Source: a virus. From it: DNA of 38,453 bases. The position numbers were made by a program, and so were the translations under genes. A model generated the notes under the pieces. It had not been told where the DNA came from. It worked only from the letters and a program-made list of their open reading frames with translations, and did no database searches. Shown piece by piece: positions 1 to 38,453 of this stretch. Within the stretch, counting starts at the first letter, position 1. The number at the start of each line of letters is the position of its first letter. Where the stretch lies: positions 7,364 to 45,816 of IMG/VR virus record IMGVR_UViG_3300030328_002514; one strand, written 5' to 3'.

Positions 1-11
1 TAATAACATTT

Positions 12-38
12 AAGGGACGCAATCTTCGTCCCTTTTTT
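12..38 (+). terminator. Rho-independent terminator of an upstream gene
   Basis: An 8-bp perfect stem (12-19 with 27-34, AAGGGACG/CGTCCCTT) and a 7-base loop run into a T tract (33-38). It closes a gene that lies left of the window. A second small hairpin (49-54 with 60-65) follows. The rest of 66-135 holds no gene I can support. Confidence 0.85.
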
Positions 39-135
39 ATTAACAAATCATTCTCAATAAGAATGCGTTATTGCGAAAGGCCTAGGCCTCTGTCCCTCGA
101 CGGCTTAGCCCAGTTCACAAAGTGTCTACCATTTG

Positions 136-164
136 CCCCATTCGTGCCCGTGATCGTTTATATT
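136..164 (+). promoter_or_regulatory. Promoter with upstream CCCCATTCGTGC box and -10 TATATT
   Basis: The -10 hexamer TATATT is at 159-164. The 12-base box CCCCATTCGTGC at 136-147 recurs identically at 2714-2725, in both cases starting 23 bases before the -10 hexamer, so it fills the -35 region. The downstream AAAAGAG resembles the cassettes further on. The gene at 190 follows with a GGAG ribosome site at 181-184. Confidence 0.55.
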
Positions 165-189
165 AAAAGAGTCAATCAATGGAGCACTT

Positions 190-423
190 ATGCTTTTTGA
201 AATCATCTCAGACAATGTGGATTTTATGTTCACGGACGTTGAAGAGATCGGCAGCAGTGACATTTCAATCTGCGTGAATCGAATCATTAAGGAGTATTCA
301 CCGTTCACCGTAGATTATGCGTCAACGCCAACCCGTCAAGTCATCCGTAGATGCGTCAGGAACTGTCTTGCCAGTTTAAATGATTTACATGAGTGTCAAG
401 TCAGTGAGTATGACACTCTATAA
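190..423 (+). CDS. Hypothetical small phage protein (77 aa)
   Basis: I do not recognise this 77-residue protein. The start is set by a GGAG Shine-Dalgarno five bases upstream and by the promoter at 159-164. The N-terminal half is acidic (DNVDFMFTDVEE) and the C-terminal half holds an Arg/Cys segment (RQVIRRCVRNCLASLNDL) predicted to be helical. There is no signal peptide or membrane segment. It is the first complete gene of the accessory island, and its TAA stop opens the terminator/promoter cassette that serves the next gene. Like its neighbours it is probably an early, host-directed protein; that is inference from position only. Confidence 0.7.
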   Translation: MLFEIISDNVDFMFTDVEEIGSSDISICVNRIIKEYSPFTVDYASTPTRQVIRRCVRNCLASLNDLHECQVSEYDTL

Positions 424-434
424 AGTGCACACCA

Positions 435-458
435 AATCCCCCACAGTGGGGATTTTTT
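435..458 (+). terminator. Hairpin terminator in cassette
   Basis: The stem AATCCCC (435-441) pairs with GGGGATT (448-454) around a six-base loop and runs into six T (453-458). It begins 11 bases after the stop codon of the preceding gene. Confidence 0.8.
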
Positions 459-466
459 GCTATTAT
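458..466 (+). promoter_or_regulatory. Extended -10 promoter overlapping the terminator tail
   Basis: TGCTATTAT matches the extended -10 form TGnTATWWT. The last T of the terminator tract is the T of the TG element, so no -35 box fits and the hairpin occupies that site. It would drive the genes at 491, 614 and 799. Confidence 0.6.
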
Positions 467-490
467 TAAAGAGTCAAAGGAATTAAACCC

Positions 491-613
491 ATGATTGATC
501 CACGTTTTGAAGAAGAAGCACTTTCCATCCTTATGGAAGAGGCATTTTCAGAAACTAAGGAAGAGACCAAATTTGATGTTGATGCGTATTTCAATTCTGA
601 CATCGAATATTAA
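491..613 (+). CDS. Hypothetical acidic 40-aa protein
   Basis: A 40-residue, strongly acidic protein (MIDPRFEEEALSILMEEAF at the N-terminus; C-terminus SDIEY). An AAGGA ribosome site at 477-481 lies nine bases before the ATG. The stop codon directly abuts the ATG of the next gene at 614, so three tiny genes (491, 614, 799) form one operon behind the 458-466 promoter. I do not recognise the family. Its content of about one third Asp and Glu recalls small phage proteins that bind host enzymes or mimic DNA, but nothing in the sequence proves this. Confidence 0.6.
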   Translation: MIDPRFEEEALSILMEEAFSETKEETKFDVDAYFNSDIEY

Positions 614-802
614 ATGCAATCTTTTCCATCCGTCAACCCTATTGATTTTCATATGACAAACTACGATTCCAGCATTTACTCTGAAGTTGAGAAATTCTGT
701 TCAGAGACTGAAATCACCGTTGACTATTTTCTCCAGGAATTCAGTCAGACTGAAAGACCAATTTATGCCATGCGTGGGAGATCCCCATTGAATGACGCAT
801 GA
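614..802 (+). CDS. Hypothetical 62-aa protein
   Basis: Starts at the base after the preceding stop codon and ends with a TGA overlapping the ATG of the next gene (ATGA at 799-802), a sign of translational coupling. The central segment (VEKFCSETEITVDYFLQEF) looks like a short amphipathic helix pair, a pattern I associate with small cyanophage proteins of unknown role. There is no Shine-Dalgarno other than sequence inside the previous gene. Function unknown. Confidence 0.6.
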   Translation: MQSFPSVNPIDFHMTNYDSSIYSEVEKFCSETEITVDYFLQEFSQTERPIYAMRGRSPLNDA

Positions 803-933
803 TTGATCTCTACGAATTACTCACCCCTGAGGAGTTAGAGACCGTTTCACAAATTGCGTTAGAGGCAATGACCCGTGATGGTCTCACCCCGAATGTTTGG
901 GAACTACACATTAAGGCAGAGCTATCCACTTGA
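799..933 (+). CDS. Hypothetical 44-aa helical protein
   Basis: The ATG at 799 overlaps the stop of the preceding gene by four bases (ATGA). The product begins MIDLYELLTPEELETV and continues with a second helix ending in HIKAELST. Tight coupling to the two genes before it and the terminator right after the TGA support it as a real gene despite its size. I do not recognise a family. The TPEELE turn followed by a leucine-spaced helix suggests a two-helix protein, possibly a protein-binding peptide. Confidence 0.6.
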   Translation: MIDLYELLTPEELETVSQIALEAMTRDGLTPNVWELHIKAELST

Positions 934-946
934 TAAACTGTCCACC

Positions 947-969
947 AAACCCCCCAAAGGGGTTTTTTT
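947..969 (+). terminator. Hairpin terminator in cassette
   Basis: AAACCCC (947-953) pairs with GGGGTTT (959-965) and is followed by a T run to 969. It belongs to the repeated motif AAACTGTCCACCAAACC that starts just after the stop codon (935). Confidence 0.85.
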
Positions 970-970
970 A

Positions 971-980
971 TGGTTATAAT
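971..980 (+). promoter_or_regulatory. -10 promoter element after the terminator
   Basis: TGGTTATAAT: a perfect TATAAT hexamer at 975-980 immediately after the terminator tail, with TG three bases upstream (one base off the usual extended -10 spacing). It serves the basic protein gene at 1009. Confidence 0.6.
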
Positions 981-1008
981 AAGAAGGTAAACAAACGAAT
1001 CAATTCGT

Positions 1009-1320
1009 ATGCCTGTTAAGTCAACACCTGCTGCAACTCCTACAAAAACACGTAAGAGACGCACCCGTAAGACTTCTACACCCAAGGTCACTGTCACAAC
1101 CTTTAAAGGTGGCAAGGCAGTCTCAAAAGTAACCACACTTAAGAGACCGTCAACCGCACGTCTTATCAGTCCTCAAAAATACCTTAAGGACATTCAGACA
1201 AGGTGGGCGATTCATAACTATGAGATCCAGGAATTACTTCGTGACTTCTCAAAAGGTTTTAAGGCAGTTCAACCCTACCATGCACAGGCAGTCAAAACCG
1301 TCAAAGCATGGACAGTTTAG
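1009..1320 (+). CDS. Small basic, possibly nucleic-acid-binding protein (103 aa)
   Basis: A 103-residue protein with a disordered, Thr/Pro/Ala/Lys/Arg-rich N-terminus (about residues 1-47, including KTRKRRTRKTS near 13-23) and a compact helical C-terminal part (about 48-103: ARLISPQKYLKDIQTRWAIH, then an amphipathic helix). The basic tail resembles histone H1-like or AT-hook-like tails, so binding to DNA or RNA is a reasonable inference; no catalytic motif is visible. The ATG is preceded by a 6-bp inverted repeat (ACGAAT-CA-ATTCGT, 995-1008) rather than a close Shine-Dalgarno; the nearest AAGAAGG is more than 20 bases away. It is a single-gene unit between two terminators. Family not recognised. 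Confidence 0.65.
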   Translation: MPVKSTPAATPTKTRKRRTRKTSTPKVTVTTFKGGKAVSKVTTLKRPSTARLISPQKYLKDIQTRWAIHNYEIQELLRDFSKGFKAVQPYHAQAVKTVKAWTV

Positions 1321-1332
1321 AAACTGACCACC

Positions 1333-1355
1333 AAACCCCCCACAGGGGGTTTTTT
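1333..1355 (+). terminator. Hairpin terminator in cassette
   Basis: AAACCCCC (1333-1340) pairs with GGGGGTTT (1345-1352) around a CACA loop, with a T run to 1355. The motif AAACTGACCACCAAACC starts directly after the stop codon. Confidence 0.9.
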
Positions 1356-1357
1356 AT

Positions 1358-1366
1358 TGGTATATT
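1358..1366 (+). promoter_or_regulatory. Extended -10 promoter
   Basis: TGGTATATT is an exact TGnTATATT extended -10, two bases after the terminator tail; it continues ATAAGAGTAAAC, nearly as in the cassette at 1654. It drives the gene at 1392, which has a clear AAGGAG at 1381-1386. Confidence 0.65.
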
Positions 1367-1391
1367 ATAAGAGTAAACAAAAGGAGCAAAC

Positions 1392-1619
1392 ATGCGACTT
1401 CAACCAATCGCCTCAAACATGACCCAAGTTGATTTTGACAACGGGTATCAGGTTTTATTCTCATACAAAACACCTGTGGCATGCTTGAGTGATAACGGTT
1501 ACTACAGAACTTCTAAATTCTGGTCAGTGACAACCTCACGTCATATTAACAAGTGGTTAGATGGAGTGTTAGCAAAGGAGCAACCCCAAGAATTCTTTGA
1601 TACCATAACCGCTTCGTAA
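1392..1619 (+). CDS. Small conserved phage protein with SVTTSRHINKWL signature (75 aa)
   Basis: A 75-residue protein of the form NMTQVDF...GYQVLFSYKTPVA...YYRTSKFWSVTTSRHINKWL. I recognise this pattern (asparagine-methionine-threonine, a central LFSYxTPVA strand, and the closing TSRHINKWL) from small proteins of many phages and archaeal viruses whose function is unknown; I believe it carries a DUF name (DUF8033) but cannot confirm it. The start is fixed by an AAGGAG ribosome site with a five-base spacer. It is a single-gene unit between two terminator/promoter cassettes. The fold looks like a small beta sheet with a C-terminal helix. Confidence 0.8.
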   Translation: MRLQPIASNMTQVDFDNGYQVLFSYKTPVACLSDNGYYRTSKFWSVTTSRHINKWLDGVLAKEQPQEFFDTITAS

Positions 1620-1629
1620 ACTGTCCACT

Positions 1630-1651
1630 AAACCCCCATTAGGGGGTTTTT
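1630..1651 (+). terminator. Hairpin terminator in cassette
   Basis: AAACCCCC (1630-1637) pairs with GGGGGTTT (1642-1649) around an ATTA loop, followed by T to 1651. The repeated motif begins inside the stop codon of the previous gene (TAAACTGTCCAC, 1617-1628). Confidence 0.9.
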
Positions 1652-1653
1652 CG

Positions 1654-1662
1654 TGTTATATT
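1654..1662 (+). promoter_or_regulatory. Extended -10 promoter
   Basis: TGTTATATT is an exact extended -10 (TGnTATATT), two bases after the terminator tail, followed by ATAAGAGT as at 1367-1374. Transcription would start near 1670 and give an 80-base structured leader before the gene at 1751. Confidence 0.65.
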
Positions 1663-1670
1663 ATAAGAGT

Positions 1671-1750
1671 GGAAGAGGTTGGCATCCCTGAGACCTTAAG
1701 GTCAGACATCTGCTACCTCACCCACAACAAACATTTTTCCTGATTTTGTT
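1671..1750 (+). other. Structured 5' leader without Shine-Dalgarno
   Basis: The leader can fold into one long stem: GAGGT (1675-1679) with ACCTC (1715-1719), GCA (1682-1684) with TGC (1711-1713), CT (1688-1689) with AG (1704-1705), and the palindromic core GACC-TTAA-GGTC (1692-1703). A second weak A/U stem (1726-1731 with 1745-1750) abuts the ATG. No ribosome site is visible. This could be a regulatory leader or a small RNA; the pairings are read by eye only. Confidence 0.4.
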
Positions 1751-2710
1751 ATGACAAAAAACCTTCACATTGAGCACCCTGAGGACAGCATCTTGACAGG
1801 TGATTTATCTGTTTTAGATGCTTTTTTAATGGAGCAGCATGTCAGCGTCAAGTATGATGGAGCACCAGCCATAGTATGGGGTAAGAACCCAGCTACTGGC
1901 AATCAGTTCGTGGGCACAAAATCCGTATTTAATAAGATCAAAATCAAAATCAATGAGAGTCATGAGGACATAGACAGAAACCACAACGGCCAGGTGGCCG
2001 AGATACTGCATGAGTGTTTTGATTGTCTCCCTGACACTGATTCTATTATTCAGGGTGATTTCATCGGCTTTGGGGGTGAGGGCCAATATACCCCTAATAC
2101 AATTGAGTATGATTTTGACATGCACGATGATGGCACCGTTGTTATGGAGAATATTATTGTGGCCCCTCATACTGAATATACAGCCGACTGTGACCTAAGG
2201 GATGCAGAGGCCAAACCCCTATTGGAAAATTTGGAAGGAACTGAAATGTGCCTATTCGTGAAACCCCATGCAGGTACGGCTATTGATTCTTACAACCGTT
2301 TTGGCAATAAGTTTGATTTTGGCATGTACCTTGGTTTCGTGAGGGCCATGGCTCAGTTGGTGGTGTTCGCATCCGCCAAAGAGGCTAAGAAGATCATGAA
2401 AGAATTAAATAGCTATATCCGTGACGGTAAGGAGATAGACCCCGACCAGTTTGACAATCCTAAGCTCATTTCATTTTGGTTGAGCGTTAAGACTTTAAAG
2501 ATGATAGCATTAAGTCAGTGCCGCCACAGGTGGGGCCCTGACGCATACATTGTAAACCCTGAGGAGGATTCTATTGAGAGCATCGATGCAGAGGGCTATG
2601 TCATTCATTCTGACGGGGGTAGCTATAAGTTGGTTGATAGAGAATTATTCTCTTATGCCAACTTCAACAACGTCAAGTGGGCCGCAGACAGTCCAGCAGG
2701 TGGCACATAA
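1751..2710 (+). CDS. Ligase-like nucleotidyltransferase domain protein (319 aa)
   Basis: The 319-residue product has the hallmarks of the covalent nucleotidyltransferase superfamily (DNA/RNA ligases and capping enzymes). K34-Y-D-G37 (in VSVKYDGAPAIVWG) fits motif I, with Lys34 the candidate for AMP attachment. QGDFIGFG (101-108) sits where motif III is expected. E281-G-Y-V-I fits motif IV and YKLVDRE (292-298) motif V. The N-terminal IEHPEDSILTGD and the KSVFNKIKIKINESHEDIDR segment are typical of a cyanophage family that I believe is called DUF6267. No OB-fold or separate ligase domain is apparent, so it may be a minimal enzyme, a kinase-ligase relative or an inactive derivative. It follows a structured leader with no Shine-Dalgarno. 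Activity and substrate are inference. Confidence 0.7.
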   Translation: MTKNLHIEHPEDSILTGDLSVLDAFLMEQHVSVKYDGAPAIVWGKNPATGNQFVGTKSVFNKIKIKINESHEDIDRNHNGQVAEILHECFDCLPDTDSIIQGDFIGFGGEGQYTPNTIEYDFDMHDDGTVVMENIIVAPHTEYTADCDLRDAEAKPLLENLEGTEMCLFVKPHAGTAIDSYNRFGNKFDFGMYLGFVRAMAQLVVFASAKEAKKIMKELNSYIRDGKEIDPDQFDNPKLISFWLSVKTLKMIALSQCRHRWGPDAYIVNPEEDSIESIDAEGYVIHSDGGSYKLVDRELFSYANFNNVKWAADSPAGGT

Positions 2711-2713
2711 AAT

Positions 2714-2742
2714 CCCCATTCGTGCTTAAGGCACCTTATAAT
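2714..2742 (+). promoter_or_regulatory. Promoter with CCCCATTCGTGC box and -10 TATAAT
   Basis: A perfect TATAAT at 2737-2742, with the 12-base box CCCCATTCGTGC at 2714-2725, identical in sequence and spacing to the promoter at 136-164. The short inverted repeat GTGC-TTAAG-GCAC (2723-2735) overlaps it. No convincing terminator separates it from the gene before. Confidence 0.6.
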
Positions 2743-2770
2743 AAGTACATACACAAAAGGAGTTCCACCC

Positions 2771-3043
2771 ATGGTTCAAACATCAATCAATCTTTCAGAC
2801 ACAAAAACAGACTACAACGGTTGGACAGATTGGACAACTTGGAATTGTGCACTCTGGATCAATAACACCCCTTCACTTTATGGGATTGCTCAGGAAAGCA
2901 ACAACTATGCAGATTTTCTCTCTTTCCTTGAGGTCGTGGCGGATGATCTAAGCGTATGCGGTGCAACCCCTGACGGTGCAGATTGGGGAGAGGCAGACCT
3001 GACAGAAATGAATGAACTAATCACAGAAATCAAGGAGGGTTAA
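2771..3043 (+). CDS. Small conserved protein with GWTxWxTWNxALWINN signature (90 aa)
   Basis: A 90-residue acidic protein whose residues 17-40 carry the pattern GWTDWTTWNCALWINN followed by LYGIAQE. This Trp-rich opening is shared by small proteins of phages and plasmids that I know as YNGWTNWETWN-type proteins of unknown function (I believe DUF7249). The rest is helical and acidic (ADWGEADLTEMNELITEI). The start is fixed by AAGGAG at 2757-2762, eight bases before the ATG. Behind the 2737 TATAAT promoter, it forms a two-gene unit with the gene at 3047, whose ribosome site lies in this gene's last codons. Confidence 0.8.
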   Translation: MVQTSINLSDTKTDYNGWTDWTTWNCALWINNTPSLYGIAQESNNYADFLSFLEVVADDLSVCGATPDGADWGEADLTEMNELITEIKEG

Positions 3044-3046
3044 GAA

Positions 3047-3175
3047 ATGAGTTGCATCCAAAACGAAATGATCCTTGAGTCAATTTTTGATGAGGTTTGC
3101 GAAGAGTTCCCAAATATGAACGAACAGCAGCAAACCGAAATCACAAAGCAAAGATTTGAGGACATGTGCCAATAA
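3047..3175 (+). CDS. Hypothetical 42-aa acidic protein
   Basis: A 42-residue product (MSCIQNEMILESIFDEVCEE at the start, RFEDMCQ at the end) with three Cys residues and helical, acidic character. AAGGAGGG at 3032-3039 gives a strong ribosome site seven bases before the ATG, partly inside the last codons of the preceding gene. The stop is followed within seven bases by a strong terminator hairpin. Family not recognised. The good ribosome site and tight fit between its neighbours are the main grounds for calling it. Confidence 0.6.
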   Translation: MSCIQNEMILESIFDEVCEEFPNMNEQQQTEITKQRFEDMCQ

Positions 3176-3181
3176 GCAAAG

Positions 3182-3212
3182 CGGCTGCCATTTACCCAAA
3201 TGGTGGCCGTTT
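3182..3212 (+). terminator. Strong hairpin terminator
   Basis: Twelve pairs: 3182-3193 (CGGCTGCCATTT) with 3198-3209 (AAATGGTGGCCG), two of them G-U, loop ACCC, then TTT-CG-TTT. The -10 element of the next promoter starts eight bases later. Confidence 0.75.
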
Positions 3213-3216
3213 CGTT

Positions 3217-3222
3217 TATACT
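3217..3222 (+). promoter_or_regulatory. -10 element TATACT after the terminator
   Basis: TATACT lies directly downstream of the 3182-3212 hairpin, the same terminator-then-promoter layout as the upstream cassettes. It lacks the TG element. It would start a transcript near 3230, upstream of the ATG at 3254. Confidence 0.45.
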
Positions 3223-3253
3223 GGCCATATACACAAAACACGGATTTAAATCA

Positions 3254-3997
3254 ATGTTCAAAACCGACGGATCAGTTCACAACTCAGGCATCAAAAATGA
3301 GCTTGACACAATCGCATTCTTGAATGAGGCAGGAATTTTCAAGGATGAGGTAAAGCACTTGGGAGGGACTAAGAATAAGGCCGACGCAATGGCAGGGAAT
3401 GTCCCCATTAGCATCAAGCATAAGAAGGGGCTAAAAAACGGTTCGTTCGATTGGGTCAACACTTCAAAAGTTGATTCATTAGTTGACACTGGCCGCTTTA
3501 GTGATTTTCTCTTATTGGTTGACCTTTACAGAAACACCCCTGAGGCAGCCGCTCAGGTTGAGCCTATGCGTTCTGCATTTGCCAACCACTGTGAGAAGGA
3601 GCTGGATGGTATCACTTCAGAGAATCTAACTGCATGGCTTCATCAGGTGCTAGTGCGTGACAATGCGGGGATGGTCATGGCGATCAATGACACAGAGTCT
3701 AAGGAGCTACACATGGTAGAGGATGCTGGCATTATGTCTGTTAGACTTTTAAAGAATGGCTATAGGGCCGAGTTGGTAAAGGGTAGAGGTAAGAGCAGCC
3801 GTAAGGTTGTGTTCAAATCCTTCGGCTCTGAAATTGATACAGGCCTAAGGTTGAGACTGACAAGCAACAACGGCATCAAGGCATTCTTAGGAATGAGCAA
3901 AGCAAATAAGAACAGCCAGATAGTTTTGAAGTTGCAACAGGACAACATCAAGGGATTGATTGAGACAGCCCACGGTGTTGACTCAATGCCTTATTAG
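3254..3997 (+). CDS. Possible PD-(D/E)XK-type nuclease (247 aa)
   Basis: I choose the ATG at 3254 (MFKTDGSVHNSGIKNELD) because the in-frame ATG at 3200 lies inside the terminator hairpin and upstream of the promoter. The N-terminal third has the order seen in PD-(D/E)XK nucleases: a helix with a conserved-looking Glu (IKNELDTIAFLNEAG), then an Asp on a strand (KNKADAMAG), then a second strand with lysines (PISIKHKKG). In that reading the usual Glu of ExK is Ser (SIK), which occurs in variants but weakens the call. The remainder (about 85-247) is mixed helical and basic (KGRGKSSRKVVFKSF) and could bind nucleic acid. It may act with the ligase-like protein two genes upstream; this is inference. 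Confidence 0.45.
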   Translation: MFKTDGSVHNSGIKNELDTIAFLNEAGIFKDEVKHLGGTKNKADAMAGNVPISIKHKKGLKNGSFDWVNTSKVDSLVDTGRFSDFLLLVDLYRNTPEAAAQVEPMRSAFANHCEKELDGITSENLTAWLHQVLVRDNAGMVMAINDTESKELHMVEDAGIMSVRLLKNGYRAELVKGRGKSSRKVVFKSFGSEIDTGLRLRLTSNNGIKAFLGMSKANKNSQIVLKLQQDNIKGLIETAHGVDSMPY

Positions 3998-4014
3998 TTG
4001 GTGAATTGGACAGT

Positions 4015-4059
4015 GCCCCCGATGATGGGGGCGTTCGCCCGTCCCGCGTTTGAAAACGC
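4015..4059 (+). other. Cluster of mutually exclusive GC-rich hairpins
   Basis: GCCCCC (4015-4020) can pair with GGGGGC (4027-4032); the same G run can instead form GGGCG-TT-CGCCC (4029-4040); and GCGTT-TGAA-AACGC (4046-4059) follows. No T tract is present, so this is not a standard terminator. It could be a processing or attenuation element after the nuclease-like gene. It also marks the border where base composition drops. Nothing else is seen up to 4080. Confidence 0.45.
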
Positions 4060-4111
4060 CTAACTACCCTAACCTACAAAGTGTTACGGAAGCGAGATAA
4101 CTATTCCTCTT

Positions 4112-4141
4112 TATATAAAAATTTTTTTCGCTATATAAAAA
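4112..4141 (+). repeat. Direct repeat TATATAAAAA, possible promoter
   Basis: TATATAAAAA occurs at 4112-4121 and again at 4132-4141, 20 bases apart, in an A/T-rich stretch ahead of the gene at 4162. Either copy could be a -10 element or a degenerate late box (TATAAAAA against TATAAATA). The sequence alone does not decide. Confidence 0.3.
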
Positions 4142-4161
4142 CATATACGATCCCCTTCAGA

Positions 4162-4332
4162 ATGCAAAAAAATTTCGGACATATTTTTTCGACGATAGAG
4201 GTCGATTCAGTAACTGGGGAGTATAAAGTGGTTATACCAGAAGCAATAATCAATGAGATGGGATGGTTCGAAGATTCAGAATTGAACTGGAATATTGTAG
4301 ATAGTGAAGTGATAATAACCGAAGATACCTAA
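4162..4332 (+). CDS. AbrB/MazE-like small protein (56 aa)
   Basis: I take the ATG at 4162 as start; the longer in-frame version begins at a GTG (4081) and adds 27 residues with no ribosome site that run through the A/T-rich promoter-like stretch. The 56-residue form contains VDSVTGEYKVVIPEAIINEM followed by GWFEDSELNWNIVDSEVIIT, the strand-IPE-helix-strand-strand order of swapped-hairpin AbrB-type domains. Such domains bind DNA as dimers, and cyanophages carry similar small proteins with an IPE..INE.xWYEDTE pattern. A role as a transcription regulator or antitoxin-like protein is inference; no toxin partner is visible next to it. Confidence 0.5.
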   Translation: MQKNFGHIFSTIEVDSVTGEYKVVIPEAIINEMGWFEDSELNWNIVDSEVIITEDT

Positions 4333-4336
4333 TTGA

Positions 4337-4365
4337 TTGACAACGCATATATAAGGTGATATAAT
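4337..4365 (+). promoter_or_regulatory. Perfect-consensus sigma-70 promoter
   Basis: TTGACA (4337-4342), a 17-base spacer and TATAAT (4360-4365) are the exact bacterial consensus. The gene at 4390 starts 25 bases downstream. It is the only promoter in the window where I see a full -35 box, and is expected to be used early by host RNA polymerase. Confidence 0.85.
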
Positions 4366-4389
4366 TGACTTGAAGGAATTAACACAATT

Positions 4390-5148
4390 ATGGCTAAAGG
4401 ATTCACGGTGAAGGCAAAACCACCGACTGCACAAAAGCAAGTGCAGGAATGGGATTACGATAAGGCAAAGCAAATAGTAAAAGGAAAATCAATAGTATTT
4501 TGCTTGCCTGGCAGAGGAGTTTCATACCAATATCTAAAATCTTTTGTACAACTCTGCTTCGATTTGGTTCAGGCTGGTGCAAGTATTCAGATATCTCAAG
4601 ATTATTCATCAATGGTGAATTTTGCCCGTTGCAAATGTTTAGGTGCAAATGTTCTCCGTGGGCCTAACCAGATTCCATGGGATGGAAAACTAAAATATGA
4701 CTGGCAATTATGGATTGACTCTGATATTGTTTTTAACTCTGAGAAATTCTTCCAACTCGTGCTAATGGAAAAAGATATAGCAGCAGGTTGGTATGCTACA
4801 GAGGATGGAAAAACAACATCAGTTGCTCATTGGCTAGAAGAAGATGATTTCCGTAACAACGGTGGAGTCATGAATCATGAAACAGTTGAAAGCATCTCAA
4901 AGAGAAAGAAACCTTTCACAGTAGATTACACAGGTTTCGGATGGCTTCTTATTAAGAATGGAGTATTTGAAAACGAAGGACTGCCTTATCCATGGTTCGC
5001 ACCCAAGATGCAAGTCTTCGAGAGTGGCGAAGTACAAGACATGTGTGGTGAAGATGTTTCTTTCTGTCTCGATGCGAAAGAAGCAGGTTTCGAAATCTGG
5101 TGCGATCCACGTGTGCGTGTGGGACATGAAAAGACCAGAGTCATATAG
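4390..5148 (+). CDS. Glycosyltransferase, GT-A type (252 aa)
   Basis: A 252-residue protein with the features of a metal-dependent GT-A glycosyltransferase: an N-terminal Rossmann-like strand (KSIVFCLPGRGVSYQYLKSF, 33-52), a D110-S-D112 motif in LWIDSDIVF for Mn/Mg and nucleotide-sugar binding, GFGWLLIKNGVF (182-193), and a GEDVSFC motif (220-226) with a late His (VGHEK, 245-248), the usual acidic and histidine positions near the acceptor site. Related proteins are common in T4-like cyanophages; likely jobs are sugar addition to virion proteins, DNA bases or host surface polymers. It has a consensus sigma-70 promoter and an AAGGA ribosome site at 4374-4378. Its last 23 bases overlap the next gene in another frame. 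Confidence 0.8.
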   Translation: MAKGFTVKAKPPTAQKQVQEWDYDKAKQIVKGKSIVFCLPGRGVSYQYLKSFVQLCFDLVQAGASIQISQDYSSMVNFARCKCLGANVLRGPNQIPWDGKLKYDWQLWIDSDIVFNSEKFFQLVLMEKDIAAGWYATEDGKTTSVAHWLEEDDFRNNGGVMNHETVESISKRKKPFTVDYTGFGWLLIKNGVFENEGLPYPWFAPKMQVFESGEVQDMCGEDVSFCLDAKEAGFEIWCDPRVRVGHEKTRVI

Positions 5149-5290
5149 TATTCTTATAGATGGGAAGGAGGTATACACAGGCCTCACCCAAGGAGAATAC
5201 TTCGATATGATGGAGGACTTAGCGATTCAATTCTATCAAACAGGTCTTCCACATCCCGATACTATCAAAACTAAAATTAACACAGAGTAA
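5126..5290 (+). CDS. Small conserved cyanophage-type protein (54 aa), overlapping start
   Basis: The ATG at 5126 lies inside the glycosyltransferase gene in another frame. A longer reading from 4958 would overlap that gene by nearly 200 bases and is not credible. The 54 residues (SYSILIDGKEVYTGLTQGEY, then FDMMEDLAIQFYQTGLPHPD) have the strand-strand-helix pattern of a small protein I associate with T4-like cyanophages. The segment LTQGEYFDMMEDLA reads as a helix cap. Function unknown. The overlap suggests translational coupling to the glycosyltransferase. Confidence 0.7.
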   Translation: MKRPESYSILIDGKEVYTGLTQGEYFDMMEDLAIQFYQTGLPHPDTIKTKINTE

Positions 5291-5292
5291 TT

Positions 5293-5430
5293 ATGGCAAT
5301 TTATTCAAGTACGAATACACTTAAGGAGGCGACACCCAAAAAAACTCGTCAAGGAAGAGGAAAACACTCAAAATATGCACCCACATCCCGCAACTCGGCT
5401 CGTAAAAAGTACAGAGGACAAGGAAAATAA
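5293..5430 (+). CDS. Tiny basic conserved protein (45 aa)
   Basis: A 45-residue, very basic product (MAIYSSTNTLKEATPKKTRQ, with a tail RNSARKKYRGQGK) starting two bases after the preceding stop. Proteins of this appearance are conserved in T4-like cyanophages just ahead of the structural genes. About a third of residues are Lys or Arg, and the Gly/Ser/Lys tail resembles nucleic-acid-binding or ribosomal-protein-like tails. It is the last gene of the glycosyltransferase unit and is closed by a terminator three bases after its stop. A role in nucleic-acid binding is plausible but unproven. Confidence 0.75.
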   Translation: MAIYSSTNTLKEATPKKTRQGRGKHSKYAPTSRNSARKKYRGQGK

Positions 5431-5433
5431 CCG

Positions 5434-5460
5434 AAGTGTCTCGAAAGGGGCACTTTTTTT
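5434..5460 (+). terminator. Rho-independent terminator before the late region
   Basis: AAGTGTC (5434-5440) pairs with GGCACTT (5449-5455), including one G-U pair, and runs into a seven-T tract (5454-5460). It separates the early-type unit from the late structural genes. Confidence 0.8.
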
Positions 5461-5473
5461 ATGGGGAAACGGG

Positions 5474-5481
5474 TATAAATA
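5474..5481 (+). promoter_or_regulatory. T4-type late promoter for 25-6-7
   Basis: An exact TATAAATA, the -10 box read by the phage late sigma factor (gp55 in T4) with the sliding clamp. It lies 18 bases before the ATG of gene 25; no Shine-Dalgarno separates them. Confidence 0.85.
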
Positions 5482-5499
5482 ATAAAAAACCTTTGTCCA

Positions 5500-5901
5500 A
5501 TGGCGATTAAGAGGGTATCTAGGGCATTTAAAGACATTTCGTTGTCTTTTAAACCCCATCCTGTAACAAATGATTTGCAAATATTGAAGAATGCGGATGC
5601 AATTCGTAGATCAGTAAGAAATATAGTGCAAACAATTCCTACTGAACGCTTCTTTAGTCCTTTGTTAGGCTCAGATGTCCATAAAAGTCTATTTGAATTT
5701 GTAGACTTTGGTACTGCATCTACTATTAAGCAACAAATAGCAATCGCATTAGATAACTATGAACCACGAATAGAGAATGTAGACGTTGGAGTAGATCCTA
5801 ATAGTGATTCTAATACTTTTAATATTACCGTTCTTTTTGATATTGTAGGACAAGAGTTTCCAACACAAGAATATTCGTTCATCCTAGAAGCAACAAGATA
5901 A
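5500..5901 (+). CDS. gp25: Baseplate wedge subunit gp25
   Basis: The 133 residues equal the length of T4 gp25 (132). The signature E88-P-R90 in NYEPRIENVDV is the EPR motif of the gp25/TssE family, which lies in the core of the wedge and helps join sheath to baseplate. Other family marks are IRRSVRNIVQTIPTERFF (35-52) and the middle GSDVHKSLFEF. It is the first gene of the late region and abuts gene 6 (one base between). In T4, gene 25 is not next to gene 6, so the order here is the one I associate with marine T4-like phages. There is no visible Shine-Dalgarno. Confidence 0.93.
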   Translation: MAIKRVSRAFKDISLSFKPHPVTNDLQILKNADAIRRSVRNIVQTIPTERFFSPLLGSDVHKSLFEFVDFGTASTIKQQIAIALDNYEPRIENVDVGVDPNSDSNTFNITVLFDIVGQEFPTQEYSFILEATR

Positions 5902-5902
5902 T

Positions 5903-7837
5903 ATGCCTTTTACTAAATTTACAGATCTTGATTTTGATCAGATAAAAACCTCAATTAAGTCATATCTCCGTGCAAATTCTACTTTTACGGACTTTGATTT
6001 TGAAGGATCGAACTTTTCTGTCCTTATAGACACCTTAGCTTATAATACGTATATTACAGCATTCAACTCAAACATGGTTGTGAACGAATCTTTCCTAGAT
6101 TCAGCAACAGTTAGAGAAAATGTTGTATCATTAGCAAGAAATATAGGTTATGTACCTCGTTCTAGGACAGCGGCCACAGCAGAAGTATCATTTGATGTAG
6201 GTTTAAACATAACTTCACTTAATTTAACCCCTACAGCAACCATAAAGGCAGGTTTAGTGTGTGTAGGAGACGCAAATAACACCTCATATGTGTTCTCAAC
6301 GTCGGAAGACATCTCTACACCTATCAAAGAACCCTCTCCAGGCACTTTTGTAGCATCATTTACCAATATTTTGATAAGAGAAGGAACATTTCTCAACAAA
6401 GTCTTCACATTTGATGGTTCATTAGACCAAAGATTCATTTTAGACAACCCAAATATCGATACTTCGACCATAAAAGTGTATGTTAAGGGGCCTAGTGATT
6501 CACCTGGCTCACTTGGGGTTGAATATTCACTAGTTGACAACATTTTAGACGTAGATGCAACCTCAGAAATCTTTTTAATACAAGAAGTTCAAGATGAAAG
6601 GTATGAATTGTTGTTTGGTGACGGAATAATTGGTAAAAAGATAGAAAATGACGCAGTAATTACTGTTCAATACATTATTACTGATGGAGATCAGGGAAAT
6701 GGAATCGGAAATGGCAATAGTTTCTCATTTTCAGGAAGAATTGTTAATCCACAAGGAGGATCAATCACTCTTACAGCAACTCCTACTGTAGCTACCGTTC
6801 AGGCCTCCACAAATGGGTCTGAAATAGAGTCTATTAGTTCAATTAAGTATTATGCTCCTAGAATCTATTCTTCCCAGTACAGGGCGGTTACACCTAGAGA
6901 TTATGAGGCTATAGTAAAGAAGATTTACCCTGATACAGAGTCAGTTGCAGTCGTTGGTGGTGAAGAAATGGATCCACCAGAGTTTGGTACTGTTACTATT
7001 AGTATTAAACCAAAAAATGGTACATATGTATCTGCATTTAACAAAGGTAGGATTTTATCTCAGTTAAAGCAATATTCTGTATCTGGTATTAATCAAAAAA
7101 TAGAAGATCTTAAGATACTATATGTGGAGATTGATTCTGCAGTTTATTTTGATGAAAATAAGGTTTCTACTTCTTCTGCTCTCCAAACAAAAGTTTCAAA
7201 TGCATTAACTGCATATGCAGATTCTGTAGATATGAATAAATTTGGTGGTAGATTCAAATATAGTAAAGTGCAGCAAGTAATTGATACTACTGATACGGCC
7301 ATTACTTCTAATATTACCCGTGTACGTGTTAGAAGGGATTTGAAGGCAGCAGTAAATCAATTTGCTCAATATGAACTATGTTATGGTAATCAATTCCATG
7401 TAAACGCATCAGGTAAGAATATTAAATCTACTGGATTTAAAATATCTGGTAATACAAGAACTGTTTACCTTACAGACACTCCAAATTCAGATTTAAAATC
7501 AGGTGTTATTTCTATTGTAGAAATATTAGATGATGGAACTGAAAACACTGTTTCTGGTTCAGCTGGAACAGTGGACTATATTAAAGGAGAAATTCTTCTT
7601 GGTACAGTAAATATTACATCAACACTTAATGACAGTGGTGTCGTAGAAGTACAAGCAATTCCCGAATCTAATGATGTAGTTGGCCTAAAAGAACTATACC
7701 TCAATTTTAGTCTCTCAAAAAGTACAATAAATATGGTTAGGGATGTGATAAGTTCAGGTGATGAAATTACTGGAACTAGCTTTATTAAAGACTTCTATAC
7801 TTCAAGTTATCTAAACGGAAAATTAATACGAGAGTAA
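5903..7837 (+). CDS. gp6: Baseplate wedge subunit gp6
   Basis: The 644 residues are close to T4 gp6 (660). The N-terminus (FTDLDFDQIKTSIKSYLRAN, then FSVLIDTLAYNTYI) is characteristic of the gp6/J family of wedge proteins, as is the central RAVTPRDYEAIVKKIYPDTE segment around residue 330. gp6 forms the ring that links wedges around the baseplate hub. It follows gene 25 by one base and precedes the giant 7-like gene by seven bases, all behind the late promoter at 5474. The C-terminal part (after about residue 490) is beta-rich and ends SYLNGKLIRE. Nothing looks broken. Confidence 0.93.
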   Translation: MPFTKFTDLDFDQIKTSIKSYLRANSTFTDFDFEGSNFSVLIDTLAYNTYITAFNSNMVVNESFLDSATVRENVVSLARNIGYVPRSRTAATAEVSFDVGLNITSLNLTPTATIKAGLVCVGDANNTSYVFSTSEDISTPIKEPSPGTFVASFTNILIREGTFLNKVFTFDGSLDQRFILDNPNIDTSTIKVYVKGPSDSPGSLGVEYSLVDNILDVDATSEIFLIQEVQDERYELLFGDGIIGKKIENDAVITVQYIITDGDQGNGIGNGNSFSFSGRIVNPQGGSITLTATPTVATVQASTNGSEIESISSIKYYAPRIYSSQYRAVTPRDYEAIVKKIYPDTESVAVVGGEEMDPPEFGTVTISIKPKNGTYVSAFNKGRILSQLKQYSVSGINQKIEDLKILYVEIDSAVYFDENKVSTSSALQTKVSNALTAYADSVDMNKFGGRFKYSKVQQVIDTTDTAITSNITRVRVRRDLKAAVNQFAQYELCYGNQFHVNASGKNIKSTGFKISGNTRTVYLTDTPNSDLKSGVISIVEILDDGTENTVSGSAGTVDYIKGEILLGTVNITSTLNDSGVVEVQAIPESNDVVGLKELYLNFSLSKSTINMVRDVISSGDEITGTSFIKDFYTSSYLNGKLIRE

Positions 7838-7844
7838 TCGGAAT

Positions 7845-10800
7845 ATGATCCAAACTGGCATTGAACCGAAAGTAAAGGTTCAGCAAATTATTGAAAATCA
7901 GCTGCCTGAATATGTATTGAGTGAAAGTCCCAATGCAGTAGAATTTTTAAAGCAATATTATATTTCTCAAGAATATCAGGGTGGTGTTATTGACATCTCT
8001 GATAATTTAGATCAATATTTAAAATTAGATAATTTAACTCCAGATGTTGTTGTAGGACAAACAACTCTTTCTACTGGAATTACTACAAGCAGTGATGTAA
8101 TTCCTGTTTCTAGTACAAAGGGTTTTCCCAATGAATGGGGATTATTAAAGATTAATAATGAGATTATAACTTATACTGGAGTAACAACTAATAGTTTTAT
8201 TGGTGCTAAACGTGGTTTTAGTGGTATTACAAGTTATCATCAAGAATTAAATCAAGAAGAATTAACATTTTCTACTTCTAGTACTGCAGATCACTTATCA
8301 GGTACTTATGTACAAAACTTAAGTTCTTTATTTTTACAAGAATTTTATAAAAAACTCAAGTTTTCTCTTACTCCAGGGTTGGAGAATGTTGATTTTGATG
8401 CAAATTTAAATGCAGGTACCTTTATAAAGGAAGCAAGATCCTTATATAATGCTAAAGGAACAGATGAATCATTCAGAATTTTATTTAATGCACTTTATGA
8501 CGAAACTCCAAAAGTTGTAAATTTAGAAGAATATCTATTAAAGCCATCTTCAGCTAACTATGTTAGAAGAGAAATTGTAATTGCAGAAGCACTTGGTGGT
8601 GATGTTACTAAATTAGCAGGACAAACACTTTATAAAACATCAGATGTTAACACTAATGCTTCAATATCTGAAGTTGAAGGGTTTAGTAGAGTTGGTGTTG
8701 CATTAACAACGATTCAAAATTACTATAAATTAGCACTTTTTATTGGTTATGATGACTCTGATTCAACAATTCAAGGTAATTTTGATATTACTCAAGCAAC
8801 TAGATCTCTTGATAATATCGGTGCTGGTGCATCAGTAATTACTGTTGACTCAACTATAGGGTTTGGCCAAACTGGAACCATCATATCAGCTGGTAACACA
8901 TCTATTGATTATACAAATAAGAGTGTTAATCAGTTCTTTGGATGTACTGGAATAGGTGTTTCCATCAAAAAAGCAGATGAAATAAGAAGTAATAACACAT
9001 ATTATGGTTATGAAGATGGGGATATTACCAAGAAGGTAGAATTAAGACTTACTGGTGTATTATCAGACTTTGAACAGGTCTCTACAAACCTGAATATTAA
9101 CGAAGGTGAGATAATTTCGGTCAAAAATGTTGGTGACTTCATAGAAAATCCAGCTATAAACGCATCATTTAAGGAAGTTTTTGCAAATTCTTGGATTTAT
9201 AACACAAGTTGTAGATATTTTATTGAAGGACAGTCTTTTGCGACTGCAAGTCAATTCACTTCTAAGGCAAAAATTGATAAATCCAGTCTAAAAAAAGGTG
9301 ATCTTGTTGAAATTGTTCGAAGTGGATCAAATAATGTTGTACCATTCAATAATGGAAACCTAGAAAGTACTATTTTATCAATTGCTGGTGATTATACCAT
9401 CACCTTATCTGATGCTTTATCTGTAGAAGGTGCAATTGACATTAGAAGGAAACCAAATTATGCAGTTAGTACTGCAGTTCCGTTACAATTTAGTAACATA
9501 TTGTCCGACACATCAAATTTATACATTAAAGATGATACTGAGGAGGCATATTATGCAGCAAATTCACTCCCATCTGGAAGAGCTGGTGTTACTACCGACT
9601 TCTTAAATATTATAACCACTGATGTTAAGTCAGCAACTTCCAGTGGATTGGATGATTTAATAACAAATACATTAGATCAATATAGTACTGTTATATTTCC
9701 ATCTGCAGTTCCATTCTTTACAGGGGATGAAATATATTATAAGCCAAATGGTGCTCATTATGTTGGATTAGAGACTGGTAGATATTATTGTGAGATTGTT
9801 TCTACTGATAAAAAGAAAGTTAGACTATATGGATCTAGAGCATCTATTGAGAGTGCTACTTATATTCCATTACAACCTGCTGGCGGAACACATAAATTTA
9901 TATTAAATTCCCAGAGATCAGAGGAAATATCACCACAAAAATCACTTAAGAAGTTTTCATTAACATCATCTTCAAATAGAGCAAATCAAACGGAGACAGA
10001 TCCAGGAACAACTGGTCTGATGATTAATGGTGTAGAGATTACTAACTACAAGTCTGAAGATAATGTTTATTATGGCCCATTAAAATCTGCAAATGTTGTT
10101 ACTAATGGTAGTGGCTATGATGTTGTTAATCCACCAAATATAGCAGTTAGTGCTGGTGTTGGTACAAATGCTTTAATACAACCAGTAGTACAGGGTTCTG
10201 TTACTAAAGTTTATATTGATCCTCAAGGATTTGATATTAATGAAGTTCAAAGTGTTAATGTTGTTGGTGGTAATGGTAATGCAGTTTTAGAACCATTAAT
10301 TGCTAAGAAGTCAAGAGAAGTTGAATTTGATGGTAGACAAACAGCTTATTCTGGTGGTGTTAATGAAACTGATGATACTATTACATTTTTAACTGATCAT
10401 ACATTCCAGAATGCTCAAGAAGTAATCTATAAGTCTAATGGAAATGAAGGTATTGGTCTTGATGTAGTTACAGAAACTTTAGTTAATAATGCTTCTTATT
10501 TTGTTGAAGTAATTGATAATAAAACAGTTAAATTATATGATAGTGCTATAAATGCAATTAATAAAACTAATGTAGTTGGTTTAGGTATTTCTAATACTAG
10601 TGGAACCCATAAGTTTTCCACTTTACCTAATCAAAAATCAGTTATTGGTATAGAAGTTATAGATGGTGGAACATTAACCAATAGAAAACTGCATGTTAAA
10701 CCTACTGGTATATCTACACAATACAATAAAGTAGTATATAAAGATCATGGATTTGGTAATGGTGATATAGTTGAATATACAACTGCTGTAGGTGTGGGTA

Positions 10801-13800
10801 CAACGGTTCCACAAGCAATTACTGGATTAACAATAAGTACAGGAATAACCACAACTGCAAATTATTATCAGGTTCTTAAGGTTGATAATGATTCATTTAG
10901 ATTAACTAATGCTGGCCTTGGTGGAACAGATCCAACTAATTTCAATAGAGATAACTTTGTTAAGTTTGAATCTGAAGGTAAAGGATTCCAAGTCTTCAAA
11001 TATCCAGATATTTCAGTATCATTAAAGTATTCTCCTGTAGGATTTGGTACTATTACCCAATCCGTTGAAGAGATGATACTTACTCCTACTGTTACGGGTA
11101 CTATCATTGATGCTTATTTGTATGAACCTGGTACTGGTTATGGTTCAACTATAATTAATTTTGAAAAGAAACCTACAATAACTATCCAAAATGGTAGAAA
11201 TGCATCATTAAAAGCAAATATCATTGGTGGTAAACTTGATAGTGTTGATATTAACTATGGTGGTGTAGAATATTATTCAGTACCTGATTTAGAAATAGTT
11301 GATTCTACAGGAGCAGGATCTGGTGCTAAATTAAGGCCAATTATAACCAATAATAAAATATCCTCTGTACAAGTTGTTAGTACTGGTATTGGATATTCTG
11401 CAGCATCAACTACTGTAAAAATAACTTCTGCAGGTAAAGGTGGTAATATTGATTGTTTTGTTAGACCATTAACGATAGATATGGTTGAGAAGTATGGTGA
11501 CAGTGAATTATTTGTAGAAAGTGATGATAAGTTAAAATATACAGTTGTTGGGTATGGAGAAACTTATAGAACATCATTTGGTGAAGTTGGTACAGGTATA
11601 ACCATTGCATCTAAGATTATTGGGTGGGCTTATGATGGAAATCCGATTTATGGGCCTTTTGCTTATTCTAATCCTCAAGATTCTAACTCAACTCCAAAGA
11701 GACTATTAAGTGGTTATTCATTAGATGCTTCTAGTGTATTTGATAGACCTTCTACTACAGTATTCCCAGAAGGATTTTTTGTAGATGATAATAAATTTGA
11801 TGATTCTGGTGATTTGGATGCAAATAATGGTCGTTTTGCAAAAACACCTGAGTTCCCAGATGGAATTTATGCTTATTATGCAACAATAAAGGATAGTGGT
11901 GCTCAAAATAAACCACAGTTCCCATATTTTATAGGAAACAGTTATAGATCAATTCCACAAGAACAACCTTTAACTCAGGATTATGATTATGCAACAAATA
12001 ATCTTATTAGGAATACCTTCCCATATAGAGTTGCTGAGAAGGATATTGATAATGACTTCATTATTGAAACAAATGAAATATCTAATCAGAAGGCAATAAT
12101 AGAATCAGTTACATCAGGTACCATTGATGAATTAAACGTTGTTGATGCTGGTGATAATTATCAAATAAATGAGGGATTGATATTTAATGAGTCAGGAACA
12201 AATGGTGAAGGATTGTCTAGTAAGGTTTCTTCTTTGGTTGGAAGACCTATCGTTGATATACAAACTGCAGTTACAACTTTTGATAATACAATACTGACTT
12301 GGAACCCTGATAATGTTCAAGTTAATATTTTACCTCAACATTCTTTAGTTAATCGTGATAATGTTGTTATTTCTGGCCTATCTACAGTTTTAACTGAACT
12401 AAATGGAAGATATCAAATTGGTATAGTAACAGCAAGTACTCAAGTAATTGCAGAAGTACCTACAGTAGGATCTCTACCAAATGCAACTGAAATATATGTT
12501 TCAACAATACCTGAGTCATTAGGTATAGGTAACAGCATTACAATTGGTGCTGAAACCATGCAGGTTTTAGAAATATATCCAAATGAAAGAATAATAAGGG
12601 CTAATAGAGGTTCTACAGGTCTTGTGCACGGTGTAGGTAGTACAATTTCTATAATACCTGATTCATTTACTATTCCTAAAACTGTACCTTATTTTGAATC
12701 AGCAATAAACAATATTGCATATTTCAATCCAATCAAGGCTGTTGGTTTTGGTGTTACACCTGGTGTCACCCATACATCAACATTTGGATTTGGAAGTACT
12801 ACAATTACAAGAAGTATTCCAACTCAAACAATTTATATACCAAATCATAAGTTTAAAAATAATGAATCAGTAACTGTTTCAGTTCCTGGTGGAGCAGCAC
12901 AAATATCTATTGCTAATAGTTCTGGTACTGTTAGTTATAATTTACCACAAGAAGTATATGTTACTAATAGAGGTAAAAATTATGTTGGAATAAAAACTGG
13001 TGTTGGTATAGGTTTCTCAGATGTCTACTTTACTGGTGGTGGTACTAACTATAATAATTATTTAATTACTACTAAATTTGAGCAGGTATTAGCAAAGACA
13101 CAAAAAATTAATTCAACAGTTTCTATTTCTACATCATTTACTCATGGGTTAGTTGTAGGTGATCAGATTGATTTGAATGTTAAATCTAATCTTTCAGTTG
13201 GTATAGGAACATCCACAGGTGTAAGACTTAAGAGAAATGCAGATACTGGAAATATTTTAGTTAATCCCATTAGTTTTAATAATACTGGTATTAATTCAAT
13301 AACTAATGAAATAACTTTAAGTGAGCATGGATTAGAAACAGGAGATAGAGTTTTCTATGAGGCCAATGATGTTGCTAGTGGATTATCAACTGGTGGTTAC
13401 TTTGTATTTAAAGTTGATGATGATGTTATTAAATTAACCGAATCATCTAAAGATGCTTATACCAATCCACCTATTGTAGTTGGAATGGCTGATACTGGAG
13501 GATCTATACAATCTCTTTCTTTAATAAATCCATCCTTATTTACTGTTGGAAATAGTGATTTAGTATTTGATATAGTTGATCCGTCTTTAGAGGGATATGA
13601 TCTTAAGTTCTATTATGATAATAAGTTTAAAAATGAATTTGTTTCTACTGGATATACAGGTGCGGCTGCGTTTACTATAACAGGTGTTGGAACAGCTGGT
13701 ATTGGTACCCTTGCAACTAGGACTTTAAATTATGATAGTATGCTTCCATCTGAGTTATATTATAACTTAGAGAAGGGTGGATTTATTAGTACCGCAGATA

Positions 13801-16800
13801 CTCAAGTTGAAAAATATTCATTAATTAATTTTGCAGATAGTTTATATAACGATAGGTACAATGTTATTGCTACAGGATCTACAACATTTGATATTTCTTT
13901 AAGGCAAATTCCAGAAAGATTGGATTATTCAAATGAAACTAGTTCTTTAGAATATACTACAACATCTCTAACAGCATTTGGTGGTGTTGACCAAGCAGAC
14001 GTTAACTTTAGTGGATTTGGATATAAGAGATTGCCTAATTTTGTTGGTATTGGTACTACCACCACAGGATCAGGTGCATATATTATTCCTGCTTCAAAAT
14101 CAATTGGTAATGCAAATCAGGTAAGAATTATTAATGAAGGGTTTGAATATTCTTCAGATAAAACTTTAAAACCAAATGCATTTATTTCACCTTTAATTGT
14201 TGTTGAAAATTCAAATACAATAGGTGTGGTTACTGTTACTGATGGTGGTGATGGTTATCTATCTGCTCCAAATATAGCAATTGTACACCCAACTACAAGG
14301 AAAAAGATTGATTCTGGTTTATTGAAAGCAACATTAACAGGCCCTGCAGTAGGAGATGTTGAAGTAGTTGTAGCTCCATCTGGATTACCAGAATTACCTG
14401 TAGAATTATTTACAACTAATAACACTAATGGTATTGGTATTAAAACGGTTACTAGTAATAATACTGGAATATTTACTTGTTATATTACCACTCCATCAAC
14501 AGGATACTCTCCACTTCCATTTACAGTAGGTGATGAGGTCTTTATAGAAAATATGGTTAAAGTTGGTACTGCTGGTACTGGATTTAACTCTGTAGATTTG
14601 GGTTATAGATTCCCTAAAGTTATAGCATATACACCAGGTACGACAGATTCAGTAACCCTTGATGCAACTGAATTCACAACAAATTGTGGTGTTGCTGTTA
14701 CTGATCAGGGATCTTTAGCAGTAATCATTAATAAGAATAATTATCCAACATTTACAACTTATCAATACCCATCTCAATTTATTGTTGGGGAACAAATAAT
14801 TTCAAACGATGTTGTAAGAGATTTATACATTACTTCAACTGAAGATGATGCAAGAAATCCTGACTTTATTAAAGTTTTTGGAACTTATCAATTAAGTCCT
14901 GATGAAGTTATTGTTGGAAAGGACTCTGGAACAATAGCGGCTATTGTTAGTCTTACTGAGAACCTTGGAAGATATTCTGTAAGTTATGCAGCTAAAAAAG
15001 ATATTGGTTGGACTAATGATACTGGAAAATTAAATTTAGATAATCAAGTACTTCCTGACAATGATTATTTCCAAAATCTTTCATATACAGTTAAGAGTAG
15101 TCAAGAATATAGTACATTAAGAAGTCCAGTAAATGGATTACTTCATACTGCAGGCCTTAAGAACTTTGCAGATACAGGAATTACATCCACAACAGTAGTA
15201 TCTGGAATTGGTAGTACAGATCAATCACTTTCTATTATTGATCTAACAGGTGATGAAAGAGTAGATACACTTTATAATTGGACTACTGCATATGATTTGG
15301 AATATAATAGCACTGTTGGTAATCTAGCTTTAACTGGTAAAGCATCTAAATTTGTTGAAGTTGAAAATAAGAGATTATCATCTTACTTACTTGGAAGGAG
15401 TAATCAAGTTCTGATAGTAGATGATATTAATAGGCAATTCTCAAACTTAGACGGTGAACCAAGTGAATTTTTAAATTTATTCGAAATAGAAGCTTCTCAA
15501 CTTAATACTTTTGAATCTCTGTTTGTTAGAGTTACTAATCTAGATCAAACTGATATTCAAACAGCAGATTTGGTACTATTAAATAATTTTGGGACAGAAT
15601 CTGTATTATTAGAGAAGCAGAAATTAAATGATGAAACATCTATTGGAACTTTTGATGTTCAAGAAACTTCTCTTGGAGATAGTTACCTTAGATTTATTCC
15701 TTTACCAGATGCATATAACACTGACTATGATCTTAAGGTTATTAGAACACAATTCAACGAACTTGCTGGTGTAGGTACATATGCAGTAGGATTTGTTAAT
15801 ATAACTGGTTCTGTTGGTATTGCTACTACTCTTTCAGCAGGAATAACAACTACAAGAATTGTTGGTTTAAATTCTGAGAAATATAGTTCATTACATTTAC
15901 AAAATCATTTATTAAATGAAACAACAAATGAACAAAATTACTTAGAATTATATGTTACACATGATGGTGAAAATACATATACTTCTGAATATTTTGTTGA
16001 TACCCATTCTGATCTTGGAATGTATTCAAATACTTTGATGGGTGAATTTGAGGTAGGATTCTCAACAGATTCTGGTTATGGTAATGAGTTAATAGTTGAG
16101 TATAAAAATGATTCAACAGACAAAATACAACTTAAGTCTAAAATAGTTGGATTTGGTACAACAGCTGTTGGAGTTGGAACTTATAGATTCTTAGCACCTG
16201 GTCAACCTCAAGGATCTGAACAAACTGCTCTTTATCAGTCTGATTATGCTACTGGTACTGGAACAAGAAATGTATTCTCAGTCCTTAACACTGACTTTAA
16301 TGCAGTTAAGTCTGTTATTGAAGTTAGTGCTGGATCAACTAAAGCATTACATCAAGTATATTTAATGCACGATACTGGTGATGTTTATACACAACCATCA
16401 CCATTCATATCTGTTGGTAGTACATCTGTTTCAGATTCTATGTCGGGAATAGGATCCTTCAACGGTAAATTTAATGGTAATCAACTACAACTTGAGTTTA
16501 TTCCAGATTCTGCATATGCAAGTACTGAAATTCAAGTATCTTCATTAAATCTCTGTATGTATGGCCCATTAGATACACTTAATGAAGAACTTACTTCAGA
16601 TCTTGAATTTGGTAGTGGAAGAGAAAATCTTAAATTATTCTTCTATAATGCAATTAATGGTGATAGGATTAATAGAAAGAATTTTACCTTAACCTCTGGA
16701 AGTACTCCAATTTTTGCTAAGACATTTAATCCTGCTGCAACAAATATAGTTAATCTTACATCAGGTACATTTAGTATTGATAATCATTGGTTTAGAACTG

Positions 16801-19800
16801 CAGAAGAATTAATATACAAACCAAATTCAACATTTGTTGGTGTTGGATCTACTCCAATGCAATATGTAGATAGTGGCGGTGGAATTAATTCATTAACAAG
16901 TCCTGTATTTGCTATTAGAGATGGTAGTGATTCATTCCAGATAGCAACTACTAAGACATTAGCACTTGCTGGTACTGGTGTTACATTTGTTGGTGTTGGT
17001 ACAGGAAATGCACATGAATTCCAAATGGCTCTTGCTAATACAAAAGCAGTCATTACTATTGATAATTTAATACAATCTCCATTAGCATATAATCCAATTG
17101 CATTCAGTCTTCAGAATAATACAGAAGATATTGATGGTGCTGGAACATTAGGTATAGGTACTACTGCAACCACGTTCTCACTTAGTGGTATTTCATCTCT
17201 TGGCCCTGATGATATTGTGAGGGTTGGTGAAGAGTATATGAAGATTCTTAATCTTGGAATAGGTACTGAAACAGATGGCCCAATTACTGGAATTGGAACA
17301 ACATCTCTTATTGAAGTTGAAAGATCCTTCGTTGGTTCAGCACCATCAGCTCATGCAAATAACTCAACTGTTCAACTTTATAGAGGTTCATATCAAATTG
17401 TTGGTAAGGAAGTATACTTCACAGATTCTCCTAGAGGTAATCCTCAGGTAGAGAAAGATGCAGGTAATTTACCTTTCCCAACATCATCATTTACTGGACG
17501 TGCATTCTTAAGGAATGATTATAATACTAACCAAATATATGATGATATAACAGATGAATTTACTGGACTTGATACCAAATTCAGATTAAGAGTTGGTGGT
17601 GCAAATACTGTTGGTCTAGGAAGTACTGGTGGTAGTGGATTAGTTCTTATTAGTAATATCTTCCAGAAACCATCTGCTGCAAATAATCCAGATAATAATT
17701 TCGAAATTCAAGAAGACACTAGTGTTGGAATTAGTAGTGTTGTCTTTACAGGTATAGCATCTGCTACAGGAGATGTTTATATTAGTGATGCTGATGTAAA
17801 CCAAAACCAACTACCAAGAGGTGGTGTGTTAATTTCTCTTGGATCTACACCAGGATTGGGATATGCTGTTCCAGTACCAGCAAAAGCATATATTGAAACT
17901 GATGCTGCTGGTAGTATTACTAGTATTGTTGGATTCCCAACTGTTGCATCAACTAAGAATCCAATTACAGCTGCAGATTATGATAATGTTACTGGTGAAT
18001 TAGAACTTACTACACTTAATCCCACTTATTTTGAATCTGGTGTTATTAAACAAGTTAAATTGGTTGGCCTTTCGTTTACATGTAACGATAGTTATAGTGT
18101 ATCTAATGCAGTTTATCAACAAACTACTGGTAATTTAGTATTAACAATTGGTGCTAATGCTTTAGGTGTAGGCCAGAGTGTTGGTATTGCAACCAATTCA
18201 TTAACATTTACATGTTCACAGGATGGGTATTCCTCTTATCATTCATATCCACGTCATGGTACAGATCCTATTGCTGGAATAGCTACACCAATTATTGAAA
18301 GAACTGCTGAAACCATAACCATTAATGTTGGTACTGGAACAGATTCTATACATCAATTTGTAGGTGTAGGAACTGATGCAGTAATAATCAATAGTGGATT
18401 CTCTGGTATAACAACTACAATCTATCCTAAGTATCCTGTAGGATTAACAAGTACTAGTGAAGATTATACAATTTTAGATGTAGATGAAAGAGATTATACT
18501 CATCAATTTGTAGGTACTGCAACTAGTGCTCTTTATTCTGGTGGTGATTTTGCACATACATTCGTTTCTGCTGACACTAATGCAGTAAACGGTAGTCTAA
18601 CTCCAAATGGTGGAGATTATAATGCTAATACTGGAGTTCTAACTCTTACATTCTCTGGTGCACATGGTGTTGCTGGTGGTGGAAATGTAACTATTGCTAA
18701 TGCTTCATTAATTTTCAAATGCTCTAGAGATAATTTCCAGACAGAACATAGATATCCTAGACCAAGTGATCCTGCATATGGACAAACATTAACCGCAACG
18801 GTACCAAATTTAACAACTATTGAAGTCCCTGTAGGCACGTCTCCTGCCTCTGAGAAGAACGTAACTGCTGCAACCTATATTCCCGCAACTGGACAAGTAG
18901 AATTGACTGTAGGGTCAGGCCATGGGTATAGTGCTGCATCCCCAATAACAGCAACTAATGCGACTTATACACAGTCAACTGGACGATTAGTAGTTACTAG
19001 TAATGGTCATGGTCTTGTTACTGGTGATAGAGTCTTATTAACAGATGGTTGTTTAACATTTACTTGTGCAAAAGACAGTAATGCTACAGAACATTCATAC
19101 CCAAGAGTAAATGATCCTGCTCATGCTAAATGGTTAGCAGTTCATGTATACACTATAAACACATTTACTGTATATGTTGGTGCAGCCGCAGATACCGCAG
19201 ATCAATATGCACATACCTTTATAAGTGGTGCAACTAATGGTATTCTCAAGAAAGTTGGTAAGACTGTTGGAATTAAGACAGAATCATTAGGATTCAAGTG
19301 CTCAATGGATAATTATGCAACTATTCATGATTATCCACGTTATGGAGATCCTGCAGGGGATGGTTCAGTTATTGGTATAACATCAGTAACTACAAGCACA
19401 ATTACATTGGATGTTGGTAAGTTACCAAGATATAGATTTACTACTAATGTAGGTGTTAACTCTATACCTCACCGATACCTTGGTAGAGGATATGCACTTC
19501 CATGGTATGGAGATGCAACATATGGTTCTGCTTATAGTGGATCTGTTTCTATAGGAATTACCGATTCACCATATGATCATAAATTTGTAAGTGCTACAAG
19601 TAATGCTATAGAAATTGGTGGTGATTATGGACATTCATTTGTAAGTGGTTCTAGTGATCTTGCAAACGCAGTATACAGTGGTGGAAATTATAAGCATACC
19701 TTCGTTAGTGGTGTTACTGATTCTGTTACTAAGGTTACTGGTGGAGGTAAATTAACTCCTGTTGGAGCAGCATACACAGGCTCTACTGGTGTATTGCAAA

Positions 19801-22800
19801 TAACCTTTGCATCTGCTCATGGAATTAGTGGTGGGCAGTCAATTAATATAGACAATGGTGCATTAACATTTACTTGTGATAGAGATAATAATGCTACAGA
19901 ACATGCATATCCTCGTGCATCAGATCCTATTGCTGGAGTTAGTACTGTAGTTACTGTTCCTACTACAACTACAGTTCAATTAAATGTAGGTTCATCACCT
20001 AATGTAACTACTACTATTACTAGTCCATATGCAGAGTACAGTCCTGGAACAGGTATTGTTACCTTCTTTGTAGCATCCCATAATTTCAATTCACCAACTA
20101 CTCATACAATTGCTGATGCTGGATACAATCCTACAACTGGATACTTAGATTTAACAGTTACAGGCCATGGTTGGCAGACTGGAGAATATGTTAAGATTGC
20201 AGAAAATTCATTAAGATTTACATGTGCTCTTGATAATCATGCAACAGATCATTACTATCCAAGATTTAGTTCTGCAGATAAAGATGAAACTGGAAGTCAG
20301 TGGTTACCAATTCAGCAAGTAGGTGTTAATACATTTGCTGTTTATGTTGGAGTTGCAGGAGATATAAATGCAGGTATTCATACATTTGTATCAGCATCTC
20401 AACCACTTACTAAGTCGGTTGATGAGATTGGAATTAAGACCGATTCATTAGCATTTACATGTGGTAGAGATGATAATCAATCTGTTCACACATATCCAAG
20501 ATTAGGAAAAGATCCTCTTAATATTTCATACAGTAAAGTTGTTGGTATTGCTACAACTGGTGCTACTTCATTCAGTATTTTTGTTGGAGTAACAACAAAT
20601 TCAACACTTGATGTACTTGATTCCACTTATGAAGGTGGAAGTGGCGTATTGAAAGTAGTAGTTGGTGAAGAAGCCATGACTGCTGTTGCTGCTAACAACA
20701 ATAGAATAGGAATTGTAACAGAATCTCTTACATTTACTTGTGATAAAGATAATCACAGAACAGATCATGCGTATCCTCGTTTATCGGATCCAGTTGTAGG
20801 TATCTGTACAGATGTTATTTCATCTGATGCAACTTCATTTGATGTGTTCGTTGGATCTAGTGTTGGTACTAATGGTGTAATAAATGCATCAATTGTAGAA
20901 TATAATAAGCATAACTTTATAACTGCTGGTGTAGGATCAATTACTGCAAATGCAGGTGGCCCATTTACAGCAACTACTGGTACTGAATATGATCCTTCAA
21001 GTGGAATATTAACAGTAACAACTACAGGAAGTCATGGATTCACTCAATCAGGAATCAATACAGCAAAATCAGGTACTACTTACAATCCAACTACAGGTAT
21101 TTTAGAAATTGAGACTGTAGGTGGTGCTCATGGATGGTCAAATGGAGACTTAATTAAGATTGAAGAGAATTCTCTAACCTTTACATGTACATTGGATGGT
21201 AATGCTACACAGCATACTTATCCAAGACCTGGTGATCCTATCCATAATAAGTGGATTCCAATTAGTAATGCATCTTTTGCTACTTTCCAAGTTAATTGTC
21301 TTAAGAGAGTACCATCTACAAATACTTCAACACATACATTTGTATCTGCAGCTGCTAGTGGAATCCAGAAAGCAAATAATACTGTTGGATTCACTACTGG
21401 TGGTTTAACATTCACATGTGCTAAGAACAATCATCTTGATCTTCATACTTATCCTAGACCTAAGAAAGATCCTGTACATAATGCAACCATAGGTGTTGAA
21501 CAAGTATTTGCTGCAAATAAATTTACGGTTAATGTAGGTAAATCACCATCAGGAACTGGAGCAAGATTAGATCTTAGTGTTGGTGCTGCTGGTACAAATT
21601 ATATTAATCCTAGTTTAATTATTCCAGAACCTTCATATAGTAATCTTGAAGTTACTGGTATATCAAGATTAGGTGAAGGCCCAACTACAAATACTGGATC
21701 AGGTTTATTAGTTAATGTTGGTATGGGTCAACGTCCTCGTGGAGATGAGCATAGATTTGTAAGTGCTGGTATTAATTCAGTAACTAGAAGTATTGGTGGA
21801 ACCTTGACTGTTTCTGATGCTGGATATATTCCATCAACAGGTATTCTTGAATTATCATTTACTGGTGCTCATGGTTTATCAGGTGCTAATACAATTCAGA
21901 TTGCTAATGATTCTTTAACCTTTACATGTGGTAGAGATAACTTCAACAGTGAGCATGATTATCCACGTACATCAGATCCTGTATCTGGTCAGAGTATTGC
22001 TATCACTGAAATTGTAGATACTGATACTATTAAGGTCTTTGTTGGAATAACAACCTTTAGTGATCTACCTTATGGTGAAATGACTGAATATGGACTTACT
22101 AGAAGTGGCTATGGGTTTAGAAGAGGTGATCAGTTTACACCTGTTGGTTTAGTTACAGACTCTAATTTAAGAGAAATAGTGACTCCTGCAATATTCACTG
22201 CAGTTGATATTCATAATGATTCGTTTGCAGCATGGCAATTCGGACAATTTGATTACATTGATTCTATTAAAAATCAGCAAGATGGATCTAAGACAAGATT
22301 TGAATTAAAATATGATGGTTCATTATTAGCATTTGAATCTGAAGATACTCCAGCATTCCCTGAAATGAATCTTTCAAATGCATTATTAATTATCATTAAT
22401 GGTGCTATTCAAGAACCAGGAGTTGCATATGACTTTGATGGAGGAACATCATTCGTCTTTAGGGAAGCACCTAGAGCAACTGATGATGTAAGTATATTCT
22501 TCTATCGTGGAACTGATGGTGAAGATACTCTTCTAATTACTGATATTAAAGAAACACTAAAACCTGGTGATATTATTGAACTATTGAGAATGGAGTCTGA
22601 TAAAGTAAGTCAGACCGATAGAACAATCGAAGCGATTGTTGATTCTGATAGAATAGAAACTAGTTTCTATACTGGGGCAGGAATTACTAGTGAAAGAAAG
22701 CAGTTTAGTTGGACTAAACAAAAAGTTGATAAAATTATCGGTGGTCAGGTTGTTTCTAAAGCAAGAAGTATAACAGAACCATTAGTCTTCCCAACAGCGA

Positions 22801-23753
22801 AGATTATAAGAGATCTATCTTCTACAGAAACTGGCCAAATATTTGTTGATAATGCATCCATATTTAATTATGAAGGAGATCTTCCTACTAAACCTATTGG
22901 TGGATTTATTGTAGATAATGCAATTCCAGAACCTCGTGCTGCATCTTTAACTGCTACAATCAATGCTTCTGGTCAATTATCAGGGCTCACTATTGTAGAT
23001 GGTGGTCTTGGATATGTCGGTGCTTCAACTAATCTATCAGTTGGAATACCAACAAGTGGTATTGGTGTTGGTATAGGAACTACTGCTACTGCTACTGCTA
23101 CTATAACAAATGGAGTTATCTCAGGTACTTCAATTACAAATGCAGGATTTGGATACACTTCTACCAATGTACCTAAAGTTATAGCACCATTACCATTATA
23201 TAAATCTGAATTAGTAAGTAATATTACTGCTGTTCAAGATATTACTGGATCTATTACAGGAATTGGTACAACTACTAAAGCAGGATCATCCAGTGGTTTA
23301 GCATTGATGTTTGAAGTATACTCTGCTGGTGGCCTTGCTGTCTTAGCAGATGGTCGTCCGATCAGTGTTTTTGATACACAGATAGGAACAGGTGTAACTT
23401 CAATATATGATTCTGATAGTGAAATAATTGGTATAGGAACAGAATTCCTAGACAATATTTACAATATTAGTGGTAATCATGGAGGATATAGTGGTACTAC
23501 CTCAATTTTAGTATGTAACATTAAATCTGATACTGTACATACTGGGCTCAGTACTACAGGTGCATGGACAAATAATCCAGCAGGACACTTCTCAATGGGT
23601 AGATTGAGTGGAACAATTACCAGAAATACAGGTAATCCAATAGCAATTGGTGTTAGTGGTTTAACCGTTAATTCTGGTCTAACTACCTTCCCAACAATAC
23701 AGAGAAGGTTAGAAGGTTTTAGAGATAGTGGGGCTGTCGATCCAACATCTTAA
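7845..23753 (+). CDS. gp7: Giant gp7-like baseplate protein with YHYH domain and repeats (5302 aa)
   Basis: One unbroken frame of 15.9 kb. Residues about 9-46 and 152-239 form a helical segment matching the C-terminal part of T4 gp7 (here RSLYNAKGTDESFRILFNAL; T4 has a YSTKGIEASYKFLFKVLY-like stretch). The position between gp6 and gp8 agrees. T4 gp7 has 1032 residues, so this is about five times longer. Beta-rich modules follow: GxGY modules, GTHKF modules, and a YHYH domain around 1225-1370 (IGWAYDGNPIYGP; DANNGRFAKTPEFPDGIYAY). Residues 3400-4740 hold eleven C-x2-[DN]-x5-H-x-Y-P-R motifs. A fibre-type domain near 4784-4892 (LLIIINGAIQEPGVAYDF) precedes more GxGY modules. It probably forms wedge core plus extended surface arms; the arms are inference. 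The start has only a weak GGA upstream. Confidence 0.85.
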   Translation: MIQTGIEPKVKVQQIIENQLPEYVLSESPNAVEFLKQYYISQEYQGGVIDISDNLDQYLKLDNLTPDVVVGQTTLSTGITTSSDVIPVSSTKGFPNEWGLLKINNEIITYTGVTTNSFIGAKRGFSGITSYHQELNQEELTFSTSSTADHLSGTYVQNLSSLFLQEFYKKLKFSLTPGLENVDFDANLNAGTFIKEARSLYNAKGTDESFRILFNALYDETPKVVNLEEYLLKPSSANYVRREIVIAEALGGDVTKLAGQTLYKTSDVNTNASISEVEGFSRVGVALTTIQNYYKLALFIGYDDSDSTIQGNFDITQATRSLDNIGAGASVITVDSTIGFGQTGTIISAGNTSIDYTNKSVNQFFGCTGIGVSIKKADEIRSNNTYYGYEDGDITKKVELRLTGVLSDFEQVSTNLNINEGEIISVKNVGDFIENPAINASFKEVFANSWIYNTSCRYFIEGQSFATASQFTSKAKIDKSSLKKGDLVEIVRSGSNNVVPFNNGNLESTILSIAGDYTITLSDALSVEGAIDIRRKPNYAVSTAVPLQFSNILSDTSNLYIKDDTEEAYYAANSLPSGRAGVTTDFLNIITTDVKSATSSGLDDLITNTLDQYSTVIFPSAVPFFTGDEIYYKPNGAHYVGLETGRYYCEIVSTDKKKVRLYGSRASIESATYIPLQPAGGTHKFILNSQRSEEISPQKSLKKFSLTSSSNRANQTETDPGTTGLMINGVEITNYKSEDNVYYGPLKSANVVTNGSGYDVVNPPNIAVSAGVGTNALIQPVVQGSVTKVYIDPQGFDINEVQSVNVVGGNGNAVLEPLIAKKSREVEFDGRQTAYSGGVNETDDTITFLTDHTFQNAQEVIYKSNGNEGIGLDVVTETLVNNASYFVEVIDNKTVKLYDSAINAINKTNVVGLGISNTSGTHKFSTLPNQKSVIGIEVIDGGTLTNRKLHVKPTGISTQYNKVVYKDHGFGNGDIVEYTTAVGVGTTVPQAITGLTISTGITTTANYYQVLKVDNDSFRLTNAGLGGTDPTNFNRDNFVKFESEGKGFQVFKYPDISVSLKYSPVGFGTITQSVEEMILTPTVTGTIIDAYLYEPGTGYGSTIINFEKKPTITIQNGRNASLKANIIGGKLDSVDINYGGVEYYSVPDLEIVDSTGAGSGAKLRPIITNNKISSVQVVSTGIGYSAASTTVKITSAGKGGNIDCFVRPLTIDMVEKYGDSELFVESDDKLKYTVVGYGETYRTSFGEVGTGITIASKIIGWAYDGNPIYGPFAYSNPQDSNSTPKRLLSGYSLDASSVFDRPSTTVFPEGFFVDDNKFDDSGDLDANNGRFAKTPEFPDGIYAYYATIKDSGAQNKPQFPYFIGNSYRSIPQEQPLTQDYDYATNNLIRNTFPYRVAEKDIDNDFIIETNEISNQKAIIESVTSGTIDELNVVDAGDNYQINEGLIFNESGTNGEGLSSKVSSLVGRPIVDIQTAVTTFDNTILTWNPDNVQVNILPQHSLVNRDNVVISGLSTVLTELNGRYQIGIVTASTQVIAEVPTVGSLPNATEIYVSTIPESLGIGNSITIGAETMQVLEIYPNERIIRANRGSTGLVHGVGSTISIIPDSFTIPKTVPYFESAINNIAYFNPIKAVGFGVTPGVTHTSTFGFGSTTITRSIPTQTIYIPNHKFKNNESVTVSVPGGAAQISIANSSGTVSYNLPQEVYVTNRGKNYVGIKTGVGIGFSDVYFTGGGTNYNNYLITTKFEQVLAKTQKINSTVSISTSFTHGLVVGDQIDLNVKSNLSVGIGTSTGVRLKRNADTGNILVNPISFNNTGINSITNEITLSEHGLETGDRVFYEANDVASGLSTGGYFVFKVDDDVIKLTESSKDAYTNPPIVVGMADTGGSIQSLSLINPSLFTVGNSDLVFDIVDPSLEGYDLKFYYDNKFKNEFVSTGYTGAAAFTITGVGTAGIGTLATRTLNYDSMLPSELYYNLEKGGFISTADTQVEKYSLINFADSLYNDRYNVIATGSTTFDISLRQIPERLDYSNETSSLEYTTTSLTAFGGVDQADVNFSGFGYKRLPNFVGIGTTTTGSGAYIIPASKSIGNANQVRIINEGFEYSSDKTLKPNAFISPLIVVENSNTIGVVTVTDGGDGYLSAPNIAIVHPTTRKKIDSGLLKATLTGPAVGDVEVVVAPSGLPELPVELFTTNNTNGIGIKTVTSNNTGIFTCYITTPSTGYSPLPFTVGDEVFIENMVKVGTAGTGFNSVDLGYRFPKVIAYTPGTTDSVTLDATEFTTNCGVAVTDQGSLAVIINKNNYPTFTTYQYPSQFIVGEQIISNDVVRDLYITSTEDDARNPDFIKVFGTYQLSPDEVIVGKDSGTIAAIVSLTENLGRYSVSYAAKKDIGWTNDTGKLNLDNQVLPDNDYFQNLSYTVKSSQEYSTLRSPVNGLLHTAGLKNFADTGITSTTVVSGIGSTDQSLSIIDLTGDERVDTLYNWTTAYDLEYNSTVGNLALTGKASKFVEVENKRLSSYLLGRSNQVLIVDDINRQFSNLDGEPSEFLNLFEIEASQLNTFESLFVRVTNLDQTDIQTADLVLLNNFGTESVLLEKQKLNDETSIGTFDVQETSLGDSYLRFIPLPDAYNTDYDLKVIRTQFNELAGVGTYAVGFVNITGSVGIATTLSAGITTTRIVGLNSEKYSSLHLQNHLLNETTNEQNYLELYVTHDGENTYTSEYFVDTHSDLGMYSNTLMGEFEVGFSTDSGYGNELIVEYKNDSTDKIQLKSKIVGFGTTAVGVGTYRFLAPGQPQGSEQTALYQSDYATGTGTRNVFSVLNTDFNAVKSVIEVSAGSTKALHQVYLMHDTGDVYTQPSPFISVGSTSVSDSMSGIGSFNGKFNGNQLQLEFIPDSAYASTEIQVSSLNLCMYGPLDTLNEELTSDLEFGSGRENLKLFFYNAINGDRINRKNFTLTSGSTPIFAKTFNPAATNIVNLTSGTFSIDNHWFRTAEELIYKPNSTFVGVGSTPMQYVDSGGGINSLTSPVFAIRDGSDSFQIATTKTLALAGTGVTFVGVGTGNAHEFQMALANTKAVITIDNLIQSPLAYNPIAFSLQNNTEDIDGAGTLGIGTTATTFSLSGISSLGPDDIVRVGEEYMKILNLGIGTETDGPITGIGTTSLIEVERSFVGSAPSAHANNSTVQLYRGSYQIVGKEVYFTDSPRGNPQVEKDAGNLPFPTSSFTGRAFLRNDYNTNQIYDDITDEFTGLDTKFRLRVGGANTVGLGSTGGSGLVLISNIFQKPSAANNPDNNFEIQEDTSVGISSVVFTGIASATGDVYISDADVNQNQLPRGGVLISLGSTPGLGYAVPVPAKAYIETDAAGSITSIVGFPTVASTKNPITAADYDNVTGELELTTLNPTYFESGVIKQVKLVGLSFTCNDSYSVSNAVYQQTTGNLVLTIGANALGVGQSVGIATNSLTFTCSQDGYSSYHSYPRHGTDPIAGIATPIIERTAETITINVGTGTDSIHQFVGVGTDAVIINSGFSGITTTIYPKYPVGLTSTSEDYTILDVDERDYTHQFVGTATSALYSGGDFAHTFVSADTNAVNGSLTPNGGDYNANTGVLTLTFSGAHGVAGGGNVTIANASLIFKCSRDNFQTEHRYPRPSDPAYGQTLTATVPNLTTIEVPVGTSPASEKNVTAATYIPATGQVELTVGSGHGYSAASPITATNATYTQSTGRLVVTSNGHGLVTGDRVLLTDGCLTFTCAKDSNATEHSYPRVNDPAHAKWLAVHVYTINTFTVYVGAAADTADQYAHTFISGATNGILKKVGKTVGIKTESLGFKCSMDNYATIHDYPRYGDPAGDGSVIGITSVTTSTITLDVGKLPRYRFTTNVGVNSIPHRYLGRGYALPWYGDATYGSAYSGSVSIGITDSPYDHKFVSATSNAIEIGGDYGHSFVSGSSDLANAVYSGGNYKHTFVSGVTDSVTKVTGGGKLTPVGAAYTGSTGVLQITFASAHGISGGQSINIDNGALTFTCDRDNNATEHAYPRASDPIAGVSTVVTVPTTTTVQLNVGSSPNVTTTITSPYAEYSPGTGIVTFFVASHNFNSPTTHTIADAGYNPTTGYLDLTVTGHGWQTGEYVKIAENSLRFTCALDNHATDHYYPRFSSADKDETGSQWLPIQQVGVNTFAVYVGVAGDINAGIHTFVSASQPLTKSVDEIGIKTDSLAFTCGRDDNQSVHTYPRLGKDPLNISYSKVVGIATTGATSFSIFVGVTTNSTLDVLDSTYEGGSGVLKVVVGEEAMTAVAANNNRIGIVTESLTFTCDKDNHRTDHAYPRLSDPVVGICTDVISSDATSFDVFVGSSVGTNGVINASIVEYNKHNFITAGVGSITANAGGPFTATTGTEYDPSSGILTVTTTGSHGFTQSGINTAKSGTTYNPTTGILEIETVGGAHGWSNGDLIKIEENSLTFTCTLDGNATQHTYPRPGDPIHNKWIPISNASFATFQVNCLKRVPSTNTSTHTFVSAAASGIQKANNTVGFTTGGLTFTCAKNNHLDLHTYPRPKKDPVHNATIGVEQVFAANKFTVNVGKSPSGTGARLDLSVGAAGTNYINPSLIIPEPSYSNLEVTGISRLGEGPTTNTGSGLLVNVGMGQRPRGDEHRFVSAGINSVTRSIGGTLTVSDAGYIPSTGILELSFTGAHGLSGANTIQIANDSLTFTCGRDNFNSEHDYPRTSDPVSGQSIAITEIVDTDTIKVFVGITTFSDLPYGEMTEYGLTRSGYGFRRGDQFTPVGLVTDSNLREIVTPAIFTAVDIHNDSFAAWQFGQFDYIDSIKNQQDGSKTRFELKYDGSLLAFESEDTPAFPEMNLSNALLIIINGAIQEPGVAYDFDGGTSFVFREAPRATDDVSIFFYRGTDGEDTLLITDIKETLKPGDIIELLRMESDKVSQTDRTIEAIVDSDRIETSFYTGAGITSERKQFSWTKQKVDKIIGGQVVSKARSITEPLVFPTAKIIRDLSSTETGQIFVDNASIFNYEGDLPTKPIGGFIVDNAIPEPRAASLTATINASGQLSGLTIVDGGLGYVGASTNLSVGIPTSGIGVGIGTTATATATITNGVISGTSITNAGFGYTSTNVPKVIAPLPLYKSELVSNITAVQDITGSITGIGTTTKAGSSSGLALMFEVYSAGGLAVLADGRPISVFDTQIGTGVTSIYDSDSEIIGIGTEFLDNIYNISGNHGGYSGTTSILVCNIKSDTVHTGLSTTGAWTNNPAGHFSMGRLSGTITRNTGNPIAIGVSGLTVNSGLTTFPTIQRRLEGFRDSGAVDPTS
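18060..22060 (+). repeat. Eleven-copy Cys-His-YPR protein repeat with A-B-C super-repeat
   Basis: Within the giant protein the motif F-[TK]-C-x2-[DN]-x5-H-x-Y-P-R occurs eleven times. Its Cys codons are at 18213, 18720, 19065, 19299, 19875, 20223, 20460, 20739, 21186, 21417 and 21927. The copies fall into three kinds. A has AHG(L/V/I)SGxxxIxI upstream, B has GHGWxTGDxxKI and KW(I/L) downstream, C has VGIKTxSL. The order is C-A-B-C-A-B-C-C'-B-C-A. Spacing in residues is A to B 115 and 116; B to C 78, 79 and 77; C to A 169, 192 and 170. HxFVSA strands lie between copies. Confidence 0.9.
23085..23102 (+). repeat. Short tandem repeat (GCTACT)3
   Basis: Three perfect tandem GCTACT units inside the giant gene, coding alternating Ala and Thr in a GxGY-type module near the C-terminus. 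It keeps frame on gain or loss of units. Confidence 0.8.
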
Positions 23754-23761
23754 TAAACTAT

Positions 23762-23769
23762 TATAAATA
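23762..23769 (+). promoter_or_regulatory. T4-type late promoter for gene 8
   Basis: An exact TATAAATA in the 34-base gap between the giant gene and gene 8, 18 bases before the ATG, the same distance as at gene 25. Confidence 0.85.
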
Positions 23770-23787
23770 TCTAAAAAACAAATTAAT

Positions 23788-25374
23788 ATGTCTGCCGTCG
23801 TAACAGATCAATTTAGAATATTTAATGCAAGTAATTTTGTAGAATCTGTACTTGATACATCCAACTCCTATTATGTTTTTTTAGGGTTGAGTAATCCTAC
23901 CTCTCCTAATCCAGGATTTGGTAGGACTAGTACGTGGGATAGTTCTGCACCTTTATTGCCAACAGATAATCTTCAGTATGAAGCACAATATAGAAGTACT
24001 TCACTATTTGGTCAAAAAATAAATGCAAATAATATAAGAAGGGTTATAAGAAAAGTCCAATGGACTAAGAACACTTCTTATGATATGTACAGACAAGATT
24101 ACAGTATTAGTAATCCTGCTCCCATATCAAAAACCCCTAGATTATATGATGCAAATTATTATGTTGTTAATAGTGATTATAACGTTTATATCTGTTTAAG
24201 TAATGGTTCTTATGGTGCACCAGGTTCTGCGACGGCCAGTGGTGGTAAATCAAAAGATGAACCAACATTTACAGATTTGGAACCATCTGCTGCTGGAACA
24301 AGTGGAGATGGATATGTTTGGAAGTTTTTATTCTCAATAACACCTAGTGATATTATAAAATTTGATTCTACAGAATATATTGTAGTTCCTAATAATTGGT
24401 CTACTTCTACAAACTCTCAAATTCAAAATGTTAGAGAGGCAGCTGATTCTGATGTTAACTTTAACCAGATTAAGGAAGTATATATTGAAAATCCAGGTGC
24501 TGGATACAATAATGGAACATATTCAGTAGATATTCTTGGTGATGGTACTGGTGCAAAAGCATCTGTACAAACTGTGGGTGGAATTATCCAATCAGTAACA
24601 GTAACAGCTGGTGGAAGTGGATATACTTATGGTATTGTTGATTTAGGTCTACTTCAACCTACAGGTACTTCTCCAAGTACTTTTGCTAAATTGATACCCA
24701 TTATACCTCCTTCTAGAGGACATGGATATGATGTTTATAAAGAATTGGGTGCAGATAGAGTTCTAATCTATGCAAGATTTGATGATTCTACAAGAGATTT
24801 TCCAACAGATACCACATTTTCTGAAGTGGGACTTGTAAAGAATCCATCTACATTCTCATCCAAAAATACCATTTTCACTGGTAGTCAATATTCATCTTTA
24901 GGTGCAATTAAATTTGGATCATCCTTTGATGGTAGTTCTATTTCTATTGGTAGTTCTATAGCACAAACACGTAGTGATGGTGGTGTTGCTCGTGGATATG
25001 TTGCTTCCTTTGATAAGCAAACTAATGTTTTAAAATATTATCAAGATAGATCCCTATATTTTGGAAATAATGTAGATCAGACTGATTATATTGGTGTTAG
25101 TACAGATTCTAAAGTATTGGGATTTGAAGCTACAACCAATAGTATTAGTTTTGCTGCAGGTGGCCCATCTGACACTTCTCCATCTATTGCATTTACTGGA
25201 AACACTTATACTGATGGTACTAAAGAAATAGATTTAGGTGTCTATTTTACAAGTGGACTCGCTGACCCAGAGATAAATAAAACTACTGGCGATGTAATTT
25301 ATATTGATAATCGCAAGTCAGTCACTAGAGATAGCAGACAAAAAGAAGACATTAAAATCATACTGGAATTTTAA
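23788..25374 (+). CDS. gp8: Baseplate wedge subunit gp8 with inserted modules (528 aa)
   Basis: Conserved ends identify it. GDGYVWKFLFSITPSD and EYIVVPNNW (about 171-206) match the T4 gp8 segment GDGYVWEYLFEIPPD...EYIVVPW. The C-terminus GDVIYIDNRKSVTR...EDIKIILEF matches GEMIYMENR...EEINILFTF. The N-terminus (DQFRIFNASNFVESV, then SYYVFLGLSNP) fits the T4 opening TSKFR...FITFGRSEPW. T4 gp8 has 334 residues; much of the extra length lies after about 225, including two GxGY modules (ENPGAGYNNGTYSVDILG; TAGGSGYTYGIVDLG). gp8 is a wedge protein bound to gp10 and gp7 in T4. It has its own late promoter and no Shine-Dalgarno, and is followed by the 2465-residue gene after six bases. Confidence 0.92.
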   Translation: MSAVVTDQFRIFNASNFVESVLDTSNSYYVFLGLSNPTSPNPGFGRTSTWDSSAPLLPTDNLQYEAQYRSTSLFGQKINANNIRRVIRKVQWTKNTSYDMYRQDYSISNPAPISKTPRLYDANYYVVNSDYNVYICLSNGSYGAPGSATASGGKSKDEPTFTDLEPSAAGTSGDGYVWKFLFSITPSDIIKFDSTEYIVVPNNWSTSTNSQIQNVREAADSDVNFNQIKEVYIENPGAGYNNGTYSVDILGDGTGAKASVQTVGGIIQSVTVTAGGSGYTYGIVDLGLLQPTGTSPSTFAKLIPIIPPSRGHGYDVYKELGADRVLIYARFDDSTRDFPTDTTFSEVGLVKNPSTFSSKNTIFTGSQYSSLGAIKFGSSFDGSSISIGSSIAQTRSDGGVARGYVASFDKQTNVLKYYQDRSLYFGNNVDQTDYIGVSTDSKVLGFEATTNSISFAAGGPSDTSPSIAFTGNTYTDGTKEIDLGVYFTSGLADPEINKTTGDVIYIDNRKSVTRDSRQKEDIKIILEF

Positions 25375-25380
25375 AAACTC

Positions 25381-28300
25381 ATGGCTCAGAAAAAAGATTT
25401 AAATATCAGTCCTTACTATGACGATTATGATCCTAGTAAGAATTTTTACAAGGTTTTATTTAAACCAGGATTTCCAGTTCAAGCTAGAGAATTAACAACA
25501 TTACAGTCAATTCTACAAAATCAGGTTGAGCAATTTGGTAGTCATGTCTTTAAAGAAGGATCTATTGTAATTCCTGGTGGAATTACTGTTGATTATCAAT
25601 ACAATTCTGTAAAATTGAGTCCTTTGCAGTTTGGAATTGATGTTTCAATTTATGCTGATCAACTTGTAGGTAAAGTTATAGAAGGTAGAACTTCAGGTGT
25701 AACTGCAACTGTGGATAAAGTTGTACTTCCTGATGGAGTTAATGTAACCGACTTAACATTATATGTAAAATATATTGATTCTAGTCCTGTTGATTTTCAA
25801 ACTGAAGTATTTACTGATGGTGAATCATTAATAGCAAAAGAAAATATAGTTTATGGTAATACTACTATTGCTACAGGCCAAGAAGTTGCAACTTTAGTAG
25901 CTAGTGATGCAACATCCGTAGGATCTGCATGTTCTGTGGCTGATGGTGTCTATTTTATTAGAGGAACTTTTGTCAATGTAACGAAGCAAACAATAATTTT
26001 AGATTATTATACAAATACACCTTCATATAGAGTTGGTTTAAAGATTGATGAATTAATAATTGGTGCAAAAGACGATCCTTCATTATATGATAATGCACAA
26101 GGATTTACCAATTATGCTGCTCCTGGTGCTGATAGATTTAAAATTGCATTAACTCTTACTAAAAAAGCAACGAATAATTATGATGATTCTGATTTTGTTG
26201 AGATTGTAAAGGTTGTTAATGGCGAAACAAGAAAGATAACTACTAAAAATAATTATAATATAATCAAAGATTATATTGCTGAAAGAACATTTGAAGAATC
26301 TGGAAATTATACTTTAAACCCATTTGATATAAGTGTTAATAATTCACTAAATGATAGATTAGGAAATGGTGGAATATTTTTCTCTGATGAGCAAACAGAG
26401 CAAGGAAATACTCCTTCAGATGATTTAGCATCTCTAAGAATTGGTGGTGGAACAGCATATGTTCATGGATATGATATTGATACAGATAATACAACCATTT
26501 TAGATGTTCCTAAACCAAGAGAAACTGAAACTATAGAGACTGCTCAAGTTCCTTTCTTAATGGGAAATAGGTTACAACTGAATAATGTTGGAGGCCAACC
26601 TCAGTATAGAAAAGAAATTGCTTTATATAATGGATATTCGGCATCTACTCCAAATATAGGTAGAGCAAGGGTATATTCTTTCAGTTTAGATAGTAATGAA
26701 TATCAAGGTGCTGCATCAAAATGGAATTTATATCTATATGATGTTCAAACATTTACTAGATTATCATTAAATAGATCACTTTCAGTAACAGAAGTTTTAC
26801 ATAGTTATCATGTAAAAGGTGCAAATAGTGGTGCAACTGGTTATGTATGGAATTCTGGTGGAGCTGGTAGTGGTGGTACTAGTGGAACAGGAAATGATCT
26901 TCTTGTGGAACAAACATCTGGTAGATTCTTAGCAAATGAACCACTTATTATTCAAGGTAATTCTCTTTCTGTACAAACAGTTGCTGTAAAAGCATTTGGT
27001 ATTAAAGATGTTAAGTATGTTAAGCAAACTGCAGCAGGTGTTTATGCACAAGACTTTACTGCAACTACATTCTTAGAAAAATACCCTTTACCTAATGGAG
27101 TGACAGTTGGAATCGTAACCAATTCTGGACAAACATTAAGATCACCAGGTGGAGTATTTACTGGTATCGCAACTAATACTATAATTAGATATTCTCAAGG
27201 TGATGGAGATGAAATATTTGCAAATGTAGATTCTATTTCTGCTGATGGTGCTTCTGTGGCTCTTGGTGCTTTGGGTGTAAGTGTTGCTGGAATATTCAGT
27301 GGAACACCTATTAATACTAATGGAACTGTAAATATATCTGTTGGTGCACCGTCTATTAGAGATAATGAGCAAGGTTCATTATATACAGTATTACCAGATC
27401 CTAATATTTCTTCTCTTGATCTTACTGGATCAACATTAACAATTTCTGCACAAATTACTGGAGAAGGTATTGCATCTTCCACAACAACTCTCAGTGTAGA
27501 TGGAACTCCAGGAGTTAAAGATGGTGCTGGAGTCGCAATTGCTACAGCATTTTTTGATTCATATAGCCCAAGTAGATATTCTATTCATTATGGATCTACT
27601 ACTGGAGTTGGCTCAGTAACTTCTGGTAATTTTAGTTTGAATAGTGGTGGATCTGAAGTTGTAATTACAGGATTAAATGCTAGTGACTCTAATACTGTTG
27701 CTAATGTAACTGCAGTTAAACAAGGTATTCAAAGTAAAGTTAAAAATTATGTTAAGAGTAATATTCTAGATGTAACTTTATCTAAATTACAACAATCTGG
27801 TATTGGTACTGGTATTCGAGATGGATTAACATGGAATAAGAATGCATATGGTTTAAGAGTTCAAGACCAAGAAATATCATTGAATGTACCTGATGTAGTT
27901 AAGGTTCTATCGGTTTATGAATCAACTGATGAAACTCAACCAACCTTTGATAATATAGTTTTTGGTGCTACAGCAGCTGTTGCATCAAATGCTGTTATTG
28001 GTGAACATATAGTTGGACAAACTTCTAATGCTATTGCTAGAGTTGTTACAAATAATGGATCTACACCATCCTCAGGTGGAGCTAATAAATTAGGTGTTGT
28101 ATATTTAAATGATAGAATATTTGAATTAAATGAAGATGTAGTATTTGATGAGTCAAATATCAATACTACTGTTGAAGGAATTAATACTGTAGAGACAGAT
28201 GGTAAGTATCAGAATGTTACAAAATCATTTACTTTAGATAAAGGTCAAAGAGATCAATTCTATGATTATTCAAGACTTGTTAGAAAATCAAATTCCTCTA

Positions 28301-31300
28301 TACCATCCAGACGATTATTAATCGTATTTGATAAGTATGTTGTCCCTACTAGTGATAAGGGAGATGCATTTACTGTAATGAGTTATGATAAAGCACGATA
28401 TAGTGAAGATATTCCTGAAATTGGCCATGATAAAGTAAGAGCAACAGATACACTTGACTTTAGACCTAGAGTACCAGATTTTAGTAGCAATACTGTATCT
28501 CCATTTGCTTTTGATTCAAGAACAACAGAATTTAATTCTAAGCCAAAATTCTTAGTAGCATCTGGTGAAACTTCTATTCTAGGATATGATTATTATCTTG
28601 GTAGGATTGATAAATTATTCATTGATAAGAATGGTATCTTATCAATTCAAGAAGGAACTTCAGCAAGAGTTCCTCTACCTCCTTCATCTGATAATAACTC
28701 AATGGAGTTGGCTACATTAATATATCCACCATATCTTTTTGATCCAGATGATACAGCAATGTATCTTACTGATAATAAGAGATATACGATGAGAGATATT
28801 GGTATTCTTGAAGATAGAATTGATAGTTTGGAAAGAGTAACCACATTATCATTACTTGAAGTAAGTACAGAAGCATTAAAGGTACAAGATGCTCAGGGTA
28901 ATGATAGATTTAAGAGTGGGTTCTTTGTTGATGATTTCAAGAATAATGATCTTATTGATCTTGAGTATTCTGCTATAAGTGTTGATGAAAATTTACAGGC
29001 AATAAGACCTATTATTGGACAGAATAGCCTTGAAAGTTATTTAATGCCTTCTACTAGTATAACTGATCAAGAATTAGATACATCAGAAGACTTTGCTCTA
29101 TTAGACTCTAATGTTGTAAAACGTGGAAATTCAGTTCTTTTGGATTATGATGAAGTTGAATGGATAAATCAACCTCTTGCAACCAGAGTAGAAAATGTTA
29201 ATCCATTCCATGTTATTGCATTTGATGGTATTGTTGAATTAACTCCAGCAAGTGATAGTTGGGTTAGAACTATTAGATTGAATGATTCAACTACTAGAAC
29301 AACTCTTAATAGATCAAGAACAGATATTCGAAATATTGTTAATGGAAGAAATCGGGGATCTAATTTCTCTGGTGGAGGATTTGACTTTAGAGGTTCAACA
29401 ACAAGTAGAAGAACTGAAGTTCGTACAACAACTGAAGCAGCTGATGTTATAACTTCTACTGGTGATGATAGGTTCATGAGATCTAGAAACACTGCATTTG
29501 ATGCTTCACTTCTAAGACCAGTACAAAGACATTATCAATTCTTTGATGGCCAAAGTGGTGTTGACTTTATACCAAAATTATTAGAAATAGCAAATAGCAG
29601 TAGTTTAGATAATTCTGGATCTGTTGGAACGTTCCAAACTGGAGAAACTGTTAAAGGTTATGATCCATTAAGTGGTAAACTTATTATTACTTTTAGAGTT
29701 GCTGCTTCAAATCATAAAACAGGCCCATTTGCTAGTCCAAAAACTGTTTATGCATTTAATCCATATAAACCTGCAGAGGGATTACAATCAGCATATACAA
29801 GCTCTTCTAAGGTATTGAACGTTGATGTTAAAGGATTAGCTGCAAGAGCACAGGGATTGTATAGTGGTTATCTTCTTAAAGGATCAAAATTAGTTGGCCA
29901 AACAAGTGGTGCAGTTTCTTATGTTAAGGATTTAAGATTGATTACTGATAATTATGGTGATTTGAAAGGATCTTGGTTCTTAAGAAATCCTTTTGTTGAT
30001 CCACGACCTAGTGTTGCAATTAGGGTTGGTAGAAAATCTTATAGATTGACACAAGACAAGAATAATAAGAAACCACTTAAGGGAAGTAAATTAATTTCTT
30101 CAGCAGAAACTAATTTTAGATCTCAGGGAAGATTCCGTGAAATACAACTTCAAACAACTATTACAACTATTAGAACTCAGATTACTACCATTACAAGAAG
30201 ATGGGAAGAAGATAATGGTGATCCTTTAGCACAATCATTTATTGTTGCTGCTAATATACCAGTACCTGATGCATCTACTATACAAAGTGCTAATACTAAC
30301 TTAGATGATGATCAACATGGTGCATTCTTAACTTCTGTTGATTTATTCTTTGGTAGGAAACCACCAACAGGACAAAGTAATCCATGTATTGTTCAAATAA
30401 GAACTATGGAGTTAGGAACTCCAACTTTAATCAGTCTTAATGTTGGTGAAGTATTGTATCCCGATGATATAACAACTTCAAACGATGGTTCAGTTGCAAC
30501 TAATGTTAAATTTAAAGAACCAATTTACTTAGAGGCTGGTGGTGAATTTGCAGTAGTTCTTCTTTCAGAAACTAGCGATCAATATGAAGTTTGGATTGCT
30601 AGAATGGGTGAGAAGGTTGTAGGTGGTTCTTCTGGTGATGGTGTTGGTGGCTCTACTATAATCTATACTCAGCAATGGGCATTAGGTAGTCTCTTCAAAT
30701 CACAAAATGGATCTATCTGGTCACCAAGTCAGATGGAAGATATGAAGATGAAGTTGTATAAAGCACAATTTAAACCTTCTACAGGAACCGCATACTTCTC
30801 CAATCCAACTTTAGCTGAAAGTAATGATTATATACCTGTACTTGATGATAATCCAATAACTACAATTGCTAAATCAGGTAAAATTGGTATTACTACTCTT
30901 GCCGTAGGACATGCTGGACTTACAACTTTCGTACCAGGTACAAAAATTCTAGGATCTTCAAATAATGCTGTTCATGCATATATTGTTGGAACTGGTGCAT
31001 CAGTAACGGGCACTTCCCTTACATCTGGTGGATCAGGATATAATGAAACTCTTACTGACGTTAGTACCTTTAATGTAATAGGTAGTGGTGAAGGATTTAA
31101 GATTAAGATTAATGCGGTAGATGAAAATGGTACAATTACAAATGCAGGATTTACAACAGCTGGTATAGCAAAAGGTTACAAAGTTGGTGATGTTGTAGGT
31201 ATTGTAACTGCTGATGTTGCTGGAGATGTAGGTTCTGGTGCTTTATTAACTGTTATTGAAAATAGTGGTCTTGATACATTATACCTCTCTGGTATTCAAG

Positions 31301-32778
31301 GAACATCTGCTACAGGATCATTTAAAGATACTGAAAACTTTAGATATATTGATCCTGTAAGTGGAGCTATACAAAATGCTTCTACTGGTAGTGGCCCTGT
31401 TTATACTTCAGATTTAGTAGTTGATGGTGCACCATATGATGGTAAACATTTCTTGGTCAATCAATTTGATCATGGTATGCATGCCACTAATAATAAATTA
31501 GAATTATTTGATATTGAAGGTAATTCTCAAAAATCAAGTCTTTCACTTGATTTAGCAGTAAATGCATCATCTATTAGTGTTGGATCTACTGTTGGATTCT
31601 CTACTTTTGAAGGAGCACCTATTGGTGTTGGAAGTACTGGTTATATAAGAATTCAGGATGAAATTATTGGATATAGATCAGTAGGAAATGGAACTTTAGA
31701 TGATCTTGTTCGTGGTGTAGATTCTACTTTAACAACACCATATAGTTCTGGTGATAAAGTAGAAAAATATGAGTTAAATGGAGTTTCTTTAAGAAGAATT
31801 AATACAACTCATCAAATTTCTCCAATCGATATTGGATTAAATTCATATTATGTTGGATTTAACACTACTAGCGGTGGTAAGATTAGAAATGTTGATGCAA
31901 TTGCTAATCCAGAATTATCATTTACTGAAACTGGTTTTGCTGGTGGGCCTGAGGTTAAAGGAACTAAGAATATACAATTTGAACAGTTAACTCCTTGTTA
32001 TAACATTGTTACACCATCACCTTTAACTAGTGTTAAAGGATCTATTAGAACTGTAACGGGAACTAGTGTTGATGGAAATGAAGTTTCATTCCAAGATAAG
32101 GGATTCCAACCTGTAGAGATTAATAGTATTAATACTTTGACTACTCCAAGATTGGTGTGTTCTAAGATAAATGAAACTACCTATTTGGGTAATATTGAAA
32201 GGAATAAATCATTTACTACAGGAATAACATTATCTACTCAAAACCAAAATGTATCTCCAATAATCTATACAGATGTTGCTTATACACAATTTGGAACAAA
32301 TATGATAGACAAACCTGTCTCAGATTATGCTTCTAATGCTGAAGTTAAATCTCATAATGAAGATCCTCATGCTGCAGTTTATGTGTCTCAATTAGTTCAG
32401 ATTAATAAGGCTGCCGATGGTTTAAAGGTAATTGTTAGTGCATATAGAGATTCTAGTGCAGACTTTAGAGTTCTTTATGCTTTAGAAAGACCCGATTCTA
32501 TGGGAGTATTGCAGGAATTTGAATTGTTCCCTGGATATGATAATCTTAAGGATACAACTGGAGATGGTTTTGGTAATCAGATAGTAGACTTATCTAAGAA
32601 TAGTGGTTTACCTGATTCATTTGTTACACCAAGTTTAGATAATCAGTATAAAGAATATCAATTTACTGCAGAAAATCTTGGTGAATTTACTGGATATGTA
32701 ATTAAGATTGTGATGTCTTCCAGTAATCAAGCTTATCCAGTTATAATTAAAGATCTTCGTACTATTGCTATTAAATGA
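25381..32778 (+). CDS. DUF4815-type giant baseplate/tail fibre protein (2465 aa)
   Basis: The opening ISPYYDDYDPSKNFYKVLFK and PGFPVQARELTTLQSILQNQ is the signature of proteins I know as DUF4815, found in baseplates of T4-like and other marine phages. A second conserved block around 1610-1745 (GDPLAQSFIV, FLTSVDLFFGRKPP, EFAVVLLSETSDQYEVWIA) looks like a jelly-roll-like domain. A basic Arg-rich stretch (about 1305-1365) separates the parts. Residues about 1873-1960 hold a GxGY module and about 2059-2130 an RG-type module (IRIQDEIIGYRS...DLVRGVDS), both shared with the giant gp7-like protein. It fills the slot of T4 genes 9-12 and is probably the peripheral baseplate or fibre-attachment protein. 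Its last codon overlaps the next start (ATGA). Confidence 0.75.
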   Translation: MAQKKDLNISPYYDDYDPSKNFYKVLFKPGFPVQARELTTLQSILQNQVEQFGSHVFKEGSIVIPGGITVDYQYNSVKLSPLQFGIDVSIYADQLVGKVIEGRTSGVTATVDKVVLPDGVNVTDLTLYVKYIDSSPVDFQTEVFTDGESLIAKENIVYGNTTIATGQEVATLVASDATSVGSACSVADGVYFIRGTFVNVTKQTIILDYYTNTPSYRVGLKIDELIIGAKDDPSLYDNAQGFTNYAAPGADRFKIALTLTKKATNNYDDSDFVEIVKVVNGETRKITTKNNYNIIKDYIAERTFEESGNYTLNPFDISVNNSLNDRLGNGGIFFSDEQTEQGNTPSDDLASLRIGGGTAYVHGYDIDTDNTTILDVPKPRETETIETAQVPFLMGNRLQLNNVGGQPQYRKEIALYNGYSASTPNIGRARVYSFSLDSNEYQGAASKWNLYLYDVQTFTRLSLNRSLSVTEVLHSYHVKGANSGATGYVWNSGGAGSGGTSGTGNDLLVEQTSGRFLANEPLIIQGNSLSVQTVAVKAFGIKDVKYVKQTAAGVYAQDFTATTFLEKYPLPNGVTVGIVTNSGQTLRSPGGVFTGIATNTIIRYSQGDGDEIFANVDSISADGASVALGALGVSVAGIFSGTPINTNGTVNISVGAPSIRDNEQGSLYTVLPDPNISSLDLTGSTLTISAQITGEGIASSTTTLSVDGTPGVKDGAGVAIATAFFDSYSPSRYSIHYGSTTGVGSVTSGNFSLNSGGSEVVITGLNASDSNTVANVTAVKQGIQSKVKNYVKSNILDVTLSKLQQSGIGTGIRDGLTWNKNAYGLRVQDQEISLNVPDVVKVLSVYESTDETQPTFDNIVFGATAAVASNAVIGEHIVGQTSNAIARVVTNNGSTPSSGGANKLGVVYLNDRIFELNEDVVFDESNINTTVEGINTVETDGKYQNVTKSFTLDKGQRDQFYDYSRLVRKSNSSIPSRRLLIVFDKYVVPTSDKGDAFTVMSYDKARYSEDIPEIGHDKVRATDTLDFRPRVPDFSSNTVSPFAFDSRTTEFNSKPKFLVASGETSILGYDYYLGRIDKLFIDKNGILSIQEGTSARVPLPPSSDNNSMELATLIYPPYLFDPDDTAMYLTDNKRYTMRDIGILEDRIDSLERVTTLSLLEVSTEALKVQDAQGNDRFKSGFFVDDFKNNDLIDLEYSAISVDENLQAIRPIIGQNSLESYLMPSTSITDQELDTSEDFALLDSNVVKRGNSVLLDYDEVEWINQPLATRVENVNPFHVIAFDGIVELTPASDSWVRTIRLNDSTTRTTLNRSRTDIRNIVNGRNRGSNFSGGGFDFRGSTTSRRTEVRTTTEAADVITSTGDDRFMRSRNTAFDASLLRPVQRHYQFFDGQSGVDFIPKLLEIANSSSLDNSGSVGTFQTGETVKGYDPLSGKLIITFRVAASNHKTGPFASPKTVYAFNPYKPAEGLQSAYTSSSKVLNVDVKGLAARAQGLYSGYLLKGSKLVGQTSGAVSYVKDLRLITDNYGDLKGSWFLRNPFVDPRPSVAIRVGRKSYRLTQDKNNKKPLKGSKLISSAETNFRSQGRFREIQLQTTITTIRTQITTITRRWEEDNGDPLAQSFIVAANIPVPDASTIQSANTNLDDDQHGAFLTSVDLFFGRKPPTGQSNPCIVQIRTMELGTPTLISLNVGEVLYPDDITTSNDGSVATNVKFKEPIYLEAGGEFAVVLLSETSDQYEVWIARMGEKVVGGSSGDGVGGSTIIYTQQWALGSLFKSQNGSIWSPSQMEDMKMKLYKAQFKPSTGTAYFSNPTLAESNDYIPVLDDNPITTIAKSGKIGITTLAVGHAGLTTFVPGTKILGSSNNAVHAYIVGTGASVTGTSLTSGGSGYNETLTDVSTFNVIGSGEGFKIKINAVDENGTITNAGFTTAGIAKGYKVGDVVGIVTADVAGDVGSGALLTVIENSGLDTLYLSGIQGTSATGSFKDTENFRYIDPVSGAIQNASTGSGPVYTSDLVVDGAPYDGKHFLVNQFDHGMHATNNKLELFDIEGNSQKSSLSLDLAVNASSISVGSTVGFSTFEGAPIGVGSTGYIRIQDEIIGYRSVGNGTLDDLVRGVDSTLTTPYSSGDKVEKYELNGVSLRRINTTHQISPIDIGLNSYYVGFNTTSGGKIRNVDAIANPELSFTETGFAGGPEVKGTKNIQFEQLTPCYNIVTPSPLTSVKGSIRTVTGTSVDGNEVSFQDKGFQPVEINSINTLTTPRLVCSKINETTYLGNIERNKSFTTGITLSTQNQNVSPIIYTDVAYTQFGTNMIDKPVSDYASNAEVKSHNEDPHAAVYVSQLVQINKAADGLKVIVSAYRDSSADFRVLYALERPDSMGVLQEFELFPGYDNLKDTTGDGFGNQIVDLSKNSGLPDSFVTPSLDNQYKEYQFTAENLGEFTGYVIKIVMSSSNQAYPVIIKDLRTIAIK

Positions 32779-32978
32779 TTAAGGTTAAAGGATACTCAGG
32801 CCTATACCGTGATGAAAATACTGGTGCGATTGTCAATTGTAATGATTCAGAGTACAGACACAGATTAGTTAAAATACAAGCTGTTGATTCTCAAAAAAAG
32901 GAGATAGACAGATTAAAGAATGAATTAGATGAAATAAAGGCTTTACTTAAAGACTTAGCTAATAAGAATAGCGTTTAG
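32775..32978 (+). CDS. Small coiled-coil protein (67 aa)
   Basis: The ATG overlaps the stop of the giant gene by four bases. Residues 1-35 (IKVKGYSGLYRDENTGAIVN) look like a small beta hairpin; residues 36-65 (SQKKEIDRLKNELDEIKALL) form heptads with I/L at a and d positions, a clear short coiled coil. Small proteins of this form follow the large tail gene in related cyanophages. Likely an oligomerising accessory of the tail or an assembly factor; no known name. It ends seven bases before the late promoter at 32985, so it closes the gene 8 unit. Confidence 0.75.
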   Translation: MIKVKGYSGLYRDENTGAIVNCNDSEYRHRLVKIQAVDSQKKEIDRLKNELDEIKALLKDLANKNSV

Positions 32979-32984
32979 TACTCC

Positions 32985-32992
32985 TATAAATA
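32985..32992 (+). promoter_or_regulatory. T4-type late promoter for neck and terminase genes
   Basis: An exact TATAAATA in the 41-base gap between the coiled-coil gene and the gene at 33020, 27 bases before the ATG. It can drive 33020 through gene 17. Confidence 0.8.
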
Positions 32993-33019
32993 AGGTAGAG
33001 GGATTCTTCTCGTAAATAC

Positions 33020-33361
33020 ATGGCTGCAGTATACGTTAATAATCTTGTAGTAAATACAGGATCCACATTTCAACAAACTTTTAATTTAGAATCTACAGAT
33101 AATAATGCTGCTTTAAATTTGAGTGGGTATACCGTTAATTCTCAAATGAGAAAGTGGGCAGGTGCGTCTGCAGCTACAGATTTTGTTGCTTCTATTCCTA
33201 CCCCACTAGAGGGAAAAATTCTATTGGAGTTAACGTCTACAACTACTGCAGCATTAAAAGCTGGTAGATATGTTTATGATATTCTTATTACAAAAGGAGG
33301 TGTGACGGAAAGAGTCGTTGAAGGGAATGTCTTAGTTAGAGAAGGAGTAACGAGGATCTAA
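33020..33361 (+). CDS. Small Ig-like virion protein, BppU-N-like (113 aa)
   Basis: A 113-residue beta-rich protein with the pattern TGSTFQQTFNLESTDNNAAL then LSGYTVNSQMRKW, closing LKAGRYVYDILIT and VVEGNVLVREG. This is the layout of the baseplate-upper-protein N-terminal fold (a domain of about 100 residues that polarises field values and ends in a GxVxV strand), common near phage fibres. It probably caps or attaches an accessory fibre together with the next gene. AGAGGGA at 32996-33002 is too far upstream to be a good ribosome site. The next gene starts two bases after its stop. Confidence 0.65.
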   Translation: MAAVYVNNLVVNTGSTFQQTFNLESTDNNAALNLSGYTVNSQMRKWAGASAATDFVASIPTPLEGKILLELTSTTTAALKAGRYVYDILITKGGVTERVVEGNVLVREGVTRI

Positions 33362-33363
33362 TA

Positions 33364-34206
33364 ATGGCAGATATTAGAGTAAGAGTTGGCCAACAGAATA
33401 GTGTAAAGATACTGTCCAGTGCATCTGGTGGTGAGGCTCTTACTGCTATCACCGCACAAAATGTAGTTGGTGGTATTGCTTCAGTATCAAGCTTAGATGT
33501 TAACACTGGTATTTCTACATTTGGTGCAGATGTACACTTTAAGGGTGTTGCTGGTATAGTTACTGCATCATGGGATGCAAGTGATAATTCCTTTCTCTAT
33601 AATTCAGGTTCAAAACTAAAATTTGGTACTGCTTCAACTCAATTAGAAATTTATAATGATGGTTCTAATAGTTACTTAAGTGAACTTGGAGCAGGTTCTT
33701 TAAGAATTGGATATGGCGGTACAGCAGAACTGTACAATGGTTCAACAAAAGTATTTGAAACGATCTCCACTGGTGCTACGGTTACTGGAGATCTTTATGT
33801 TAGTGGTGACTTATTCCTGAGTGATGATATCGTTCTTGATAACATATCTGCACAATCGCTAAATATCACAGGTATATCTACACTAAGTGTTCTAACAGCA
33901 ACTCGTGTTCCTTTTGTTGGAACAGGGTCTACTTTAAGAGATAGTGCAGGATTTACATTTGATGGGTTAACTGATAGTCTTTCAATTGGTGGTAATCTTT
34001 CAGTTGGTGGAACAGTTACTTATGAAGATGTAACAAATGTTGATTCTGTTGGATTAGTTACTGCTGGTAAAGGCTTTAGAGCTACTACTGGTGGTTTAAT
34101 AGTAACTGCTGGTATTGCTACCTTTGGTGCAATAGCAACATTTACTCAAGATGCTTATGTAGATGGAACATTAACTGCTGGATTAATCGATGGAGGATCG
34201 TACTGA
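33364..34206 (+). CDS. Fibre-like virion structural protein (280 aa)
   Basis: A 280-residue protein rich in Gly, Ser, Thr and Ala with repeated short strands such as GVAGIVTAS, VSGDLFLSDDI, NLSVGG and TAGIATFGAIATF. The middle (KLKFGTASTQLEIYNDGSNS) is typical of phage tail-fibre beta-helix or trimeric-spike stretches. It occupies the place of T4 wac (fibritin), just before gene 13, but has no coiled coil, so it is not a fibritin homologue by sequence. Likely a neck whisker substitute or accessory fibre. The TGATG overlap with gene 13 indicates coupling. Similar proteins are reported as structural in marine T4-like phages. Confidence 0.7.
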   Translation: MADIRVRVGQQNSVKILSSASGGEALTAITAQNVVGGIASVSSLDVNTGISTFGADVHFKGVAGIVTASWDASDNSFLYNSGSKLKFGTASTQLEIYNDGSNSYLSELGAGSLRIGYGGTAELYNGSTKVFETISTGATVTGDLYVSGDLFLSDDIVLDNISAQSLNITGISTLSVLTATRVPFVGTGSTLRDSAGFTFDGLTDSLSIGGNLSVGGTVTYEDVTNVDSVGLVTAGKGFRATTGGLIVTAGIATFGAIATFTQDAYVDGTLTAGLIDGGSY

Positions 34207-35051
34207 TGGCTAAACCAACTAGTAAAACTGAATTAATAGATTATTGTTATAGACAGTTGGGTGCTCCTGTTTTGGAAATTAATATTGATGATGATCAAGC
34301 TGATGATCTATTTGATGATGCGATACAATATTTCAATGAACGTCATTATAATGGTGTTGAAAAAATGTATCTTAAACATGCATTTACTCAAGAAGATATT
34401 GATAGAGGAAAGGCAAACGGAACAAGCGGAGTCGGTATAGTTACCACAAGTGTAGATTCTACAAGTGTAAGTGGGTTAGGAACAATTACATCTAATTGGT
34501 ATGAGAATTCAAACTTTATACCTGTTCCCGATTCTATAATTGGAGTTGAAAAGGTATTTAAATTTGATAGTAGTACAATATCTAATGGGATGTTTAGTAT
34601 TAAATATCAATTATTTTTGAATGACTTATATCAATTCAATACAATTGATTTACTTCAATATTCTATGGTTAAGACTTATCTAGAGGATATTGATTTCTTA
34701 TTAACTACAGATAAACAGATTAGATTTAATCAAAGACAGGACAGATTATATTTGGATATTGATTGGAAATCTCAGGAGGTTGGTGAGTATATTGTATTGG
34801 AATGTTGGAGAGCATTAGATCCTACATCATATAGCCAAGTATATAATGATCCATGGTTGAAAAAATATTTAACTGCATTGATGAAAAAACAATGGGGACA
34901 AAATCTAATTAAATTTAAAGGAGTTAAACTTCCTGGTGGAATTGAATTTAATGGTAGAGAAATATATGATGATGGACAGAAAGAAATAGATGCTCTTTTA
35001 GAGAAGATGACTTCAGAATACGAGGTACCTCCTCTTGATATGATAGGTTAA
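34206..35051 (+). CDS. gp13: Neck protein gp13
   Basis: 281 residues, against 309 in T4. The N-terminus (SKTELIDYCYRQLGAPVLEI, then DDQADDLFDDAIQYFNERHY) is the classic start of gp13. The late block (CWRALDPTSYSQVYNDPWLK near residues 201-220, and KYLTALMKKQWGQNL) confirms it. gp13 forms the ring that connects head and tail after DNA packaging, together with gp14. Its ATG overlaps the fibre-like gene's stop by one base, and gene 14 starts four bases after its own stop. Confidence 0.95.
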   Translation: MAKPTSKTELIDYCYRQLGAPVLEINIDDDQADDLFDDAIQYFNERHYNGVEKMYLKHAFTQEDIDRGKANGTSGVGIVTTSVDSTSVSGLGTITSNWYENSNFIPVPDSIIGVEKVFKFDSSTISNGMFSIKYQLFLNDLYQFNTIDLLQYSMVKTYLEDIDFLLTTDKQIRFNQRQDRLYLDIDWKSQEVGEYIVLECWRALDPTSYSQVYNDPWLKKYLTALMKKQWGQNLIKFKGVKLPGGIEFNGREIYDDGQKEIDALLEKMTSEYEVPPLDMIG

Positions 35052-35055
35052 TGTT

Positions 35056-36507
35056 ATGGCATTAAATCCATTTTTCCTCAAAGGTTCTGCAGGAGAACAA
35101 AGACTAATTCAAGATCTTATCAACGAACAGTTGAGGATGTATGGTGTTGAAGTCACATATCTTCCTAGAAAAGTAATTAATAAAGATAATATTTTTAGAG
35201 AAGTTCAATCATCAAAATTTGATGATAATTTTTTATTGGAAGCATATGTAAACACCTACGAAGGTTATACAGGTGCTGGTGATATAATGACCAAATTTGG
35301 TATGAGTTTAAAAGATGAATTAGTAGTAACTATATCAAAAGAAAGATGGGAAGATTTTATTGCACCATTTTTGGTTGCAATGCCTGATGATGAAATAATT
35401 GTTGATGGTAGACCACGTGAAGGAGATTTAATATATTTTCCATTAGGACAAAGAATTTTTGAAGTAAAATTTGTAGAGCATGAAAAACCTTTCTACCAAT
35501 TAGGTAAAGGATATGTTTATGAATTGCAATGTGAACTCTTCGAACTTGAAGATGAAATTGGTGGATGGGATCAAATTAGTGAGAATACAGAGCAAATTGA
35601 TGAGACACTGGTTAATTATGGTTATATGACTGAATTGAAGTTGATCTCTATCGGTTCAACTGCAACCTTAAGTATAGGTACTGCAACTGGATATGTTAGG
35701 AATATATTCCTTAATGAGGATGGATATGATTATACTACAGCACCTAATGTAGTAATATCTGGGCCAAATGTGGGTAGTGGAATTACTGCAACTGCTGTGG
35801 CTATAACTACACATGTAAATAATGTATATTCTGTTAAAGAAATCTTATTAACAAATGCTGGTGCTGGATATACTACACCACCTACAGTTACTATAGTAAG
35901 TACTGCAACAACAGCAACTAATGGTATTACCACATACAATGGTGTTGGTGCAGCTGCAACTGCAAACTTAGGCCCTGCTGGTACTGCTGGTATTCAGGTA
36001 ATAACTACTGGTGTTGGAAATAGTGGTAGTGGTTATGCTGAGACACCAACTGTATTCATAGATGCACCACCTGTAGGTGCTGGAAATACTAGTGCTGTTG
36101 CTAGAGCAGTATTAGACAAATCTGGTAATATGATTACTCAAATCCTTATCTCTGATGCAGGTGTTGGATATACTTCTCATGCAGGTATAGCAACTATTGC
36201 ACAACCAGCAGTTATAACTGGTATTGGAACTTATCAGTTTAATGAGATTGTTGAAGGATCTGTTACTGGTGCTAAAGGTAGAGTTAAGAGTTGGGATAGA
36301 GACGAAGTTGTCCTTAAATTGGGTACAACAGAAGGAACGTTTGCACCTAGTGATATTGCTATTGGAACTACTTCTGGTGCTAGATATAATGTTGATTATA
36401 TTGCTAAAGCAGAATTTGCTGATAAATATGATCAGAGTGACACTATAGAAGAAGAAGCAGATGCTATTATTGACTTCAGTGAAACTAATCCATTCGGACA
36501 AGTATAA
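35056..36507 (+). CDS. gp14: Neck protein gp14 with inserted GxGY modules (483 aa)
   Basis: The N-terminal 200 residues (GSAGEQRLIQDLINEQLRMY, then GVEVTYLPR; SKERWEDFIAPF; YQLGKGYVYELQCELFE) are gp14, and the C-terminus (IIDFSETNPFG) matches the T4 ending. T4 gp14 has 256 residues. Most of the excess is an inserted block at about 200-385 of at least four modules: NEDGYDYTTAPNVVIS, NAGAGYTTPPTVTIV, GNSGSGYAETPTVFID and DAGVGYTSHAGIATI. A further segment (VEGSVTGAKGRVKSW) precedes the T4-like end. gp14 sits at the neck, so the inserted modules would decorate the head-tail joint. The ATG of gene 15 overlaps its stop by one base. Confidence 0.93.
   Translation: MALNPFFLKGSAGEQRLIQDLINEQLRMYGVEVTYLPRKVINKDNIFREVQSSKFDDNFLLEAYVNTYEGYTGAGDIMTKFGMSLKDELVVTISKERWEDFIAPFLVAMPDDEIIVDGRPREGDLIYFPLGQRIFEVKFVEHEKPFYQLGKGYVYELQCELFELEDEIGGWDQISENTEQIDETLVNYGYMTELKLISIGSTATLSIGTATGYVRNIFLNEDGYDYTTAPNVVISGPNVGSGITATAVAITTHVNNVYSVKEILLTNAGAGYTTPPTVTIVSTATTATNGITTYNGVGAAATANLGPAGTAGIQVITTGVGNSGSGYAETPTVFIDAPPVGAGNTSAVARAVLDKSGNMITQILISDAGVGYTSHAGIATIAQPAVITGIGTYQFNEIVEGSVTGAKGRVKSWDRDEVVLKLGTTEGTFAPSDIAIGTTSGARYNVDYIAKAEFADKYDQSDTIEEEADAIIDFSETNPFGQV
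35690..36205 (+). repeat. GxGY module block inserted in gene 14
   Basis: Four tandem, diverged repeats of the form strand-(N/D)(A/G)GxGYxxxPxVxI within gp14. The same unit occurs in gp8, the DUF4815 protein and about ten places in the gp7-like giant. Copies are diverged at DNA level. Confidence 0.8.
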
Positions 36508-37304
36508 TGTTAGGAACTTATTATTACCACGAAATAATTAGAAAGACTATAGTATCTTTTGGTACAGTATTTAATAATATTATTATTAAACACAAGACTC
36601 AAGATGGTGCAGATTATAATGACTTTAAAGTACCATTATCATATGGGCCTGCTCAAAAATTTCTTGCTAGGTTAGAACAACAGGCAGATTTAAATAAACC
36701 CGTTCAAACAACATTACCAAGATTATCATTTGAAATGAATACCCTTTCTTATGATCCTACCAGGAAAGCAGGTGTTACTCAAACATTTAAAACTTCTGAT
36801 GGAACTAATTTGAAAAAGGTTTATATGCCTGTACCTTATAATATTGGATTTGAATTAAGTATATGGACAAAATTGAATGATGATGCATTACAGATTGTAG
36901 AGCAAATATTACCTTATTTTCAACCATCATTTAATTTGACGGTAGATTTAGTAAGTTCTATTGGTGAAAAAAGAGATATTCCTTTAGTTTTGGAAAATGT
37001 TTCCTTCCAAGATGATTATGAAGGAGATTTCTCTACAAGAAGAGCTTTAATATATACATTATCGTTTACTGCTAAAACTTATCTCTTTGGCCCAATTGCA
37101 GATACATCAGAAGGACTTATCAAAAAAGTTCAGACAGATATCTATACAAGTACTAATACTCAGACTGCTAAACGTGAAATGAGATATACCGTAACACCTG
37201 ATCCTGCAGATGCAGGCCCTGCAGATGACTTTGGGTTTGATGAGAGTTGGGAATTTTTAGGTGATGGTAAAACTTATAGTCCAGTTAGAAAAGAGGATAT
37301 TTGA
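36507..37304 (+). CDS. gp15: Tail completion and sheath stabiliser gp15
   Basis: 265 residues, against 272 in T4. The block QIVEQILPYFQPSFNLTVDL is nearly the T4 text, and RRALIYTLSFTAKTYLFGPI with EGLIKK after it is also conserved. The N-terminal MLGTYYYHEIIRKTIVSFG corresponds to T4 MFGYFYNSSFRRYATLMG. gp15 caps the tail tube and sheath and contacts the neck. The C-terminal 40 residues are acidic and Pro/Asp-rich and probably disordered. Its stop overlaps the region just before gene 16 (ATG three bases later). Confidence 0.96.
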   Translation: MLGTYYYHEIIRKTIVSFGTVFNNIIIKHKTQDGADYNDFKVPLSYGPAQKFLARLEQQADLNKPVQTTLPRLSFEMNTLSYDPTRKAGVTQTFKTSDGTNLKKVYMPVPYNIGFELSIWTKLNDDALQIVEQILPYFQPSFNLTVDLVSSIGEKRDIPLVLENVSFQDDYEGDFSTRRALIYTLSFTAKTYLFGPIADTSEGLIKKVQTDIYTSTNTQTAKREMRYTVTPDPADAGPADDFGFDESWEFLGDGKTYSPVRKEDI

Positions 37305-37306
37305 TT

Positions 37307-37732
37307 ATGTCTAAATTTGATTCTATAGATGAAGCACTTAATACTAGTAGTGATATTGAAATTAGTACTACATCTGAAGCTAGTCCAGTTAAAAAGGATC
37401 CTCCTAATGAAGTACGCAAAGATTATGAATATACTAGAGGCAATCTTTATTCACTAATTGAAAAAGGTCAGGAAGCACTTAATGGTATTATGGAAGTTGC
37501 TGATGAGCAAGGTAGTGCAAGAGCATATGAAGTAGCAGGTCAGATTATTAAATCTGTTGCTGATACAACTGATAAGTTAATGGACTTGCAGAAAAAAGTA
37601 AAGGAAGTTGATGAAGAGAGTCATAAAACTACTAATAACGTAACTAACAATGCTGTTTTTGTGGGTTCTACATCAGATCTTTCAAAGATGATAAAGCAGG
37701 GATTTCTAAATAATAATAAAAAAGAAGAATAA
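37307..37732 (+). CDS. gp16: Small terminase subunit gp16
   Basis: The ATG at 37307 (MSKFDSIDEAL) is chosen over a TTG two codons earlier. 141 residues, against 164 in T4. The core (YEYTRGNLYSLIEKGQEALN, then EVADEQGSARAYEVAGQIIK) is the T4 gp16 helical oligomerisation domain, with a long following helix (TTDKLMDLQKKVKEV). gp16 binds DNA and stimulates the large terminase during packaging. The N-terminal 45 residues are Ser/Thr/Glu-rich and disordered. It comes just before a Cys-rich small gene and gene 17. Confidence 0.93.
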   Translation: MSKFDSIDEALNTSSDIEISTTSEASPVKKDPPNEVRKDYEYTRGNLYSLIEKGQEALNGIMEVADEQGSARAYEVAGQIIKSVADTTDKLMDLQKKVKEVDEESHKTTNNVTNNAVFVGSTSDLSKMIKQGFLNNNKKEE

Positions 37733-37733
37733 A

Positions 37734-37943
37734 ATGGACTGGGCAAAGTATCAAGAAAGAATTACCATTGAAGATAAGGATGGCAAATCCTTTATGGAAT
37801 TTATAGATGTTATTGGGCCAATCCAAATAAAACAACAAATGAAGGAAAGGAATATGAGACAATTGGGGGAAGCAAAAAAAGAGAAGTGTAAATGCGACTG
37901 TGGACAAGATCCATGTATTACATGTGGTAAATCTCATCATTAA
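37734..37943 (+). CDS. Small Cys-rich protein between terminase genes (69 aa)
   Basis: The ATG follows the gene 16 stop by one base. The first 50 residues are charged and helical (YQERITIEDKDGKSFMEFID; IKQQMKERNMRQ). The end CKCDCGQDPCITCGKSHH has five Cys (C-x-C-x-C-x4-C-x2-C) and two terminal His, enough ligands for one zinc or an Fe-S site. I have no family name. A protein in this slot in related marine phages is plausible but I cannot confirm it. Its position inside the packaging operon suggests a packaging or terminase-associated role. Confidence 0.75.
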   Translation: MDWAKYQERITIEDKDGKSFMEFIDVIGPIQIKQQMKERNMRQLGEAKKEKCKCDCGQDPCITCGKSHH

Positions 37944-37950
37944 TTGAACA

Positions 37951-38453
37951 ATGTCTGTTGATAATGTATATCTTGGTAATCCGAATCTTAAGAAGGCTAA
38001 TACTGCTCATGAATTTACAGAAGAGCAGATAATAGAATTCATGAAATGTAAACAGGATCCTGTTTATTTTACTAGAAATTATATAAAAATCGTTTCTCTT
38101 GATGAAGGGTTGGTTCCCTTTGATATGTATGATTTTCAAGAGAAATTAATTAATAGATTCCACGAGAATAGATTTAATATCTGTAAGATGCCTCGTCAAA
38201 CAGGTAAATCTACAACTTGTGTTTCTTACTTATTACATTACGCAGTTTTTAATGATAATGTCAATATTGCAGTTCTGGCGAACAAAGCATCCACAGCTAG
38301 AGATCTACTTGGTAGATTGCAACTTGCATATGAAAATTTGCCTAACTGGATGCAGCAAGGTATAATATCATGGAATAAAGGTTCTTTAGAGTTAGAAAAT
38401 GGATCAAAAATTTCGGCAAACTCTACTTCTTCATCTGCTGTCCGAGGTGGATC
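37951..38453 (+). CDS. gp17: Large terminase subunit gp17 (5' part only)
   Basis: The first 167 residues of the packaging ATPase/nuclease; the gene runs off the window end (T4 gp17 has 610). The Q-like motif YDFQ (60-63) and Walker A PRQTGKST (81-88, catalytic-loop Lys86) are followed by WNKGSLELENGSKISANSTS (141-160) and AVRGG, nearly the T4 sequence around WNKGSIELDNGSSIGA...AVRGN. Walker B and the nuclease domain lie beyond the edge. The enzyme drives DNA into the prohead and cuts it at the end. The start ATG lies seven bases after the small Cys-rich gene. Confidence 0.96.
   Translation, partial: MSVDNVYLGNPNLKKANTAHEFTEEQIIEFMKCKQDPVYFTRNYIKIVSLDEGLVPFDMYDFQEKLINRFHENRFNICKMPRQTGKSTTCVSYLLHYAVFNDNVNIAVLANKASTARDLLGRLQLAYENLPNWMQQGIISWNKGSLELENGSKISANSTSSSAVRGG

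Follow-up and report, generated by a model that had tools for sequence, protein, structure and literature searches.

The DUF6267 gene and its surroundings

We analyzed a stretch of 38,453 nucleotides (hereafter, the window) taken from a virus record of 45.8 kb in total, in which a 319-residue open reading frame on the forward strand follows a series of small genes. The features that we located in and around this gene are collected in Table 1.

Table 1. Features of the DUF6267 locus, in window coordinates.
Feature	Position	Strand	Details
Terminator-like hairpin	1630..1649	+	Upstream of the DUF6267 gene, parting it from the preceding small gene
DUF6267 CDS (ligase-fold covalent nucleotidyltransferase core, predicted)	1751..2710	+	ATG to TAA, 319 aa
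N-terminal signature H6-x2-H9-x-E11-D12	1766..1786	+	H6, H9, D12 invariant; ~25 residues ahead of motif I
Motif I, K34-Y-D36-G37	1850..1861	+	K34, D36, G37 in 77/77; K34 ends strand 30-34
Motif Ia-like, G55-T-K57-S58	1913..1924	+	K57 in 77/77
Motif III, G102-D103-F-I-G106-F-G108	2054..2074	+	D103 in 77/77
Probable motif IIIa, N116-T-I-x-Y120-x-F	2096..2116	+	N116, Y120 in 77/77
Helical insertion between motifs III and IV	2321..2515	+	Helices 191-201, 209-224, 237-255; N220, K250 invariant
Motif IV, E281-G282-Y-V-I	2591..2605	+	E281, G282 in 77/77
Motif V, Y-K293-L-V-x-R297	2624..2641	+	K293, R297 in 77/77
Neighbor gene, predicted PD-(D/E)XK-fold nuclease	3254..3997	+	247 aa from the likely start; D44...S53-I-K55

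The product of the gene matches the Pfam profile DUF6267 (PF19782) with an E value of 1.8e-77 (261.6 bits, for a curated cutoff of 27) and the PHROG 455 profile (phrog_455) with an E value of 1.5e-115 (389.5 bits), the latter profile, unlike the window protein, also taking in a fused cytidyltransferase. It belongs fully to both families and is therefore already present in databases, where its function is unassigned; a literature search found no paper naming DUF6267, PHROG 455, or their accessions. Homologues of DUF6267 occur in 471 phage records, almost all of them from T4-like phages of Synechococcus or Prochlorococcus, with a pelagiphage, a methylophilales phage, and a few more as the other carriers, as well as in many hundreds of environmental contigs. 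A scan of genome contigs for cellular homologues had one MAG contig (L142) among the matches listed. When compared with two close homologues, the gene yielded a dN/dS of 0.13-0.15, the differences being mostly synonymous, and it is a real gene under purifying selection.

The sequence-only reading had placed the gene among early genes, a placement for which we have no measured support: The gene precedes the baseplate genes by ~3 kb, an arrangement also seen in S-SKS1. The baseplate gene region includes a single open reading frame of 5302 aa (7845-23753, forward strand), and near the baseplate genes we also observed a 252-aa protein (4390-5148, forward strand) that is 72-100% identical across many viral contigs and bears a weak similarity to glycosyltransferases (phrog_34859). 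On the other side of the DUF6267 gene, terminator-like hairpins of similar make-up, AAACCCCC...GGGGGTTT, come after each of the small upstream genes (430-460, 945-970, 1330-1355, and 1630-1650), and each such hairpin is followed by an AT-rich stretch of the TATTATAAGAG type, as if every small gene formed its own cassette. In total, 16 terminator-like sites were found where 4.6 were expected.

Invariant motifs and the predicted fold

To describe conservation across the family, we used an alignment of 77 DUF6267 homologues, drawn from viral contigs with several queries and from one genome contig. Although identity to the window protein falls to 24-32% among the distant sequences, 25 columns are invariant, namely, H6, H9, D12, K34, D36, G37, P39, P47, K57, L86, Q101, D103, N116, Y120, H140, T141, Y143, N220, K250, E281, G282, K293, R297, F300, and N304. 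This set covers KxDG in motif I, the basic residue of motif Ia, the acidic residue of motif III, EG in motif IV, and the first of the two motif V lysines. The earlier reading of the sequence had assigned motifs I, III, IV, and V to KYDG (34-37), GDFIGFG (102-108), EGYVI (281-285), and YKLVDR (292-297), and we found all four at exactly these residues; motif Ia (GTKS, with K57) and the probable motif IIIa had escaped it. K34 is the predicted AMP-accepting lysine.

Chance hardly accounts for the order of the motifs. When the protein was shuffled 200,000 times, the strict ordered pattern K.DG...G[DE]xxG...EG[hydrophobic]...K arose in 14 trials, whereas KxDG alone arose in 13%, and the key residues are retained in 77/77 homologues; conservation across the alignment is a stronger argument than the shuffle statistic. 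Two of the motifs are altered throughout the family. The acidic residue of motif III is an aspartate (D103), never a glutamate, in all 77 homologues, and the position of the second motif V lysine is occupied by valine or isoleucine in all 77, with R297, four residues past K293, being invariant instead.

The AF2 model built from the same alignment (mean pLDDT 90.9, pTM 0.87) contains a nucleotidyltransferase core. Foldseek against the PDB ranked DNA and RNA ligases at the top, with matches too weak to decide the matter by themselves (best E 0.086), and when the Foldseek candidates were run through VIA-align, all 50 listed rows belonged to RNA or DNA ligases or to enzymes related to them. The best row, Naegleria NgrRnl, reached a Z of 8.9 over 178 residues at 3.6 Å, a value little above the usual best for an unmatched model, followed by fungal Trl1 (7.5), T4 Rnl2 (7.2), T4 Rnl1 (6.9), TbREL1 (6.8), the archaeal RNA ligases (~6.5), and the DNA ligases (about 5.5-6; human LIG1, ~6). 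Since these Z values are modest in absolute terms, the argument rests on the uniformity of the list and on its agreement with the invariant residues. Judging from the aligned end points of the model, we infer that K34 and K293 share their offsets with K35 and K225 of T4 Rnl2, respectively. Structure matches in BFVD were other DUF6267 proteins, several of them fused to a cytidyltransferase-like domain.

Sequence comparison yielded no such link. Neither the window protein (Pfam) nor 29 family members (Pfam and NCBIfam) matched the PF01068, PF09414, or PF09511 profiles; phmmer and hmmsearch of DUF6267 against PDB chains returned no significant ligase match; and hhalign against nine Rnl2-type ligases gave P ~0.15-0.26, which is not significant, with EGYV as the only stretch paired. 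A PDB match to 3prh (E 0.31) and weak NCBIfam VanH matches were taken as noise.

The protein combines the marks of the ligase/capping superfamily: a lysine in motif I, an acidic residue in motif III, E-G in motif IV, a lysine in motif V, and the core fold in the model. DUF6267 is almost certainly a covalent nucleotidyltransferase. The earlier proposal of a minimal ligase-like nucleotidyltransferase holds as to class, given the predicted core fold and the 50 listed PDB rows; a predicted fold lacking this core, the outcome that was to refute it, did not arise. The specific jobs proposed with it (sealing of RNA or DNA nicks, repair of tRNA, or transfer of AMP to a target) are candidate roles.

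Genomic context and candidate activities

In most relatives, DUF6267 lies within a replication/recombination cluster, between the genes of the replication helicase and the primase, with uvsX/gp41/mazG to one side and gp61/nrdA to the other (gp43-uvsX-gp41-mazG...gp61), and this site beside the replication helicase fits better with nucleic-acid sealing than with tRNA repair. The phages that carry it also appear to be short of recognizable ligases. No PF01068 or PF09414 match was found in 14 Kyanoviridae-type genomes carrying DUF6267, and no PF09511 or PF01653 match in the 8 of these 14 that were tested for the latter profiles, while phage T4, run as a positive control, matched PF01068, PF09414, and PF09511. 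One review has pointed out that homologues of the g30 ligase are missing from cyanomyoviruses and considered unrecognized distant homologues as a possibility, its authors preferring the option that the host ligase suffices (PMC2984593). DUF6267 is a candidate for this part and may be the ligase that cyanomyoviruses were thought to lack; host LigA, on the other hand, may do all ligation in these phages. We also considered the annotated "tRNA ligase" of P-SSM2 (P-SSM2_198; locus L312, 8771-9574) as a second ligase and rejected it, because it matches the class II aminoacyl-tRNA synthetase profile PF00152, so that its label is an aminoacylation name and does not denote an RNA ligase.

Our main reading, to which we assign a probability of roughly 0.55, is that DUF6267 is a single-domain, Lys-AMP-forming minimal polynucleotide ligase. 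We infer that it is catalytic, that AMP (as opposed to GMP or another nucleotide) is transferred, and that the substrate is a nucleic acid. A nucleotide cofactor would donate AMP to Lys34 of the enzyme, which would hand it on to the 5′-phosphorylated end of a polynucleotide and then join this end to a 3′-OH. Its favored job would be the sealing of DNA or RNA/DNA nicks in phage replication or repair, a preference based on the location in the replication/recombination cluster of most relatives and on the lack of recognizable ligases in these phages. Counted against the ligase reading are the weak Foldseek E value, the modest Z values, the missing profile link, the lost motif V lysine, and the missing OB or C-terminal domain.

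The strongest competitor comes from a second gene. A (T/H)xGH "cytidyltransferase" gene, with invariant GRxxPPxxGH and SxSxxxR motifs, was present in 15 of the 15 DUF6267 phage genomes tested. It stands directly downstream of DUF6267 in 78 of 80 S-CAM1-type loci, and 57 of the 58 HTVC008M-type loci with room for it have it inside the flank, while the subfamily of the window mostly keeps the two genes separate, the partner being seen in 7 of 98 loci with room. In P-SSM2 they are 99 kb apart, and the window's own record contains no cytidyltransferase, an absence that carries no weight in a fragment. On a contig that binning assigned to a Firmicutes MAG, a 936-aa open reading frame (L142, 1828-4638) carries DUF6267 and then the cytidyltransferase in a natural multi-part fusion, whose C-terminus reads, by motif, as PD-(D/E)XK-like GDVKIGDYQVEVK.

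Such a pairing could mean that DUF6267 is a covalent nucleotidyltransferase that acts on a small molecule or protein, in a two-step pathway with the cytidyltransferase that involves no end joining and whose product might be a cofactor or modified nucleotide or else a protein carrying AMP or CMP. The constant co-occurrence with a nucleotidyltransferase of small-molecule type, often adjacent or fused (the fused form being that of L142 and of the PHROG 455 profile), could point to a substrate other than nucleic acid, and the complete motif set of the partner, its weak match to an NMN adenylyltransferase profile (phrog_3462, 2e-4), and the departure of DUF6267 motif V from the ligase K-x-K go in the same direction. 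But the fold is nearest to RNA ligases, with no small-molecule enzyme nearer, 91 of the 98 window-like loci with room do not have the partner next to DUF6267, and most relatives keep the gene in the replication cluster. We regard this pathway as possible but on the unlikely side.

The two proteins also differ with respect to the virion. In published proteomes of purified particles, the cytidyltransferase is listed for both S-SZBM1 and S-CREM2 (PMC9146016, PMC10665884), whereas the DUF6267 products of these phages (S-SZBM1_141; S-CREM2 58914-59762) are absent from the proteins listed there. A capsid-targeting-like N-terminus was found in 0 of 325 DUF6267 open reading frames, and a role of DUF6267 as a virion protein is, on these two counts, unsupported. 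Several cyanophage cytidyltransferases (L148, 7908-9056, and homologues) start with MKxFSxFLxEA, including an LxE|A cleavage-like site; this start agrees with the detection in virions of the two phages and resembles the T4 capsid-targeting sequence concept (PMC9026906).

Nuclease-like genes make up a further part of the neighborhood. The product of the gene at 3254-3997 (AF2 pLDDT 88.7), in which D44 and S53-x-K55 are invariant, gave restriction endonucleases and Holliday junction resolvases as the top structural rows, with Z up to 7.3 where clearly unrelated folds reached ≤3.1. It had no Pfam or PHROG function and no match in the phage collection; its homologues lie in marine viral contigs. 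It is a possible partner of DUF6267. As a general rule, a nuclease partnership was rejected: Within the subfamily of the window, the 247-aa neighbor is confined to close relatives, and its more distant homologues have no DUF6267 nearby. In other lineages, the genes directly upstream of DUF6267 in a pelagiphage (L143, 4923-5981), a methylophilales phage (L147, 4881-5966), and S-CAM1 (L145, 4754-5977) have no family match, but their conserved D...S[L/V]K signatures suggest nuclease-like folds; by motif reading, the upstream genes of HTVC008M-type and S-CAM1-type loci show D...SLK and D...YLSxK. Taken as sequence signatures, these neighbors hint at a nuclease-ligase association.

A wider version of the ligase reading would join these elements. 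DUF6267 would provide the ligase catalysis in a new module for nucleic-acid end processing or modification common to T4-like marine phages, together with the (T/H)xGH nucleotidyltransferase, which is packaged in the virion in some cyanophages, and with the restriction-fold nuclease-like neighbor in several lineages, and would at the same time be the missing replication/repair ligase of cyanomyoviruses. We consider this joint proposal unlikely to hold in full.

By analogy with T4 Rnl1 and PseT, DUF6267 could instead repair tRNA or other RNA that is cut by host anti-phage nucleases. Its top structural neighbors (NgrRnl, Trl1, T4 Rnl1, and Rnl2) are RNA repair ligases, and in being a single-domain core that lacks an OB fold it looks like the ligase modules of RNA repair. 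Against this, no RNA end-healing kinase or phosphatase was found beside DUF6267 in the annotated neighborhoods examined, the P-SSM2 "tRNA ligase" is no polynucleotide ligase, and the window contains no tRNA gene, which makes RNA repair distinctly improbable. It is more doubtful still that DUF6267 is a pseudo-ligase, i.e., a catalytically altered sensor or regulator that keeps the fold and nucleotide binding; the loss of the second motif V lysine and the Glu-to-Asp change in motif III in all members would suit such a role, but Lys34, D103, E281, and K293 are retained in 77/77 homologues, and pseudo-enzymes rarely retain such residues. That the motif order is a coincidence and DUF6267 is unrelated to ligases, in favor of which one could cite that no ligase family was matched significantly by sequence, is scarcely credible in view of the fold result, the 77/77 invariance, and the 14 in 200,000 shuffles.

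A catalytic class and four residues that can be mutated make a family of ~470 phage records, to which no function is assigned, directly testable.

Comparison with named ligases

The best fold match, NgrRnl (PDB 5cot and the 6vt series), shares ~12% identity with the DUF6267 protein. Its active site, as named in the entries, consists of K170, D172, E227, E312, and K326, which are compatibly spaced from the ends of the alignment; at the C-terminal end, the spacing would agree with that of E312 and K326 to within one residue. NgrRnl has an extra N-terminal region (before approximately residue 143), which the alignment leaves uncovered for most entries, whereas in DUF6267 motif III has an aspartate and motif IV is preceded by a helical insertion.

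T4 Rnl2 (PF09414) shares with DUF6267 the common G-[DE]-x-x-G shape of motif III (G98-E99-x-x-G102 in Rnl2), with a glutamate where DUF6267 has its aspartate. D36 of DUF6267 stands in the place of T4 Rnl2 H37, and motif V reads K-x-V instead of the K-x-K of Rnl2, whose K225 and K227 do not vary across the Rnl2 set. For Rnl2, the second lysine of this motif is essential. The Rnl2-type C-terminal domain is absent from DUF6267, the chain of which ends 22 residues past R297.

With the ATP-dependent DNA ligases (PF01068; T4 gp30 and human LIG1), DUF6267 has the core fold, KxDG, and EG in common; it differs from them in lacking the OB domain and motif VI, with ~20 residues left past motif V. The H6-x2-H9-x-E11-D12 signature, on the other hand, has no counterpart motif in the named ligase families. 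The altered motifs III and V within a single-domain ligase core should be useful to ligase enzymologists. Hence, with neither an OB nor an Rnl2-type C-terminal domain, with changes in both of these motifs, and with no profile link, DUF6267 has the look of a ligase core that stands outside any named ligase family.
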